This document shows, one piece after another, positions 1-64,000 of a stretch of 64,000 bases of DNA. The position numbers were made by a program, and so were the translations under genes. The DNA comes from Bacteroidia bacterium (GTDB lineage Bacteria > Bacteroidota > Bacteroidia > Chitinophagales > JAUHXS01): NCBI GenBank assembly GCA_030426955.1, contig JAUHXS010000009.1, positions 1 to 64,000 on the forward strand. Direction: 5' to 3'. The notes under the pieces are model-generated. The model had not been told where the DNA came from. It did not search any database and was given only the letters and a program-made list of their open reading frames with translations. Every line of letters begins with the position of its first letter. Positions within the stretch are counted from its first letter, which is position 1.

Positions 1-598
1 GGTTACCAAAGATATACTTGCCTACTCCATAGCCATTCATCCCATCTGTTGGAGCGGTTACTTCTAAGCGATTTGCTCCTGTTGTAATAATTCCATCTGT
101 GAAGTTTAGACCTGTAGAAACTTCTTGCGTATTCGTCAAGGTAATGCCTGAGTTGTTATTGATGGTTAGATGTTCAAATATCGTTGTAACGGATCCGCCT
201 ATATCTTGATTGGTACTGCCGTTAAATTCTACGGTTCCATTTGCGCCTCCTGCTAAGGCAACACTTGCTGTTCCGTCATTCGTCCAATCGCCTGCCACTT
301 GCAATAGACCTTCTATCTCATAGTTTGCACTACTTGCGTTCGTCACATCGCCTTCGGCTATTATTACTCCTCCTGCTTCTATTTTAATCGTACCACTGTT
401 ACTATTGTTGATCGTTGTCATACTGCCTGAAATAATAACCGTATCATTAGGGGAAACCTTAAATATGATGCTTGAACCCTTTACCTTTAGTTCTTCCGAG
501 GAATATAGGCTCTTGTTAAACAACAACGCAAGGGGTAGTATAATTAAAACGAGTCTCAAATACTTAACTATTTGTAAAACAAAGGTATAGGTTTTCAA
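1..598 (-). CDS. Secreted beta-rich surface protein, N-terminal part (C-terminus beyond window edge)
   Basis: An open minus-strand frame runs off the left edge and covers about 199 codons. No ATG lies between the upstream in-frame stop and the hydrophobic segment, so the start is probably TTG at 598-596. Residues about 9-25 form a signal peptide (basic start, then a Leu/Ile-rich core). The mature part is rich in Gly, Thr, Asn and Ser with repeating short beta-strand patterns such as GTIKIEAGG and NGTVEFNGS. This looks like a secreted beta-helix or adhesin-like protein, the kind often exported by T9SS in Bacteroidota, but the C-terminal sorting domain would be outside the window. Function unknown. 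The small plus-strand frame over the same bases is a shadow. Confidence 0.6.
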   Translation of the reverse strand, partial: MKTYTFVLQIVKYLRLVLIILPLALLFNKSLYSSEELKVKGSSIIFKVSPNDTVIISGSMTTINNSNSGTIKIEAGGVIIAEGDVTNASSANYEIEGLLQVAGDWTNDGTASVALAGGANGTVEFNGSTNQDIGGSVTTIFEHLTINNNSGITLTNTQEVSTGLNFTDGIITTGANRLEVTAPTDGMNGYGVGKYIFGN

Positions 599-655
599 TA
601 AAATACTTAAGAAAAATGCTTACTATTTGCCATATATTATCAACGAAAATATACC

Positions 656-1243
656 TCAAGTAAACATATTATTACGCTTTATGTACTTTCCAATAATATC
701 AAACTCTACATTGCATATGCCTTCCACCTGAATGTTTTTAAAGTTCGTATGCTCCAAGGTATAAGGAATTATCGCCACCGTAAATGTATCATCTGTAACA
801 TTAAACACCGTTAAACTAACTCCATTAATGCAGATTGAACCTTTCTCAACAATAAGTGAGGCAAACTGCCTATCATATGAAAATGTAAACTCATTACTTC
901 CATTCTTCTCATCTCTGGAAACACATCGGATTATAGTGTCAACATGACCTTGAACCATATGACCATCTAAGCGATCACCCATCTTCATAGCACGCTCTAA
1001 GTTTACAGTATCCCCTACACTCAATGACTCTAAGCTTGATTTTTTTATAGTCTCCTCAATTGCCTCAACTTGATAAGCATGATCATCTTTATTAATAACA
1101 GTAAGGCAAATTCCATTGTGTGACACACTTTGATCTATTTTCAATTCTGGAGATAGAGCAGATTCTATTGTCAGAATAAGGTTATTGGCTTTTTTATCTA
1201 TTTGCTTAATACGTCCAACTTTCTCAATGATTCCCGTAAACAT
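656..1243 (-). CDS. ribE: Riboflavin synthase, alpha subunit
   Basis: Predicted to catalyse the last step of riboflavin synthesis, the dismutation of two 6,7-dimethyl-8-ribityllumazine molecules into riboflavin and a pyrimidinedione, in the cytoplasm. The 195-aa length is typical. It starts with the family signature MFTGIIE and shows the two tandem lumazine-binding barrels: the first carries SHNGICLTV, the second GHMVQGHVDT and CINGVSLTV. The start codon lies only 3 nt after the stop of the upstream 900-aa T9SS protein gene, so the two are probably co-transcribed, although no functional link is evident. Identification is from clear sequence signatures. Confidence 0.95.
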   Translation of the reverse strand: MFTGIIEKVGRIKQIDKKANNLILTIESALSPELKIDQSVSHNGICLTVINKDDHAYQVEAIEETIKKSSLESLSVGDTVNLERAMKMGDRLDGHMVQGHVDTIIRCVSRDEKNGSNEFTFSYDRQFASLIVEKGSICINGVSLTVFNVTDDTFTVAIIPYTLEHTNFKNIQVEGICNVEFDIIGKYIKRNNMFT

Positions 1244-1246
1244 AAA

Positions 1247-3949
1247 CTAGTCATTACCTCTTAAAATGTGAATATATCCTTTTAAAGGCTTTTCTCTTTC
1301 CACAACACCGTTCAATGTGACTTCAAAGACATCACACCCATAATAATAAACTGCTTCAACCAATTCATTTCCGTTTTTGTCTCTTCCATCCCAATTAATT
1401 TGTGGATCTTGAGTCTCAAATAATAATTCTCCCCATTTATTAAATACCTTAAAGTCAACATGATCAATAAATCGATAGTTAAACCTATCTTCAGTTTTAA
1501 AGGGTGTGTATAAATCATTGGCATTATCGCCATCTGGTGTAAACACATTTGGCAGCTTGTACAACGGACAATTGTCAATACATATTTTCTTTTCTTTAAC
1601 ACTTTCATTTCCTCCCGTATCAACAGACGTAACAATATAACATCCTGCAACGGAAGTAAACAAATCCCTATGCGTGTATTGTTTCGTTTCAGCCGATAGC
1701 TGATTAACTAAAATAGGAGGGGCGCTTCCAGTATCTTTCGCAAAATAGATATTATAATAAAACACGTCTTCTCTACACGAATCATTTAAGTCAACCCACT
1801 TTACAATATTTCTAAAATTAGCATCCGTCCAAGGAATATCTGCAATTAAATCACAATTACTCGAGACAGAAAAGTCGGGCTGACATGGAGGAATATTGTC
1901 AACTGGCATTTCACAAACTATTTGAGATCGGTTCAACAACTCTCCAATCCCCTCCGTTCCATATGTTCCAATACTTTTAACAAAGTAACAGTACGTATCG
2001 CCATTTCGTAAACCCTTATCTACATAGATTGGCACGTCAACTGTATCTAGCGTATCAAAAAGTGCCGTTTGGCCAATTTGTCTATAAACGACATAAGAAT
2101 GATTAAACCAAGGCACTTCTTCTTCCCAAGCTAGTGTCAATTGATTGTCTGTTGGTTCGAGGGAAAGATAAATCGAGGTTGCTTCTTTTGTAGTTCCTAA
2201 TAATGTTCCGTCATTCACATAAAACTCCATTTTATATCGGTATTGCTCCTCGGTTGTATTTAGCAAGGTATCTGTAAATAATGTATCTGATAATGTAGAG
2301 AAACTTCCAGTAGAGTAAGCATACACTAGCAGATAGTTTGTACTTTGAGTTTTCCTATATAACCTATATTCATATGGTCCTGGATTTTGAACTGTGTCTA
2401 AATCTTCTCTCTTAGGTTTTACCCATTTGATGTCTATTTTGCCATTTGTTGCGTCTGTTGCCGTAACATCTATATTCTTGATAATAGGTAAGTCTTGCTT
2501 CAGTTGTTCGCAAGCTTCATTAGAAGGCTTACTTTCAACCCTATTATACGGGAACTCTCCCCCTCCGTCTGCAAAGTCTGCAGTGACCCGATAACAATAT
2601 TCAAACCCTGCCTCGACATCTGTATCTTCATAAGTATATTCGTCTAAACCAATGACAATCTTTTGATAGCCAAAGTCAGTCAGATCAACTTGACATGATT
2701 CAACTATTGTATCCGACGGGCCAAGTTTACGCCATAACGTAAAACCTTGAAAATTTGATGAACTAAAACACTCATAAGGATCGTCCCACTCCAATATAAT
2801 CTTGCCTGTCACAGCCGTTGCCGTTAAATTTTCTGGCGGTGGTGCGATGACTGTAATCAACCATGTTTCCAAATCGACTAGAGGAAGTGTATCTCCTGCA
2901 AAAGTGAAATTGTCTTCTGCTTTAAAAACCACTTCATAAAAGAATTTACGCACGTGACTACAGTTTGTTGGCCAGAAGAAGAATGACCTGACAGTATCCG
3001 TTCCTTGTCCTTGTGCCGTTGGAAAAATAGCTGGACTCGAAGGAACGGCAAAAGGTCCTCCTGCCGCTGTTAATGTGACCACCTGGCCAGCATCAGGATC
3101 TGTTGCCGCAATTTCAAGAAACAAGGTATCTCCTGCTACAATACAAGTATCATTTACAGAAAAAACATCTGGTGGGTCATTATCTTTATCCAAAACGATT
3201 ATTTGCATATCCCTTACCATTGATCCAATTTTAAAACCATTTCTATATTCAGTAATTTCTATCGCGATGTTATAAATACCTTCTAGTTTAGGAGCATCCC
3301 AAGTCAGCTCTCCTGTAAGAGCATCAATTGCAATGTTATTATTAGGACCTGGCTCAACTTGATCTGGTAAAACGTAGTTAGGCACTTCATCATTTTTATC
3401 CTGCTTTGGAGGTATTAACCTATATGATAAACTATCCCCATCTACATCATAAGCGTTAGGATTATGCTTAAAGACATGATCAATATTGGCATAATCAATT
3501 GGAAATTGTAATAATACTGGCGTATTATTAAAACCAAAAAACTGAGGATCCAAAACGATCAACTCAGTCTCTACATAAAAAGCAATATTAACTGAATTAC
3601 CCGCATTTATATTGACAATATCGGCAATTCTATTTAAGTCTATAGTTGAGATAATATATGTAGATGGTCCGCTATAAGTATGAGTTCCCTTGTATAGATT
3701 TTGCTTTATATCTCCTCCAAAACTTGTTTCCTGAACTCTAGGTATTGTAACGACAGTTCCATCCCCCCAGCTTAATTCAATAGAATCCCTATCTGCAGGA
3801 CTTGATTCCTTTGTATAAGTATATACGGTTACTTCGTAGGTTAAATTGTTAAGTTGACGATATGTAATCTCACCTGCTCTATTATGTGTTGCAAAAATTC
3901 CTGCACTTAATAATAAACACAATATTGTACCTGCAAGGCGTTGAAACAT
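1247..3949 (-). CDS. Secreted multidomain protein with T9SS type B (gliding-motility C-terminal) sorting domain
   Basis: A 900-aa exported protein. Residues 1-20 are a signal peptide. The next part resembles PKD/cadherin-like folds (ELSWGDGTVVTI, then a DPDAGQVVTLTA segment), followed by several fibronectin-III-like stretches with repeated YRVTADF/YCYFVKSIG-type strands. The last about 100 residues begin LPNVFTPDGDNANDLY and contain FNKWGELLFET and NWDGRDKNGN, which match the C-terminal type B sorting domain of T9SS cargo (family knowledge). It is therefore likely secreted and bound at the cell surface. The particular function is unknown. It precedes ribE on the same strand with a 3-nt gap. 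Confidence 0.85.
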   Translation of the reverse strand: MFQRLAGTILCLLLSAGIFATHNRAGEITYRQLNNLTYEVTVYTYTKESSPADRDSIELSWGDGTVVTIPRVQETSFGGDIKQNLYKGTHTYSGPSTYIISTIDLNRIADIVNINAGNSVNIAFYVETELIVLDPQFFGFNNTPVLLQFPIDYANIDHVFKHNPNAYDVDGDSLSYRLIPPKQDKNDEVPNYVLPDQVEPGPNNNIAIDALTGELTWDAPKLEGIYNIAIEITEYRNGFKIGSMVRDMQIIVLDKDNDPPDVFSVNDTCIVAGDTLFLEIAATDPDAGQVVTLTAAGGPFAVPSSPAIFPTAQGQGTDTVRSFFFWPTNCSHVRKFFYEVVFKAEDNFTFAGDTLPLVDLETWLITVIAPPPENLTATAVTGKIILEWDDPYECFSSSNFQGFTLWRKLGPSDTIVESCQVDLTDFGYQKIVIGLDEYTYEDTDVEAGFEYCYRVTADFADGGGEFPYNRVESKPSNEACEQLKQDLPIIKNIDVTATDATNGKIDIKWVKPKREDLDTVQNPGPYEYRLYRKTQSTNYLLVYAYSTGSFSTLSDTLFTDTLLNTTEEQYRYKMEFYVNDGTLLGTTKEATSIYLSLEPTDNQLTLAWEEEVPWFNHSYVVYRQIGQTALFDTLDTVDVPIYVDKGLRNGDTYCYFVKSIGTYGTEGIGELLNRSQIVCEMPVDNIPPCQPDFSVSSNCDLIADIPWTDANFRNIVKWVDLNDSCREDVFYYNIYFAKDTGSAPPILVNQLSAETKQYTHRDLFTSVAGCYIVTSVDTGGNESVKEKKICIDNCPLYKLPNVFTPDGDNANDLYTPFKTEDRFNYRFIDHVDFKVFNKWGELLFETQDPQINWDGRDKNGNELVEAVYYYGCDVFEVTLNGVVEREKPLKGYIHILRGND

Positions 3950-4016
3950 ATATTAAAGTTACACTATCTAGTAATAGGATTACTTATTAATAACGAAAAA
4001 TAGTCGAATTTGTTTT

Positions 4017-5048
4017 CTAGTCGAACGTCAGGTCGATATATACTGGTAAGTGATCACTAAAACCGCTTAGATACATTGGCCCTCGATAAGTTCGACAAAT
4101 GGTTTCTTTCATGGTATTGGGATTGTAATTGACCAACCAATCTTTTTTAAAAATCTGCCCTTCTTCTTGCTTTAAATGAAGTACTCCTTTATTTGTCTTT
4201 AGCAAGTTTGAGCATATAATAATTTGATCAAATAAGTTCCACTGCCCTTTATAAGTAAGCGTACCTAATCCTCTTTTGTGTAAGCCTAAGTATGGATTAA
4301 ACGTAATAGCTTCCCCATCAATCCCTGCACCCAATACTTCTTCAATGCTTTTATTATCAGGGTCGTCATTAAAATCGCCCATTATGACAAACTTCGTTTT
4401 ACTATTATTATTTACTTGTTTGATTATCTCATTTCTAAGAATTTGCGCTGCATTTATTCGCTTTGGCTCTGTTTCAAAAGAACCTCCTCTTCTAGACGGC
4501 CAGTGATTTACCCAAATAGAAACCGTGTCTTTGTCTCCCAAAATACCACTGACCAACAATATATCTCTTGAATTTTCAACTGGAAAAGTTTTGCTAGACA
4601 ATAGTTTAAAATGATCTGATCTATAAATCAGCGCGACATCTATTCCTCTTTGATCTTGTGATTCATAATGAACATATTCATAAGGTAATTTCTCCAATGG
4701 AGTTTTATTCAGCAAGTCTTCCACAACCGTATTGTTTTCTACTTCTGCCAGTCCAAGAATAGAAACAGATTCCCATTCTCCCATAGCGATGACTACCTTA
4801 GAAAGGTTCTGCAGTTTTTTGTTGTATTTATAGGCATCCCATTTTTTCTCACTTTGTGGTAAAAATTCATTGTCATTTTTCGTTATATCATCAAGTGTAT
4901 CAAAAAGATTCTCAACATTATAAAAGGCTACCCGATAAGTCTGAGCATGAGAAAAATTGAAATATGAAACCAAAAACAATGAAACAATTAGAAAGACAAG
5001 TCCGTGTTTCTGATTTCTTGTTTCTGATTTCAAGTTTTGGGAAATCAT
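4017..5048 (-). CDS. Secreted endonuclease/exonuclease/phosphatase family protein
   Basis: 343 aa with the signatures of the Mg-dependent EEP fold (DNase I/exonuclease III type): YNVENLFDT near the mature N-terminus, LGLAEVENNTVVEDLL (catalytic Glu), IMGDFNDDPDN (Asp/Asn pair) and the C-terminal GFSDHLPVYI (Asp-His pair). Residues about 15-36 form a signal peptide ending SHAQ, so it acts in the periplasm or outside. Its ATG overlaps the stop of the upstream sugar transferase by 4 nt, indicating translational coupling. The first 14 residues (including LKSETRNQKHG) are encoded by a tandem 14-bp repeat, which is unusual for a signal peptide n-region. The substrate (nucleic acid, phosphoester or inositol phosphate) cannot be told from sequence. 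Confidence 0.85.
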   Translation of the reverse strand: MISQNLKSETRNQKHGLVFLIVSLFLVSYFNFSHAQTYRVAFYNVENLFDTLDDITKNDNEFLPQSEKKWDAYKYNKKLQNLSKVVIAMGEWESVSILGLAEVENNTVVEDLLNKTPLEKLPYEYVHYESQDQRGIDVALIYRSDHFKLLSSKTFPVENSRDILLVSGILGDKDTVSIWVNHWPSRRGGSFETEPKRINAAQILRNEIIKQVNNNSKTKFVIMGDFNDDPDNKSIEEVLGAGIDGEAITFNPYLGLHKRGLGTLTYKGQWNLFDQIIICSNLLKTNKGVLHLKQEEGQIFKKDWLVNYNPNTMKETICRTYRGPMYLSGFSDHLPVYIDLTFD

Positions 5049-6460
5049 TTTCCTTTGCCTTGAAGTATTATTATCAGGGTATATACCATTACCTTAAAAT
5101 CCAATGCTAAAGAAATATTCTCAATGTATAACAGGTCATATCGCATCCTTTGTATCATTTCATCTACATTTTCTGCATATCCAAATTTAACCATCCCCAA
5201 AGACGTGATGCCAGGCTTAACTTTTGTTAAATGTCCAAAATGTGGTGCTTTATCTATAATCTTATCTGCAAAAAACTGACGCTCAGGCCTTGGTCCGACC
5301 AATGACATATTGCCGATCAAGACATTATAGAACTGAGGCAATTCATCAAAGCGCCATTTTCTCATTACCCTCCCCCAAGGCGTTATCCTACTATCATTTT
5401 TGCTCGATAATGCCGGACCCTCTTTTTCTGCATCAACATACATCGATCTAAACTTATACATTTTAAAAGGTTTTCCATTTTTTCCAACCCTTTCTTGAGT
5501 ATAAAATATAGAGCCTGATGATGAAAGTCTAACTCGTAGTGCAATAAAAAGATACATGGGTATTAATAACATCATTACAAGACCTGATAAAACAACATCA
5601 ATTACTCGTTTAATTATCCTTTGCCAAGTGGCCATCAAATCTGGGTAAATCTCAATTAAAGGTGCTGCAAATACATTATTCACTTTAACAGAACCAGCGA
5701 TTATATCATACATATCAGGAATTATCTTTACTAAGATATTTTTATTAGCTAACTTATTGATAATGTTATTTAAAACCTCATGCTCTGATGATTCAACTGC
5801 GATAATCACTTCTTCAATATTCTGATTATCTATCACTCCTTCCAAGTCTTTTATTTTTCCTAGCTTGGGCAAAAACTCTTCTAACTCATTGGTACTTTTT
5901 CCATTGGTATCGATGAAACCCATAAACTTATATCCTAATGGAAGATTTTGCTTTAATATATCCTGATACAGTTCTAAAGCGTTTTGGTTCCCTCCAATAA
6001 TTAATGTATTGTACCAAACCTTACCTGTTTTGATTACACTTTTAGCAAATGTTAGCAACAACATCCTTGATGTGATGGTTATCATTGCATGGATAGAAAG
6101 TAAAGACAAGAACGACTTGTAATACTTTCTATAGTCAGAAACAACATCGTCCAGTATTAATGCAAAGAAGATGAAGATGACTCCAACGATTGTTGCTAGC
6201 AATGTTTTGTTAAACTCCTCTAGCCGTGATTTTCTAAAAACATCTTTGTAGTTCCCAAAAAGTAAATATAACAGCAACCAAAAAAAAGGCAAGATGACTA
6301 CTCCAGCAATAAATTTCTGATCATTTATAATAACATCCCATAAATTTCCAGAAAACCCTTCAATGTAAAGTTTTCGAAATACAAAAAACACGCCCCAAGA
6401 GACTGATGCCGTAAAAAAGTCTAATAGTACATTGATTAAAATACCTACTTTTTTGTTCAA
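5045..6460 (-). CDS. Polyprenyl-phosphate sugar-1-phosphate transferase (WcaJ/WbaP-type)
   Basis: A 471-aa integral membrane enzyme predicted to transfer a hexose-1-phosphate from a UDP-sugar to undecaprenyl phosphate, the first step of exopolysaccharide or O-antigen unit assembly. About four membrane segments lie in residues 1-130, a CoA-binding-like Rossmann domain at about 150-260 (LIIGGNQNALELYQ), one more membrane segment at about 285-310, and the conserved bacterial sugar transferase domain to the end with YKFRSMYVDAE, WRFDELPQF and MSLVGPRPE. The start overlaps the upstream lipoprotein stop by 4 nt, and the stop overlaps the EEP gene, so the three form one tight operon. The sugar is unknown. 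Confidence 0.93.
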   Translation of the reverse strand: MNKKVGILINVLLDFFTASVSWGVFFVFRKLYIEGFSGNLWDVIINDQKFIAGVVILPFFWLLLYLLFGNYKDVFRKSRLEEFNKTLLATIVGVIFIFFALILDDVVSDYRKYYKSFLSLLSIHAMITITSRMLLLTFAKSVIKTGKVWYNTLIIGGNQNALELYQDILKQNLPLGYKFMGFIDTNGKSTNELEEFLPKLGKIKDLEGVIDNQNIEEVIIAVESSEHEVLNNIINKLANKNILVKIIPDMYDIIAGSVKVNNVFAAPLIEIYPDLMATWQRIIKRVIDVVLSGLVMMLLIPMYLFIALRVRLSSSGSIFYTQERVGKNGKPFKMYKFRSMYVDAEKEGPALSSKNDSRITPWGRVMRKWRFDELPQFYNVLIGNMSLVGPRPERQFFADKIIDKAPHFGHLTKVKPGITSLGMVKFGYAENVDEMIQRMRYDLLYIENISLALDFKVMVYTLIIILQGKGK

Positions 6461-7290
6461 TGTATCAGCTTTATGTTATCAAACCTTATTTCAGCAGAAG
6501 TAAGAGAATCTGTTTTATAGGATTGAAACAACAACCTATACTCAAGTGCCTTGAGGGTAGTTGCTTGCTCTGTCAAATTAACATATATCTTGTTCCATTC
6601 GTTTTTAGGAGAAACTACTAAGTTATAAAACCTATCCTGTGTCAACTCATTGAGCAAACCAATTTGGAAAGTATTAGATGAATAATAGTTAAGCTCTAGG
6701 TAAACCGGATTTCCATCACTAGGCAATTGAAATTTCTCAGTACTCACAATTTCCATAAAATTATTTGCATCGTCTAATTCAATAAGACCACATTTATCTT
6801 CAAAGCCATTGGAACTTGTTTGCGTAATATTTACATTACCACTCTTTCGTTCAAACTTGACTCCCGTTCCATCAAAATTTTCTATAAATACAAAGTCTGC
6901 CAATTCACTATATTCAATAATAGGTGAAATAGAATCAGTAATTCCAGGAGTAAACTCATAGTTTATATTATAGCTCGTATAAAAGTCATATTCAACTCGT
7001 GTACCTGTTATACCATTATCAAGGATTCCTGCTCCTATCTGTATTTCGTGCTCTCCTTCTTCAAGTATTGGAAATGTTGCGGGAAGCTCATATACACCAA
7101 TCAGGTTTTTATCTATGGCCACCCAAGCATCAATAATTTTCTGCGATTCTGACCCTTCCCCATTTTTTACATTTAGTGTCATCGATGTTACATGCAGATA
7201 TGCTGGAATATCCTCTGAGGGGTTAATTATCTCACAAGATGATAATAATACAATAATTATAAATGAGAGTACACTACCTCGATAAAACAT
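6457..7290 (-). CDS. Predicted lipoprotein of unknown function
   Basis: 277 aa with a lipoprotein signal: a hydrophobic stretch followed by LLSSC, with lipidation expected at Cys19. The mature part is beta-rich. Residues about 150-277 look like a lectin/jellyroll-like domain (FIENFDGTGVKFERKSG early, AEIRFDNIKLIH at the end), a pattern seen in many envelope proteins of Bacteroidota. I do not recognise a defined family. It is the first gene of the chain with the sugar transferase and the EEP nuclease, overlapping the former by 4 nt, so a role linked to surface polysaccharide is possible but only inferred from context. Confidence 0.75.
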   Translation of the reverse strand: MFYRGSVLSFIIIVLLSSCEIINPSEDIPAYLHVTSMTLNVKNGEGSESQKIIDAWVAIDKNLIGVYELPATFPILEEGEHEIQIGAGILDNGITGTRVEYDFYTSYNINYEFTPGITDSISPIIEYSELADFVFIENFDGTGVKFERKSGNVNITQTSSNGFEDKCGLIELDDANNFMEIVSTEKFQLPSDGNPVYLELNYYSSNTFQIGLLNELTQDRFYNLVVSPKNEWNKIYVNLTEQATTLKALEYRLLFQSYKTDSLTSAEIRFDNIKLIH

Positions 7291-7348
7291 CTACTTATTA
7301 CAATGCTTAAAAAGAAAAATTATTGTATTCAGTACTGATAAAAATGCG

Positions 7349-8326
7349 TTATGCTTCTACCCTATTCTTATCAATCTTCTCAACTATCTGATAAGCAACT
7401 CTTAAAGCATTAAACCCATCAAGTATGGAGACTTCAGGCTCTACGTTTTGCAGTATGCTATTTGCAAAAATCTCTAATTCATGTTTAATAGCATTAATAG
7501 ACTCTTGTGGAGGTTTTTCTAAGATGATATTTTTCTTTTGTCCATTTAAGTCTAACTCAAAGCTCATCCCATCACTTTCGGATTTATGGTCTGAAAGTCT
7601 AAAAACTTCAGACTCTTTCTTCAAAAAGTCAATCCCTATATAAGCATCTTTTTGAAAGACTCTCATTTTCCTCATGTCTTTCATAGATATTCTACTAGCG
7701 GTTAGATTAGCTGCACACCCATTATCAAATTCGATTCTTGCATTGGCAATATCTGGTGTATCACTAATGATAGAAACTCCGTTGGCACTTATCTTTTTCA
7801 CATTGGCCTTTACAAGACTTAAAACTACATCTATATCGTGGATCATTAAGTCAAGTACTACTGAAACATCAGTTCCCCTAGGGTTAAATTGTGCCAACCG
7901 ATGCGCTTCAATGAACATAGGTTGCAAATCATACTTTTTCAAAGCCATCAATGCTGGATTAAATCTTTCGATATGTCCAACCATTCCTTTTACATTTGCC
8001 TCTTCCACTAGCTCTAACAATTGTTCAGCTTCACGTAGCGTGCTTGTAACTGGTTTTTCAACGAAGATATGTTTACCAGCTTTTAAAGCTTCTGATGCAC
8101 ATTCAAAGTGAGATAAGGTTGGAGTGACGATATCTAAAGCATCGACATCTGCAATAAGCGCAGAAATTGAGTCGTATTTTTTTACTCCAAATTCATTGGC
8201 TGCAAATGTTGCATTTTCTTCATTCGGATCGTAAATACCAACTACCTCAAAAGATTCAATTTCTTTTAAAAGTTTGAGATGTATTTTTCCTAAGTGCCCG
8301 ACACCAAGTAACCCAATCTTGACCAT
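7349..8326 (-). CDS. Gfo/Idh/MocA family NAD(P)-dependent oxidoreductase
   Basis: 325 aa from the chosen ATG at 8326-8324. A longer frame begins at 8383, but its 19 extra residues precede the Rossmann motif and are unlikely to be used. The N-terminal NAD(P)-binding fold shows KIGLLGVGHLGK, and the family EKPV motif follows at about residue 95. The C-terminal alpha/beta domain contains LMIHDIDVVLSL, the usual catalytic His region. Members oxidise or reduce sugars and related cyclic polyols. The nearby sugar transferase makes a nucleotide-sugar role plausible, but the substrate is not determined. It is separated by about 58 nt from the downstream lipoprotein gene. Confidence 0.9.
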   Translation of the reverse strand: MVKIGLLGVGHLGKIHLKLLKEIESFEVVGIYDPNEENATFAANEFGVKKYDSISALIADVDALDIVTPTLSHFECASEALKAGKHIFVEKPVTSTLREAEQLLELVEEANVKGMVGHIERFNPALMALKKYDLQPMFIEAHRLAQFNPRGTDVSVVLDLMIHDIDVVLSLVKANVKKISANGVSIISDTPDIANARIEFDNGCAANLTASRISMKDMRKMRVFQKDAYIGIDFLKKESEVFRLSDHKSESDGMSFELDLNGQKKNIILEKPPQESINAIKHELEIFANSILQNVEPEVSILDGFNALRVAYQIVEKIDKNRVEA

Positions 8327-8490
8327 GATTAAGCAAAAGTAGTAACAAAGCGAGAGAGTTATTAGTTGGCTTTTCCACAACAAATCACATGACTGTCCTA
8401 ATTTTGACCCTTAACGGCTTTATGGGTAACGTGAATTATGGATATTTTAAGTTGGTAATTAACACATATTATATCAAATGTTTAACTTTT

Positions 8491-8564
8491 GGCATTTAGC
8501 CAGTAGCGCATAGCCAATGGCAACCGTTGAGAAGCCATTGACTAATTGCTAAAAGCTATATGCC
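8491..8564. repeat. Imperfect palindromic intergenic element
   Basis: The two arms (about 31 nt each) begin GGCATTTAGCC and end AGCTATATGCC, and the inner arms TAGCCAATGGC and GCCATTGACTA pair over 11 bp with a single mismatch. It resembles the degenerate palindromes found in several other gaps of this window. It could form a cruciform or an RNA hairpin. No coding potential. Confidence 0.55.
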
Positions 8565-8615
8565 ATAGAAGATAGATAGTCCCCGAGTTAATTTTCTTTA
8601 AAAAAGTATCTACTA

Positions 8616-8649
8616 TTGAAGTTATGTATACTCGTTCTTAATAAATTTG
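8616..8649 (+). promoter_or_regulatory. Candidate sigma-A type promoter for hutI-hutH
   Basis: A TTG at 8616-8618 and TAAATTTG at 8642-8649 fit the Bacteroidota pattern TTG-N17-23-TAnnTTTG with a 23-bp spacer (the upper limit). A second TAAATTTG at 8663-8670 lies too close to the ATG and lacks an upstream TTG. Confidence 0.5.
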
Positions 8650-8677
8650 CGAACTTTTGGGTTAAATTTGTCTGAAC

Positions 8678-9910
8678 ATGAGTTTACTAATCACCAATAT
8701 CAAATCCATTGTCCAAGTTCATGAGCATTCTCCTTCTATTTTAAAAGGGAAGTCCATGGGTTCGATTCCAACCATTGAAAATGGATACATCTTGGTAGAA
8801 GACGGCAGCATCAAAGACTATGGCATAATGGATTCTGCTCCTAAAAACGCAGGTAAAATGATTGATGCAACAGGCAAGCTTGTTCTTCCAAGTTGGTGCG
8901 ACTCCCATAGCCATATTGTTTTTGCAGGGAGCAGAGAACAAGAATTTGTTGACCGAATCAATGGATTGAGCTATGAAGAGATTGCTGAAAGAGGTGGAGG
9001 TATTTTAAACTCAGCAAAAAAAGTAAATGAGACTTCTGAAAGTGAACTGCTTGATCAAGCTTTGAAAAGAACGGAAGAGGTTATTAGCATGGGGACAGGT
9101 GCACTAGAGATAAAAAGTGGATATGCGCTAACGCTTGAAGGAGAATTGAAAATGCTTCGTGTTATCAAAAAACTAAAAGAGCAATCTCCTTTGACAATTA
9201 AAGCTACTTTTTTGGGAGCACATACCATCCCAACTAAATACAAGCAAGATCGTGAAAGTTATATCAAACTGCTCACAGAGCAAATGTTACCTCAAATCGG
9301 CGATGAGGGTTTAGCGGAGTATATTGATGTGTTCTGTGAGAAAGTAGCTTTTACTACTGAAGAGACCGACTTAATCATTGAAGCTGGATTACGATATGGT
9401 TTAAAACCCAAAATCCATACCAATCAATTTAACAGTATGGGAGGAATTGAAGTAAGCACCAAGCATAATGCCATCTCCGTTGATCACTTAGAGGTTATGA
9501 ATGATACTGAAATCGACCATTTAAGTCAGTCTAATACGATTGCTACCCTCTTACCTACAGCGCCTTTTTTCCTTAATCAGGCATATCCACCAGCAAGAAA
9601 ATTAATCGCTAAAAACATCCCTATTGCATTAGCAACTGATTATAATCCTGGCTCTACACCTTCAGGTAAAATACCTTTTGTACTTTCTTTGGCATGTGTT
9701 AAAATGAAAATGACTCCTGAAGAAGCAATCAATGCCGCAACCATTAATGGAGGTTATGCAATGGAGGTCGCTGATGAGCTAGGCAGTATCACTATCGGAA
9801 AAAAAGCAAATTTGATCATCACAAAACCGATGCCCAGCTATAACTTCATACCTTATGCCTTTGGAGGCAACCACATCGAAACAGTTATTTTAAACGGAAA
9901 GATTCAATAA
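8678..9910 (+). CDS. hutI: Imidazolonepropionase
   Basis: 410 aa, typical length. It hydrolyses 4-imidazolone-5-propionate to N-formimino-L-glutamate, the third step of histidine degradation, in the cytoplasm. The metal-dependent amidohydrolase pattern is visible: DSHSHIVFAGSR (metal-binding H-x-H), GALEIKSGYAL, FLGAHTIP (metal His), DVFCEKVAF, then KIHTNQF, SVDHLE and ATDYNPGSTPSG with the late catalytic Asp. It is followed after 1 nt by hutH, so the pair is an operon. hutU and the formiminoglutamate-degrading gene are not next to it in this window. Confidence 0.96.
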   Translation: MSLLITNIKSIVQVHEHSPSILKGKSMGSIPTIENGYILVEDGSIKDYGIMDSAPKNAGKMIDATGKLVLPSWCDSHSHIVFAGSREQEFVDRINGLSYEEIAERGGGILNSAKKVNETSESELLDQALKRTEEVISMGTGALEIKSGYALTLEGELKMLRVIKKLKEQSPLTIKATFLGAHTIPTKYKQDRESYIKLLTEQMLPQIGDEGLAEYIDVFCEKVAFTTEETDLIIEAGLRYGLKPKIHTNQFNSMGGIEVSTKHNAISVDHLEVMNDTEIDHLSQSNTIATLLPTAPFFLNQAYPPARKLIAKNIPIALATDYNPGSTPSGKIPFVLSLACVKMKMTPEEAINAATINGGYAMEVADELGSITIGKKANLIITKPMPSYNFIPYAFGGNHIETVILNGKIQ

Positions 9911-9911
9911 T

Positions 9912-11408
9912 ATGACTTACCAGGTAAAAGAAAATATTTCTATTGATGATATCAAAAATCTTTTTGAAACAGATCAAAACATTGAACTTTCTCACAGCGC
10001 TCGATCAAAAGTTGTTAAATGCAGATCCTTTCTGGAGGAAAAGATTCAAAACTCTTCGAACTCCATATATGGCTTAAATACAGGATTTGGATCTCTCTGC
10101 AAGGTTAAAATATCCAATAGTGAACTTGATAAGCTACAAGAAAACTTAGTCATTTCTCATGCCTGCGGGACAGGAGATACGGTTCCTCAGAAAATCGTAA
10201 GATTGATGCTATTGCTTAAAGTACAATCGCTCTCACTAGGGCATTCAGGCATAAGAGAAGTAACTATTGATCGGCTAATTGATTTTTATAACCATAATAC
10301 GCTTCCTGTGATATACGAAATGGGGTCACTAGGTGCTTCAGGTGATTTGGCTCCATTAGCCCATTTATCTCTACCGTTAATTGGTCTTGGAGAATTTTGG
10401 GGTGGGAATGTCAAAAAGAAAAGTGCTGAATTATTGAAAGACAATAATTGGGAAAGTCTTACTTTGAAAGCCAAAGAGGGACTGGCACTATTGAATGGTA
10501 CTCAATTTATGTCTGCTTATGGAACGTATATTTTGATCCAAACTGAAAAATTACTTTATCTAGCAGACCTCATTTCTGCGATTTCATTGGATGCTTTTGA
10601 TTGTCGAATCGAACCTTTTGATGAACTCGTTCACCAAATTCGTCCACATAAAGGACAATTGGAAACAGCCAAGGTTATTCGATCATTATTAGCAGACAGT
10701 TCTATTGCAAAACAACCCAAAGAACAAGTCCAGGACCCTTATGCCTTTAGATGTATTCCTCAAGTTCATGGTGCATCAAAAAGAGTTGTTGAAAAAGCCA
10801 AAGAAGTTTTTGAGATAGAGATCAATTCCGTTACAGATAACCCTTTAATCTTTCCAGAAGAAGATAAAATCATATCAGGAGGTAACTTTCATGGACAACA
10901 CTTAGCGATTGAATTGGATTATCTAGCTATTGGATTAGCTGAATTAGGCAATATTTCAGAGAGAAGAACATATCAATTAGTCTCTGGGCAACGTAATCTC
11001 CCTGAGTTTTTAACCATCAACCCAGGTTTAAATTCAGGGTTAATGATCCCTCAATATACTGCTGCATCACTAGTGAGTCAAAACAAACAACTCTGTACAC
11101 CTGCATCTGTCGACTCTATTACTTCATCTAACGGGCAGGAAGATCACGTCAGTATGGGTGCCAATGCAGCTACAAAATGCTACAAAGTGTTAAAAAACAT
11201 AGAACGAATCTTAGCTATCGAGTTATTAACAGCTACTCAAGCTTTGGATATTAGAAAGAATAAATCTAAACTGGCTTCTTCTAACGTTCTTGAAAAAACA
11301 TTGATGGATTACAGAAAAACAGTTCCTTTTATAGAAGAAGATAGAGTTTTACATGAAGATATTGAACGGTCTGTTGAATACATTTCAACATACAATAAGA
11401 TTGTCTAA
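9912..11408 (+). CDS. hutH: Histidine ammonia-lyase
   Basis: 498 aa. It deaminates L-histidine to urocanate and ammonia, the first step of histidine use. The active-site MIO cofactor arises from the Ala142-Ser143-Gly144 triad inside GSLGASGDLAPLAH. Other conserved blocks are YGLNTGFGSL near the N-terminus, ALLNGTQFM, VTDNPLIF, GGNFHGQ, and GQEDHVSMGA towards the C-terminus. It starts 1 nt after hutI and is co-transcribed with it. The gene order (I before H, without U) is odd for a pathway operon; the missing steps must lie elsewhere. Confidence 0.97.
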   Translation: MTYQVKENISIDDIKNLFETDQNIELSHSARSKVVKCRSFLEEKIQNSSNSIYGLNTGFGSLCKVKISNSELDKLQENLVISHACGTGDTVPQKIVRLMLLLKVQSLSLGHSGIREVTIDRLIDFYNHNTLPVIYEMGSLGASGDLAPLAHLSLPLIGLGEFWGGNVKKKSAELLKDNNWESLTLKAKEGLALLNGTQFMSAYGTYILIQTEKLLYLADLISAISLDAFDCRIEPFDELVHQIRPHKGQLETAKVIRSLLADSSIAKQPKEQVQDPYAFRCIPQVHGASKRVVEKAKEVFEIEINSVTDNPLIFPEEDKIISGGNFHGQHLAIELDYLAIGLAELGNISERRTYQLVSGQRNLPEFLTINPGLNSGLMIPQYTAASLVSQNKQLCTPASVDSITSSNGQEDHVSMGANAATKCYKVLKNIERILAIELLTATQALDIRKNKSKLASSNVLEKTLMDYRKTVPFIEEDRVLHEDIERSVEYISTYNKIV

Positions 11409-11482
11409 ACTTTAGGCTTTTATCTCACCATTCTTCTTGGGAAGTGACATTCATACTGAAATAATCCCAAATTAAAGAGAAG

Positions 11483-11592
11483 CCTGCCGTATCATAGGCA
11501 GGAAATCTCTTGATTTTGTCTCATATGAGATTCTTTCGTTTTGGATTTTAAAATCTTCGATTTTAAATTAACAAAACTCAGAATGACGGTGG
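11483..11592. repeat. Dispersed intergenic palindromic element
   Basis: Starts with the hairpin CCTGCC-N8-GGCAGG (11483-11502), continues with the perfect palindrome TCTCATATGAGA (11519-11530) and the palindrome GATTTTAAAATC, and ends CAGAATGACGG. The CCTGCC/GGCAGG stem recurs at 24964-24980, and the AATGAC end recurs in the element at 18458-18533. It lies between the convergent hutH and T9SS protein genes and could serve as a terminator region. Confidence 0.55.
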
Positions 11593-11598
11593 GGTATA

Positions 11599-13833
11599 TT
11601 AATACCTGACCACCTTATCTATCACTCGACCGTCATTAAAAGACAGCTCAACAAAGTAGACTCCTTTTTCAAAAGAGGCTAGGTCAATGATCGTAGATAC
11701 TCCATTCACTTTTTTTAGATATAACTTCTTTCCAGCGACATCAAATAAAGTAATCGCATCAATAATTCCTTTTGACTTAATCATCAACTCTCCTTTTGTT
11801 GGGTTAGGAAACATTGAATAGTTATTTTGACTGACCTCAAAGATTGAAGTTGTGTCTGGCGGAGTTATTTTTTTAGGCACAAACTCAATACAAGCTGAGG
11901 TGGCTGAACAGCTATCTTTCGTAATCGTCACCTGATAATATCCAGAATCTTCAGGCATGTAAGTTCTATCAGTTGCACCGGCTATCATGGTCATACCTAG
12001 ATTACATTCAAACCACTGGTAGGTAGCACCAACTGTGTTAGAAGTTAAGCTGCTATCACCTATTGTAATTGTTGTGTCTATCGTATATGCCAATACGTGA
12101 TTAATAACGGTGTCACAAGAACCAATAGCAGGAATCGTATCTTTATATGATCCTGGTGTGCTTTCAAACTGCCCTAAAATCATAATACTATCTCCTCTAC
12201 ATATTGAATAATTGATCGTCTTTGTAGGATTAGCTTCATAGTCTAGGATATGAGAAACAATTGTATCACAAGCAAACATACCTGGCACAGTATCTTTAAA
12301 AGTTCCAGGTGTTTTTCTATACTCGCCTAAGATCATAATACTATCTCCAAAGCAGATTTCGTAGTTAATAGATTTGGTAGATGGTTCGCAACCTGGATAT
12401 TCATATTGAACCACCATAAAGGAAGTTCCATTAATAATATGCTCTTCCTCTATTCCAAAATCATAACCTGATGGCGTAGTACCAGCACAAAATATATTAT
12501 CTGAATTGGGGCTAAAAGCCAATGCTTTAATTTGAGTAGCCAACCCTCCAAAACTAACTGCCCATTCTACTTGACCTGAGTTAGAATATGTGGCATAAAA
12601 TGGAGAGTAATCTTCTCCATCATTGGGAACTACCAAATATTCTTCAACTCCAAGATCAAAATCTGTAGTATCATGGATTCGTCCCATTAGGTGAATTCTG
12701 TTGCTTCTACCAATACCAACATAGCTACTAAAGTCATTTGCCTTACTCCCTAAAGTGTTTTCCCAACGCAAATTCCCATTTGGTTCATAACTAGCTAAAA
12801 AGAGGTCATAGCTGCCATTCGTATTTTTATCCGTTCCAGCTCCTTCAAAGTCCATATTAATCATGCCAGAATATCGACCTGTAACATACAGGTTACCAAA
12901 CAGGTCAGTAACTGTATTACCCAATTCGATTGTTCCAGAACATCTTATATTTTTATGCCAATTGTAATCACCCGAAGTATCATAGCTGATAACAGCAAGG
13001 TCTCGTTGTCCACCATCAGGGTCTATTGTAATCATAGAATCGGTTTCATCAGGATATATTCTATCGTCAAAGCTCACAGTTGCATATACCTCATCTCCAA
13101 AACTTGATATGCTTTTAACAGCTGATGCAATAGAACCATCTACCGGACCAAAGTTTTTATGCCATTTGTAAGTGTTAGAGGAGTCATATTTGGTTATATA
13201 TATCCCATAGTTTGTTCCTACATTATAGCTTAATATCTGACCAGCACCTGGATCAAAGTCAATATTAAACCTATAATTGCCAACAAAATAAACATTGTCA
13301 TCAGCATCAATGTACATATCATCTGGCTTACCCTGCCCTGATAAAACTCCCCTTGACCAGACTAACTGACCCATCGGATTGTATCTCGCAAGTTGCAAAG
13401 ATGATATTGCTGGTCTAATCTTATGCGAAAGCCCAAGAGGATTCATTTCTACAGAATCCGTACCTGCCAGATAGACTGATATCGCTACATCTCCATTGGC
13501 AAGAAACCTTACAGCACCTGCATCATCAACACCACCATCAGTTCCCAAAGCAAAGCCCCAGTCAAAGTCCCCTGATGCTGTATATTTAGCAAAGAAACAA
13601 TCATCTAAATGTCCCTTCTGTTTAATCCAGTACTCGTTAGCACTAGGATCAATATCAATACTATCCTTATCAAATATACCTAAGACGTAGGTGTTTCCCA
13701 TCGAATCAGCAATAATTGACTTAGGCTCAGCAGAACCAGTTGCAAACCCACTTACAAACTCAGGCAACTCTTGAGCTTTCAATGTAAACGATAAAACAAC
13801 AAACAAATAAACAATAGTAGATATCTTCTTCAT
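11599..13833 (-). CDS. Secreted beta-propeller-like protein with T9SS type A sorting domain
   Basis: 744 aa. Residues 1-20 form a signal peptide ending LKAQ. Residues about 25-480 hold repeated blade-like units of the type GNTYVLG / DNVYFVGNYRF / GNLYVTGRYSG / FLASYEPNGNLRWE, resembling SBBP-type propeller repeats. A tandem duplication follows, with two about 50-residue units starting INYEICFGDSIMILG and INYSICRGDSIMILG. The end (MFPNPTKGELMIKS, then LFDVAGKKLY and FEKGVYFVEL) is the type A T9SS C-terminal domain that directs outer-membrane export and anchoring. Function unknown; probably an extracellular surface protein. A palindromic element separates it from hutH. Confidence 0.85.
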   Translation of the reverse strand: MKKISTIVYLFVVLSFTLKAQELPEFVSGFATGSAEPKSIIADSMGNTYVLGIFDKDSIDIDPSANEYWIKQKGHLDDCFFAKYTASGDFDWGFALGTDGGVDDAGAVRFLANGDVAISVYLAGTDSVEMNPLGLSHKIRPAISSLQLARYNPMGQLVWSRGVLSGQGKPDDMYIDADDNVYFVGNYRFNIDFDPGAGQILSYNVGTNYGIYITKYDSSNTYKWHKNFGPVDGSIASAVKSISSFGDEVYATVSFDDRIYPDETDSMITIDPDGGQRDLAVISYDTSGDYNWHKNIRCSGTIELGNTVTDLFGNLYVTGRYSGMINMDFEGAGTDKNTNGSYDLFLASYEPNGNLRWENTLGSKANDFSSYVGIGRSNRIHLMGRIHDTTDFDLGVEEYLVVPNDGEDYSPFYATYSNSGQVEWAVSFGGLATQIKALAFSPNSDNIFCAGTTPSGYDFGIEEEHIINGTSFMVVQYEYPGCEPSTKSINYEICFGDSIMILGEYRKTPGTFKDTVPGMFACDTIVSHILDYEANPTKTINYSICRGDSIMILGQFESTPGSYKDTIPAIGSCDTVINHVLAYTIDTTITIGDSSLTSNTVGATYQWFECNLGMTMIAGATDRTYMPEDSGYYQVTITKDSCSATSACIEFVPKKITPPDTTSIFEVSQNNYSMFPNPTKGELMIKSKGIIDAITLFDVAGKKLYLKKVNGVSTIIDLASFEKGVYFVELSFNDGRVIDKVVRY

Positions 13834-13905
13834 AAATAAATTTTAATAGTAATTAAACAATATTAATCAAAATCATTAAAAGGTTCAAGGATTCGCAAAC
13901 GAAAT

Positions 13906-14889
13906 CTACAAACTCGTCAAAAAGTCCATTGCATCTATATTATCTGCATAATCACTCAGCTCTGGATGTTGCGCCTTACCAAAGGGAATGTTAGACTTTG
14001 ACACGATACATTGTGTTGAATATTTATCAATTTTAATACCACTCATGTTCGTATATTCTTCATAGTAAATGACTGAAATAGGTGGTGCTTGCTTATCACT
14101 TTCTTTAAGAATCATAAATTCATTTTGCAAGAACTTCTCCTTGTTCAGCAAAAGCAAAGCAAGATTGTAATCGTAATTATTCCTATACTTGGAAAAATCA
14201 GCTAAGCTCTTAAAGGAGTCTAGTGCTTCAAAAAGTTGCTTAAAATCATACCCTTTGGGAACAAATATTTTGGAAACATTTCTGCATCCCAATCCAAAAT
14301 AGCTAAACATATCTTCCCCAAGCTGTTGTAACTCCTCTTTCGATTCGTTTCCATCTAAAATGGCAACTGATGTTCTGTTTTTCCTTATAATATTCGGTTT
14401 TTTACCAAAATAATATTCGAAATATCTTGCTGAATTATCACTCCCTGTAGCGATTACAGCATCATAGCCAGATAGTTTATCTACTATTTCAAATCGACCT
14501 TTAAAGGAATTATCCATTTCAACAAGCTTATTTAACAAAAAGGGGGGCAAAACATTATCTTTTGAAGACAATTTTATAATAGCATTATTATTAGTAATTA
14601 GCGCAGATAGTAAGTCATGAAACCCAACTAAGGGAATATTCCCAGCCAAAACCAACCCTATATTTTTATTCCCAACACCTATCTTATAACCTTCAACCCA
14701 TCGCGTTAATTTTTCTTTTGATAAGTAGTTTTTTGCAATAGCATCTATGGATTTTTTAATGTTTTCTTCCGTGAACCAAGGATTGGCGATACCTGCTTTG
14801 CTTATAGTATCTGTCAAGCTTTTGTCTTGACTAATCAGAAAATCCCCTAACTTTGCAAAGGATTCAATATTGGATGAAATATTTGACAT
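13906..14889 (-). CDS. LuxC-like acyl-CoA/acyl-protein reductase
   Basis: 327 aa belonging to the acyl-CoA reductase (LuxC) family, which reduces activated fatty acids to aldehydes with NADPH. Visible features are GLVLAGNIPLVGFHDLL (nucleotide-binding region), IATGSDNSARYFEYYF, and the catalytic Cys in FGLGCRNVSKIFVP. It is shorter than LuxC of luminous bacteria (about 480 aa). No luxD, luxE or luciferase genes are near. It is divergent from a 4Fe-4S ferredoxin gene, an arrangement that I recall as common in Bacteroidota. Its true substrate is unknown. Confidence 0.85.
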   Translation of the reverse strand: MSNISSNIESFAKLGDFLISQDKSLTDTISKAGIANPWFTEENIKKSIDAIAKNYLSKEKLTRWVEGYKIGVGNKNIGLVLAGNIPLVGFHDLLSALITNNNAIIKLSSKDNVLPPFLLNKLVEMDNSFKGRFEIVDKLSGYDAVIATGSDNSARYFEYYFGKKPNIIRKNRTSVAILDGNESKEELQQLGEDMFSYFGLGCRNVSKIFVPKGYDFKQLFEALDSFKSLADFSKYRNNYDYNLALLLLNKEKFLQNEFMILKESDKQAPPISVIYYEEYTNMSGIKIDKYSTQCIVSKSNIPFGKAQHPELSDYADNIDAMDFLTSL

Positions 14890-14959
14890 ATAACTAAAAC
14901 GTTAGACCTTAATTTTATATATTTAATAGAGGCTGAGCGAGTATCAAAACTAAGGAATT

Positions 14960-15307
14960 ATGGCAATAATGATTACAGATGAGTGCATTAATTGTGGTGC
15001 ATGTGAACCAGAATGTCCGAATAATGCCATTTACGAAGGCGGTGTAGAATGGGCAATTTCTGATGGAACTTCATTAAAAGGAAACTACGAATTACTGGAT
15101 GGCAAAACGGTTGATGCCGAAGCCAAACAACAACCAGTTTCTGATGACTTCTATTATATCACAACTGACAAATGCACCGAATGCAAGGGGTTTCATGAAG
15201 AACCACAATGTGCTGCCGTCTGCCCTGTTGATTGCTGCGTGCCTGACCCTGATTTTGAAGAGTCTGACGACGTATTATTGGCAAGAAAAGAAAAACTTCA
15301 TCTCTAA
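14960..15307 (+). CDS. 2[4Fe-4S] ferredoxin
   Basis: 115 aa, a small soluble electron carrier. The first cluster ligands are [20 protein letters not shown] (C-x2-C-x2-C-x3-CP), and the second are [17 protein letters not shown] with an enlarged spacing between its second and third Cys. The about 35-residue insertion between the clusters and the extended second motif separate it from classical clostridial ferredoxins. It is divergent from the LuxC-like reductase, and its stop lies 8 nt before the next plus-strand gene. Confidence 0.9.
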
Positions 15308-15315
15308 ACTCATTA

Positions 15316-17394
15316 ATGAAGGGCTACATTCAAGAAGCGTTGCAAAACAATTGCATTTTAGCAATATGTTTATTTCTCACCACACAATTAGCCTTTGCTA
15401 ATCAGTCTATTGTATTATTAGACGACCCACATAACGTTTATCCACTTGATGCTTTTATAGAAGTTTTAGAAGATAAATCCAATGGCATCAGTTTTCAGCA
15501 AGCTTCTTCGGGCGACCTTGATAATCGCTTTGTTGCAAACGAATCGGGCATACCCAACTATGGTTTCAGCAACTCAGCTTATTGGGTAAGATTTAAGGTT
15601 TTAAATGATCTAGATGAAAATAAAAATTGGTTGTTAGAAATTTCTCAACCACAACTAAATTCTATCAAGCTTTTTTATAACAAGCCTGATGGCTCACTTG
15701 AAATAAAAACTACTGGCGACCATTATCCATTTGACCAAAGAGAGATTAGCCATCCTTTTTTCTTAATTCCTCTTGAATTACAACATCAACAAATTACCAC
15801 ATTTTATGTACGTGTCTCTAGTAAACATGAGAATGTAAGTTTACCACTTAGGATTGTACCTATGAAAACTTTTAGTGAACAAGATGGCACTATACAATAT
15901 CTATTAGGCTTATATTATGGTCTCTTGTTAATGGTTATATTCATCAACCTATTTTTATATACCACAGGAAATGGGGTTAACAATTTATATTACGTCTTTT
16001 ATATTATTGGGATCGGACTCTTACAGTTCTCACTAAATGGTTTAACATTAAAATACCTGATAACGGATAGTGTTTTCTGGGGCAATCATATCAATATAAT
16101 TGCAGCTTCTTTTGCAATTATTACCATACTCATTTTTACAAAATCCTTTCTAAACACAAGGCTTTACATTCCGAAACAAAACAAATTCATCAATATTGTA
16201 CTTGTAATAGCAATCATCAACTTTGTAATTGCTTTTATTCCTGATATGTATGCTATTTCATATCAAATGATTCACTATTTAGCAATTCTATCAAATGTCA
16301 TGGTATTTGCAGCAGCCGTTGTTACTTTTATGAAAGGCTTTAAACCAGCAAGGTTTTTCATCATTGCATTCTTTTTCTTGATTGTAGGTGTGTTTCTTTA
16401 TATCTTCAAAAACTTCGGAGTTTTACCTGATACCATCCTTACAGAAAATGGTATTCAAATTGGTTCTGGCTTTCAGGTAGTACTACTCTCCTTTGCATTA
16501 GCAGATCGTATTAAAATCTTAAAGGAACGTCAGGAAAGATCCCAAAAAGAAACCAAGAAAAGACTTGAAACGAAGGTAAAAGAGAGAACCCTGGAGGTTA
16601 CAAGGCAAAAGGAGATAATTGAAGCAAAAAACAAAGACATTACAGACAGTATCAATTATGCGCAAAAAATCCAAGAAACGATCTTGCCCAATAAAAGCAA
16701 CCTTAAGGATGTCCTGCCTGAATCTTTTATCTATTACGTACCGAAAGATATTGTCAGCGGAGACTTTTACTGGTTTGCACAAACTAGAGCACAAGAGCTT
16801 ATTTTGGTAGCTATGGACTGCACGGGACATGGAGTACCAGGGGCATTTATGTCTATGATTGGCAATGATTCATTAAACCATATTATCATAGAAAGTATGA
16901 TTACAGATCCTGCTGAAATATTAGATAAGATGAATAAAAGGGTAACTAAAATTTTGAAGCAAAAAGATGAGCGGACAACTACTAGAGATGGTATGGATAT
17001 GTCACTTTGTAAAATTGATTTGGCTACTGGAAAAGTTACTTTCTCTGGCGCTAATAGACCGCTTTATGTTATCAGAGAACAACAACTCATCATTCAAAAG
17101 GGAGACAAGTATTCTATTGGTGGACATGATATGATTAACAAGACGTTCACTAATAAAGAGGTAATACTAGAAAAAGGAGACATGGTTTATATGTTCTCTG
17201 ACGGATATCCAGATCAATTTGGTGGAAAAAACAATAGGAAATTTATGACGAGAAGATTTAAGTCATTATTAACAGATATGGCTCACCTTGATATATTAGA
17301 CCAAGAAAACAAGCTGGATGACAACATCAATCAATGGAAAGGAGATCACGAGCAAATTGATGATATGCTAGTGATTGGTTTCAGGTTTACTTAG
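15316..17394 (+). CDS. 7TMR-DISM receptor with cytoplasmic SpoIIE-type PP2C phosphatase
   Basis: 692 aa, a membrane-bound Ser/Thr phosphatase sensor. Order of parts: signal-like segment (about 10-28), periplasmic 7TMR-DISM extracellular domain (about 30-175, with FSNSAYWVRFKV), seven membrane helices (about 185-390), a charged coiled coil (about 395-450, RLETKVKERTLEVTRQKE), a linker SINYAQKIQETILP, and the PP2C domain with VSGDFYWF, MDCTGHGVPGAFM, RDGMDMSLCKI and SDGYPDQFGG carrying the metal-binding Asp residues. In this family the phosphatase acts on an anti-sigma antagonist or similar phosphoprotein; no partner is adjacent. The 3' end overlaps apbE convergently by 27 nt. Confidence 0.93.
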   Translation: MKGYIQEALQNNCILAICLFLTTQLAFANQSIVLLDDPHNVYPLDAFIEVLEDKSNGISFQQASSGDLDNRFVANESGIPNYGFSNSAYWVRFKVLNDLDENKNWLLEISQPQLNSIKLFYNKPDGSLEIKTTGDHYPFDQREISHPFFLIPLELQHQQITTFYVRVSSKHENVSLPLRIVPMKTFSEQDGTIQYLLGLYYGLLLMVIFINLFLYTTGNGVNNLYYVFYIIGIGLLQFSLNGLTLKYLITDSVFWGNHINIIAASFAIITILIFTKSFLNTRLYIPKQNKFINIVLVIAIINFVIAFIPDMYAISYQMIHYLAILSNVMVFAAAVVTFMKGFKPARFFIIAFFFLIVGVFLYIFKNFGVLPDTILTENGIQIGSGFQVVLLSFALADRIKILKERQERSQKETKKRLETKVKERTLEVTRQKEIIEAKNKDITDSINYAQKIQETILPNKSNLKDVLPESFIYYVPKDIVSGDFYWFAQTRAQELILVAMDCTGHGVPGAFMSMIGNDSLNHIIIESMITDPAEILDKMNKRVTKILKQKDERTTTRDGMDMSLCKIDLATGKVTFSGANRPLYVIREQQLIIQKGDKYSIGGHDMINKTFTNKEVILEKGDMVYMFSDGYPDQFGGKNNRKFMTRRFKSLLTDMAHLDILDQENKLDDNINQWKGDHEQIDDMLVIGFRFT

Positions 17395-18405
17395 TATTTG
17401 TTTTAGCCCCTCACTCATGAAGTCTTCTAATTGACTTTGATCATTGCTGTAAATCAAATAACACTCAATTGAACTTGATTTGCTTCTGTTTATAAATGCC
17501 TTGGCACTATCCACTCCCATTACCATAAAAGCTGTAGCATAGGCATCTGCGGTCATGCAATCGTCGGAGAGAATAGAAACGCTCAATAAGTTAGAAATTT
17601 CAGGATATCCTGTTTTTGGATTGATAGTGTGCACATATTTCTTCCCATCTTTTTCATAAAAATTTCTATAATTCCCTGAAGTTGCCAACGCTGCATTTTC
17701 CAATTCCACAATAGCTTGTAGGTTCCTTTTCAAACTACTTTCTTTCGGCTGATCGATACCTATTCTCCAAGCTTGATTATTTTCATTTCTCCCTTTGCAT
17801 AGTACCTCCCCCCCTATCTCTACCATATAATTATTGACATCCTTTGATTCAAGGTAGCCTCCAACTACATCAACACCATATCCTTTAGCAATTGCACTAA
17901 AATCAAGTTGAAATTTAGAAAGATGTTTTAATGCAAAAAAGATCCCCTCTTTCTCTATCAATTTGACAGAGCCAAATGAAGTCAACAGCAACAGTGAATC
18001 TACCTTAAACGAGTCCCTTGAGACATTTGACTTATCATATCCAAACCCCCAATAGTTAACCAACGGCATCACAGCTGGATTAAAAGCACCATTGGTCGTT
18101 TTGTAAACTTCCTTCGCTTTTTTAAATACTGTTACAAAATGCTCATCAACTTCTGAAGTACTATCACATTGATTAAAACGAGAGATAGTTGATGTTGAAA
18201 TATAAGTGGATAGAGAGTTGTTAACGTCTACAAGAACAGAGTCAATTTCTTTTTTATAATTTGTTTGAGTACTATCAATATAGATAATGCTATAGGTCGT
18301 ACCCATTGTTTTTCCTTGTAACTTAACTTCTTTGATCTTATTAATTGGCTCTTTGCAACCAAGAAAGATTATGATAAATAAGAAGAGTAAAGATGATTTT
18401 CCCAA
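17368..18405 (-). CDS. apbE: FAD:protein FMN transferase, lipoprotein
   Basis: 345 aa. ApbE proteins use FAD and Mg to attach FMN to a Thr of partner proteins such as Na-pumping NADH dehydrogenase or Rnf subunits. The N-terminus has a lipobox (FLGC, Cys17), so it sits on the periplasmic side of the membrane. Family blocks present include TMGTTYSI, AFNPAVMPLVNYWGFG, LDFSAIAKGYGVDVV, and TINPKTGYPEISNLLSVS followed by CMTADAYATAFMVMG (Mg-binding region). The 3' end overlaps the SpoIIE phosphatase gene by 27 nt in a convergent orientation. The flavoprotein target is not in the window. Confidence 0.93.
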   Translation of the reverse strand: MGKSSLLFLFIIIFLGCKEPINKIKEVKLQGKTMGTTYSIIYIDSTQTNYKKEIDSVLVDVNNSLSTYISTSTISRFNQCDSTSEVDEHFVTVFKKAKEVYKTTNGAFNPAVMPLVNYWGFGYDKSNVSRDSFKVDSLLLLTSFGSVKLIEKEGIFFALKHLSKFQLDFSAIAKGYGVDVVGGYLESKDVNNYMVEIGGEVLCKGRNENNQAWRIGIDQPKESSLKRNLQAIVELENAALATSGNYRNFYEKDGKKYVHTINPKTGYPEISNLLSVSILSDDCMTADAYATAFMVMGVDSAKAFINRSKSSSIECYLIYSNDQSQLEDFMSEGLKQILSKPETNH

Positions 18406-18457
18406 TGGTTATGGTTAAACTTGTTTAAAGCGAGCCTATTAAAATCTTCTAAATTCC

Positions 18458-18533
18458 TGTCATTTCAACGTTAGGAGAAAACTAACTTTGCATTTTAATT
18501 AAAGATAGATTTTTCACTGCGTTCAAAATGACA
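18458..18533. repeat. Dispersed intergenic palindromic element
   Basis: An imperfect inverted repeat with arms TGTCATTTCAACG and CGTTCAAAATGACA. The TGTCATTTC..GAAATGACA layout is a recurrent intergenic repeat type in Bacteroidota, and the element at 11483-11592 ends with a related AATGAC arm. It lies between batE and apbE. Confidence 0.6.
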
Positions 18534-18557
18534 ATAAGGTTTATTATGTGATCTAGA

Positions 18558-19313
18558 CTAAATCAAAGTATAAATGCTTTTCTTAACCCAACCTACTTTA
18601 CCATCAGCTAACTTAATTTTACTCCATTCGCCTAGTCCATCAATCACTTTTACCTTAAGCCCTTCGTGAATAATAAATAGGTCTGTGCTATTCTCATCAG
18701 GTGAAGATTTCACATAAGCATTGTTATCAAAAATAATGGCGTGATTTTTTGACTGCTCCTTTTTATGTTGACTCCAGGCTGTTGTTAAAAATAATACTGA
18801 TGCCAGTACTGATATGATTGTAATCAAAAAGACAACCCTTTTCATCACAACATTATTAGAGTATAAAATCATTGCGATCGATACAAAAATGATCCAAATG
18901 AAAGTGAGAAATATTTTTGTCCAACCACATGAAGACAATGCTTGCTTAAATACGTTCCAATATTTGGCTAAGATAAATTCTGGTATGGGTTCTATTTTAT
19001 CCGTCGTCCTAAGGTTTGCTAATTGTAGGTTAAACGCAATATCCTCATCTCCAGGGGACAACCTTTTTGCCCTCTCATAATTCAATATAGCAGGAGCAAC
19101 ATCTCCTGTTTTAAAGTAGCAATTACCAATATTGAAATATAATTCTGCTGACTCATACCCCATATTATTTATAGAATCATAGATAGATAGTGCTTTTGAG
19201 TATTCTTGTTGCTTATATGCTTCGTTACCCAGATTAAACAACTCGGTAACATTACCACCGCTTACCGTAATGCTTATCAATAGAAATAATATGTTTGCTA
19301 AATGCCTTCTCAT
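18558..19313 (-). CDS. batE: BatE: TPR membrane protein with C-terminal SH3 domain
   Basis: 251 aa, the last gene of the Bat (aerotolerance-type) operon. A signal-like start is followed by TPR units (about 25-105; FNLGNEAYKQQEYSKALSIY and LYFNIGNCYFKTGDVAPAI), two membrane segments (about 130-180), and a bacterial SH3-like domain (about 195-251; YVKSSPDENSTDLFIIHEG ending WVKKSIYTLI). The start overlaps the batD stop by 4 nt. The Bat system is linked to oxidative stress and envelope integrity in Bacteroides and Leptospira-like operons; the molecular role of BatE is unclear. Confidence 0.85.
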   Translation of the reverse strand: MRRHLANILFLLISITVSGGNVTELFNLGNEAYKQQEYSKALSIYDSINNMGYESAELYFNIGNCYFKTGDVAPAILNYERAKRLSPGDEDIAFNLQLANLRTTDKIEPIPEFILAKYWNVFKQALSSCGWTKIFLTFIWIIFVSIAMILYSNNVVMKRVVFLITIISVLASVLFLTTAWSQHKKEQSKNHAIIFDNNAYVKSSPDENSTDLFIIHEGLKVKVIDGLGEWSKIKLADGKVGWVKKSIYTLI

Positions 19314-21142
19314 ATTTTAGATTCTATTGTTGAGATTAAATCGATAGCTCCACTGTAGGTTTTCTCTAATGCATCACTACTTGACGAGGGCGCAAATAAT
19401 GCCATTTCACATTCGTCAATAGTTTCAAAGAGCCTTTGCAAGTCCTCTTCTGAAACTTTTTTATCTCCCAGTACATCTCTCACCTTATCTTTTGAAAGCA
19501 TGGCAGTTGGGATGTTAAAGCGATCACCTAAATACCCCCAAAGTGCTTTAACCACTTCATCGTAAAAGGCTTTTTTATCCCCTTCAGCCATATATTTTTT
19601 AGCTATTTTCAATTTCTTTTTTGCGATACCTGTTGCCTTCTTACTTTTCAACAAAGTGGTATTGCTTCTCAATTTATTTTGACGCTTTAGTAGAAATACT
19701 AAAACGGCCAATAATAAAAACGGAAGCCCAAGTAATAAGAAAAATAATGGCGATCCAAAGCATACTTTGCCTTTCTCTTTCAGCCCTTTCGAGTTTATTT
19801 TTATGTAGCGTATATCCTGACCTAATAACTCAATATTTTCTTTACTAATACCCGTAACCTGATTATTAGAAACATATTCCCCGTCTCCTTTCGCCACTTT
19901 TATGGTATACTCTGGTGACTGTACTCGCACGTAATCTTTCTTCTTTGTATCAAAATAAGAGAAGTAAACAGATGGCAAGCGATATTCTCCCGGACGCCTT
20001 GGTATTAATAAGTATTCATAGGTTTTACTTCCCCTTACTGGATTACTACCTTTGGGGAAGTTTTCAGTAATTTTTGGATCATATGCCTCAAAGTCTTTTG
20101 GCAAATCAATCTCGGGTGCGTCTACTAGCTTAACATTTCCTGTTCCTGATATTTTAATTTTAAAGCTGAGTGGTTCGTTGACCTTAGTTTCAGATTCACT
20201 TAACTCCGTATCGAAAGAAAACTGCCCAACCGCACCTGTAAAGTTGCTCGGCTTATTTTTTCGTGGCAATGGTTTTACTTTGACATTGATCTTGTTGGTT
20301 CTCATCTTATGCTTTACATCTTTATAACCTCCAAAAAAATCATCAAAGAAGAAATCATCAAACACACTTCTTCTCTTACGGTTGTTTTGTTGCTTTATCC
20401 TAACTGCCGCTTCCATCTCTAGTGGATCAATACTCAATGTACCATCTCTTTGTGGAAACAAAGCTACTTTTCTTATAGTGGCCACATTGAATGCCACTCC
20501 ATCAACCATTTCCTTTTTTGCTGTTAGTTGTTGTGGATACTCAATATCATTACTCCAGAAACCAGTAAAAGCAGGCATTTTGTCTACACCATAGTTAACT
20601 ATTTGCAAACGAGTATATAGCTTGAAAGTCACCGTTACTTGTTCACCTTGATACACACTTGATTTATCTACAAATGCCCTGATATAAACGTTATCTGCAA
20701 TAGTATTTCCCTGAGATTGTTGTCCACCACTTGACTGATTATTTCCTCCATTAGCTGCTTTTACCGCTTCGACGGTTACACTGTTTGATTCAAAGTTTTT
20801 ACCCTTATAAGTAAACTTAGCAGGTACAATTGTTATTTTACCTACCTGCTTTGGCTGAAGCAGATAAGATAAAGACAGAGAACTAGACATCCGTCCATTA
20901 ACAATCTGCATACTCGTAGATTGGTTAGGCCCTGATAAAATTTTGAATTTACTAAAATCGGGTTGCTGAAACTGATTCAACTCTGCGTTCTTGATTGTAT
21001 AGGTCAACTGCACATAGTCATTCAATGCTACTTGCTTTTTGTTGACAGAAGCAGAGAATACGATTTCTTGTGCCCTGACCGAAAAAGTCAAAACGCCTAA
21101 AACAAGCAGAAAGAAAAATGATATGTTTTTAATTGTTTTCAA
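19310..21142 (-). CDS. batD: BatD: large periplasmic membrane-anchored protein
   Basis: 610 aa. Signal peptide (1-24, ending SVRAQ), then several beta-sandwich domains: VFSASVNKKQVALNDYVQLTY at the start, GTGNVKLVDAPEIDLP in the third repeat, and YEYLLIPRRPGEYRLPSVYFSYFD typical of BatD. A membrane helix at about 460-485 (PLFFLLLGLPFLLLAVLVFLL) is followed by a cytoplasmic helical tail of about 120 residues ending in DLISTIESKI. It lies between batC (46 nt upstream) and batE (4-nt overlap). Confidence 0.9.
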   Translation of the reverse strand: MKTIKNISFFFLLVLGVLTFSVRAQEIVFSASVNKKQVALNDYVQLTYTIKNAELNQFQQPDFSKFKILSGPNQSTSMQIVNGRMSSSLSLSYLLQPKQVGKITIVPAKFTYKGKNFESNSVTVEAVKAANGGNNQSSGGQQSQGNTIADNVYIRAFVDKSSVYQGEQVTVTFKLYTRLQIVNYGVDKMPAFTGFWSNDIEYPQQLTAKKEMVDGVAFNVATIRKVALFPQRDGTLSIDPLEMEAAVRIKQQNNRKRRSVFDDFFFDDFFGGYKDVKHKMRTNKINVKVKPLPRKNKPSNFTGAVGQFSFDTELSESETKVNEPLSFKIKISGTGNVKLVDAPEIDLPKDFEAYDPKITENFPKGSNPVRGSKTYEYLLIPRRPGEYRLPSVYFSYFDTKKKDYVRVQSPEYTIKVAKGDGEYVSNNQVTGISKENIELLGQDIRYIKINSKGLKEKGKVCFGSPLFFLLLGLPFLLLAVLVFLLKRQNKLRSNTTLLKSKKATGIAKKKLKIAKKYMAEGDKKAFYDEVVKALWGYLGDRFNIPTAMLSKDKVRDVLGDKKVSEEDLQRLFETIDECEMALFAPSSSSDALEKTYSGAIDLISTIESKI

Positions 21143-21188
21143 AACCTATACAAAGATGTCGTTTTATTTTATGAAAGGGTGAATTGGA

Positions 21189-21965
21189 CTACCAATCTTT
21201 ATCACTTTTCATTTTTTTACCTTTTCGTTTTTGTAGTAATAATTTCTCTTGTAATTTTTTCTCCTCATTCTTAAGTGCTTCTAACAAACGCTCGGCTTCT
21301 TCCTTAGAAAGTCTTTGTTCTCTTGGCTGAGTTTGCTGTTGTTGTTCATTTTGATCTTGTTGTTGCTGGTCTTGTTTCTGCTGCTGATCTTGTTGATCCT
21401 TTTGCTGTTGTTCTTTATTTTGTTGATTTTCCTTCTGATCATTTTTCTGATTTTGATCCTGCTGATCTTGATTTTGATCTTTTTTGTCCTCGTCATCCTT
21501 TTTATCATCCTTCTTTTGATCCTGATTTTGTTGTGGAGGATTTTGCTTTAGCATCATTTGAGCATAAGCCAGGTTTTGACGTGTCTCCATATCTTTAGGA
21601 TTATTCTTTAATGCATTTTTATATGCACCGATAGCTTCCTGATACTTCTTTTGATCCATATAAGTGTTACCAAGATTATGATAAGCTTTCGACCTTATTT
21701 CTTTATTCTGAGTAGTTTCAGCAGCTATTCTAAATTGATCAATTGCTTCATCAGCTTTCTTTTGCTTGAAATAAGCATCGCCTAGATTAAATACTCCTTC
21801 AACACTTTTTCCATTTTTTTCTAATGCTTTTTTATAATTAACTTCTGCTTCTGAATAATTTCCTTTTTCATATTCACTATTCCCATCACGAATCAGACCT
21901 CTTTCAGCCTGTCCAAAAGCAACAGCCGAATAAAAACATAATATGTATAACAGATATTTATACAT
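21189..21965 (-). CDS. batC: BatC: TPR protein with Gln/Lys/Asp-rich tail
   Basis: 258 aa. Signal peptide (1-18, ending AFGQ), three to four TPR units between about residue 20 and 145 (EGVFNLGDAYFKQKKADEAI; AYHNLGNTYMDQKKYQEAI), then a long low-complexity Gln/Lys/Asp-rich region (about 150-225) and a basic end. This architecture is usual for BatC. The low-complexity region makes long false open frames on the plus strand (21315-21598). The start overlaps batB by 8 nt. It likely scaffolds the periplasmic Bat complex; this is inferred from the family. Confidence 0.88.
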   Translation of the reverse strand: MYKYLLYILCFYSAVAFGQAERGLIRDGNSEYEKGNYSEAEVNYKKALEKNGKSVEGVFNLGDAYFKQKKADEAIDQFRIAAETTQNKEIRSKAYHNLGNTYMDQKKYQEAIGAYKNALKNNPKDMETRQNLAYAQMMLKQNPPQQNQDQKKDDKKDDEDKKDQNQDQQDQNQKNDQKENQQNKEQQQKDQQDQQQKQDQQQQDQNEQQQQTQPREQRLSKEEAERLLEALKNEEKKLQEKLLLQKRKGKKMKSDKDW

Positions 21966-22995
21966 CTTTTGCCCTTAAAAATTTAAAATCAAACACTCTG
22001 CTAGCTCTCTCAGATATCAAAAACTCCAGGATCAAGAGTAATAAAGCTACTCCAAGAAAGTACTGAAATTTGTCATCATAATCCGTGTAAACACGTTCTT
22101 CAAAATCTTTTTTCTCAATTGATCCTAACTCTTTGATCAGGTAATCCACATCATTATTTCCTCCTGACAAATGAATATATTGACCATTTCCGGCAACAGA
22201 TATTTGTTGTAAAATAACTTCATTTAGTTTTGATAATACAATCTCCCCACCCTTGTCTCTTTTAAAGTCCACTTGAGTATTTCTTCTATAAATTGGAATT
22301 GGTGCACCTTGAGCCGACCCTACGCCTACTGTGAATATAGAAACCCCTTCTGAAGCTGCTGATTTTGCCATTTCCAATGCATCGGCCTCGTGATCTTCCC
22401 CGTCTGTAATAATGACTAGCGCCTTATGCTGTTGCTCTCCAGCTTTAAATGCTGTCATTGCTTGACCAATCGCATCACTCAATGCCGTTCCCTGCGTTGG
22501 AACCATTTCTGTGTTAACTGTGCTTAAGAACATCTTAGCAGCTGCATAATCTGTTGTCAGAGGCATTTGTAGATATGCATTTCCCGCAAAAACAATTAGT
22601 CCTACTCTATCATTTTGCATGCCATCAATAATCTTGGATACAAAGCGCTGAGCTCTTAGCAAACGATTGGGTTTCACATCCTCTGCCAACATGCTTTTGG
22701 AGACATCTAAAGCTATAATGATGTCGATGCCCGAACGTTTTACTTTTTCCAACTTTGATCCTAACTGCAAGTTGGCTAACCCTAAAATCAAAAAAGTGAA
22801 TGCTAAAACAAATAAGAAAAATTTGATTTGATGTTTGTACTTCGGCAATAAAGGCGATAATTGTTTTATCAAGTCATAATTCCCAAATAGTTTAAGACTC
22901 TTTTTACGCCATCTCATCATCAATAAAAAAAGCAGCAAGAAGATAGGAATGGCTATCAAACCATAAAAGTATATTGTATTTTCAAACCTCAACAT
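21958..22995 (-). CDS. batB: BatB: membrane vWA-domain protein
   Basis: 345 aa. Two membrane helices near the N-terminus (about 9-28 and 58-78), a von Willebrand A domain (about 90-290) with a complete MIDAS motif (ALDVSKSMLAEDV, then a Thr-containing TTDYAAAK and ITDGEDHEAD), and a C-terminal helix at about 312-330. The vWA domain is expected to face the periplasm and to bind other Bat subunits through a metal ion. Its start immediately follows the batA stop with no spacer, and its stop overlaps batC. Confidence 0.92.
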   Translation of the reverse strand: MLRFENTIYFYGLIAIPIFLLLFLLMMRWRKKSLKLFGNYDLIKQLSPLLPKYKHQIKFFLFVLAFTFLILGLANLQLGSKLEKVKRSGIDIIIALDVSKSMLAEDVKPNRLLRAQRFVSKIIDGMQNDRVGLIVFAGNAYLQMPLTTDYAAAKMFLSTVNTEMVPTQGTALSDAIGQAMTAFKAGEQQHKALVIITDGEDHEADALEMAKSAASEGVSIFTVGVGSAQGAPIPIYRRNTQVDFKRDKGGEIVLSKLNEVILQQISVAGNGQYIHLSGGNNDVDYLIKELGSIEKKDFEERVYTDYDDKFQYFLGVALLLLILEFLISERASRVFDFKFLRAKDV

Positions 22996-24000
22996 CTACG
23001 GTATACTTTTAAATATGGTGTATGACAATAGTGCTTCAAGTCCCAAAAGCAATCCAGTTATAATCGCAAATGGATAAAACTTTTCCGACTTTCTACTATA
23101 GGCAGAAACTTCAATTTTTGTCTTTTCTAACTGGTCAATTTCACTATAAATATCGGTTAATGCCTTGTTACTAGTTGCCCTAAAATATTTACCATTCGTC
23201 ATTTCAGCAATATTCTGCATCAATGGCTCGTCTATATTTGCCTCTATATTTTGATATTGAATGCCATAAGGTGTTTGAACTGGATACGGCGCTTCTCCCC
23301 GACTTCCTAAACCAATCGTATAAACTCTTATGTCAAACTGAATAGCGGTTTCCGCTGCAGTTACTGGATCAATAAAACCCGAGTTATTGTCTCCGTCTGT
23401 CAGAAGAATCACCACTTTACTCTTGGCTTCGCTTTCTTTTAATCGATTTACGGCATTTGCCAATCCCATTCCAATCGCTGTACCATCTTCTATTATACCA
23501 CTTTTAACATCTTTTAATAAGTTTTTAATCACCGCATGGTCCGTTGTGATCGGACACTGTGTAAAGCTTTCACCCGCAAATACAATCAACCCAATACGAT
23601 CATTTTGCCTTTCATCAATAAAAGTAGCGGCTACCTTTTTAGAAGCCTCCAATCGATTGGGTCGTAAGTCTTCGGCCAACATACTACTAGAAACATCCAT
23701 TGCCATAACAATATCTATTCCTTCTGTAGTAATTTTTTCTTCACTTAAACTGGATTGTGGCCTTGCTAATGCCAATATTATCATTGCTATTGCAATCCCT
23801 CTTAAAGCTATTGGCAATATCTTCAACTTTGCTCGTAATGAAGTACCAGTACTTGCTAGATTTCCCAAAGTCGATATTTTTAGCTCGGGATAACGTTGTT
23901 TATAACGCCACCATTGCCATCCAGCTAATAAGGGTATTATCAGCAAGAGATATAGCAACTCAGGATTTGCAAATGTTATATTATTCCAAAATGCCTTCAC
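22996..24000 (-). CDS. batA: BatA: membrane vWA-domain protein
   Basis: 334 aa, paralogous to batB downstream. Helices at about 15-30 and 60-80, vWA domain at about 90-300 with MIDAS residues in AMDVSSSMLAEDLRPNRL and LLTDGDNNSGF, and a final membrane helix (about 308-330). The first MIDAS block is nearly the same as that of BatB, consistent with an old gene duplication. Its start lies 20 nt inside the preceding gene. Predicted role: with BatB, the core of the membrane complex supplied by the MoxR ATPase. Confidence 0.93.
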   Translation of the reverse strand: MKAFWNNITFANPELLYLLLIIPLLAGWQWWRYKQRYPELKISTLGNLASTGTSLRAKLKILPIALRGIAIAMIILALARPQSSLSEEKITTEGIDIVMAMDVSSSMLAEDLRPNRLEASKKVAATFIDERQNDRIGLIVFAGESFTQCPITTDHAVIKNLLKDVKSGIIEDGTAIGMGLANAVNRLKESEAKSKVVILLTDGDNNSGFIDPVTAAETAIQFDIRVYTIGLGSRGEAPYPVQTPYGIQYQNIEANIDEPLMQNIAEMTNGKYFRATSNKALTDIYSEIDQLEKTKIEVSAYSRKSEKFYPFAIITGLLLGLEALLSYTIFKSIP

Positions 24001-24949
24001 CTTCTTTGTCTTTTTCCTCTTTTGGTTTATTGATTTCTTTTGTCAACTCCACAAACTGATATGCATCTTTCAAGACTTTTTCATGTTCATCTGGAAGTGG
24101 TTTTGCCTTCGCAAACTTCACCAAGTCTGATAAAAAGAGCATTTCCTTTAAAATGTTGTATGGTTCTACATCAACAGTAGTTCTATTCATTACTTCCAAT
24201 ATCTCATCTGTTGTAGATTCAAGCGCTGGCTTATGATATCTTAGCTCAATATATTCTCTAATAATATCAGATACCCCACTATAATACCCTTTGCTATCTC
24301 CTTTTTGCCACAACTTCTCTTCTTCTAGTAATTTTAGTTTATTGATAGCAATTACATGAGCAGGTTCTTTTGGCTTTAGTTTCTCAACTACCTCAGGTTT
24401 TTCTCTATTTTTCATCCATAGGTAAATACCAAGTGCTATTGCTAGAACTATTAGTGCACCAATTAGATATGGCAATACTTCTTTAAAAGTCAGAGGCACT
24501 TCTAAAGGCTCTTTGATTGGATTAAGGCTAAATTTTGAAGTATCTATGGGTACAGTATTCACCGTAACCAATAAAGGCTCGGTTAAAACACTATCAAGTC
24601 CACTACCTGTTTTAACTTGAAACTTTATGGGTTCGATCACATAATAACCAGAATCAAATGAAGTAATTGTAAGGTCTTGTTGATACACATTATTACCATT
24701 GTTGGATATGGTGTCAATCTTTGACTTTTCAATAATTTCAAACGCACTGACAGAATCAAGTAATTGGGGCCAAACAACCTCTTTTGAACTAGTGTTAAGC
24801 GTTAATGTAAGTTTTATCCAATCTCCGATTAAGATTTGATTGGTATCCAAAGTAGCTTTGACAGAATGAGTTTGAGCATGAGATAGAAAAAAAGAAATTG
24901 ATAATAAAAAGGTAAATAATATTCTCGAATAAGAGTTAAGTGTTTTCAC
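23981..24949 (-). CDS. Bat-operon membrane protein (BatD-like/DUF4381-like)
   Basis: About 322 aa from a GTG at 24949-24947, giving MKTLNSYSRILFTFLLSISF, a normal signal peptide ending SHAQ. A longer frame opens at 25090 (ATG at 25084) but would place about 45 odd residues, including LPSLPSRQAG encoded by a CCTGCC/GGCAGG palindrome, before the signal peptide. I therefore prefer the GTG. The mature part has a beta-sandwich domain (about 30-150), a membrane helix (about 165-185; LPYLIGALIVLAIALGIYLW) and a cytoplasmic helical tail. It overlaps batA by 20 nt. Genes of this type commonly sit between the DUF58 and vWA genes. Confidence 0.8.
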   Translation of the reverse strand: MKTLNSYSRILFTFLLSISFFLSHAQTHSVKATLDTNQILIGDWIKLTLTLNTSSKEVVWPQLLDSVSAFEIIEKSKIDTISNNGNNVYQQDLTITSFDSGYYVIEPIKFQVKTGSGLDSVLTEPLLVTVNTVPIDTSKFSLNPIKEPLEVPLTFKEVLPYLIGALIVLAIALGIYLWMKNREKPEVVEKLKPKEPAHVIAINKLKLLEEEKLWQKGDSKGYYSGVSDIIREYIELRYHKPALESTTDEILEVMNRTTVDVEPYNILKEMLFLSDLVKFAKAKPLPDEHEKVLKDAYQFVELTKEINKPKEEKDKEGEGILE

Positions 24950-24963
24950 CACCCCCAACCCAG

Positions 24964-24980
24964 CCTGCCGGCTAGGCAGG
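24964..24980. repeat. Perfect CCTGCC/GGCAGG palindrome
   Basis: CCTGCC, loop GGCTA, GGCAGG. The same stem occurs at 11483-11502. Here it sits inside the Bat operon, in the 135-nt stretch between the DUF58 stop and the likely GTG start of the next gene. Confidence 0.7.
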
Positions 24981-25089
24981 GAGGGGAGTTTATCGCCTAA
25001 ATTTAATTCTTGACCGTCATAAAACTGAAATAAGTCACTTAGGGTCTCTTTATTAACGAATGATATTTTTCTTACAACACCCATTCCCA

Positions 25090-25953
25090 CTATCTACGCT
25101 TAAAGAACTTTAATAATGCATTGACATAAGACTCCTTCGTATTGATATCTAATTTACTTGCCCCAGTTTGCAAAAAAGTCTTTTTAAAATATTGGTAATT
25201 GTAAGCATATGATTGCTCATAATCATGTCTTACTTTCTTGCTAGAAGTATCTACCCACTTTGTTTGCCCAGTCTCCGCATCAATCATCCTAACTAATCCA
25301 ATCGGGGGCAATGATCTTTCACGATCATCATAAATACGGATTCCAACCATATCATGTCTTCTCGCTGCAATATTCAAAGGGTCTTTATAGTCTTTATCTA
25401 TAAAATCGGAGATCATAAAAACAATACTTCTCTTTTTGGTAACATTGTTTAAGAACTTAAGTGCTTCGCCAATGTTTGTCTTTTTATGCACCGCTTTAAA
25501 ATCTAACAACTCACGAATAATTCTAAGAATGTGTGACTTCCCTTTTTTCGGTGGAATAAACTTTTCTACTTGATCACTAAAAAATATAACACCAACCTTA
25601 TCGTTATTTTGCATTGCAGCAAACGACAGCACAGCACATATTTCCGTAATAATCTCATTTTTCATTTGCTCTCCCGTACCAAAAAAAGATGATGCACTCA
25701 CATCTACTAATAACATGACCGTTAACTCTCTCTCCTCTTCAAATATTTTGATATAAGGATGATTCAAACGCGCCGTTACGTTCCAATCAATTGCTCGAAT
25801 ATCATCTCCATATTGGTATTCTCTTACCTCACTAAAAGACATTCCTCTACCCTTAAAAGCACTATGATACTCTCCTGAGAAAATCTGACTTGATAATCCT
25901 CTGGTTTTTATCTCAATCTTCCGTACCTTTTTTAATAATTCGCTCGTTTCCAT
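25090..25953 (-). CDS. DUF58 (vWA-like) protein of the MoxR/Bat operon
   Basis: 287 aa with the DUF58 block FKGRGMSFSEVREYQYGDD followed by DWNVTARLNHPYIKIFEEE, and a vWA-like core starting LLVDVSASSFFGTGEQ. No membrane helix or signal peptide is seen, so it is cytoplasmic. DUF58 proteins accompany MoxR ATPases in essentially all such operons and are thought to be their client or adaptor. It lies 79 nt downstream of moxR; that spacer contains a perfect 10-bp inverted repeat (25975-26008). Confidence 0.92.
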   Translation of the reverse strand: METSELLKKVRKIEIKTRGLSSQIFSGEYHSAFKGRGMSFSEVREYQYGDDIRAIDWNVTARLNHPYIKIFEEERELTVMLLVDVSASSFFGTGEQMKNEIITEICAVLSFAAMQNNDKVGVIFFSDQVEKFIPPKKGKSHILRIIRELLDFKAVHKKTNIGEALKFLNNVTKKRSIVFMISDFIDKDYKDPLNIAARRHDMVGIRIYDDRERSLPPIGLVRMIDAETGQTKWVDTSSKKVRHDYEQSYAYNYQYFKKTFLQTGASKLDINTKESYVNALLKFFKRR

Positions 25954-25974
25954 CTTTTAGTTTATACTTAAATA

Positions 25975-26008
25975 GTTCAGAGTTTATAATTTCTAAACAA
26001 CTCTGAAC
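25975..26008. repeat. Inverted repeat between moxR and the DUF58 gene
   Basis: GTTCAGAGTT at 25975-25984 and AACTCTGAAC at 25999-26008 form a perfect 10-bp stem with a 14-nt loop. No T-tract follows on the transcribed strand, so it is more likely one of the dispersed palindromes (or an RNA-processing site in the operon) than a terminator. A related GAGTTCAGAGTTATAA sequence occurs near 58193-58208. Confidence 0.6.
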
Positions 26009-26032
26009 TCGTAATTCTAAACTCAAAACCCT

Positions 26033-27040
26033 TTAAGGTACTTCTACCGCATTCAGAATATCACTAATAATATTTTCTGAAGTTATATTTTCGGCTTCGG
26101 CTTCGTAGGTTAATCCTATTCGATGTCTAAGCACATCAAAACATACTGCACGTACATCTTCTGGAATCACATAACCCCTTCTCTTAATAAAGGCGTAAGC
26201 TTTAGATGCTAATGCCAAACTAATACTAGCTCTTGGTGAGCCTCCATAGTTGATCAAATGCTCTAATTTATCTAGGCTATATGCTTTAGGATCTCTTGTT
26301 GCACCAACGATATCTAAAATATATTGTTCTATTTTTTCATCCATATAAACCTCTCTTACCAAGTCTCTTGCCTTAAGAATGTCATTCGGTTTGATCACCG
26401 CTTTTACTTTTTCAAAAGTATTGTTCACACTATTTCTCAAAACCAACCTTTCCTCTTCCTTTTGAGGATAAGTAATGACTACTTTGAGCATAAAACGATC
26501 CACTTGTGCCTCTGGTAATGGATATGTACCTTCTTGCTCAATTGGGTTTTGAGTAGCTAATACTAAGAAAGGTTCTTCCAACTTGAATGTTTCGTCACCG
26601 ATAGTCACCTGACGTTCCTGCATGGCTTCCAATAAAGCACTTTGTACTTTTGCTGGAGCTCTGTTGATCTCATCTGCTAACACAAAATTTGCAAAAATAG
26701 GTCCTTTTTTAACCACAAAATCATTGGTCTTTTGATTATATATTAAAGTACCAATTACGTCTGCAGGCAAAAGATCAGGTGTAAACTGAATTCTACTGAA
26801 TTTAGTATCAACAGCAGTTGATAGTGTTTTTATAGCTAATGTTTTTGCTAGCCCTGGCACCCCTTCTAACAATACATGACCTTGAGATAAAATACCGATT
26901 AAAAGTCTCTCAATCATGTATTTTTGCCCAACAATCGCTTTGCCAATTTCAAGATTCAACAGTTCAATAAAAGCACTCTCTTTTTGTATCTTTTCGTTTA
27001 AGGCTTTTATGTCTGTTGTTGGAGATCCTATTACTTCCAT
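26033..27040 (-). CDS. moxR: MoxR-family AAA+ ATPase
   Basis: 335 aa. Walker A GVPGLAKT, Walker B VLADEINRAP, sensor region LATQNPIEQEGTYPLPEAQ (typical MoxR) and the C-terminal lid with GGSPRASISLALASKAYA. It is a cytoplasmic chaperone-like ATPase and the first gene of the operon moxR, DUF58, BatD-like, batA, batB, batC, batD, batE. It likely acts on the DUF58/vWA partners for assembly or metal insertion (family inference). It is divergent from sucD, with a 210-bp shared upstream region. Confidence 0.95.
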   Translation of the reverse strand: MEVIGSPTTDIKALNEKIQKESAFIELLNLEIGKAIVGQKYMIERLLIGILSQGHVLLEGVPGLAKTLAIKTLSTAVDTKFSRIQFTPDLLPADVIGTLIYNQKTNDFVVKKGPIFANFVLADEINRAPAKVQSALLEAMQERQVTIGDETFKLEEPFLVLATQNPIEQEGTYPLPEAQVDRFMLKVVITYPQKEEERLVLRNSVNNTFEKVKAVIKPNDILKARDLVREVYMDEKIEQYILDIVGATRDPKAYSLDKLEHLINYGGSPRASISLALASKAYAFIKRRGYVIPEDVRAVCFDVLRHRIGLTYEAEAENITSENIISDILNAVEVP

Positions 27041-27195
27041 TCTTTCTTCTTTTTAGTGTTATACTATTACAACCAAAATAACAACAAATTAGTGTATGAA
27101 ACCAAGCCTTGAAGTGTTAAAAAATGTTAAAAAAATTTAACAGAACTTAACATACAGATATTAATAGCGTAGAGACAAAAAAAGAGGTGTAAGAT

Positions 27196-27226
27196 TTTGC
27201 TTTTTGGCATTAAGGTTATAGTTTTG
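27196..27226 (+). promoter_or_regulatory. Promoter of sucD
   Basis: TTTG at 27196-27199, a 19-bp spacer, then TAGTTTTG at 27219-27226, matching the Bacteroidota TTG-N19-TAnnTTTG pattern. The predicted transcript starts about 18 nt before the sucD ATG. Confidence 0.7.
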
Positions 27227-27250
27227 AGAGGTTCAAGTAAAAAGTAAGAT

Positions 27251-28135
27251 ATGTCAGTTTTAGTAAATAAAAATTCCAAAGTAATTGTTCAAGGTTTTAC
27301 AGGGAGTGAAGGTTCATTCCATGCTTCTCAAATGATTGAGTATGGCACTAACGTTGTTGGAGGTGTTACTCCAGGAAAAGGTGGTCAAACACATTTAGAA
27401 AAGCCTGTCTTTAACACTGTTGCTGATGCAGTTAAAGAAACTGGAGCTGATGTGTCTATCATTTTTGTTCCTCCTGCATTTGCTGCAGATGCAATTATGG
27501 AAGCTGCGGATGCAGGAATTAAAGTTATTATTGCTATTACTGAAGGAATTCCTGTTCAGGATATGGTCAAGACTAAAGAATACATAAAAGACAAAAACTG
27601 TACTTTAATTGGTCCCAATTGCCCAGGTGTTATTACTCCAGGAGAGGCAAAAGTTGGCATCATGCCTGGGTTTATTTTCAAGCAAGGTAGGGTTGGTATC
27701 GTCTCAAAATCAGGAACTTTAACTTATGAAGCTGCTGATCAAATTGTAAAAGCTGGATTAGGAATTTCTACTGCAATCGGCATCGGAGGAGACCCTATTA
27801 TTGGAACACCAACTAAAGAGGCTGTTGAATTACTCATGAACGATCCTGAGACAGATGCTATTGTAATGATTGGTGAGATTGGAGGAAACTATGAAGCTCT
27901 TGCTGCCAAATACATCAAATCAACTGGAAACAAAAAACCTGTAGTTGGTTTTATCGCTGGACAAACAGCACCTAAAGGTAGAACAATGGGACATGCCGGA
28001 GCAATCGTTGGTGGAAAAGATGATACGGCCGAGGCTAAAATGCAGATCATGAGAGAAAATGGCATTCATGTTGTAGAGTCTCCTGCTGTTATTGGGCAGA
28101 CAATGGCTGAGGTTTTGAGTGGTGTGACTGCTTAA
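27251..28135 (+). CDS. sucD: Succinyl-CoA synthetase, alpha subunit
   Basis: 294 aa. With the beta subunit (not in this window) it converts succinyl-CoA to succinate with substrate-level phosphorylation in the TCA cycle. Visible blocks: [20 protein letters not shown] (CoA-binding), [24 protein letters not shown], and the phosphorylated His248 in GHAGAIVGG. Having sucD away from sucC is seen in other Bacteroidota. It has its own promoter (27196-27226) and precedes rfbA by 28 nt. Confidence 0.97.
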
Positions 28136-28163
28136 GACAACTTCTCTAATTTAAATAATAAGT

Positions 28164-29024
28164 ATGAAAGGTATTATTCTTGCAGGTGGTGCTGGAACAA
28201 GGCTTCATCCTATTACTTTTGCTTTGAGCAAGCAGATAATGCCTATCTATGACAAGCCCATGATTTATTACCCACTCTCGGTTTTAATGAATGCTGGCAT
28301 TAATGAAATCCTAATCATTTCAACACCTCATGATCTACCTAATTTTGAAAGATTACTTGGTGACGGAAAACAATATGGTTGTTCTTTCAGTTATGCTGTG
28401 CAGGAAGTGCCGAATGGTCTTGCCCAAGCTTTCGTAATTGGAGAGGAATTTATAGGTAATGACAAAGTTGCCCTAATTCTTGGTGATAATATCTTTTATG
28501 GAACTGGTTTAGAGGAGTTATTGGTTGCTAATAATGATCCTAACGGAGGTGTTGTTTTTGCTTACCATGTATCAGATCCTGAGAGGTATGGCGTTGTGGA
28601 GTTTGACAAGAATCTAAAAGCTGTATCGCTCGAAGAAAAACCTGCTCAACCTAAATCTAATTTTGCCGTTCCAGGACTTTATTTTTATGATAATAGTGTT
28701 GTTGAAATCGCTAAAAGCTTAAAACCAAGTGCTAGAGGAGAATATGAGATTACAGACGTAAACAAAGAATACTTGAAACGAGAAAAGCTTAAGGTTGGTA
28801 TTTTAGATAGAGGGACCGCTTGGCTAGACACAGGTACTTTCGACTCATTAATGCAAGCATCACAGTTTGTGCAGGTAATCGAAAAAAGACAAGGACTTAA
28901 AATAGGCTGTATTGAAGAAGTAGCCTTTAGGAAAGGGTTTATAGACAAAACACAACTATCAAAGCTTGCAGAGCCATTGTTAAAAAGTGGTTATGGAGAA
29001 TACCTGATGAATATAATTAAATAA
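28164..29024 (+). CDS. rfbA: Glucose-1-phosphate thymidylyltransferase
   Basis: 286 aa, the usual length. It makes dTDP-glucose from dTTP and glucose-1-phosphate, the entry to dTDP-sugar (for example rhamnose) synthesis. The nucleotidyltransferase signature [11 protein letters not shown] opens the protein; [32 protein letters not shown] and LGDNIFYG follow, and the C-terminal part has [15 protein letters not shown]. It overlaps galE by 1 nt (its stop shares a base with the next ATG), so the two are translationally coupled. rfbB, rfbC and rfbD are not in the window. Confidence 0.96.
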
Positions 29025-30052
29025 TGGGTAAGGTAGTTGTAACTGGTGGTACAGGTTATATTGGTTCTCATACAATAGTTGATCTTTTAGAACATGATTT
29101 CGAGGTTGTATCAATAGATAATTGTAGTCGGTCTGAACCCCAAATTATCGATCGAATAGAAGAGATTACTGGACAAAAAATCATCAATCACCAAATTGAT
29201 TTATGCGACCTGGCTGCAACCAAGAAAGTTTTTGATTCTTTAGATAATGTAATAGGTGTTATTCACTTTGCTGCATTCAAAACAGTACCTGAATCTGTAG
29301 AAAAGCCGTTGTTATATTTTCACAACAACTTAGTTTCATTGATCAATGTCCTAAAATGTATTGAGCAAAATGATATCCCAAACTTTGTTTTTTCATCTTC
29401 TTGTTCCGTTTATGGAAATGTAGAGCAACTTCCTGTAACAGAAAAAACACCTTTTGGGAAAGCGGAATGTCCATATGCACGCACAAAGCAAATGGGTGAA
29501 GAAATGATAAGAGATTTTGCCGTGGCAAACCCTCATTCCACTAACATCTTATTAAGATATTTCAATCCTGTTGGAGCACATGATTCAGCCCTGATTGGAG
29601 AACTTCAAAGAGCAAATCCCAATAACTTAGTTCCAGTTATTACCCAAACCGCTGCAGGCATCATTGAGCAGATGAAAGTCTTTGGAAAAGACTATGACAC
29701 TCGAGACGGTACATGTATTCGTGACTATATACACGTCATGGATATAGCCAACGCTCATACCAAAGCACTTCAATATTCTATTGATGGTAAAAACAAAACG
29801 AACTGTGAGGTGTTTAATTTAGGAACAGGTAAAGGGGTAACGGTATTAGAAGCTATCAATTCTTTTGAAAAGGTATCCAGAGAAAAGTTAAACTACATCA
29901 TGACAGATCGAAGACCAGGCGACATTGAAGCTATATATGCTAACAATGATTATGCAAAGCAAGAACTGGGTTGGTCTCCAGATCGAGACATCAATATAAT
30001 GATGGACACCGCTTGGCGTTGGGAACTCGGACTAAAAGAAAGACCTATCTAA
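29024..30052 (+). CDS. galE: UDP-glucose 4-epimerase
   Basis: 342 aa, an extended short-chain dehydrogenase/reductase that interconverts UDP-glucose and UDP-galactose. NAD-binding GGTGYIGSHT at the start, VIHFAAFKTVPESV, the catalytic FSSSCSVYG (Ser) and YARTKQ (Tyr-x3-Lys), RYFNPVGAH, and RDGTCIRDYIHVMDIANAH near the C-terminus are all typical of GalE rather than of RfbB. Coupled to rfbA, it supplies nucleotide sugars for surface polysaccharide. Confidence 0.94.
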   Translation: MGKVVVTGGTGYIGSHTIVDLLEHDFEVVSIDNCSRSEPQIIDRIEEITGQKIINHQIDLCDLAATKKVFDSLDNVIGVIHFAAFKTVPESVEKPLLYFHNNLVSLINVLKCIEQNDIPNFVFSSSCSVYGNVEQLPVTEKTPFGKAECPYARTKQMGEEMIRDFAVANPHSTNILLRYFNPVGAHDSALIGELQRANPNNLVPVITQTAAGIIEQMKVFGKDYDTRDGTCIRDYIHVMDIANAHTKALQYSIDGKNKTNCEVFNLGTGKGVTVLEAINSFEKVSREKLNYIMTDRRPGDIEAIYANNDYAKQELGWSPDRDINIMMDTAWRWELGLKERPI

Positions 30053-30106
30053 ATCAAGCTTAAATCGTGCTTCAGTAGGCTCGTTTTAGATATTAATTAT
30101 ATTCTT

Positions 30107-30114
30107 TATTTTTG
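30107..30114 (+). promoter_or_regulatory. Candidate -7 box for the kynurenine genes
   Basis: TATTTTTG matches TAnnTTTG. The expected -33 position has only TTTT, so this is a weaker candidate than the other promoters listed. It lies 26 nt before the ATG of the dioxygenase gene. Confidence 0.4.
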
Positions 30115-30139
30115 ATATTATACCAAATTGGAACAAACT

Positions 30140-30667
30140 ATGGCTATCAAAGAACCTTTTAATCTCTCCAAATGGATTGAAGAGAATAGAGATATTTTAA
30201 AACCTCCGGTAGGTAATAAGAATTTATACGTTGAATCGGGAGATTATATCGTCATGATTGTGGGAGGACCTAATGCAAGAAAAGATTACCACTATAATGA
30301 TACGGAAGAATTATTTTATCAACTAGAAGGTGATATAGAGGTTGGAACACAACAAGATGGCAAAGCTGTAGACGTTAAAATTAAAGCTGGGGAAATGTTT
30401 TTACTCCCTGGCAAAATACCACATTCACCAAGAAGACCAGCTAACTCAGTAGGATTGGTTATTGAGAAAAAAAGAGAACCTCACCACAAAGACGGATTAC
30501 AATGGTATTGCGAAAATTGCAATAACAAATTACATGATACGTATTTTGACCTTACCAACATTGAAAAAGATTTTCTTCCAAGATTCAAAGAGTTTTATAG
30601 CTCAGAGGAATTAAGAACCTGTACAAAGTGTGGAACGGAGATGGAGGTAGATAAAAGATTTATTTAA
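30140..30667 (+). CDS. nbaC: 3-hydroxyanthranilate 3,4-dioxygenase
   Basis: 175 aa from the ATG at 30140 (a TTG 12 nt upstream is less likely). It opens the ring of 3-hydroxyanthranilate to form the precursor of quinolinate (NAD synthesis) or of the 2-aminomuconate route. The cupin iron ligands are visible as YHYNDTEELFYQLEGD (His, Glu) and LPGKIPHSPRRP (His). A C-terminal rubredoxin-like pair of Cys motifs (CENC at about 130, CTKCG near the end) is found in bacterial enzymes. It is part of a kynurenine cluster with the cyclase and kynureninase genes downstream. Confidence 0.95.
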   Translation: MAIKEPFNLSKWIEENRDILKPPVGNKNLYVESGDYIVMIVGGPNARKDYHYNDTEELFYQLEGDIEVGTQQDGKAVDVKIKAGEMFLLPGKIPHSPRRPANSVGLVIEKKREPHHKDGLQWYCENCNNKLHDTYFDLTNIEKDFLPRFKEFYSSEELRTCTKCGTEMEVDKRFI

Positions 30668-30672
30668 AATTC

Positions 30673-30720
30673 AGATTGACGAATTACGATTCATGAATAA
30701 ACTTTGTCATTCGCCAATCT
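30673..30720. repeat. Imperfect palindrome between kynurenine genes
   Basis: The arms at 30673-30687 and 30706-30720 pair at 13 of 15 positions around an 18-nt loop. The ATTCG/CGAATT flavour is like the other intergenic palindromes in this window. Confidence 0.5.
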
Positions 30721-30742
30721 CCACTTGTAAGTCGTGACAAAA

Positions 30743-31561
30743 ATGATTTCCTACTACAAGTCTGCTGAACGGGATTTAAAATTTTCATTAGAAACATATC
30801 ATGACATCTCAATTCCAATGTACTTTAATGGTCCTCAACCAAATTTATACGATTCAGAAATAGCTACAGCAAAAGCTTATGAAGGAGATGGGTTTGTTGG
30901 TGATACACGAAGAGGTGGTGGTTGCAACTTTGACAATTACAAGATATGCACCCATCTAAATGGAACACATACAGAGTGTTTAGGACATATCACAGATGAA
31001 AGATTTTATATCAATCAAATTCTTAAAAATAAATTCACTCCCTCTGCTTTAATAACCATTGATCCTATTAATGCCACAGATACAGATGAAAAGTATGATC
31101 CAGCTTTAAACAAGGAAGATCAAGTTATTACAAAAAGGTTATTGCAACAAAAGTTAAATACCATTGAGCAAACATTATTCAAAGGATTAATTATCAGAAC
31201 CTTGCTTAATGATAAATCCAAACTCACCAGACAATACATGAGCAACCCTGCTCCTTTTTTCACAAACGATGCCATGCAATATTTAAAAGAAATAGATATT
31301 CAACATTTAGTGCTTGACTTACCATCAATTGATAGAATGTTTGACGAAGGAAAACTAAGTAATCACCATATCTTTTGGGATATCCCTCAAGGTAGCCATG
31401 CTGTTGATGAAAATAACATCTCTTATAAAACGATCACAGAGATGGCATACATTGATGGTGCAATAACAGACGGCAAATACCTTCTTCAGATCCATATACC
31501 CAATTTTTCTGCTGATGCAGCTCCTAGCAGACCATTTATTTACCCACTTCTAGAACAGTAG
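30743..31561 (+). CDS. Cyclase-family metal-dependent hydrolase, probable kynurenine formamidase
   Basis: 272 aa from ATG at 30743 (a GTG lies 9 nt upstream). It has the cyclase-family motif THLNGTHTECLGH, in which His and Glu/Asp residues bind the metal in KynB-type formamidases (usually H-x-G-T-H-x-D), here with Glu in place of Asp. The sequence LPSIDRMFDEGKLSNHHIF is also family-like. Placement between 3-hydroxyanthranilate dioxygenase and kynureninase supports hydrolysis of N-formylkynurenine. At 272 aa it is longer than standard KynB (about 210 aa), so a related hydrolase function is possible. Confidence 0.75.
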   Translation: MISYYKSAERDLKFSLETYHDISIPMYFNGPQPNLYDSEIATAKAYEGDGFVGDTRRGGGCNFDNYKICTHLNGTHTECLGHITDERFYINQILKNKFTPSALITIDPINATDTDEKYDPALNKEDQVITKRLLQQKLNTIEQTLFKGLIIRTLLNDKSKLTRQYMSNPAPFFTNDAMQYLKEIDIQHLVLDLPSIDRMFDEGKLSNHHIFWDIPQGSHAVDENNISYKTITEMAYIDGAITDGKYLLQIHIPNFSADAAPSRPFIYPLLEQ

Positions 31562-31615
31562 CTCATTGTTCACTATTCTTTTTGTAATTTTACGTCTCTT
31601 AAACTTTAGAAAATC

Positions 31616-32902
31616 ATGGAGACAATTGCTGAAACTACTTTTGAGAACACTCTGGAATTTGCCAAATCACTAGACAAAAGTGACGAACTCAGAAACTATC
31701 GCAATGAGTTCTATATACCTAAAAATAAAGATGGACAAGATTCCATTTACCTATGCGGAAACTCCCTTGGACTACAGCCAAAAGGTGTTGACAGTATTAT
31801 GCATCAAGAGTTAGCAGACTGGAAAGAGCTTGGAGTAGAAGGTCATGTGCACGCTAAAAATCCATGGGTATCTTATGAAGAATTGTTAACCGAAGGTTTG
31901 GCAAATGTTGTTGGTGCGAAGCCATCAGAAGTTGTTGCCATGAATACGCTTAGCGTAAACTTACACTTAATGATGGCCTCTTTTTACAGACCTACAAAAG
32001 AGCGATTTAAAATAGTAATTGAAGAAAGTGCCTTCCCTTCAGATCAATATGCCGTTGAGTCACAAATAAAATTTCATGGTTTTGATCCAAAAGATGGTTT
32101 AGTAATTTTAAAACCCAGAGAGGGAAATAACTATATTCTCCAAGCAGATATTGACCAATTTATTGAGGACGAGGGAAACTCTGTTGCCTTATTTATGCTA
32201 TCAGGTGTCAACTATTATACCGGACAAGTGTTTAATATGAAGCACATAGCAGAACTCGCTCAAAAGAAGGGATGCAAGGTAGGTTTTGACTTAGCTCATG
32301 GTGTTGGTAACTTAAATCTAAAGTTACACGATTGGAATATTGATTTTGCAGTATGGTGTAGCTATAAATATCTAAATTCAGGACCAGGTGCTGTGGCAGG
32401 ATGTTTTGTTCATGAACGCCATGGAAATGATCCAGATTTGCCAAGGTTTGCTGGATGGTGGGGACATAATAAGGAAAGACGCTTTCTAATGGAACCTGAA
32501 TTTGAACCTATATTGGGAGCTGAAGGCTGGCAATTGAGCAATGTACCTATTTTTTCTTCCGCCCCACTAGTGGAGTCACTCAAACTTTTTGAGGAAGTTG
32601 GTATGGAAAAACTCAATCAAAAATCATCAAAACTAACAGGCTATCTAGACTTTTTAATTAATGAAATCCCGACTGATCGAATAGAGATCATTACTCCGAA
32701 AGATCCATCGGAAAGAGGCTGTCAGCTTTCTATCAGAGTAAAAAATGCAGACAAAAGCCTTTATGAATATATTTCTAATCAAGGAGTCATTTGCGATTGG
32801 CGTGAGCCCGACGTAATACGTGTAGCTCCTGTGCCTTTTTATAACTCTTTTGAAGATGTATTTAGATTTGTTGATCTCCTAAAGCGAGGAATTAATCAAT
32901 AA
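31616..32902 (+). CDS. kynU: Kynureninase
   Basis: 428 aa, PLP enzyme that cleaves kynurenine or 3-hydroxykynurenine to anthranilate or 3-hydroxyanthranilate plus alanine. Visible: FYIPKNKDGQDSIYLCGNSLG, NPWVSYEELL, VGFDLAHGVGN (cofactor-binding Asp), the PLP Lys in CSYKYLNSGPGAVAG, and WWGHNKERRFLMEPEF. It forms the third member of the kynurenine cluster. Tryptophan 2,3-dioxygenase and kynurenine 3-monooxygenase are not in the window, so they must be elsewhere. Confidence 0.97.
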   Translation: METIAETTFENTLEFAKSLDKSDELRNYRNEFYIPKNKDGQDSIYLCGNSLGLQPKGVDSIMHQELADWKELGVEGHVHAKNPWVSYEELLTEGLANVVGAKPSEVVAMNTLSVNLHLMMASFYRPTKERFKIVIEESAFPSDQYAVESQIKFHGFDPKDGLVILKPREGNNYILQADIDQFIEDEGNSVALFMLSGVNYYTGQVFNMKHIAELAQKKGCKVGFDLAHGVGNLNLKLHDWNIDFAVWCSYKYLNSGPGAVAGCFVHERHGNDPDLPRFAGWWGHNKERRFLMEPEFEPILGAEGWQLSNVPIFSSAPLVESLKLFEEVGMEKLNQKSSKLTGYLDFLINEIPTDRIEIITPKDPSERGCQLSIRVKNADKSLYEYISNQGVICDWREPDVIRVAPVPFYNSFEDVFRFVDLLKRGINQ

Positions 32903-32932
32903 GTACCGTCTGCCCTAGCACATAAAGCAATC

Positions 32933-34582
32933 ATGAGAAGAGCCTTACCTATTTTATTGTTCTTAGTCTTCTCGTTACAAATTATTGCCGAAAAGCTAGA
33001 CAAAGCCTATAAATACCTCGATAAAGGGAACACAGAAAAAAGTATCGAAACATTTAAGGATGTTCTGTCTCAAAATCCTAATGATCAAAACGCATTATTT
33101 GGTTTAGCAAAAATCTATTTAAACGAGAGTTCCAAGCAATACAATTTTGATCTGACATTAGACTATTTCAAGCAAGTTAATGAACGAAGCAATTCTTTTT
33201 ACTCCAATAAAGACTACACTTCTCTGGGTAGAAGAATCGACAAAACTCTGTTTAAAAGTGCAAAAACAACAAATACAATTAAAGCATACGAGAGCTTTCT
33301 TGATAAGTGCGTTGGCTCATCATTAGTTGCCGAAGCTATTGAAAGCATGCATACCTTAGCATTTGGTGCAGCAAAAAAGCAAAATTCGATTGAAAGCTAT
33401 ACCTATTTTATTGAACAGTATCCCGACTCAAAATATAAAAACATTGCTATTGAGAAAAGAGATAAGCTCGCCTTTGAGCTAGCTGTAAAACAAAACACTG
33501 TCGATGCTGTTAATGACTTTGTGCTGAAATACCCTGATGCAGAGCAATTAGAACAAGCAACTACACTAAGAAATGAAATGGCCTATTCTAAGCTACTAGA
33601 AAATGAAACAGAATTACTGGAGAGCAAAACAGCGTTACAAGAAGCCGAAATAGAAAAAAACAAAGCCTTAATCAAGCAACAAGTTTACCAAAGAAATAGT
33701 TTTATTATTGGCTTCATACTGGTTTCTTTACTTGGAATTATTGCTGTAATAGGATTTCTAAATACGAAGAAAAAGAAAGAGCATATAGAAAAACAAAAAC
33801 TACTTATTCAAAGAAAGAATAAAAAAATATTGGATAGCATAAAATATGCAAGGTATATCCAAGATGCCATTTTGCCTTCAGGCAAGCTTGTTAAAGAATA
33901 TATCAATGAATCATTTATTTTGTACAAACCCAAAGATATCGTTAGTGGCGACTTTTATTGGGTTGAAAGTATTCATAATTTGGTAATCTTTTGCGTAGCA
34001 GACTGCACAGGTCATGGCGTACCTGGTGCTATAATGAGTATGATAGGACATAATGGACTCAACAAAGCAGTAAGAGAAAAGGGCTTAACAAAACCTTCAG
34101 ATATCTTAGACGATTTAAATAAGACTGTTAATGAGACATTGGTGAAAAGCCACAATAAAAAGCAAGTTAGCGATGGTATGGATATTGCCTTATGCGTTTT
34201 AGACACCACAAAAAACGAATTGCAATTTGCAGGGGCTCATAACCCATTATACCTTTTTAGAGATGGAAGCCTAAATATAATCAAAGCCAATAAACATCCT
34301 ATTGGAAGATTTTTAGATGGCAACCTGAGGGCCTTCAACAATAACGTATTTGAACTGAATAAAGGGGATACTATATATGTATTTTCCGATGGCTATATAG
34401 ACCAGTTTGGAGGAAAGGATCGTAAAAAATTCAAGTCTAAAAATTTCAAAAACTTATTGCTGTCAATTCAAGACCTTTCAATGAGCAAACAGAAAGAAAC
34501 ACTTGATAAGACATTGGAGGAATGGAGATCAGGCAACGAACAGACTGACGACATCTGCTTAATTGGCGTGCGCATTACTTAG
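32933..34582 (+). CDS. TPR-sensor SpoIIE-type PP2C phosphatase
   Basis: 549 aa. A signal-like segment (about 4-20), TPR-like helical repeats (about 22-210; KAYKYLDKGNTEKSIETF), a coiled coil (about 215-250), one membrane helix (about 255-275), a second charged helix, the linker SIKYARYIQDAILPS, then the PP2C domain with IVSGDFYW, ADCTGHGVPGAIMSMIG, DGMDIALCVLD and FSDGYIDQFGGKD. The TPR part is probably periplasmic and the phosphatase cytoplasmic. It shares its catalytic half and linker with the genes at 15316 and 41641. Its stop overlaps the convergent barrel gene by 4 nt. Confidence 0.92.
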   Translation: MRRALPILLFLVFSLQIIAEKLDKAYKYLDKGNTEKSIETFKDVLSQNPNDQNALFGLAKIYLNESSKQYNFDLTLDYFKQVNERSNSFYSNKDYTSLGRRIDKTLFKSAKTTNTIKAYESFLDKCVGSSLVAEAIESMHTLAFGAAKKQNSIESYTYFIEQYPDSKYKNIAIEKRDKLAFELAVKQNTVDAVNDFVLKYPDAEQLEQATTLRNEMAYSKLLENETELLESKTALQEAEIEKNKALIKQQVYQRNSFIIGFILVSLLGIIAVIGFLNTKKKKEHIEKQKLLIQRKNKKILDSIKYARYIQDAILPSGKLVKEYINESFILYKPKDIVSGDFYWVESIHNLVIFCVADCTGHGVPGAIMSMIGHNGLNKAVREKGLTKPSDILDDLNKTVNETLVKSHNKKQVSDGMDIALCVLDTTKNELQFAGAHNPLYLFRDGSLNIIKANKHPIGRFLDGNLRAFNNNVFELNKGDTIYVFSDGYIDQFGGKDRKKFKSKNFKNLLLSIQDLSMSKQKETLDKTLEEWRSGNEQTDDICLIGVRIT

Positions 34583-35313
34583 AACTTATAGCTAATTGCT
34601 AACATATAGCCAGCGCTAATAAATCTAAAAGGTTTATAAGGCTTTGCACCACTTCCATCTTCAGGGATATAGCCTTGTCCAACGTTATTTGCATTTATAT
34701 CAAGCAAGCTCATGGTTAACCTAATGCCATGTGTAACAGCCCAATGCTCTGTTCCCACTTGATGTCCCCCAACACCGATAACTGCCGCCAAAGTGTACTT
34801 TTCAAATTTATCGCTAATATCTTCACCAACATATCTTTGAGGCAAAGAGTCTGGGGAACTTTGGTTAGCACTCAATAACATTCCACCTTGTAACCCGATT
34901 TCAAAGTATGGCCCACCATAAGTAAAAGTTTTTGTTCGTTGATCTCCTGCTGACCTAACTCTTAGCAATAATGGCACCTCTAAATAAGCAAGGTTGTAGT
35001 TATTCTTCCAAGACATCTTTAGTGTGGAATCTGGTATGTATTGAAAGGTTTGGCTATATGTTTTATAATATGCTCCTGTAGTAAAACCGATATTATAATA
35101 TGGTGCATTATAACCTACACTTACTCCCCCTGCAAAACCAACATTGGGAAAATGCTCGATTAATTCATCAGAATTAAAATTTGCATTGTTAATTCTTGTA
35201 TAATTTCCACCCAATTTCATCCCAACATTAAACCCTCCTTGAGCCTTTGTTAAGGAAAAGCTAAATACAATTAGTATTAAAGAAATGACAATACTTATTC
35301 TGTTAAAAAGCAT
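34579..35313 (-). CDS. Outer-membrane beta-barrel protein (PorT-like family)
   Basis: 244 aa with a signal peptide (1-24, ending TKAQ) followed by alternating strands typical of the PorT/OMP_b-brl_2 barrel: FNVGMKLGGNYTRI, VGFAGGVSVGYNAPYYNIGFTTGAYY, LEVPLLLRV, and a final aromatic residue (MLAISYKF) as the C-terminal strand signal. An outer-membrane location is inferred from this. Function unknown. It is convergent with the TPR-SpoIIE gene. A minus-strand CAAAAGTA (TACTTTTG) lies at 35332-35339, but there is no clear -33 element. Confidence 0.85.
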   Translation of the reverse strand: MLFNRISIVISLILIVFSFSLTKAQGGFNVGMKLGGNYTRINNANFNSDELIEHFPNVGFAGGVSVGYNAPYYNIGFTTGAYYKTYSQTFQYIPDSTLKMSWKNNYNLAYLEVPLLLRVRSAGDQRTKTFTYGGPYFEIGLQGGMLLSANQSSPDSLPQRYVGEDISDKFEKYTLAAVIGVGGHQVGTEHWAVTHGIRLTMSLLDINANNVGQGYIPEDGSGAKPYKPFRFISAGYMLAISYKF

Positions 35314-35437
35314 AGGCTTTTATTATCCTATCAAAAGTAATAAATATTTGTCAATACCTGAAAGCAGAAGTATGAAGATCCTCCTTATCTTTATGTTTAA
35401 AATGGCTATATTTGCGAACATTAATAAAGATTAATTC

Positions 35438-36187
35438 ATGAAGTTGTTAGAAAATAAAGTTGCCCTAATTACTGGTGGTTCAAGAGGAATAGGCGAAGGA
35501 ATTGTAAAAAAGTTTGCATCCCATGGAGCCAATATAGCTTTTACTTATTTATCCTCTGCTGAAAAAGCTAATAAAATTGCTGATGAAGTAGCTTCTGAAT
35601 TTGGCGTCAAAGTCAAAGCGTATCAATCTGATGCAGCATCTTATTCAAGTTCAGAATCTCTAGTTGCTGAAGTTTTAAAAGAGTTTGAAACCATTGATAC
35701 TTTGGTTAATAATGCAGGTATAACTAGAGATAACCTAATATTAAGAATGTCTGAAGAACAGTGGAATGAGGTTATGGTGGCTAACCTCAACTCCGTTTTT
35801 AATCTAACTAAGCACGTTGTAAAGCCAATGATGAAACAAAGAAAAGGTTCAATTATTAATATGACTTCCATCATCGGTATAAGTGGACATGCTGGACAAG
35901 CTAACTATGCTGCCTCTAAAGCTGGCATTATCGGTTTTACAAAGTCACTAGCAGACGAGCTAGGTTCTAGAAATATTAGGTGCAATGCCATTGCTCCAGG
36001 TTTCATCAGAACAGATATGACAGACGCATTGCCAGATGATGTGAAAGAACATTATTTAGCAGACATTCCTATGAATCGTTTTGGCGAGACATCTGAAGTT
36101 GCAGACATCGCATTATTTCTTGCATCCGATATGTCAAGCTATGTTTCTAAACAAGTAATAAGAGTTGACGGAGCGCATAGAGGATAG
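35438..36187 (+). CDS. fabG: 3-oxoacyl-[acyl-carrier-protein] reductase
   Basis: 249 aa short-chain dehydrogenase/reductase of fatty acid synthesis, reducing 3-oxoacyl-ACP with NADPH. Signatures: ITGGSRGIGEGIVKKFA, DTLVNNAGITRDNLI, INMTSIIGI (Ser), YAASKAGIIGFTKS (Tyr-x3-Lys) and APGFIRTDMTD, all matching FabG closely. A -7 candidate TATATTTG is at 35407-35414, without a recognisable -33. It lies 49 nt upstream of the vWA-like protein gene on the same strand. Confidence 0.93.
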   Translation: MKLLENKVALITGGSRGIGEGIVKKFASHGANIAFTYLSSAEKANKIADEVASEFGVKVKAYQSDAASYSSSESLVAEVLKEFETIDTLVNNAGITRDNLILRMSEEQWNEVMVANLNSVFNLTKHVVKPMMKQRKGSIINMTSIIGISGHAGQANYAASKAGIIGFTKSLADELGSRNIRCNAIAPGFIRTDMTDALPDDVKEHYLADIPMNRFGETSEVADIALFLASDMSSYVSKQVIRVDGAHRG

Positions 36188-36235
36188 TTTGCAATAATTT
36201 CGCTTTATCATTCGTTCTAACTCAAAGCGCTTAAT

Positions 36236-38338
36236 TTGAATTTAGGGATTCTACTTTCCTACCCAACTTGGTTTATAGCTTTATGCCTCTTTTCTGGCTT
36301 ATTGTACGCTGGAATCTTATACTTCAGAAATAATCAATTTAAATCTGTAGAAACAAAGTTTCCACTAAGGGCGACATTAAGCTTCTTTAGGCTTCTTTTG
36401 GTATCTCTCCTAACCTTTTTCTTGCTGTCTCCTTTAGTCAAAAAAAGTACCATCGAAGAGGAAAAACCTATCATTGTATTTGCACAAGACAACTCTTCCT
36501 CTTTGCATCAATATTTGAAAGGTAATGATTCTATTGAATATTTTAAGCAGGTCAATGAGAGCTTAGATAAACTTACTAAGAAATATCAGGTAGATAAATA
36601 TGGTTTTGGGAAAGCATTTGAACGAGCAAGTGAATATGGATTGGATCAGCAACTGACAAATCTTTCTGATGTGATTAGTTCAACAAGCGAATTATATGAA
36701 AATCAAAATATAGGAGCACTCATTATAGCTACCGATGGTATTTATAATCAAGGAATAAACCCATTGTATACTTCGAACACGATTTACCCAATTTATACTA
36801 TAGGACTTGGAGATACTTCTATACAACGAGACCTGAGTATCCTTGAGATTGATTACAATAGTGTTGTTTATTTAGATGATAAATTTATAATTAATGTCAA
36901 ACTAAAAGCCTCAAATGCTAAAAATGAGCAGACCCAACTTATCATTGAAGAGATCAAAGGAAAGCAAGCTAATAAACAGTTATCTAATTCTACTATTATT
37001 ATAAATGAAGATAACTTTTTTAGGTCGAAAGAAATTATTCTTGATGCTAGTACAAAGGGCACCTTACACCTTAGAGCGACCCTAAAATCAATTGATGGAG
37101 AGGCTACAGTTGACAATAACGTTCAAGATATTTTTATCGAAGTTATAGGAGACAAACAAGAAATTTTATTACTCGCTAATGCACCTCACCCCGACATAAA
37201 TGCCTATAAATCTGCTATTGAAACAAATAAAAACTATAAACTTGAAGTTAAGTATGCAGATAAATTTGAAGGCAACCTCTCATCTTACAGTCTCGTCATT
37301 TTTTATCAATTACCTTCCATTCGAAACAAGATAGCAGCTATCAAGTCAAAGTTATTAGAGATGAAGATACCAGCTCTCTATATAACAGGAAGTCAGAATG
37401 CCTACCCTCTATTAAATAGTATGCAAAACTTGATTGAGTTTAAAGTGCAAAATTCGCTAAATGAGGTAAATGCTATCATTAATGATGAATTCAATTCTTT
37501 TACAATTGATGATGGAGAGACCAATATTATTAATGGCTTACCTCCTCTATTTAGTCCTTATGGCCAGTTTAAAGTATCAGTTAAAGCTAATGTTATCGCG
37601 TTTCAAAAGATAGGCAATGTAAAAACTGACTACCCTCTCATTGTTGTCGGAGAATCCAACAATCAAAAAACAGGAATTATACTAGCAGAAGGCTACTGGA
37701 GGTGGCGTGTTTATGACTACTTAACAAATAAAAACCAAATTACAACGAACAGCCTAGTCAACAAGGTTGTTCAATATCTAACAATAAAAGAAGATAAACG
37801 TCCTTTCAAAGCAACCATGGTAAAGGAAAAGCTGTACGAAAATGATTTGGTGGAGCTTAACATTGAACTATACAACGACAATTATGAGCTAGTTAATTCA
37901 CCTAATGTTGACTTAACCGTATTCGATGAAGATGATAAGGAATACCCATTCTCTCCTATAAAAAAGGAAAATAAGTATTACTTAAATGCTGGTTATTTCC
38001 CAGTTGGTAGTTACTCCTTTAGAGCTAAAACTATTTTTAATGGCACCGAATATAAATCTGAAGGCAGGTTTATCGTTCAACAACTAAAATTGGAGAATAT
38101 AAACTTAAGAGCTGATCACCAATTGCTGAAAAATATTTCTCAAAAATCTGGGGGAGCATTCTACTCTCAAAATAATGTGAACGAATTGGCAGATCAAATA
38201 AATAGCAAAAATATTGTAGCAACACTTCATGAAAGCATCAGCACGACACCCTTAATTAATGTCGCTTGGATATTTTGGCTTCTTATTGGGCTGCTTTCAA
38301 TCGAGTGGTTTTTAAGAAAATGGTTTGGAGGGTACTAA
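36236..38338 (+). CDS. vWA-like membrane protein, BatA-related, long form
   Basis: 700 aa, starting at a TTG because no ATG lies near the first membrane helix. Helices at about 9-28 and 45-65, then a degenerate vWA domain (about 75-240) with IVFAQDNSSSLHQYL in place of the classical DxSxS and IIATDGIYNQG as the second metal-site block. A long periplasmic region (about 250-660, alpha/beta then beta-sandwich; SYSLVIFYQLPSI, LAEGYWRWRVYDYL) is followed by a C-terminal helix (WIFWLLIGLLSIEWFLRKWF). It resembles the vWA-containing membrane proteins found near Bat operons or alone in Bacteroidota, but lies 9 kb from the Bat operon here. Function unknown. Confidence 0.8.
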   Translation: MNLGILLSYPTWFIALCLFSGLLYAGILYFRNNQFKSVETKFPLRATLSFFRLLLVSLLTFFLLSPLVKKSTIEEEKPIIVFAQDNSSSLHQYLKGNDSIEYFKQVNESLDKLTKKYQVDKYGFGKAFERASEYGLDQQLTNLSDVISSTSELYENQNIGALIIATDGIYNQGINPLYTSNTIYPIYTIGLGDTSIQRDLSILEIDYNSVVYLDDKFIINVKLKASNAKNEQTQLIIEEIKGKQANKQLSNSTIIINEDNFFRSKEIILDASTKGTLHLRATLKSIDGEATVDNNVQDIFIEVIGDKQEILLLANAPHPDINAYKSAIETNKNYKLEVKYADKFEGNLSSYSLVIFYQLPSIRNKIAAIKSKLLEMKIPALYITGSQNAYPLLNSMQNLIEFKVQNSLNEVNAIINDEFNSFTIDDGETNIINGLPPLFSPYGQFKVSVKANVIAFQKIGNVKTDYPLIVVGESNNQKTGIILAEGYWRWRVYDYLTNKNQITTNSLVNKVVQYLTIKEDKRPFKATMVKEKLYENDLVELNIELYNDNYELVNSPNVDLTVFDEDDKEYPFSPIKKENKYYLNAGYFPVGSYSFRAKTIFNGTEYKSEGRFIVQQLKLENINLRADHQLLKNISQKSGGAFYSQNNVNELADQINSKNIVATLHESISTTPLINVAWIFWLLIGLLSIEWFLRKWFGGY

Positions 38339-38346
38339 CCATAAAA

Positions 38347-38374
38347 AAAGGAAAGCATATATATACTTTCCTTT
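38347..38374 (-). terminator. Rho-independent terminator of tRNA-Lys (possibly bidirectional)
   Basis: A 9-bp stem AAAGGAAAG/CTTTCCTTT with a 10-nt AT-rich loop. On the minus strand it is followed by a run of T (complement of 38343-38349), just downstream of the tRNA. It may also end transcription from the vWA-like gene. Confidence 0.8.
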
Positions 38375-38379
38375 CATCG

Positions 38380-38452
38380 TGATCGAGCTGGGGCTCGAAC
38401 CCAGGACCCTCTCCTTAAAAGGGAGATGCTCTACCTACTGAGCTACTCGATC
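38380..38452 (-). tRNA. tRNA-Lys (anticodon TTT)
   Basis: 73 nt on the minus strand. The acceptor arms GATCGAG and CTCGATC pair fully; there are normal D and T arms (GGGTTCGAGCCCC), and the anticodon loop is CTTTTAA with anticodon TTT (Lys). The discriminator base is A. The 3' CCA is not encoded (the genome reads CGA after it), so it must be added. It has its own promoter (38484-38513) and a terminator (38347-38374). Confidence 0.97.
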
Positions 38453-38483
38453 TCCAAAATCATGAAAATATCATGACGAGGCA

Positions 38484-38513
38484 CAAAGATAAAAGTTTCA
38501 TTATAAAAATCAA
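38484..38513 (-). promoter_or_regulatory. Promoter of tRNA-Lys
   Basis: Read on the minus strand: TTG, a 19-bp spacer, then TATCTTTG (plus-strand complement CAAAGATA at 38484-38491 and CAA at 38511-38513). It lies 31 nt upstream of the tRNA 5' end, an exact fit to TTG-N19-TAnnTTTG. Confidence 0.75.
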
Positions 38514-38602
38514 TAAAACACGTTCTAAATTCAAAATGAATGCGATGTTAGTAACTAAAACGTACTAATAACAGTACATTTTAGGCGTTTTCTATTTATT
38601 CA

Positions 38603-38633
38603 TTTGGAGATATTAAATATTGTACTATTTTTG
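38603..38633 (+). promoter_or_regulatory. Promoter of the DUF2795 gene
   Basis: TTTG at 38603-38606, a 19-bp spacer and TATTTTTG at 38626-38633. This is the best promoter match in the window, and it is placed 23 nt before the ATG. Confidence 0.8.
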
Positions 38634-38656
38634 CAGAAATTACTAAATAGATATTC

Positions 38657-38878
38657 ATGTATTGGACATTAGAACTTGCATCACACTTAGTTGAAGCGCC
38701 ATGGCCTGCAACAAAAGAAGAATTAATCGACTATGGTATTAGATCAGGTGCTCCAATAGAGGTAATTGAAAATCTACAAGAGCTAGATGATGATATTGAA
38801 AGCTATGAAGGCATTGATGACATCTGGCCAGACTACCCTACTCACGACGACTTCTTTTTTGACGAAGAAGAACACTAA
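38657..38878 (+). CDS. Small acidic DUF2795-type protein
   Basis: 73 aa. The N-terminal half (LASHLVEAPWPATKEELIDYGIRSGAPIEVIENL) matches the DUF2795 pattern, a small helical domain also found in archaea and actinobacteria. The C-terminal half is very acidic (WPDYPTHDDFFFDEEEH). It has a strong promoter. From memory, near-identical small proteins occur widely in Bacteroidota. Molecular function unknown. It faces queA convergently across a 46-nt gap that holds a short hairpin. Confidence 0.85.
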   Translation: MYWTLELASHLVEAPWPATKEELIDYGIRSGAPIEVIENLQELDDDIESYEGIDDIWPDYPTHDDFFFDEEEH

Positions 38879-38895
38879 TTTTCATTAAAGGCCTA

Positions 38896-38913
38896 GTCTT
38901 ACACACGTAAGAC
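38896..38913. terminator. Short hairpin between convergent DUF2795 and queA genes
   Basis: GTCTTAC-ACAC-GTAAGAC, a perfect 7-bp stem with a 4-nt loop. No clear T-tract follows on either strand, so it is only a possible terminator. Confidence 0.4.
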
Positions 38914-38924
38914 CATAACCTCTT

Positions 38925-39974
38925 CTATATTATAAGCATTGCATCACCGTAAGAGAAGAATCTATACTTCTCCTTCACAGCCTGTTCGTATGCTTCCATT
39001 ATTAGGTCGTATCCCCCAAAAGCGGCAACCATTATTATCAGACTAGACATAGGTAAATGAAAGTTTGTGACCATCATGTTAGCAATATGAAAATCATATG
39101 GTGGATGTACAAATAAGTTCGTCCACCCACTTTCAGGGTTTAAGTAACCATTTGCAGATACCGCCGATTCAATCGTTCTAACAGAAGTAGTACCAATAGC
39201 ACACACTCTCCTTTTATTCTCGATTGCTGTATTGACTGTTTTGGCAGCATCTTCAGAAATAGAAAAATATTCTGCATCCATTTTATGCTTTGATAAGTCT
39301 TCTACCTCTATTGGTCGGAATGTACCCAGCCCAACATGCAAGGTAGTTTCAGCAACACTTACACCTTTTATTTCTAATCGTTTCAACAGTTCTCTACTAA
39401 AATGCAACCCTGCTGTAGGTGCAGCAACAGCACCTTTATGCTTTGCATAAACTGTTTGATATCTCTCTTTATCAATTTCTTCTGGAGCTCGTTTCAAATA
39501 TTTTGGAATAGGTGGCTCACCAAGCACTGCCAAAATGTTATTAAATTCCTCATCAGACCCATCATGCAAAAAGCGAATAGTTCTTCCTCTAGAAGTTGTA
39601 TTATCAACGACCTCCGCAACTAACAAATCATCATCTCCAAAGTAAAGTTTGTTACCTACTCTTATCTTTCTCGCTGGATCTACTAAAACATCCCAAAGTC
39701 TAATTTCATGATTTAGCTCTCTAAGCAAAAAGACTTCAATCTTAGCACCAGTTTTTTCTTTTTTTCCATATAGTCTTGCAGGAAAGACCTTTGTATTATT
39801 GACAATCATTACATCCTTATCATCAAAATGATCAATGATATCTTTAAATACTTTATGCTCAATAGTACCCTTTTCTCTATTAACAACCATCAATCTTGAC
39901 TGATCTCTCTCTTCAGCTGGATGCGAGGCAATTAATTCTTGTGGAAGATTAAATTTAAACTGAGATAATTTCAT
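38925..39974 (-). CDS. queA: S-adenosylmethionine:tRNA ribosyltransferase-isomerase
   Basis: 349 aa, the usual length. It adds the epoxycyclopentane ring to 7-aminomethyl-deazaguanine in tRNA, the penultimate step of queuosine synthesis. Signatures: [22 protein letters not shown] at the N-terminus (continuous but quoted here as its landmark start), [48 protein letters not shown], and [10 protein letters not shown] at the C-terminal side. It has its own promoter (40014-40043). tgt and the other que genes are not in the window. Confidence 0.96.
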
Positions 39975-40013
39975 GTTGCTGTTATTGCTTTACTTAGAAT
40001 AAATAGAAGTTTG

Positions 40014-40043
40014 CAAAAATAATAATTATTGCGAACTTATCAA
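40014..40043 (-). promoter_or_regulatory. Promoter of queA
   Basis: On the minus strand TTG, a 19-bp spacer and TATTTTTG (complement CAAAAATA at 40014-40021, CAA at 40041-40043), 40 nt upstream of the queA start. Confidence 0.75.
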
Positions 40044-40164
40044 GTTGATATAAAAATGATTATTAAATGTTTTTGGCATGGTTTTTGTTTAATCTTTAGG
40101 GTTTAATATGAATATATTTAATGAGCTCAATACGTAAACTTTTTTTATCTTTATCGACATAACA

Positions 40165-40710
40165 ATGATGCTAAAGAGAGCACGTAACATATTAACAAAT
40201 AAATTGATGCTATTAGGCTTGATCAGCCTATTTGTGCTTAGTGGCTATGTCATGGAGGATCCTAACTCTAAAATCAAAGCCATTTTTATATATAATTTCA
40301 CAAAATATGTAGAATGGCCATCAGATTATAAACAAGGAGACTTTGTAATAGAGGTTTTAGGAAGTGCTCCAGGATTAGTAAATGAGCTAACTAGCATGGC
40401 TAAACTTAAAAAAGCAGGGATACAAACCATTGTCATTAAAAACATTAGTGACGTTGGTGATATAGCTAATTGTCACATTTTATATATTGCTAAAGACAAA
40501 GTGGATGCAGTAAGTAAAGCATCTGGCAAATGCAAAGGTAAAAGCACATTAATTGTCACGGAAGGCCCTGGCATCATTGATAAAGGTGCTGGCATTAGTT
40601 TTGTAACTGCTAGTAATAAGCAAAAATTTGAAATTCATCAAGGAAATATAAAAAAGTATAATTTGGAAGTAAGTAGCAAGTTGCTTCCATTTGCCGAAGT
40701 AGTTAAATAG
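40165..40710 (+). CDS. YfiR-like periplasmic protein (DUF4154)
   Basis: 181 aa. A membrane segment or signal peptide (about 12-30) is followed by the YfiR family core KIKAIFIYNFTKYVEWPSDY, FVIEVLGSAPGLVNEL, and CHILYIAKDK / LIVTEGPGIIDKGAGISFV. In Pseudomonas, YfiR is a periplasmic inhibitor of the diguanylate cyclase YfiN; in Bacteroidota, YfiR-like proteins occur with other signalling genes. Here the neighbour is a TPR protein (11 nt downstream) and then a HAMP/SpoIIE phosphatase, so it may relay an envelope signal to that phosphatase. That link is inferred. Confidence 0.88.
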   Translation: MMLKRARNILTNKLMLLGLISLFVLSGYVMEDPNSKIKAIFIYNFTKYVEWPSDYKQGDFVIEVLGSAPGLVNELTSMAKLKKAGIQTIVIKNISDVGDIANCHILYIAKDKVDAVSKASGKCKGKSTLIVTEGPGIIDKGAGISFVTASNKQKFEIHQGNIKKYNLEVSSKLLPFAEVVK

Positions 40711-40721
40711 TATTTATTTAA

Positions 40722-41603
40722 ATGAAATATATACATAGCATATTAATTCTTTTTCTTTTCGCAAGTACTAGCTTAGTTGCCCAAAATAGTGCTGTGTTAG
40801 AAGCTATTTCAAAACTCAAGACAAAAGAGTTTCAGGCTGCAAAAGCCAAGATTGATGAGGCTATCAAAAATGAAACTACTAGCACTGAAGCTAAAACGTG
40901 GTATTACAAAGGCGCTATTTACAAAGGTTTATATAAAGAACATCAAGCTAGTGATCCAAAATCAAAGTATAGAGCAGAGTCTGTACAAGCTTTTTATAAG
41001 GCAATAGAACTTGATAAGGAGGAGAAGTATACAGAAAATGCAAAGGGAAGTTTAAAGTTTCTTTCTTCAAAATATTATAACGATGCGGCCATAGCACTCC
41101 AACAAGAAAAATTTGAATTATCGAAACAGTGTTTTGAGGAATATAAATCTATAGCAGAAAAGTTATCAATTTCTGATGATGTAAAGACAAAAGAGATCGA
41201 ATATAAATTGGTATTAGGAACAACTTTCACGAATAAATATAATAATGCAAATGAAGTAGATGAAAAAGCTAAGTATTTGCAAAAAGCAAAATCTAGCTTT
41301 GAGGACGTATTGAAAGTTGAGCCTAAAAACCTAAAAGCTAATTATAATATGGGAGTACTCTATTATAATGAAGCGGTGAATATCATTAAAGAGACAGACT
41401 ATGATTTAGACTTATTCAGCTTGGGTGAAGTGGAAGACAACTCCGTAGAGCTCTTTAAAAGATCGCTACCTTATATGGAAACTGCTTTCGAGGTAGATCC
41501 AAAGAACAAAAATACAATAGAAGGGCTTGCAGGAATATATGATGGACTGAAAGAGGAGGCGAAATTTATAGAAATGCAAAAAAAGCTGGAAGAACTAGAG
41601 TAA
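40722..41603 (+). CDS. Secreted TPR protein
   Basis: 293 aa with a signal peptide (1-20, ending SLVAQ) and TPR-like repeats through the rest (AKTWYYKGAIYKGLYKEHQA; AVQAFYKAIEL-like segment; KANYNMGVLYYNEAVNI). A periplasmic location is expected. It lies 11 nt after the YfiR-like gene and 37 nt before the HAMP/SpoIIE gene, probably in one transcript, so it is a candidate binding partner in that envelope-sensing module. No enzymatic motif is seen. Confidence 0.8.
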   Translation: MKYIHSILILFLFASTSLVAQNSAVLEAISKLKTKEFQAAKAKIDEAIKNETTSTEAKTWYYKGAIYKGLYKEHQASDPKSKYRAESVQAFYKAIELDKEEKYTENAKGSLKFLSSKYYNDAAIALQQEKFELSKQCFEEYKSIAEKLSISDDVKTKEIEYKLVLGTTFTNKYNNANEVDEKAKYLQKAKSSFEDVLKVEPKNLKANYNMGVLYYNEAVNIIKETDYDLDLFSLGEVEDNSVELFKRSLPYMETAFEVDPKNKNTIEGLAGIYDGLKEEAKFIEMQKKLEELE

Positions 41604-41640
41604 ACCAACACGGTTTCAGAAAGTATCAGATAAACATAGC

Positions 41641-43419
41641 ATGAATTTCAGGTTTACGATTGGGAAAAAAATTGGCGCTGGCTTTGGTGGTTTAATCATC
41701 TTGACTATTATCGTATTTATCTTAACAACGCTTACTTTAAACAAAAGTAAGCGAATCAATGATGAGATAAATAACATTTACACTCCTTCCGTAGAAGAAT
41801 TAAAGACTCTTAACCTAATGATCGTTAGGTCTAAGCTATTAATATATAATTGGGTTTTTATTCAAAGTGGTCCAGATAATTTTGACAAGTTAGAACTAGA
41901 CCGCCTGATTGATGTCCATTATCCTAACCAAAAAGAAAAGATTCAATCTTTAGCCCAAAACTGGGTAGAAGAAGAATCAAAATCGGTTGATACGCTGTTC
42001 TTAAAAATAGATAATATGTTTGCTTCTTACAAAGCTCATGTTATGGATCAATTAGTTAGTTTTTCTGACTATGAAGACTTTATGATCATGTCATTTGCTA
42101 GAACAGAGCTAGAAGCAGGCGGCGAAATAGATGCTCAGACAAATGAAATATTAAAAGATTTGGATGCAATCATTGCATTACAAAATGAGCATGCAGAAAG
42201 TGTTAATACTGAAATGCTTAATTCCTTTAGCCTATTACATAGAGTAGTACAAAACTCTGGCATTCTATTAATCATTGGTGGCATATTGATAGCATTTTTT
42301 ACCATTCGCACCATTGTAAGACCCATTGACAAATTAAAAAATATGCTACTGACCATGTCAACTGGAGTAGTTCCTGAGGAAAAAATGGACGAACGGTCAG
42401 ATGAAATTGGAGAAATGAGTAAAGCATTTGAAAAAATGACAGATGCATACTCACGTCAGGTAGAGTTTTCCAGACAAGTGGGTGCGGGACATTTTGAAGC
42501 TCAGTATGAGCCTTTAAGTGAGCAAGACACTTTAGGATTTGTATTGCTAAAGATGCGTGATGACATCAAGGAGGCAGAACATATCTTGGAGGAGAAAGTA
42601 AAGGAAAGAACTGCAGAGGTAGTGAGACAAAAAGGAGAGTTAGAAATCATTAATAAAAAAGTTACGGAAAGTATTAACTATGCCAAGAGAATTCAAGATG
42701 CAATACTACCGAGTGTAGACTATATTAAAGAGTTTTTACCACAATCATTTAGATTCTATAAAGCTAAGGATGTTGTAAGTGGTGACTTTCCATGGTTTCT
42801 AAAAAAGGGAGATGACTTATACATTGCAGCTGTTGATTGCACAGGACATGGTGTTCCTGGAGCCTTAATATCAATTATTGGTTATTTCTTACTAAACCAA
42901 ATTGTTAGTGTTAACAAAGATCCTAATCCAGCAGAAATATTAGATGAATTACATATGAGGGTTAGGAAAACATTGAAGCAAGACCAAGAAGGTGCCGAAA
43001 CTCGCGATGGAATGGATATTGCGCTTTGTAAAATAAATTTAAAACAGAAAACATTAGAACACTCTGGTGCACATAGACCTTTATACATGACCAGAGAAGG
43101 CCAAGAAGAACTTATAGAACTAAAAGCGGACAAAGCAGCCATTGGTGGCAAGTACGACAACAAGTCTAGCTTTACTAATAACAAAATTGATATCAAAAAG
43201 GGAGATACTGTATACTTCTTTTCTGATGGATTAGTCGATCAATTCGGTGGCCCTACCAAAAGAAAGAAATTTAGCTCTAGGAGAGTTAGAGAATTTGCAG
43301 TTTCCAATGCTGGAAATGATATAAATGACATCAAAACTAATATTTTCAGGGCTTTCAATGACTGGATGGGAGACACTAGACAACTGGATGATGTCCTATT
43401 AATAGGTATAAAATTTTAA
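41641..43419 (+). CDS. HAMP-domain SpoIIE-type PP2C phosphatase
   Basis: 592 aa. Helix 1 (about 12-33), a periplasmic four-helix-bundle-like region (about 35-195), helix 2 (about 203-222), a HAMP domain (about 222-275; IVRPIDKLKNMLLTMSTG), a second linker, a coiled coil (KVKERTAEVVRQKGE), SINYAKRIQDAILPS, and the PP2C domain with VVSGDFPWF, VDCTGHGVPGALISIIG, DGMDIALCKIN and SDGLVDQFGG. The layout is like SiaA of Pseudomonas. It is the fourth-from-last gene before the M16 region, closely following the YfiR and TPR genes, with a small orphan gene 47 nt downstream. It is proposed as the output of this cluster. Confidence 0.92.
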   Translation: MNFRFTIGKKIGAGFGGLIILTIIVFILTTLTLNKSKRINDEINNIYTPSVEELKTLNLMIVRSKLLIYNWVFIQSGPDNFDKLELDRLIDVHYPNQKEKIQSLAQNWVEEESKSVDTLFLKIDNMFASYKAHVMDQLVSFSDYEDFMIMSFARTELEAGGEIDAQTNEILKDLDAIIALQNEHAESVNTEMLNSFSLLHRVVQNSGILLIIGGILIAFFTIRTIVRPIDKLKNMLLTMSTGVVPEEKMDERSDEIGEMSKAFEKMTDAYSRQVEFSRQVGAGHFEAQYEPLSEQDTLGFVLLKMRDDIKEAEHILEEKVKERTAEVVRQKGELEIINKKVTESINYAKRIQDAILPSVDYIKEFLPQSFRFYKAKDVVSGDFPWFLKKGDDLYIAAVDCTGHGVPGALISIIGYFLLNQIVSVNKDPNPAEILDELHMRVRKTLKQDQEGAETRDGMDIALCKINLKQKTLEHSGAHRPLYMTREGQEELIELKADKAAIGGKYDNKSSFTNNKIDIKKGDTVYFFSDGLVDQFGGPTKRKKFSSRRVREFAVSNAGNDINDIKTNIFRAFNDWMGDTRQLDDVLLIGIKF

Positions 43420-43466
43420 GGTTTATATAAAATATTCTTTATATATTTACGATAAGAGAAGTGTCA

Positions 43467-43859
43467 ATGGGGCAGTTTAAGGACATACATTTAGTTAAGG
43501 GGGAAAATTACCTTGACCTTACTGATGCAATATGTTCAGAGATGGACAATAAAATTTCTATGCTATTTGTGGGGAACCTGAACAAAAGAATTGACGAAGA
43601 AGTTGAGCATCCATGGGTTTCTATTTTAAAAGAGTCTAGCCCAAAAGCAATCAAAGATGCAGACAATGCTTTTCTCAACTGTATTAAGAAAACAAGAGAA
43701 ACAGAGGAGGATATTAAGTCTGCTTTATTAACAGTTGACAAAAACAACGAACCACCAAAACTTAGTATTTCTTCACTATCCAGCAATACTGATCAGTCTG
43801 ACTCGATTAGTGTCCAAAACATTTCTGCTGACAAGAACTTGGTTATTTGGGAAAACTAA
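43467..43859 (+). CDS. Small orphan protein downstream of the HAMP/SpoIIE gene
   Basis: 130 aa from the ATG at 43467 (a GTG lies 6 nt upstream). Not recognised. It is soluble, with an alpha/beta N-terminal half (MGQFKDIHLVKGENYLDL, then ISMLFVGNLNKRI) and a Ser-rich, probably disordered tail (LSISSLSSNTDQSDSISV). It may be co-transcribed with the phosphatase gene. Its last codons (VIWEN and the stop) lie inside the 115-bp direct repeat whose other copy is at 47200-47314, so its 3' end is shared with the far side of the M16 segment. I tested for a SiaB- or SiaC-like match and saw none. Confidence 0.65.
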   Translation: MGQFKDIHLVKGENYLDLTDAICSEMDNKISMLFVGNLNKRIDEEVEHPWVSILKESSPKAIKDADNAFLNCIKKTRETEEDIKSALLTVDKNNEPPKLSISSLSSNTDQSDSISVQNISADKNLVIWEN

Positions 43860-43954
43860 GTTTATACCAAATAAAATCCCACACATAGTATTATACCCCT
43901 ATTGGACTTTCTTGTGGAATATTAGTTTCTCTTATTGCATTAAATCCTCCTAAA
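43840..43954. repeat. 115-bp direct repeat, left copy
   Basis: 113 of 115 positions are identical to 47200-47314 (differences at 43922 and 43930), and the copies are exactly 3360 bp apart. It contains the last codons of the small orphan gene, a 31-bp gap and, on the minus strand, an orphaned piece of the 3' end of the metallo-beta-lactamase/rhodanese gene (last about 21 codons, ending SPIGV). In that coding part the two copies differ by one silent and one Ser/Asn change. Confidence 0.95.
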
Positions 43955-44329
43955 TATCTGATTTGTCATAGAAGTCTGAGGGATTTAAGCTTGTAAGGGA
44001 CAAAAGAAGATATTCTTTTTTAATTCAATAGATATAATGGCATACATTTTAAATCCTAAAATACTTATAGTCAATCACTTGGAATTATTGTTACTACCTA
44101 TTAACATTAACAAATCACACATTTTCTTTTTTGGTAAAAAATGTGTTTTTAATTTCTTGTGTAGAAATATTAAACAAGTTTACTTGTAATAATACTGAAT
44201 TTGATAGTTAAACCCTTACATTTAGTATCACTGAATATGCCCATCAAAATATCAAACTCAAGACTATCAGGCATTAACATTTTGATGTCAAAACTTATAT
44301 TTTTAAAACAACCTATTAACTAAAATATT
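43955..44329. other. Upstream region of the M16 gene, no gene
   Basis: About 375 bp with no plausible gene. It holds one terminator-like hairpin (44117-44146) and AT-rich sequence. No good TAnnTTTG promoter was found near the M16 start. Confidence 0.6.
44117..44150 (+). terminator. Terminator-like hairpin upstream of the M16 gene
   Basis: Arms ACACATTTT (44117-44125) and AAAATGTGT (44138-44146) form a 9-bp stem with a 12-nt loop, followed by TTTT and an AT-rich tail. Its position before the M16 gene suggests it ends transcription from the phosphatase cluster. Confidence 0.6.
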
Positions 44330-47146
44330 ATGCAAAAGCGAGTAGTTTCCTATTTATTTATTATTCTATTTTCATTACTTATAACAAGTTGTCAACAGGA
44401 TAAACCAGTACAAAATACTGTTGACATTCCATTAGACCCTACGGTCCGGACTGGAAAACTAGAAAACGGATTGACTTATTATATAAAGTATAACCCTAAA
44501 CCTTTGAACAGAGCTGAATTCAGATTGGCTGTAAATGCGGGTTCCAACCAAGAAGATGAGGATCAACAAGGTCTAGCACATTTTACAGAGCACATGGCTT
44601 TTAATGGCTCCGAACACTTTAGCAAGAATGAATTGATAGACTACTTAGAATCAATAGGTACTAAGTTTGGTGCGCACCTCAATGCATATACGAGCTTTGA
44701 TGAAACTGTGTATATGTTTAAAATACCAACAGATTCACCTGATATCGTAAACAAAGGCTACCAAATACTAAGTGATTGGGCTGGTGGCTTGAGTTTCGAC
44801 CATGAAGAGATCGACAAGGAAAGAGGTGTTGTAGGCGAAGAGTGGCGACTAAGACTAGGTGCAAATGAAAGAATGCGCAGAAAATACTGGCCAGTACTAT
44901 TTCACAACTCTAGGTATGCAGAGAGAATGCCTATAGGTAAGAAAGAAGTTATAGACACCGCTAACTATGAGGCATTTAAACGCTATTACAGGGATTGGTA
45001 TAGACCTGACTTAATGGCTGTTTTGGTGGTGGGTGATATTAACATAGATAGTACAGAGAAAAAAATTATTCAACATTTCTCTCATTTAAAGAGTCTAGAA
45101 AATAAAAGAGAAAAAGAACTATACAACATACCTGATCACAAAGATGCCAAGGCTGTGGTAGCCACAGACAAGGAGGCCTCTTATACCTTAGTTAAAATCA
45201 TGTACAAACAAGACAAAAAGAAAATCAAAACAGAAGAAGATTACAGAAGCTCCCTGATAAGGAAATTGTATACTAATATGATTTCGAGTAGACTTAAGGA
45301 ATTAAAGCTTCAAGAGGACCCTCCTTTTTCTTTCGCTTACGCTTATTATGGAGGATTTGCTAGAACAAAAGATAATTATGTTTCAGTTGCTTTTATCGAA
45401 GAAGATGAGGTAGCAAGAAGCATAAATACATTATTAACTGAAAATGAACGAGTACGACAGCATGGTTATACACAAACAGAGTTGGAACGAGAAAAGAAAT
45501 CTATGCTTAGAAAAATGGAAAAACGTTTCAAAGAAACAGGAAAAACGGACTCTAGGGATATTATTGGCAGCTACGTATATCATTTCTTAAATGGCAATGC
45601 CGTTGCTGGAGTAGAGCAAGATTTAGCATTGCACGAAAAATACTTACCAGGTATTACCTTGAATGAAATCAATCAATTAGCTACGGAATGGATTACAGAT
45701 GGCAACTATGTCATCGTAGTTACTGCTCCTGAGAAAGAAGATTTAAAATTACCAACAGAGGAGGAATTACTGACATTAGCAAATAACATAAAGACTACTA
45801 AAATAGAGCCTTATATAGACAATACAAATGATGCTGATTTACTGCCATCGGCTCCAGAAAGTGGATCGATTACTAAGGAGACTCAATTTGAAGCATTAGG
45901 TATTACAGAATGGAAATTGTCCAATGGCGTCAAGGTATTACTCAAACCTACAGACTTTAAAAACGATGAAGTGCTCATTGAAGCCTTTAGCTATGGTGGT
46001 GCATCTCTTTACCCAGCAGAAGATGACCTTTCAGCATCTTATGCCTCAGTCATAATGACCCAAAGTGGTGTTGGCACATTTAATAGAATACAATTGGATA
46101 AAAAGTTAGCTGGAAAGATCGTCAATGTATATCCTGTCAATGGGGAAACTTTTGAAGGATTTAGAGGCAATACTTCTACAGAAGATTTAAATACGGCAAT
46201 GCAGTTGATTCACTTATATTTTACTCAACCGCGAAAAGATGAAGTGGCTTTTAAGTCCTTTATAGATGAACAGAAAGGGTTTATTGAGAACAATACAGCT
46301 TGGCCAGACAAGACATTGTATGACACCATTGATCATGTGTTGTATAACAAACACCCTAGAAGGCTACCGATGTCCTTGGAAAGATTAGGTGAACTTGACC
46401 TAGATAAGACATATGGCATTTATAAGGATCGGTTTGCAGATGCCAGTGACTTCAACTTCTTCTTTGTTGGAAATTTCACTTTGGAAGCAATAAAGCCGAT
46501 GGTAGAAAAATATTTAGCAAATCTACCTAGCACAAACCGATCTGAAAGCTGGAAAGACATGAAATTAAACTATACAAAAGGTAAAATCGAAAAAACAGTT
46601 TATAAGGGTATTGAGCCTAAGAGCAGAGTAAACCTCATATTTACTGGCGACTATGAATGGAATGGCGAAAACAAGTTTAAAATTGATGCCATGGTCAAAG
46701 TATTAAGCATTAAACTAAGAGAAACACTAAGGGAAGACATGGGTGGTGTCTATGGCGTGGGTGTTTACCCTATCCTCTCACACTATCCAAAGGAAACCTA
46801 TAGGTTAACAATATCTTTTGGCTGTGATCCAGAAAATACAGAAGCGCTCATCGCTGCAGCGGAGAAAGAAATTAGGCAGTTACAAAACAATGAGCCAGAA
46901 GCTATCGACATGACTAAAGCCAAGCAGACAATGATCCGGAGCAGGGAGACCGACTTAAACGAAAATAGATTTTGGTTAAAACTGATCAAAGAAAGCTACT
47001 TCCATCAAGAGGGATTGCCAGACTTGACAAAGTTTAATGAGCAAGTTGAAGCACTGACTGGCAAAGAAATTCAAGAGACGACTCAAAAGTATTTTAATTT
47101 CGATAATTACTTCAAAGCTGTACTTTACCCAAAAAAAGAAATGTAA
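44330..47146 (+). CDS. M16-family zinc metalloprotease, lipoprotein
   Basis: 938 aa, two tandem M16 (pitrilysin/insulinase-type) units. A lipobox (ITSC, Cys21) predicts a membrane-anchored periplasmic protein. The first unit has the inverted zinc motif His84-x-x-Glu-His88 (AHFTEH) and the downstream Glu in EEIDKERGVVGEEW; the second unit (from about residue 525) lacks the zinc motif, as usual for the C-terminal half. Substrates are unknown; family members degrade peptides or process proteins in the envelope. It is flanked by the 115-bp direct repeats and a terminator-like hairpin, so the segment 43955-47199 may be a recent insertion. Confidence 0.93.
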   Translation: MQKRVVSYLFIILFSLLITSCQQDKPVQNTVDIPLDPTVRTGKLENGLTYYIKYNPKPLNRAEFRLAVNAGSNQEDEDQQGLAHFTEHMAFNGSEHFSKNELIDYLESIGTKFGAHLNAYTSFDETVYMFKIPTDSPDIVNKGYQILSDWAGGLSFDHEEIDKERGVVGEEWRLRLGANERMRRKYWPVLFHNSRYAERMPIGKKEVIDTANYEAFKRYYRDWYRPDLMAVLVVGDINIDSTEKKIIQHFSHLKSLENKREKELYNIPDHKDAKAVVATDKEASYTLVKIMYKQDKKKIKTEEDYRSSLIRKLYTNMISSRLKELKLQEDPPFSFAYAYYGGFARTKDNYVSVAFIEEDEVARSINTLLTENERVRQHGYTQTELEREKKSMLRKMEKRFKETGKTDSRDIIGSYVYHFLNGNAVAGVEQDLALHEKYLPGITLNEINQLATEWITDGNYVIVVTAPEKEDLKLPTEEELLTLANNIKTTKIEPYIDNTNDADLLPSAPESGSITKETQFEALGITEWKLSNGVKVLLKPTDFKNDEVLIEAFSYGGASLYPAEDDLSASYASVIMTQSGVGTFNRIQLDKKLAGKIVNVYPVNGETFEGFRGNTSTEDLNTAMQLIHLYFTQPRKDEVAFKSFIDEQKGFIENNTAWPDKTLYDTIDHVLYNKHPRRLPMSLERLGELDLDKTYGIYKDRFADASDFNFFFVGNFTLEAIKPMVEKYLANLPSTNRSESWKDMKLNYTKGKIEKTVYKGIEPKSRVNLIFTGDYEWNGENKFKIDAMVKVLSIKLRETLREDMGGVYGVGVYPILSHYPKETYRLTISFGCDPENTEALIAAAEKEIRQLQNNEPEAIDMTKAKQTMIRSRETDLNENRFWLKLIKESYFHQEGLPDLTKFNEQVEALTGKEIQETTQKYFNFDNYFKAVLYPKKEM

Positions 47147-47199
47147 TTTCTGAAACTAGATTATTTAATTTCAACGTAAGTTTAAGTGGCAATCAATAG

Positions 47200-47314
47200 T
47201 GGTTATTTGGGAAAACTAAGTTTATACCAAATAAAATCCCACACATAGTATTATACCCCTATTGGACTTTCTTGTGGAATACTAGTTTCCCTTATTGCAT
47301 TAAATCCTCCTAAA
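47200..47314. repeat. 115-bp direct repeat, right copy
   Basis: It pairs with 43840-43954 (113/115 identical). It contains the true 3' end of the metallo-beta-lactamase/rhodanese gene (stop at 47251) and, at 47201-47219, an orphaned VIWEN-stop tail from the small protein gene of the left side. The arrangement is reciprocal to that of the left copy. Confidence 0.95.
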
Positions 47315-48633
47315 ACGTTATTGACCTTGTCAAAACCATTTTTCTTTAAAATAGATGCTGCAACCATCGACCTATAGCCACTTCTACAGTTAATGGTATA
47401 AGTATTTGCAGTGTCAAGTTTATCTAAAGATTTTTCAAGATCACTAAGTGGAATAATCAGAGCGCCTTTAATATGCGCTTCGTCTGTTTCACTAGGCTTT
47501 CTTACATCAAGAATCACATCTTCTCTAGCTTCGTATATTGCCTTCAATTGATCCATATCTACTTGCCCTACACTTTTAATCTCTTCACCTGCCTCCATCC
47601 ATTTATTAATTCCACCTTCTAGGTATCCAACTACATTTTCAAACCCCACTCTTGCTAGCCTCATGACTGTTTCTTCTTCTTTGCCAGAATCAGTCACGAG
47701 CACTAAAGGTTGGTTAATATCGATCAAAGTGCCTACCCAAACTGCAAATGTTCCACTCAAGCCTATGTTTATAGAGTTTGGTACAAATCTCTCTGCAAAG
47801 TCGTTTGGATCACGAGTATCCAAGATCAGTGCATCTTTAGTAGCTTGCTTAAACTCATCTATACTCAACGGTTTAGAATTTTGATTGATAACATTGTCAA
47901 TATTATCATAACCCTCTTTATTAATTCTAGCATCTTGAAAGAAGTAAGCAGGTGGTGGTGGCATATCATCTGTTAAGACTTTAATAAACTCTTCTTTTGT
48001 CATCTCTTGTAATGCATAATTACTTTTCTTCTGCTCCCCAAGTGAAGACGATGTCTCACTACTCAAGCCTTTTCCGCATTGCGAACCTGCACCGTGAGCT
48101 GGATATACAATAACGTCATCAGGCAAAGGCATGATTTTATTGCGAAGCGAGTCGTACATCATACCAGCCAACTCCTCTTTACTCATTTTACCATCTAATA
48201 AGTCTGGTCTTCCAACAGCACCGATAAATAAGGTATCACCACTGAAAAGAGCATACTCCTTTCCACTTTCATCGTATAGTAAATAACATGTCGACTCTGG
48301 TGTATGTCCTGGCGTGTGAAGCGCCTTAATGGTTATACTTCCTAATTTAAACTCTTCACCGTCTGCTGCGTTGTAGACTTCATAACTTGCATCAGCACCT
48401 GGACCATAAACGATTTGTGCACCTGTGGCATTAGCTAAGTCAATATGACCTGAAACAAAGTCTGCATGAAAGTGTGTTTCAAAGACATATTTAATCTTCC
48501 CATTGTTATTATTTGCCTTTTCTATATAAGGTTTTACTTCTCTCAAAGGGTCTATTATAGCAATTTCACCATTTGATTCAATATAATACGCTGCTTCAGC
48601 TAAACAGTTTGTATAAAGTTGCTCTATAACCAT
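47251..48633 (-). CDS. Metallo-beta-lactamase-fold hydrolase fused to two rhodanese domains
   Basis: 460 aa. N-terminal MBL domain (1-about 210) with metal ligands ETHFHADFVSGH, LHTPGHTPES and FSGDTLF, resembling persulfide dioxygenases (ETHE1/Blh type). First rhodanese-like domain (about 255-345; LILDTRDPNDFAE) has VTDSGKE where the catalytic Cys loop would be, so it is probably inactive. The second (about 365-455; VILDVRKPSETDEAHIKG) has an intact catalytic loop NCRSGYRSM. Likely role: oxidation or transfer of persulfide sulfur in the cytoplasm. It is 6 nt downstream of a TSUP transporter gene. Its 3' end lies inside the right direct-repeat copy. Confidence 0.93.
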   Translation of the reverse strand: MVIEQLYTNCLAEAAYYIESNGEIAIIDPLREVKPYIEKANNNNGKIKYVFETHFHADFVSGHIDLANATGAQIVYGPGADASYEVYNAADGEEFKLGSITIKALHTPGHTPESTCYLLYDESGKEYALFSGDTLFIGAVGRPDLLDGKMSKEELAGMMYDSLRNKIMPLPDDVIVYPAHGAGSQCGKGLSSETSSSLGEQKKSNYALQEMTKEEFIKVLTDDMPPPPAYFFQDARINKEGYDNIDNVINQNSKPLSIDEFKQATKDALILDTRDPNDFAERFVPNSINIGLSGTFAVWVGTLIDINQPLVLVTDSGKEEETVMRLARVGFENVVGYLEGGINKWMEAGEEIKSVGQVDMDQLKAIYEAREDVILDVRKPSETDEAHIKGALIIPLSDLEKSLDKLDTANTYTINCRSGYRSMVAASILKKNGFDKVNNVLGGFNAIRETSIPQESPIGV

Positions 48634-48639
48634 ACTATA

Positions 48640-49443
48640 CTATGTTAAACTATTTAAGTACTCTTTGTAAATAATAAAAATGCCCATTAGTAAAACGAAC
48701 CAACCAAAAATAGGCTTCAGTCTTTCTTCTTTTATATATTTTGAAATGTAAAATCCACTCAAAATCCCTATTATAGATAAACTGGTAAATATGATCAATA
48801 GTTCCCAGTCAAATGCTATACCATTTTGTAAATCTCCAATCATACCAAGGGGTGATTTGACCGCTATAATAAGTAACGATGTACCCACAGCAAGCCTCAT
48901 TGGTAAACGAATCAGCAAAACCAAAGTTGGAATGATAATAAATCCCCCTCCAGCACCTACCAGTCCCGTAAGTATACCAACGATAATTCCCTCTAAAGCC
49001 ACTGTAACGTAGTTAAAGGTTACCTCGTCTGAGCCACATTCTTCTTTAAACTTCACAAAAATCATGGAAAGAGCACTTCCCAACATCAACAAGGCAAAAA
49101 GCCCCATTAAAAAAATGTCTTTTGTAATTGTCATAGCACCCACCTCAGTCACAACCTCAGGTATCATGTCCATTAAGTATTTTCGTGTAAAGTAAACTGC
49201 AACAAGAGATGGAATCGCAAAAGCAAAAACTGTTTTTACGCTTACCAAGCCACTCTTTAAATACTTCACACACCCAAATAGACTAGTGGTTCCTACTATA
49301 AAAAGAGAATATGCAGTGGCTTCTGTCGCAGAAATGCCCATCAGGTAAACCAAAACTGGCATGGACAATACTGATCCGCCACTTCCAAGCAACCCCATAA
49401 CAATACCGATCACCAAAGCTAAAACATACCCAATGACATCCAT
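48640..49443 (-). CDS. TSUP-family (TauE/SafE) membrane transporter
   Basis: 267 aa from the ATG at 49443-49441. Upstream starts up to 49554 are possible but would run into the divergent lemA gene and add non-family residues. Eight or so membrane helices in two repeats, with the TSUP motifs VMGLLGSGGSVLSMPVLVYL in the first half and GILTGLVGAGGGFIIIPTL in the second. Members export or import sulfite, sulfonates or other sulfur anions. Pairing with the MBL/rhodanese gene 6 nt downstream suggests export of the sulfite made from persulfide; this is an inference from context. Confidence 0.9.
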   Translation of the reverse strand: MDVIGYVLALVIGIVMGLLGSGGSVLSMPVLVYLMGISATEATAYSLFIVGTTSLFGCVKYLKSGLVSVKTVFAFAIPSLVAVYFTRKYLMDMIPEVVTEVGAMTITKDIFLMGLFALLMLGSALSMIFVKFKEECGSDEVTFNYVTVALEGIIVGILTGLVGAGGGFIIIPTLVLLIRLPMRLAVGTSLLIIAVKSPLGMIGDLQNGIAFDWELLIIFTSLSIIGILSGFYISKYIKEERLKPIFGWFVLLMGIFIIYKEYLNSLT

Positions 49444-49517
49444 TTGGTAAAGATACAGAATTATCATTTTGATATAACCGAATCTTAGTATATTCGCATT
49501 ATAATAAAACTTCAACA

Positions 49518-50108
49518 ATGAAAAAGACATGGATAGCATTAGGTGTAGTTGCATTGATTATCATTATCATATACACTTCTATTAAAGGAAAATACAATAC
49601 AATGGTTGAGTACGGAGAAAACGTAACATCAGCTTGGTCGCAAGTCGAAAACGTATATCAGAGAAGATCTGATCTAATTCCCAATCTAGTAAATACAGTA
49701 AAAGGGTACGCTGATTTTGAGAAAGAAACGTTAACAGAAGTTGTTAATGCAAGAGCAAAAGCTACAGGGGTCAATGTCAATGCAGACAACTTAAATCCAG
49801 AAATGATCAATCAATTTCAACAGGCACAGGCTGGATTATCGTCAGCTTTATCCAAGCTTTTACTTGTAGTAGAACGTTACCCTGATCTTAAAGCGAATCA
49901 AAACTTTTTAGAATTGCAATCACAGTTAGAAGGAACTGAAAACAGAATAGCAGTAGAAAGAAGAAAGTTCAATGAGTCAGCCAAAATGTATAATACTTAC
50001 ATAAAGAAGTTTCCGAATAATATTTATGCGGGTATGTTCAACTTTGAACAAAAAGCATACTTTGAAGCAGAAAAGGGAGCAGAAAAAGTGCCGGAAGTAA
50101 AGTTTTAA
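49518..50108 (+). CDS. lemA: LemA family protein
   Basis: 196 aa. One N-terminal membrane helix (about 5-22, VVALIIIIIYTSIKG) is followed by a helical bundle with the family block YNTMVEYGENVTSAWSQVEN, VYQRRSDLIPNLVNTVKGYA and FEKETLTEVVNARAKA. LemA proteins are small membrane proteins of unclear function often linked with TPM-domain or M48 genes. Here it is followed after 4 nt by the first of two TPM genes, so the three form an operon, and it is divergent from the TSUP gene. Confidence 0.93.
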   Translation: MKKTWIALGVVALIIIIIYTSIKGKYNTMVEYGENVTSAWSQVENVYQRRSDLIPNLVNTVKGYADFEKETLTEVVNARAKATGVNVNADNLNPEMINQFQQAQAGLSSALSKLLLVVERYPDLKANQNFLELQSQLEGTENRIAVERRKFNESAKMYNTYIKKFPNNIYAGMFNFEQKAYFEAEKGAEKVPEVKF

Positions 50109-50112
50109 TCTA

Positions 50113-50550
50113 ATGTCTAAAAGTTTCTTTTCCAAAGAAGATCAAGCCCTTATTCTAAGCGCTATTAAAGAAGCAGAAATCAATACTTCTGGAGAAATAA
50201 GGGTTCATATAGAAAGTAAATGCAAATATGACGTTTTGGACAGAGCAGCCGATGTTTTTAAGCAGCTTAAAATGCATGAGACTGCTTTACGCAATGGTGT
50301 TTTATTTTATTTAGCAACAGAAGATAGGCAATTTGCCATTATTGGAGATGTGGGCATCAACTCTAAAGTAGAAGATACTTTTTGGGATGAAATCAAAGAC
50401 GATATGCTTTCAAAGTTTAAGGCTGGAGCTTTCAAAGAAGGGCTTTCAGAGGGCATCAAGGCCTCTGGAGTTGCATTGAAAGAGCATTTCCCATACCAAA
50501 GTGACGATGTTAATGAACTTTCAGATGAAATTTCTTTTGGAAAAAATTAA
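50113..50550 (+). CDS. TPM-domain protein, short form
   Basis: 145 aa with the TPM (TLP18.3/Psb32/MOLO-1) fold: AEINTSGEIRVHIESKC near the start and VLFYLATEDRQFAIIGDVGI in the core, then ALKEHFPYQSDDVNELSDEI at the end. It has no signal peptide or membrane helix, so it differs from the secreted partner that follows it. Its 3' end overlaps that gene by 26 nt. Function unknown; it is part of the lemA/TPM operon. Confidence 0.88.
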   Translation: MSKSFFSKEDQALILSAIKEAEINTSGEIRVHIESKCKYDVLDRAADVFKQLKMHETALRNGVLFYLATEDRQFAIIGDVGINSKVEDTFWDEIKDDMLSKFKAGAFKEGLSEGIKASGVALKEHFPYQSDDVNELSDEISFGKN

Positions 50551-51319
50551 GGTACTTTTCTCCATACTTGTACTATGTTTTCAGCTTCAGGCTCAAGACT
50601 TTCCAGAACGCCCTAACCCTCCTCGCTTAGTTAATGACTATGCTGATATTTTAAACCCTAATCAAGAGCAGAGTCTAGAGTTAAAACTTAGAGCGTTTAA
50701 TGATTCAACCTCAACACAAATTGCCATTGTCAATATTCAAACTACCAATGGATATGAAATAGGTGATTACTCCTTTCAATTAGCTGAAAAATGGGGTATT
50801 GGTCAAAGGGGGAAAGATAATGGTGTTTTGATTTGTGTCGCTTTACAAGACAGGAAAATGTTTATTGCTACGGGATATGGAGTGGAAGAATTTATTACTG
50901 ATGCTGCAGCTAAATCCATTGTAGAAAATTACATGAAGCCTGCTTTTAAAGCATCCAATTATTATCAAGGTTTAGATCAAGCAACGACCATTCTCATGGG
51001 ACTAACAAGCGGACAATTTACAGCTGACGATATTAAGAGGAAAGGTAAAGGGTCTCCACTCCTAACTCTTTTGTTCATTGTTATTTTTGCAGGAATTATC
51101 ATTTTAGCCAACTATGCCAGATATAAATCATATAAAAGCAATTCCTTATCTACACACAGCGACCTTAGCTTTTGGGCTTTTCTTTTACTAATGTCACAAA
51201 ACTCCAGAAGAGGCGGACATAGTGGGGGAAGTTTTGGAAGCTTTTCTTCAGGAGGTGGCTCCTTTGGAGGGTTTGGTGGCGGAAGTTTCGGAGGAGGTGG
51301 AGCAGGCGGAAGTTGGTAA
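50525..51319 (+). CDS. Secreted TPM-domain protein with Gly-rich C-terminus
   Basis: 264 aa from the ATG at 50525, which gives a clean signal peptide (MKFLLEKIKVLFSILVLCFQ, ending LQAQ). The TPM domain (about 25-155) has PPRLVNDYADIL and VLICVALQDRKMFIATGYGVE, then a membrane helix (about 180-200, LTLLFIVIFAGIIILANYA) and a Gly/Ser/Phe-rich tail (about 225-264; SFGSFSSGGGSFGGFGGG-type). This is the YgcG-like architecture. The tail is probably flexible. It is the third gene of the lemA operon. Confidence 0.92.
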   Translation: MKFLLEKIKVLFSILVLCFQLQAQDFPERPNPPRLVNDYADILNPNQEQSLELKLRAFNDSTSTQIAIVNIQTTNGYEIGDYSFQLAEKWGIGQRGKDNGVLICVALQDRKMFIATGYGVEEFITDAAAKSIVENYMKPAFKASNYYQGLDQATTILMGLTSGQFTADDIKRKGKGSPLLTLLFIVIFAGIIILANYARYKSYKSNSLSTHSDLSFWAFLLLMSQNSRRGGHSGGSFGSFSSGGGSFGGFGGGSFGGGGAGGSW

Positions 51320-51321
51320 TA

Positions 51322-52800
51322 CTATTTATACTTTGACTCTAACCAAACGACAATATCCAAATAGCGGAAAGCCTCTCTGTCATATCTCTTTTCTAAACAT
51401 AGTTTTATATCCTCACTTAATTTATTAAAGGCTGTTTTCGTTTCTTCCTTTGATAAAAGTTTAGGCGCTTGTTTTCTTAAAAAGTTTATCAGAATGGTTT
51501 CAAACTCATAGTTTCTCTTTTTCTTTAGCAAATATCTATACAATGAGACAACCTCATACTCAACTAAACTACTATTTCCTAAATCGTAGTGTACCATAAG
51601 ATTTAGAATTTTAGTATACGTATATTGTTCCTCTAATTGTTCTGCTTTTTTATTATTTAAAACAACATTTAACCAATCTATTGCCTCTCCATATTTTTCA
51701 AGTCGAAAACATATGTATCCGAAGTAACAGTAAATACTTGTTTTTGAAACCAAAGAGACCAAGTCACCATGCTTATCCAGCTTATTACTAATGGGTTTAA
51801 TTCTAGGATATATCTTATTAAACTCATTTTTAACAATATGGTATTGTAAATCTAGTATGGAAGTCCGTCTAAATTTTTCAATCGGGTCGTACCTTTTTTC
51901 ATCGATTTTTTCCAATTCATTAAAAGCAACCTGAAACTCTTCGTATCGTTTTGTTCTCAAACAACTACTTACATAGGCATAGCTTATTGTAATATAGTTC
52001 AGCTTGGATTTATCAGATCGTAACTTATTTTCCTTATATAGTTTAAGTAACTTTTTACTTAGCTCATACTCATCTTCTATTTGACACAACAAACGACTAA
52101 AGTTGAATAAAATAAATAACTGCATAAACTGAGTCTTAAAGGAATATTGAGTCAGCTTTTTTTCTAACAATTCTTTATTATATAGTTCCATTATCTTCTT
52201 TTCCTCCTCACCATTCCTAACACTTCCATATTTTATTGTAATCAGGTTGAGCTTCCCAGAATATATATAATATTGATATTCGGTATAGAAAAGATCTAGT
52301 TGCTTCTTAAGCTGTCTTAATATATCATCAAAGATTTGTTCATCTTCTATCTTCTGCGTTGAAATCAATAAATTATACTTCCACCTTGAATAAAATTCGG
52401 CTTTATATAAAGTATGGTCGTTTTCTTCAATGATCTTTTGGGTCTTATTAATCAATTTTTGACATTGCTCAAATAACCTTTTTTTGTATAATATCTCGAT
52501 CTCAATTAATCTGGACTTAATTGTGACCTCATGGCTTATATCATCGTGTAAATATCGTAGTGCCTTTAAAATCATCTTGTACAGATAATTTTTCATCCAG
52601 GTAAACTGCTTAACAAAAGCTTCCTGTGCAAATTTTTTCTTAAGTTTTCGTTCATCATACACTTCCTGCTTATCTATTGCATCAAAAAGCAACACATAAG
52701 CTTTGTCCCCCTTTCTTAGGGAGGCCAACTTTTTAAATTCTCTTTTTTCGCTGGCAGAAAGCGACTTGATTAGCTTAAATAAGTCATCAGTTGGTGTCAT
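51322..52800 (-). CDS. Helical repeat protein, family unknown
   Basis: 492 aa, Lys- and Glu-rich, almost entirely helical with TPR-like heptad spacing (AIDWLNVVLNNKKAEQLEEQ) and no signal peptide or membrane segment, so probably a cytoplasmic scaffold. The start MTPTDDLFKLIKSLSASEKREFKKLASL reads like a conserved N-terminal motif that I recall from large hypothetical proteins in Bacteroidota, but I cannot name it. Its stop lies 2 nt beyond the convergent Gly-rich TPM gene. A 19-bp palindrome (52804-52822) sits just 4 nt before the ATG. Confidence 0.7.
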   Translation of the reverse strand: MTPTDDLFKLIKSLSASEKREFKKLASLRKGDKAYVLLFDAIDKQEVYDERKLKKKFAQEAFVKQFTWMKNYLYKMILKALRYLHDDISHEVTIKSRLIEIEILYKKRLFEQCQKLINKTQKIIEENDHTLYKAEFYSRWKYNLLISTQKIEDEQIFDDILRQLKKQLDLFYTEYQYYIYSGKLNLITIKYGSVRNGEEEKKIMELYNKELLEKKLTQYSFKTQFMQLFILFNFSRLLCQIEDEYELSKKLLKLYKENKLRSDKSKLNYITISYAYVSSCLRTKRYEEFQVAFNELEKIDEKRYDPIEKFRRTSILDLQYHIVKNEFNKIYPRIKPISNKLDKHGDLVSLVSKTSIYCYFGYICFRLEKYGEAIDWLNVVLNNKKAEQLEEQYTYTKILNLMVHYDLGNSSLVEYEVVSLYRYLLKKKRNYEFETILINFLRKQAPKLLSKEETKTAFNKLSEDIKLCLEKRYDREAFRYLDIVVWLESKYK

Positions 52801-52803
52801 GTA

Positions 52804-52822
52804 TTGAGAATAAGGTTCTCAA
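52804..52822. promoter_or_regulatory. Palindrome directly upstream of the helical repeat gene
   Basis: TTGAGAA-taagg-TTCTCAA, a perfect 7-bp inverted repeat with a 5-bp centre, ending 4 nt before the ATG on the minus strand. It could be an operator or an mRNA hairpin covering the ribosome-binding region. No T-tract is present. Confidence 0.45.
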
Positions 52823-52856
52823 CACCTAATATAACGTATTTCTAAGTAAGACGAAA

Positions 52857-55313
52857 TTAGTAACGAGTTAGTGTGATGTTACCTCTCTTATTAAGCATGA
52901 TACCTAAGTAAGCATCGTAAACACGAATCTGATAAATATAAACGCCAGATGAAACAGGCATGCCTTCAAATGTTCCATCCCACACTATGTCATCAGCACT
53001 TGCATTAAATATCAGCTTGCCTTTTCTATCATATATTTCACACTCCTTATGCTCTCCCGGTAATCCGTGAACTTTCCAATTATTGTCATGACCGACGCCC
53101 AGATAAAAAGCATTAGGTATGTAAAGAGGAAAATAACAATCTGTATTCTCATAAATATTAAAGGTATCTCTAAAATTACATTGATCAGATAGTTTTGCTT
53201 CAATCCAATATAAACCATAAGCGTCAGCTTCAAACTCCTCAATACTGGCATTAACAGAGGTGGTATATGTAAAAGGGTCTTGTTTTTCTAGATCTACTGT
53301 TATTAAACTTAAACTATCCGGACATACAACATAGTCTTGCACATCGAAACTAGGCAAAACCTCAGCAGATGGGAGCTCAACGAAAGCATAGTTGTTTTCC
53401 AAATAACATTCTGAATTATGAACAACGGGCGGAGCAGTATTTATAGCTCCTGAATCATTGATATAAAACATGAGTTGATCGTTGTTGGCTTCAAATTGGT
53501 GAGAGATTACTCTACATTCTTTTGCATCCAAATTATACCCTAAAGTTGAAGACATCTGAAAATATTTATCATTGTTTCCATCTATGGAATAATAACTATA
53601 GGGAAGCGAACTGCTATTGATTGGGAAATCACTATTGTTGCAAATTCTAATAATCACGTTAACACTATCGCAACTTCTGTAAATTACTGTATCAACAGTT
53701 AATGAAAGGTCTAAGTCAGACGAATCGGGAAGACAAGCCTCTATCTCACTATTTAGCTTCGGAGCTTGCTGCAAAAAAGAGTTTAGTTGTTTTGGTAAAG
53801 ATGGATCTCCATGATTAGGAATATGACAGGGAACAGTTAAGTCATCATTGATATGTGCATTGTAATAACCAAATTGATTATTAACTGACCTTGAGGAAGA
53901 CCAGCCATTAACAGCTCCACTCCAAACTTTTGTACCCCCCGATGATGGACAAACACAAAGAATATCCGTAAAGCCATCATCATTCACATCGGCTATAATA
54001 GGTCGCTCTCCGGCAGTTGCTGACAGACAGTTATTATCCTCCATCAAAGTTTGCCCTGTTCTTGAATCGACAATATGCAAACTCCCTTGATCTCCCCTGC
54101 TAACAATCTCTGGAAAACCATCACAGTTTAAATCAAATGCAGTATTTGATGAGTAATTAGAATTATTATCTGCCGCATCAAAGTTTTTCCATTTTACTTT
54201 TAAATTATCATCAACCAAAGTAATGAATCCATGCCCAGAGCTTCCCCCTCCACCAACTCTCTCATAAACCACTATTTCAAGTTGCGGATCTTCATCAGCG
54301 TTGATTAAAAGTGGAAGTCCGGTAGTTGTGCTCGCCATCACGTAAGGACTTCCTCCAATCAATAGTCCCGTTCTGGGATTCCAGATGTATAAGTTCCTTT
54401 CTATATCAGCTACTACAATATCTAATGCTCCATCTGCATCCATATCCGCAACCGCAGAAACACCATTTTTAAAAAATATCGGAGCAGTACTTGCAATAGC
54501 ATAATTGCCCGTTGTAACGTCAACAGCATAAACGGTATTTCCGGATACCACTTCCAAGCCTTCACAAAGTGCACAAAATGAATCAGGTAAAACATCTGCT
54601 GCCAATGTGGTTACATATCTTACTACTATTGGTAGTCCTTGAGCTAAATAATCATCTTGGAAATCTACAAGCAGGTTTCCCGTAATTGCATCAACTATCG
54701 CACCACAGGCAAAAATTTCAGGACTCCCATCTCCATTAAAATCTGCTATCGAGGGTGCGATTGTAGCATATCCACTTGGCGGTGGATTTCCGGTAGTATC
54801 TGGATGGTATAATGTCCAATTAATGTTTCCAGTTGCGATACTTTGCGATTGAAATATTGGTGCCTTTTTCCCTAAATATTCTCTTCTTGCTGAAAACAAT
54901 TCCACGACACCATCTTTATCTACGTCAGCCATTGCCATTTCATACCCCAAACTATTCGCTATTTTATATTTCACGCTTCCGTCACTTCCATTAAGTATCC
55001 ATACACTATCAAACGTTTTTGCAATTACTTCCGTATTACCATCATAGTCAACATCACCAGTCAATGGTGACTGATACCAACCGACATCAGGATTCTCCCA
55101 TAAAATATCAGCATTAAAGTCATTGTGACATTTTCCTGACTCTTCCAAACTTTGAAGAAAAAAATCTTCACAAGCTCCGTTACTCGCACACTCACTATCA
55201 TAACAGTCTATCAAGCCATCTCCATCATCATCGATACAATTATTGCAAATTTCTTGCGCACAAATACTATTGATAAATAGTAGTAATACAAAAATGTACT
55301 GTCCCTTGATCAT
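52857..55313 (-). CDS. Secreted FG-GAP repeat protein with T9SS type B sorting domain
   Basis: 818 aa. Signal peptide (1-19, ending ICAQ), then a Cys/Asp motif CNNCIDDDGDGLIDCYDSEC that resembles calcium-binding MopE-type repeats. At least six FG-GAP/VCBS-like repeats follow (DVDYDGNTEVIAK, DVDKDGVVELFSA, DFNGDGSPEIFAC, DMDADGALDIVVAD, DLNCDGFPEIVSR, DVNDDGFTDILCV), together forming a beta-propeller with calcium sites. The end (YIPNAFYLGVGHDNNWKVHG, then IYDRKGKLIFN, WDGTFEGMPVSSGVYIYQI) is the type B sorting domain. It lies 1 nt after the type A protein gene. Confidence 0.9.
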   Translation of the reverse strand: MIKGQYIFVLLLFINSICAQEICNNCIDDDGDGLIDCYDSECASNGACEDFFLQSLEESGKCHNDFNADILWENPDVGWYQSPLTGDVDYDGNTEVIAKTFDSVWILNGSDGSVKYKIANSLGYEMAMADVDKDGVVELFSARREYLGKKAPIFQSQSIATGNINWTLYHPDTTGNPPPSGYATIAPSIADFNGDGSPEIFACGAIVDAITGNLLVDFQDDYLAQGLPIVVRYVTTLAADVLPDSFCALCEGLEVVSGNTVYAVDVTTGNYAIASTAPIFFKNGVSAVADMDADGALDIVVADIERNLYIWNPRTGLLIGGSPYVMASTTTGLPLLINADEDPQLEIVVYERVGGGGSSGHGFITLVDDNLKVKWKNFDAADNNSNYSSNTAFDLNCDGFPEIVSRGDQGSLHIVDSRTGQTLMEDNNCLSATAGERPIIADVNDDGFTDILCVCPSSGGTKVWSGAVNGWSSSRSVNNQFGYYNAHINDDLTVPCHIPNHGDPSLPKQLNSFLQQAPKLNSEIEACLPDSSDLDLSLTVDTVIYRSCDSVNVIIRICNNSDFPINSSSLPYSYYSIDGNNDKYFQMSSTLGYNLDAKECRVISHQFEANNDQLMFYINDSGAINTAPPVVHNSECYLENNYAFVELPSAEVLPSFDVQDYVVCPDSLSLITVDLEKQDPFTYTTSVNASIEEFEADAYGLYWIEAKLSDQCNFRDTFNIYENTDCYFPLYIPNAFYLGVGHDNNWKVHGLPGEHKECEIYDRKGKLIFNASADDIVWDGTFEGMPVSSGVYIYQIRVYDAYLGIMLNKRGNITLTRY

Positions 55314-55314
55314 A

Positions 55315-56130
55315 TTATTGTATGAATACTTTTTTTCTCATTTCCCTATCTCCTGCTTGAATATAAACTAGGTACAAACCTGCACTAAAATGATTTAAAC
55401 TATTCTTCAAATAGGAAGATTTTACTCCAGAAGCATTGATTAGCAACTGTCCGTTCAAATCGAATACTGACACATCAAATCTTTGGTTTGTTAAACTTTG
55501 GATTAGTAAATCATTATCTACAACTTTAATTATGAACTCCTTTTGGATATCCTTTTGGTCGGTGCTAGTAGGTGCCTTATGACAGTTGTTTACCGTTACA
55601 GTTAATGGGCTACTGATAATGCACTTACCACTTGAATCAGACATATATAGCTCATAAGTAATATTTTGGTCTGCACAACAAGAGTAAATACGCTCAGATG
55701 ATTGACTTAAATATGTTCCCGGAGTCCAAGTAAAAATTGCTGCGTCTGAGGATGGACTAAGCTCAATACAACTATCGCGGCACATCTCTAAAGAGTCAAT
55801 AGATAATGGTGAGGGGTAAGGAATAATTCTTTTATAAACGGTATCAGAGTAGTAGCTATTTTCACCATCAATTGCCTTGACGAAAATATCTGCGGAGGAA
55901 TTAATTTGAAAGAAAAAAGCATTTTCTGTTCCTTCATCAAATAAATTATTATCAACATATAATTGATAAGTAGTGCCTTTACCTAGGAACTCGGCCTCTA
56001 CTTCAATAGACAAGGATTGTCCTACGCAAGCATCATCTTGAGGGTATAAATACATATTGATACTTTCGCCCTCGGCAATAAGGTTTTGAGAACCAATGAG
56101 CAGTATGATGGCACCTATTATTCTTAGCAT
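55315..56130 (-). CDS. Secreted protein with T9SS type A sorting domain
   Basis: 271 aa from the ATG at 56130. A TTG three codons upstream is less likely. Signal peptide (1-18), then Cys-containing beta-sandwich sequence (DDACVGQSLSIEVEAEF; CRDSCIELSPSSDAAIFTW) of PKD/Ig-like type. The last about 70 residues (FIIKVVDNDLLIQSL, SVFDLNGQLLINASG, HFSAGLYLVYIQAGDREMRKK) are a type A sorting domain. Adjacent to the FG-GAP type B protein with a 1-nt gap, so both are probably made together. Function unknown. Confidence 0.82.
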   Translation of the reverse strand: MLRIIGAIILLIGSQNLIAEGESINMYLYPQDDACVGQSLSIEVEAEFLGKGTTYQLYVDNNLFDEGTENAFFFQINSSADIFVKAIDGENSYYSDTVYKRIIPYPSPLSIDSLEMCRDSCIELSPSSDAAIFTWTPGTYLSQSSERIYSCCADQNITYELYMSDSSGKCIISSPLTVTVNNCHKAPTSTDQKDIQKEFIIKVVDNDLLIQSLTNQRFDVSVFDLNGQLLINASGVKSSYLKNSLNHFSAGLYLVYIQAGDREMRKKVFIQ

Positions 56131-56282
56131 ACAGATCAACTTTACTTGATATAATCTACAATTTAACTAATCATACGAGAGACATCAATATTAATAAAGC
56201 ATTATTATTGTGGGAACAAATTCAAAATTATATTCATAAGTATATAATAATCAGTTTATTAAAAAATAAAATAATTGTTATT

Positions 56283-57149
56283 TTAATTATTTATTCTGGT
56301 AAGAAGAATCCCACCCAGAATTAGCCCAATGCCGATAAAGCTAGTCCAATACAAGCTTTCACCATCCCATATACCCCAGCAAAGGGCCACAATTGGGATA
56401 AGATAGGTAACCCCTGACGCAAAGACACTATTAGTTTGTTGCACCAAATGATTAAACAATACTTTGGTAAAAGTTGTACCCATGATAGCCAATATCACAA
56501 TGTAAAGAAAGGAAGTAAGCCCTTCCGGATGGTACGTTATAATTTTTATAAAATCAGTACTAAACAAATAAACAATACATGGCGGACCAATAATCATAAA
56601 AGTCATCGCAGCAAGTAAAAGAGGGTCCTCATCGTTTAAATACCTCTTAATAATATTTACACTAAATCCATAACAAATCGTCGCTACCAATACCAAAGAA
56701 GCAAACCAATTGAACGCCTGTAATAAGCCTCCTGCCTCTTTACTTAGAGTAAGGATAGTCGTGCCTACAAAGCCCAAAATCACACCGATTATCTTATTTT
56801 TTGTACCCCTCTCCTTAAAGAATAAAATACCTACCACTAGAGTAAAAATAACCGTCATGGAATTTAGCACTCCTGCTAAAGAGCTATTGATGTGCTGTTG
56901 AGCAATGGCAAACATAAAAGGAGGAATACCATTCCCTAGTATCCCCATCGCAATAATTGGTTTTAGATTCTTTGTCGATAAGCTTTTTCTGTGAAAAATA
57001 ATTACCGGTAAAAAAACCAAGCAGCTTATTCCAATCCTCATAGATGCCAATTGCGTTCCACTAAAAGCAATTAACCCTCTCTTCATCAAAATAAATGAGC
57101 TACCCCAAATAAAGGACAGAATACCTATAAGCAGCCATTTATTATTCAT
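56283..57149 (-). CDS. EamA-family (DMT superfamily) membrane transporter
   Basis: 288 aa, ten predicted membrane helices in two EamA repeats. Landmarks: [21 protein letters not shown] at the N-terminus (quoted from its first residues), [20 protein letters not shown] in the first repeat, [23 protein letters not shown] and [10 protein letters not shown] in the second. Such carriers export amino acids, nucleotides or other metabolites; the substrate is not predictable. Its start overlaps the obgE stop by 8 nt, giving the order adk, obgE, EamA. Confidence 0.92.
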
Positions 57150-58158
57150 CTGACTCCCCTATGCTGTTCCACACCATGTCTTTCAGTTCTGTAATGCCCT
57201 TTTGAGATACGGATGAGAAAAAGGCTATTTTTAAATTGGACTCTTTGATACTTTCTGCTATTTCACTTTTAATTAAAGACCTTAGCTCTTCGTCTGCCAA
57301 GTCGGACTTGCTAATCCCTAAAATTCTATTCTTATCTAACAAATCAGGATTATACTGACTCAATTCGTTTAACAGCACCTTATATTCGTTGACAATATTA
57401 TCGCTGTCAATTGGCACTAGAAATAATAGTGTTGCATTTCGCTCTATGTGCTTCAAAAATCGATCACCCAACCCTTTTCCTTCATGCGCGCCCTCAATTA
57501 TTCCCGGAATATCTGCCATGATAAAAGATCGATGATCTCTGTAAGAAACAATTCCTAAGTTAGGCACTAAAGTAGTGAATGGATAATCTGCTACCTTGGG
57601 CTTAGCAGCAGTAATGCTAGACAATAAGGTAGATTTACCCGCATTAGGAAAGCCAACCAAGCCAACATCTGCCAAGACTTTTAACTCAAGCACCTTGATA
57701 CTCTCTTCACCTTCCTCACCCGGCTGAGCAAATTTTGGCGCTTGCCTTGTTGGAGTTGCAAAATTGCTATTCCCGAGTCCTCCTCTTCCGCCTTTTAATA
57801 AGATTTCCGTTTGTCCTTCTTCCGTTATCTCAAAGTCAACTTCACCCGTCTCAAAGTCTTTAGCAACTGTTCCCAGCGGCACTTCAACAATTATATCTTC
57901 TGCATCTGCACCTGTCTTGTTTGCTCCTGATCCGGATGCACCATTGCTTGCGAGCAGATGTTTTTTATATTTTAAATGGAGTAGGGTCCATAATTGCTTA
58001 TTCCCCTTCAGTATGATATGACCACCTCTTCCACCGTCTCCGCCATCAGGACCTCCTTTGGGCGTGGTTTTATCTCTGTAAAAATGCACTGAGCCAGCAC
58101 CACCATTTCCTGAACGGCAGTAAATTTTTACATAATCGATAAAATTGCTGGAAGCCAA
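57142..58158 (-). CDS. obgE: GTPase Obg
   Basis: 338 aa. A ribosome-associated GTPase essential in most bacteria, acting in large-subunit maturation and the stringent response. The glycine-rich OBG fold (about 1-158; [31 protein letters not shown]) precedes the G domain (about 160-335) with G1 GFPNAGKS, G3 [10 protein letters not shown] and G4 in GISKSDLAD. The C-terminal extension of some Obg proteins is absent. It lies 67 nt downstream of adk, and an AATTACGAATTTGG-type repeat lies in that gap. Confidence 0.97.
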
Positions 58159-58225
58159 AATATAAAATTACGAATTTGGAATTTGGAATTACGAGTTCAG
58201 AGTTATAAGGATTGTAATCTCAAAC

Positions 58226-58816
58226 TTAATTTGATGAAACACCCTGCTTAATAGCGTCACAAAGTAAATCAAAGGTATCTTCTATACTTCCTTCTCCTTT
58301 TATTGTTTTCAGCTTGCCCTGCTTGCCATAATAATCTGCAATAGGAGCAGTCTTGTTTTCGTACTCTTCTACCCTTTGTTGAATGATGCCTTCATCCGTA
58401 TCGTCCGACCTTCCTGATGTTTTTCCCCGGTTCAGTATTCTTTTTACCAACTCTTCTTTACCTACCTCTAATGCTAACAAACAATCTATTTCAAGGTTTT
58501 TTGTTTCCATCATGTCATCCAATGCCTCTGCTTGTGGTATAGTTCGCGGAAACCCATCAAAAATGAATCCCTTTGCATTATTACCCAGCCCTTCGTCTAC
58601 CTTCTTTGCCAACATATTGATCACCGTCTCATCCGGAACTAGCTTTCCTGCATCAATGTACCCCTTAGCCTCTTTGCCTAACTCTGTTTCATTTTTGATT
58701 TCGGCTCTTAAAATATCTCCTGTAGATATGTGGTTCAAACCATATTTTTCGATTAAGTTTTCAGACTGAGTTCCTTTTCCACTTCCCGGAGGACCAAATA
58801 AAATAATGTTAAGCAT
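58226..58816 (-). CDS. adk: Adenylate kinase
   Basis: 196 aa from the ATG at 58816. A longer reading from 58843 would overlap a TAnnTTTG-like box (CAAAGGTA on the plus strand, 58842-58849), so I reject it. It keeps ATP, ADP and AMP in balance. Walker A FGPPGSGKGTQ, LIEKYGLNHISTGDILR, IFDGFPRTIPQAE and ILNRGKTSGRSDD; the short lid form lacks the zinc fingers. Followed by obgE after 67 nt. Confidence 0.96.
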   Translation of the reverse strand: MLNIILFGPPGSGKGTQSENLIEKYGLNHISTGDILRAEIKNETELGKEAKGYIDAGKLVPDETVINMLAKKVDEGLGNNAKGFIFDGFPRTIPQAEALDDMMETKNLEIDCLLALEVGKEELVKRILNRGKTSGRSDDTDEGIIQQRVEEYENKTAPIADYYGKQGKLKTIKGEGSIEDTFDLLCDAIKQGVSSN

Positions 58817-58956
58817 AACTTTTTGTTTGATATTGTATTGCAAAGGTAAGAAGTTTATAGTTACTAGTTTTTAATTTGTAGTTGCTAGCTTAACAAAGCA
58901 TTCAAATCGCTTTGCCTATTGCAAAAGCACTTTAATTTTCTTATCTTATTCTGAGT

Positions 58957-59384
58957 ATGAATAATGTATTTATTTTATGTTTCGTTTTACTTTATAATAT
59001 CGCCTTACATGGTCAAGAATATGCCTCAATTAAAGGAACCTTAATTGGAAAAGAAACTAACGAGCCAATTCCGTTTGCAAATGTAACATTAAAGGATTCG
59101 GCTTCTACAATCATGAAAGAAACGATTAGCGATTTTGATGGGAATTTTCAACTAGACTCTATCTATTGCTATAAAAGGGCTACTCCCTACATATATATTA
59201 CGCTGGTAACTCAAAAACTTTAGATAGCATTTATTTGAACCAACCTGTTACTACTTTTAATGTTCAAATGAAAGAACCTAGCATTACTATTTGTTATTTT
59301 TGGACTCGCCCTTTGCTTGACTATCCTGAAAAAATGTATTCAGGTACAACTTTCTCTAGAGAAGATTTGATGTATCGTTATTAA
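58957..59384 (+). pseudogene. Small secreted carboxypeptidase-regulatory-like protein, frameshifted at an AT repeat
   Basis: Frame 1 (58957-59223) codes a signal peptide and a CarboxypepD_reg-like domain (ASIKGTLIGKETNEPIPFAN, DFDGNFQLDS) and ends early. In frame -1 relative to it, the sequence continues cleanly from 59199 to a stop at 59384 (YAGNSKTLDSIYLNQPVTTF; EPSITICYFWTRPLLDYPEK; FSREDLMYRY). The break falls in the run ATATATAT (59191-59198). Removing one AT unit restores one frame of about 141 codons reading PYIYYAGNSKTL. It may be a pseudogene, a phase-variable gene, or a sequencing error. It lies upstream of the PLP decarboxylase. Confidence 0.75.
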
Positions 59385-59449
59385 AAAATTCTCTAGTCTT
59401 AAATCTCACATTAAAGCCTTAATTTCACAGAAGTAATACCTCTCACTTC

Positions 59450-60886
59450 GTGATTAATAAAATAAAAACTTTAGAAAAAATAGCTCATCAACTAGAGCCT
59501 TCGCCAGAACAGAGGGAGAGTATGAGACAAGAAGTTATTCAATACACTGAGAAATTTCTCAATGATATATATACCTTAAATGCTTACAATACGCCTAAAG
59601 ATATTGCCAAAGGGCTTTTAGAAAATCCCATTTCAGATGAGCCAGCTAAAATTAATGACCTAACCAAGAGTTTATCAGAGTATGTCGATTTTCCTGGGCT
59701 CAATACGGCATCTCATGGTCATTTAGGTTATGTGCCAGGCGGAGGCATTTACTATTCTGCATTAGGCGATTATATTGCTGCCATTACCAATAGATATGCT
59801 GGTATCTCTTTTGCTTCTCCTGGAGCGGTTACCATGGAAAATATGCTCATTGATTGGATGGCTGATATTGTTGGCTATCCTAAAACTACTGGCGGGAATC
59901 TAACATCTGGTGGTAGCATTGCCAACATGATCGGTATCGTAACTGCTCGCGAAGCACATGATCTCAGAGCAAAAGACTTTCACAAGACAGTTATTTACTA
60001 TACAGATCAGATGCATCATTCTTCAGTCAAAGATATTGGAGTTGCAGGGCTAAAAGAGTGTATACAGAAGCTCGTCCCAATGGATGATGGACATAGAATG
60101 GATGCTAATGCACTTGAAAAGCTTATCGTAGAGGACAAGAAAAAGGGGCTCAACCCATGGCTTATAATCGCATCAGCAGGTACTACCAATTTAGGGGCAG
60201 TCGACCCGCTAAAAGAGATCAATTCAATTGCTAAACATCATAATATGTGGTTTCACGTAGATGGTGCCTATGGTGGCTTCTTTGTCTTAACACAAGAAGG
60301 CAAAACTAAACTTAAAGGGATGTCGGATTCGGATTCATTAGTTATGGATCCTCATAAAGGATTATTTTTACCATTTGGCTCTGGAGTCGTTTTAGTGAGA
60401 GATAAAAAGAAGCTATACAATGCTCATCATTATGAAGCTGGCTACTTGCAAGATGCCGATATTGATCAAACCATGTCTCCGGCAGATGCCTCTCCCGAAT
60501 TGACTAAACACTTCAGGGGTTTAAGACTTTGGCTACCTTTAAAACTTCATGGTTTAAAACCATTCAAAGCAGCCCTTGAAGAAAAATTATTGCTGGCTAA
60601 ATACTTTTATGAAAAAGTCCAAGAAATAGATGGTATTGAGGTAGGCCCCTATCCTGATTTATCGATTGCTACTTTTCGCTATGTCCCTAAAAAGGGTGAC
60701 CCTAATGAATTTAACAGAAGACTGCTAGATAAGATATATGAAGATGGGAGAGTATTTATGTCTTCTACCACTATCAATGAAAAATTTGTTATTAGAATGG
60801 CAGCGCTCAGTTTTAGAGCCCACCTTAACACAATTGACTTAGCACTTGATATTATCGTCAAAAAGATAAAAGAGCTAGAAAACTAA
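59450..60886 (+). CDS. Group II PLP-dependent decarboxylase
   Basis: 478 aa, starting at a GTG (no ATG before residue 24). It belongs to the glutamate/aromatic amino acid decarboxylase family. Motifs: GHLGYVPGGGIYYSALGDYIA, GNLTSGGSIANMIGIVTARE, ASAGTTNLGAVDPL, WFHVDGAYGGFFVLT (PLP-stacking and Asp), and the PLP Lys in MDPHKGLFLPFGSG. It probably makes an amine from an aromatic or acidic amino acid. It has its own upstream region following the frameshifted gene, and 153 nt separate it from prs. Confidence 0.9.
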   Translation: MINKIKTLEKIAHQLEPSPEQRESMRQEVIQYTEKFLNDIYTLNAYNTPKDIAKGLLENPISDEPAKINDLTKSLSEYVDFPGLNTASHGHLGYVPGGGIYYSALGDYIAAITNRYAGISFASPGAVTMENMLIDWMADIVGYPKTTGGNLTSGGSIANMIGIVTAREAHDLRAKDFHKTVIYYTDQMHHSSVKDIGVAGLKECIQKLVPMDDGHRMDANALEKLIVEDKKKGLNPWLIIASAGTTNLGAVDPLKEINSIAKHHNMWFHVDGAYGGFFVLTQEGKTKLKGMSDSDSLVMDPHKGLFLPFGSGVVLVRDKKKLYNAHHYEAGYLQDADIDQTMSPADASPELTKHFRGLRLWLPLKLHGLKPFKAALEEKLLLAKYFYEKVQEIDGIEVGPYPDLSIATFRYVPKKGDPNEFNRRLLDKIYEDGRVFMSSTTINEKFVIRMAALSFRAHLNTIDLALDIIVKKIKELEN

Positions 60887-61007
60887 TTTCTACTCTGAAA
60901 CTAGACCAGGACAATTACGACTATAAACATTGCTTTCTCCTTTAAGCAAACTCTTTATAAATGAGGAAAAAAAAATCTTAATAATATCAAAACTTAGTAA
61001 TATTTAC

Positions 61008-61015
61008 TATTTTTG
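61008..61015 (+). promoter_or_regulatory. Candidate -7 box of prs
   Basis: TATTTTTG matches the Bacteroidota -7 consensus. No clear -33 TTG is present 19 bp upstream. Its position rules out the TTG start at 61013 and supports the one at 61040. Confidence 0.45.
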
Positions 61016-61039
61016 CAAGCCTTATTGCATTTTAGCGCG

Positions 61040-61984
61040 TTGGAAACGGAAATAAAAATATTATCAGGTACTGAATCTCTTTATCTTACAAAGAAGATCG
61101 CGGCTTTTCACGGAACTCCTCTAGGTCAAGTTTCCTGTCAGAAATTCAGTGATGGTGAAATTCAACCCAACATTACGGAATCAGTCCGTGGTAAGTATAT
61201 TTTTATTATTCAATCGACCTTTGCCCCTGCTGATAACATCATGGAGTTACTATTGATGATTGACGCAGCGAAAAGAGCTTCTGCTGATTACATCACAGCA
61301 GTATTACCCTACTATGGATATGCAAGACAAGATAGAAAAGATAAACCAAGAACATCAATTGGGTCTAAGTTAGTAGCTAACTTAATTTCGGCTGCCGGTG
61401 CCAACAGAATCATGACAATGGACTTGCATGCTCCACAGATTCAAGGCTTTTTTGACATACCAGTAGATCATTTAGATAGCTCTGCTGTTTTTATTCCCTA
61501 CATTCAAAACCTGAACCTACCAAACCTGATCTTTGCAGCTCCTGACGTTGGTAGTAGTAAAAGAGCCAGAGCATATGCTCAAAACTTTAATTGTGACTTC
61601 GTTATATGTGACAAACATCGAAAGAAAGCTAATGAAATAGCAGAAATGACTGTTATTGGCGACGTTACAGGAAAAGATGTGGTCATTGTTGATGATATTG
61701 TAGACACCGCCAATACATTATGTAATGCTGCAAAATTACTCATTGAAAAAGGTGCCAATAGTGTTAGAGCATTTTGTACACATCCCATCCTTTCTGGTAA
61801 AGCGTATGAAAATGTACATAATTCAATGATGGAAGAATTGGTAGTTTGCGATACGATACCCATTAAGGAAGGACAAACAAAGAAAGTAAAGGTGATCTCC
61901 GTTGCAGAGTTATTCTCTACAGCCATAAAACACACTTACGAACACCAATCCATTAGTTCACTATTTATAGATACGTTTAATTAA
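61040..61984 (+). CDS. prs: Ribose-phosphate pyrophosphokinase
   Basis: 314 aa from the TTG at 61040. A TTG at 61013 would place the start inside the -7 box, so it is rejected. It makes PRPP from ribose-5-phosphate and ATP for nucleotide, histidine and tryptophan synthesis. Signatures: KILSGTESLYLTKKIAAFHG, QKFSDGEIQPNITESVRGKY, YYGYARQDRKDKPR (flexible loop), MDLHAPQIQGFFDIPVDH, and the PRPP-binding loop VVIVDDIVDTANTL. Followed by rplY after 12 nt. Confidence 0.97.
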   Translation: METEIKILSGTESLYLTKKIAAFHGTPLGQVSCQKFSDGEIQPNITESVRGKYIFIIQSTFAPADNIMELLLMIDAAKRASADYITAVLPYYGYARQDRKDKPRTSIGSKLVANLISAAGANRIMTMDLHAPQIQGFFDIPVDHLDSSAVFIPYIQNLNLPNLIFAAPDVGSSKRARAYAQNFNCDFVICDKHRKKANEIAEMTVIGDVTGKDVVIVDDIVDTANTLCNAAKLLIEKGANSVRAFCTHPILSGKAYENVHNSMMEELVVCDTIPIKEGQTKKVKVISVAELFSTAIKHTYEHQSISSLFIDTFN

Positions 61985-61996
61985 TAAATTTCAATC

Positions 61997-62671
61997 ATGG
62001 AATCAATAATCATTGATGCAGAATTAAGAACTGAAATCTCAAAAAGTCAAACAAAGGCACTAAGGAAAGAGGGTAAAGTTCCATGTATTTTTTACGGAAC
62101 AGAAAGTGGAAATGTCCACTTTGCTGCACATGAAAATGCATTTAAAGATTTAATATATACGAATAAGTTTCACACAGCAACTATTAAAGTTGATGGAAAA
62201 GAATTGAAAGCTATTATTCAAGATGTTCAGTTTGATCCTGTAACGGATGCCATCTTACACATCGACTTTCTAGAATTAGTCGCAGGTAAAAAAATCAAAG
62301 CAGAATTACCTGTCAACTTAGTTGGTAACGCAAAAGGTGTTAAAGAGGGGGGCGTATTAACGCTTAAAAGAAGGAAGCTAAAAGTGCAAGCCTATCCAAA
62401 AGATCTTCAGGAAAAAATAGAGGTCAATGTAGATGCATTAGGCTTAGGCGACTCTTTGAAAATTGGAGACGTAGAAGTAGAAAATATGGAATTTGTTGAC
62501 CCTCCAAGAATTACAGTTGTAAACGTTGCTATTCCTAGAGCACTTAAGAATGCTGAAGCAGAGGAGGCAGCAGCTGAGGGAGAAGAAGCAGAAGGCGGAG
62601 AAGCTCCTGCAGCAGCAGAGGGTGGAGAAGCTCCAAAAGCAGAAGCTCCTGCGGAAACACCAGCTGAGTAG
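61997..62671 (+). CDS. rplY: 50S ribosomal protein L25 (Ctc form)
   Basis: 224 aa. The N-terminal L25 domain (about 1-92) binds 5S rRNA (LRKEGKVPCIFYGTESGNV, FDPVTDAILHIDFLEL); the second domain (about 95-185; PVNLVGNAKGVKEGGVLTLK) is that of the Ctc general stress form. A C-terminal tail rich in Ala, Glu and Gly (about 190-224) is longer than in model organisms, as is common in this phylum. Co-transcribed with prs; a strong terminator follows at 62699-62720. Confidence 0.96.
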   Translation: MESIIIDAELRTEISKSQTKALRKEGKVPCIFYGTESGNVHFAAHENAFKDLIYTNKFHTATIKVDGKELKAIIQDVQFDPVTDAILHIDFLELVAGKKIKAELPVNLVGNAKGVKEGGVLTLKRRKLKVQAYPKDLQEKIEVNVDALGLGDSLKIGDVEVENMEFVDPPRITVVNVAIPRALKNAEAEEAAAEGEEAEGGEAPAAAEGGEAPKAEAPAETPAE

Positions 62672-62698
62672 TTTCCACAATAAAATAATTATCTTTAA

Positions 62699-62720
62699 GG
62701 GCGCTTTTGCGCCCTTTTTT
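62699..62720 (+). terminator. Rho-independent terminator after rplY
   Basis: GGGCGC-TTTT-GCGCCC followed by six T. A textbook intrinsic terminator, ending the prs-rplY transcript. Confidence 0.95.
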
Positions 62721-62734
62721 ATTTGATCAAAATC

Positions 62735-63307
62735 ATGAAGTTTCTAATTGTTGGCTTAGGAAATATCGGTGAGGAGTACCAAGGCACTCGTCATAATATT
62801 GGGTTCGATATTGTTGACTCGTTAGCAAAAGAAATGGATTCAAATTTCGATTTAGACCGCCATGCTTTTATAAGTGATTTTAAGTTCAAAGGAAGATCTT
62901 TTCACTTGATCAAACCTACCACTTTTATGAACCTTAGTGGTAAAGCCGTAAAATATTGGTTGGATAAATTAAAAATTCCCAAGGATAACCTGTTAGTTAT
63001 ATTAGATGATGTGGCGCTACCCTTTGGACAGATAAGAATTAAACACAAAGGCAGCGATGGTGGTCATAACGGATTAAAAGACATTAACCAAAAGCTCGGT
63101 ACCAACCAATATCCAAGACTTCGGTTCGGCATTGGAAATGATTATCATAGTGGTGACCAAGTTAGGTATGTTTTAGGAAACTGGACAGATGCGGAAAACG
63201 CCTTACTGGACAAGCCTATTCAAAGATCCTGTGAGGCTGTTAAAAGCTTTGGCACCATCGGGATTACCAGAACAATGAATGAGTTTAATCAAAAAATTGA
63301 ACAATGA
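62735..63307 (+). CDS. pth: Peptidyl-tRNA hydrolase
   Basis: 190 aa from the ATG at 62735. A TTG at 62723 lies just behind the terminator and is not used. It recycles tRNA from peptidyl-tRNA. Motifs: LIVGLGNIGEEYQGTRHNIG with the catalytic His, KPTTFMNLSGKAV, LVILDDVALPFGQIRIKHKG, GSDGGHNGLKDI and RLRFGIGND. The stop overlaps the next gene start by 4 nt (ATGA). Confidence 0.97.
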   Translation: MKFLIVGLGNIGEEYQGTRHNIGFDIVDSLAKEMDSNFDLDRHAFISDFKFKGRSFHLIKPTTFMNLSGKAVKYWLDKLKIPKDNLLVILDDVALPFGQIRIKHKGSDGGHNGLKDINQKLGTNQYPRLRFGIGNDYHSGDQVRYVLGNWTDAENALLDKPIQRSCEAVKSFGTIGITRTMNEFNQKIEQ

Positions 63308-63909
63308 AGATATTCTGTGTTGGAAGAAACTACGTCAACCATGCTAAGGAGTTAAACAATCCAATACCAGAAAAGCCTGTTATATTTCTCAAGCCTGATA
63401 CTGCTATTTTAAAAAGCCCCCAACCTTTTTATTATCCTGATTTTTCAAAGGATATACATTACGAAGTTGAGCTTGTTGTTAAAATATCCAAACAAGGAAA
63501 ACACATTCAAGAAAAATTTGCTCACAAGTATTATGAGGAGATTTCATTAGGCATTGACTTTACCGCCAGAGACATTCAAAAAGAACAAAAGGATAAAGGA
63601 CTTCCCTGGGAAATTGGCAAAGCTTTTGACCACTCGGCTGTAATTGGGACCTTCCAAAAGGTAAATTTTGAGCAAAAGCATATTTCATTTCGCTTAGAAA
63701 AGAATAATACTATTGTCCAAAACGGCAACTCAGTCGATATGCTATTCAGTATTGATAAAATCATTAGTTACATCTCTCAAATTTTCACATTACGAGTAGG
63801 AGACTTGATCTATACGGGTACCCCGGAAGGAGTCGGACCAATTGCTATTGACGATAGATTGGAAGGTTTTTTGAATGACGACAAAGTGTTATCAACGGAA
63901 ATTAAATAG
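63304..63909 (+). CDS. Fumarylacetoacetate hydrolase family protein
   Basis: 201 aa. Members cleave or decarboxylate beta-diketone-like acids with a Mg or Ca ion. Visible: FCVGRNYVNHAKELNNPIPE, KPVIFLKPDTA, IHYEVELVVKI (metal Glu pair), GIDFTARDIQKEQKDKGLPW and IYTGTPEGVGPI. The short single-domain size matches YcgM/acylpyruvase-type members. It overlaps pth by 4 nt. Confidence 0.9.
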   Translation: MKIFCVGRNYVNHAKELNNPIPEKPVIFLKPDTAILKSPQPFYYPDFSKDIHYEVELVVKISKQGKHIQEKFAHKYYEEISLGIDFTARDIQKEQKDKGLPWEIGKAFDHSAVIGTFQKVNFEQKHISFRLEKNNTIVQNGNSVDMLFSIDKIISYISQIFTLRVGDLIYTGTPEGVGPIAIDDRLEGFLNDDKVLSTEIK

Positions 63910-63965
63910 TAAATCCACCTATTTATGCCGCTCACACCTCAGTTTGAGATTTTTTGTGGCGACCC

Positions 63966-63991
63966 GCCTGACTTAGCTAATCGAAGCAGGC
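63966..63991. repeat. Dispersed palindromic element at the window edge
   Basis: GCCTG (63966-63970) and CAGGC (63987-63991) flank a 16-nt loop, within the sequence CCCGCCTG..GCAGGCCCGCC. It resembles the CCTGCC/GGCAGG elements elsewhere in the window. Nothing else was seen between 63910 and the edge. Confidence 0.45.
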
Positions 63992-64000
63992 CCGCCTAAA

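Follow-up and report, generated by a model that had tools for sequence, protein, structure and literature searches.

The locus described here raises the question of how a complete peptidase gene came to lie between two nearly identical copies of a sequence that, in each copy, holds the 3' ends of two other genes. It is found within the window, which is the whole 64,000-nucleotide stretch of DNA that was analysed and whose positions are used throughout. A first description, made from the letters alone (the sequence-only reading), had proposed that the two genes were formerly convergent neighbours which were separated by the insertion of the peptidase gene.

The repeat pair

The two copies form a direct repeat of 115 bp, of which the left copy (R1) occupies positions 43840..43954 and the right copy (R2) positions 47200..47314, neither being assigned to a strand. 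They are identical at 113/115 positions and lie 3360 bp apart, exactly the edges, length, spacing and identity given in the sequence-only reading. The longest exact run shared by R1 and R2 is 82 bp, for which the chance expectation is ~6e-38 such runs in 64 kb, and no similarity was found beyond either edge of the repeat, gapped alignments included (p ~0.5 on both sides). R1 and R2 are the only such pair in the genome, a search of the whole genome of origin having returned no third copy. A role for the repeat as a structured or terminator element was rejected, as its folding energies were no better than those of shuffled sequences and zero terminators were called.

Each copy is made up of the last 20 bp of a small gene (VIWEN-stop), a 31-bp gap and the 3' end of a rhodanese gene; these contents had been recognized correctly from the outset, and the rhodanese part measures 64 bp. 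The rhodanese gene (47251..48633, minus strand) encodes an MBL-fold/double-rhodanese protein of 460 aa, the last 64 bp of it lying in R2. When its C-terminus was aligned with 29 homologues it was found to end at about the usual place, and this alignment shows that the rhodanese tail in R2 is native and that R1 holds a displaced copy of it. Both neighbouring reading frames are intact with either repeat copy. Indeed, were one repeat deleted together with the intervening segment, neither frame would be broken, and the rhodanese tail would differ by no more than one residue (N/S).

The two mismatches between the copies are 43922 T / 47282 C and 43930 T / 47290 C. Read in the rhodanese frame, one is silent (AGA/AGG, Arg) and one is an amino-acid change (AAT/AGT, N/S), and both are located in or beside a small near-palindrome within the repeat (GGAATACTAGTTTCC). 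A divergence of 2/115 (95% range 0.2-6.3%) suggests that the event was fairly recent, in line with the moderately recent one proposed at first sight. The mismatches also bear on whether the repeat could be an artefact of assembly or strain mixture, with one copy derived from another strain. The genome is a draft in 23 contigs, which speaks for such an artefact, but a simple duplicated join is unlikely because the copies differ at two positions and both have unique flanks that complete intact genes; we regard this explanation as highly improbable.

The bracketed segment

The segment between the copies consists of an AT-rich leader of 375 bp and 25% GC (43955..44329, plus strand), the gene of an M16 (insulinase/pitrilysin family) metallopeptidase of 938 aa (44330..47146, plus strand) and a tail of 53 bp of unique sequence, given no strand, from the M16 stop to R2 (47147..47199). 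The protein has Peptidase_M16 and M16_C domains (PF00675, 5.9e-26; PF05193, 2.6e-36) alongside the HxxEH zinc motif, read from the sequence as HFTEH, and a lipoprotein-type signal (LITSC). The repeat pair brackets a complete M16 lipoprotein-peptidase gene. Within the leader, at ~44117-44152, a weak hairpin on the plus strand, with a T run behind it, is found 3' of R1 and outside the repeat. No consensus terminator was called in the leader.

No transposase or integrase could be recognized between the repeat copies, where the M16 ORF is accompanied only by ORFs of 50 aa or less (as are all those of the leader), and the sequence-only reading was correct on this point. A transposon is unlikely, both because no transposase was found and because the duplication is so long. 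The lack of an integrase bears in turn on a decayed site-specific island of the CIME type, for which the 115 bp would represent attL and attR at the rhodanese 3' end, with later loss of the integrase. Such elements often attach at gene 3' ends, and their att repeats may be around 100 bp long; moreover, the genome has four tyrosine-recombinase genes, one with a frame of 398 aa and the others with frames of 284-304 aa. However, the segment carries a single gene and no recognizable integrase, excisionase or remnant, no third att-like copy is present in the genome, and both mismatches fall in or beside the near-palindrome, where the core of a crossover would need to match. A site-specific element is unlikely given the missing integrase or remnant and the missing further att-like copy, and a CIME-like island is in our view quite improbable.

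Elsewhere in the genome, neither a second M16 segment nor a donor copy or remnant was found. The codon usage and nearest relatives of the M16 gene, to which the sequence-only reading had pointed as a check, did not set it apart: its codon usage is ordinary for the window, so that foreign codon usage was rejected, and in a tree it groups weakly with sequences of the same order. Nothing therefore marks the M16 gene as foreign. The segment gave no match to a defence system, its cargo being the M16 peptidase. A plasmid origin was considered and set aside, the only match being a weak one to M16 on a Flammeovirga plasmid, and so was a phage origin, viral contigs having no match to the small gene or to the 21-bp start of the repeat.

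These searches are relevant to a route that had been offered earlier by way of example, in which a circular DNA carrying the M16 gene and the 115-bp sequence would integrate by a single crossover. The geometry fits, and a circle has been put forward to explain transposed Arabidopsis genes with flanking direct repeats (PMC2869330), but such a molecule only shifts the problem, as it would have to carry beforehand a 115-bp fragment cut off within the ends of both genes and would amount to the excision product of the present locus. Also against it are the single weak plasmid match of the segment, the viral contigs that do not match the start of the repeat and the lack of any other repeat copy in the genome; the circular route was not supported, and its probability is low. 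Capture of the segment by non-homologous end joining at a staggered break is likewise unlikely, as no Ku match was found in the genome (97% complete) in a search whose control was positive in B. subtilis.

Distribution among relatives and other repeats in the genome

An M16 gene of this type is present in 87/299 genomes of the order (E<=1e-150) and the rhodanese gene in 187/199 (E<=1e-60); in this order M16 is an accessory, patchy gene, and the rhodanese gene is nearly universal. The relatives compared are all outside the genus and family of this genome, and the best M16 identity among them is ~50%. No conserved synteny of M16 with either neighbour was found in 15 regions of relatives around the M16 or the rhodanese gene. 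One candidate, an MBL gene beside M16 at locus L043, was rejected since it encodes a short MBL-fold (glyoxalase-II-like) protein of ~30% identity. A comparable flanking repeat was found at 0/76 testable M16 homologue loci (78 were examined, two of which matched only by runs of N), and the idea that M16 is a recurrently repeat-flanked mobile gene was rejected on this count. The repeat pair has the look of one local scar and not that of a mobile system.

Within an 864-kb sample of the same genome (about a quarter of it), no other direct repeat joining two gene ends around a gene was seen; two of the repeats in this sample, an Rhs-like array and a toxin-antitoxin repeat, were inspected gene by gene, and for the others, short-period arrays in the main, spacing was the sole criterion. 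The toxin-antitoxin repeat is a 226-bp direct repeat, 97% identical, at 264080-264305 and 264966-265189 of contig C11 (4080-4305 and 4966-5189 of L172). Downstream of it are two different toxin-antitoxin pairs, called RelE-like by their look, and within it begins a tyrosine-integrase arm-binding domain (PF17293, E 1.2e-10) that is frameshifted in the second copy. On contig C5, several repeats of 56-225 bp, 1.4-14 kb apart, form an apparent Rhs-like cassette array at 207500-223000 (L189-L190), and an array of 110-620 bp direct repeats, up to ~96% identical, is found at 330455-332141.

The small gene and the former junction

The small gene (43461..43859, plus strand) encodes a protein of 132 aa and lies downstream of a HAMP and SpoIIE phosphatase gene (41641..43419, plus strand). 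It has the most deviant codon usage in the window. No Pfam or NCBIfam family was found for it above cut-off, and no homologue at E<=0.001 in the 299 genomes of the order (298 besides its own). In a 395-genome sample of the phylum it gave only a few weak matches that look like chance, the best of which sits inside a DNA polymerase I; relationship to PIN proteins, epimerases or polymerases was rejected, as these matches too were weak and chance-like.

The repeat is tied to this gene by 20 bp only, namely the VIWEN-stop end. When other DNA of the window was placed at the same position and frame, 31% of the placements (36% of those using intergenic DNA) ran into a stop within six codons, and joining 43839 directly to 43955 would also yield a short end to the small gene (...ADKNLSDLS-stop). 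Given so short a tie and so common an early chance stop, the proposal that the small and rhodanese genes were once convergent neighbours is weaker than first stated; it nevertheless stays plausible. The repeat can be read in two ways: M16 may have been inserted into a junction where the two genes formerly converged, or a 115-bp copy of the M16/rhodanese junction may have been placed in the end of the small gene.

Origin of the arrangement

Of these two readings we favour the first, in which the M16 segment was gained by an insertion that duplicated ~115 bp of target at the convergent small/rhodanese junction, and we give it a probability of roughly 0.5 (this figure and the grades of confidence expressed elsewhere are our own weighing and were not computed). 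The small gene and the MBL/rhodanese gene would at the start have been convergent and 31 bp apart. A segment of roughly 3.2 kb, comprising the M16 peptidase gene and its leader, would then have been gained between them with duplication of about 115 bp of the target, such that each neighbour kept its own 3' end undamaged. The mode would be that termed 'insertion with long target duplication', with no recombinase of its own, and the long direct duplication could later be used by RecA to delete or amplify the segment. What we infer is which way the change ran (gain of M16, as opposed to 115 bp copied locally), where the segment came from and how it recombined. Insertion is favoured by the accessory status of M16 in the order, set against a nearly universal rhodanese gene, and a clean insertion sparing both neighbours would account for a repeat that covers both gene ends. 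We also count in its favour the abrupt repeat, far beyond chance, the native rhodanese tail in R2, the low divergence of the copies, the intact frames, the lack of conserved synteny and the precedent in the literature. Counted against it are that no empty site was seen among relatives from outside the genus and family, the ordinary codon usage of M16 and its weak grouping with sequences of the order, the lack of a donor copy in the genome, the 20-bp tie to the small gene with its common chance stop, and the hairpin and T run after R1, which are placed as if they had once ended the transcript of the small gene. Insertion with a 115-bp duplication, as first proposed, remains the leading reading, but a local 115-bp duplication fits the geometry equally.

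According to this competing account, M16 would be native, and a copy of the 115-bp M16/rhodanese junction would have entered the end of the small gene, 3.36 kb upstream. Template switching could have produced it, or a 3360-bp unit (43955-47314) could have been duplicated in tandem and its first copy then partly deleted. The VIWEN-stop end would then be an accidental read-in, and the small and rhodanese genes would never have been neighbours. Several observations agree with this: the displaced material in R1 is rhodanese-side DNA, an early in-frame stop is expected in about a third of pasted sequences at the frequencies given above, the LSDLS-stop join offers the small gene a short end of its own, the codon usage of M16 is ordinary, the weak terminator-like hairpin lies just downstream of R1, and other local repeats of similar length are present in the genome. 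Against it, local copying requires the chance stop and, besides, a template switch where no microhomology is visible, or else two events, and it is M16 that is the accessory gene of the neighbourhood. No second-copy remnant, as tandem duplication and partial deletion might leave, was seen; since full deletion would leave none, this only lowers the standing of that route. Overall we consider local duplication rather unlikely, though the strongest rival of insertion.

If insertion is the true reading, insertion with long target duplication would extend to an ordinary peptidase gene and, to our knowledge, this mode has not been pointed out before in Bacteroidota. Recombination between the copies would remove M16, and it is a fair prediction, under insertion, that strains with lost or amplified M16 exist. 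The wider proposition, that genes are gained in Bacteroidota by a recombinase-free route with ~100-bp target duplications and no tie to restriction-modification genes, is one that we hold to be improbable; were it true, ordinary genes could be set harmlessly between convergent neighbours and be deleted again by RecA. If local duplication is true instead, the locus is a useful caution that two genes whose ends seem fused in a repeat were not necessarily once neighbours.

Comparison with known systems

In bacteria, tandem duplication followed by partial deletion leaves close direct repeats, and the present locus resembles this in having two nearly identical direct copies a few kilobases apart; it differs in that the unit between the copies is present once, with no second M16 remnant. 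CIMEs and decayed integrative islands are segments without a recombinase that lie between direct repeats into which a gene 3' end extends. Both features are found here, but the segment has a single peptidase gene and no remnant of mobility genes, and the opposite gene too has its end within the repeat. Transposed genes in Arabidopsis are flanked by direct repeats made of genic sequence from the target site, as is the M16 gene by repeats of genic sequence; unlike the M16 gene, they are eukaryotic, and several of them could be traced to a donor site and an orthologous target site (PMC2869330).

The closest precedent is the insertion with long target duplication described from the comparison of two H. 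pylori strains (Nobusato et al. 2000, Gene 259:99-108, as recounted in passages of PMC1643837 and PMC3031569), which means that the mechanism is less unusual than the sequence-only reading had held. In those passages it is presented as a mode of gene mobility in which the target duplications are long and variable, and in which restriction-modification genes are frequently associated though not strictly required (PMC1643837, PMC3031569). As in H. pylori, the segment described here lies between long direct repeats of host sequence (115 bp, 113/115 identical) and has no transposase or integrase. Unlike the H. pylori case, which came from a comparison of strains, the locus belongs to Bacteroidota and has so far shown no empty site, and its cargo is an M16 peptidase instead of a restriction-modification gene.
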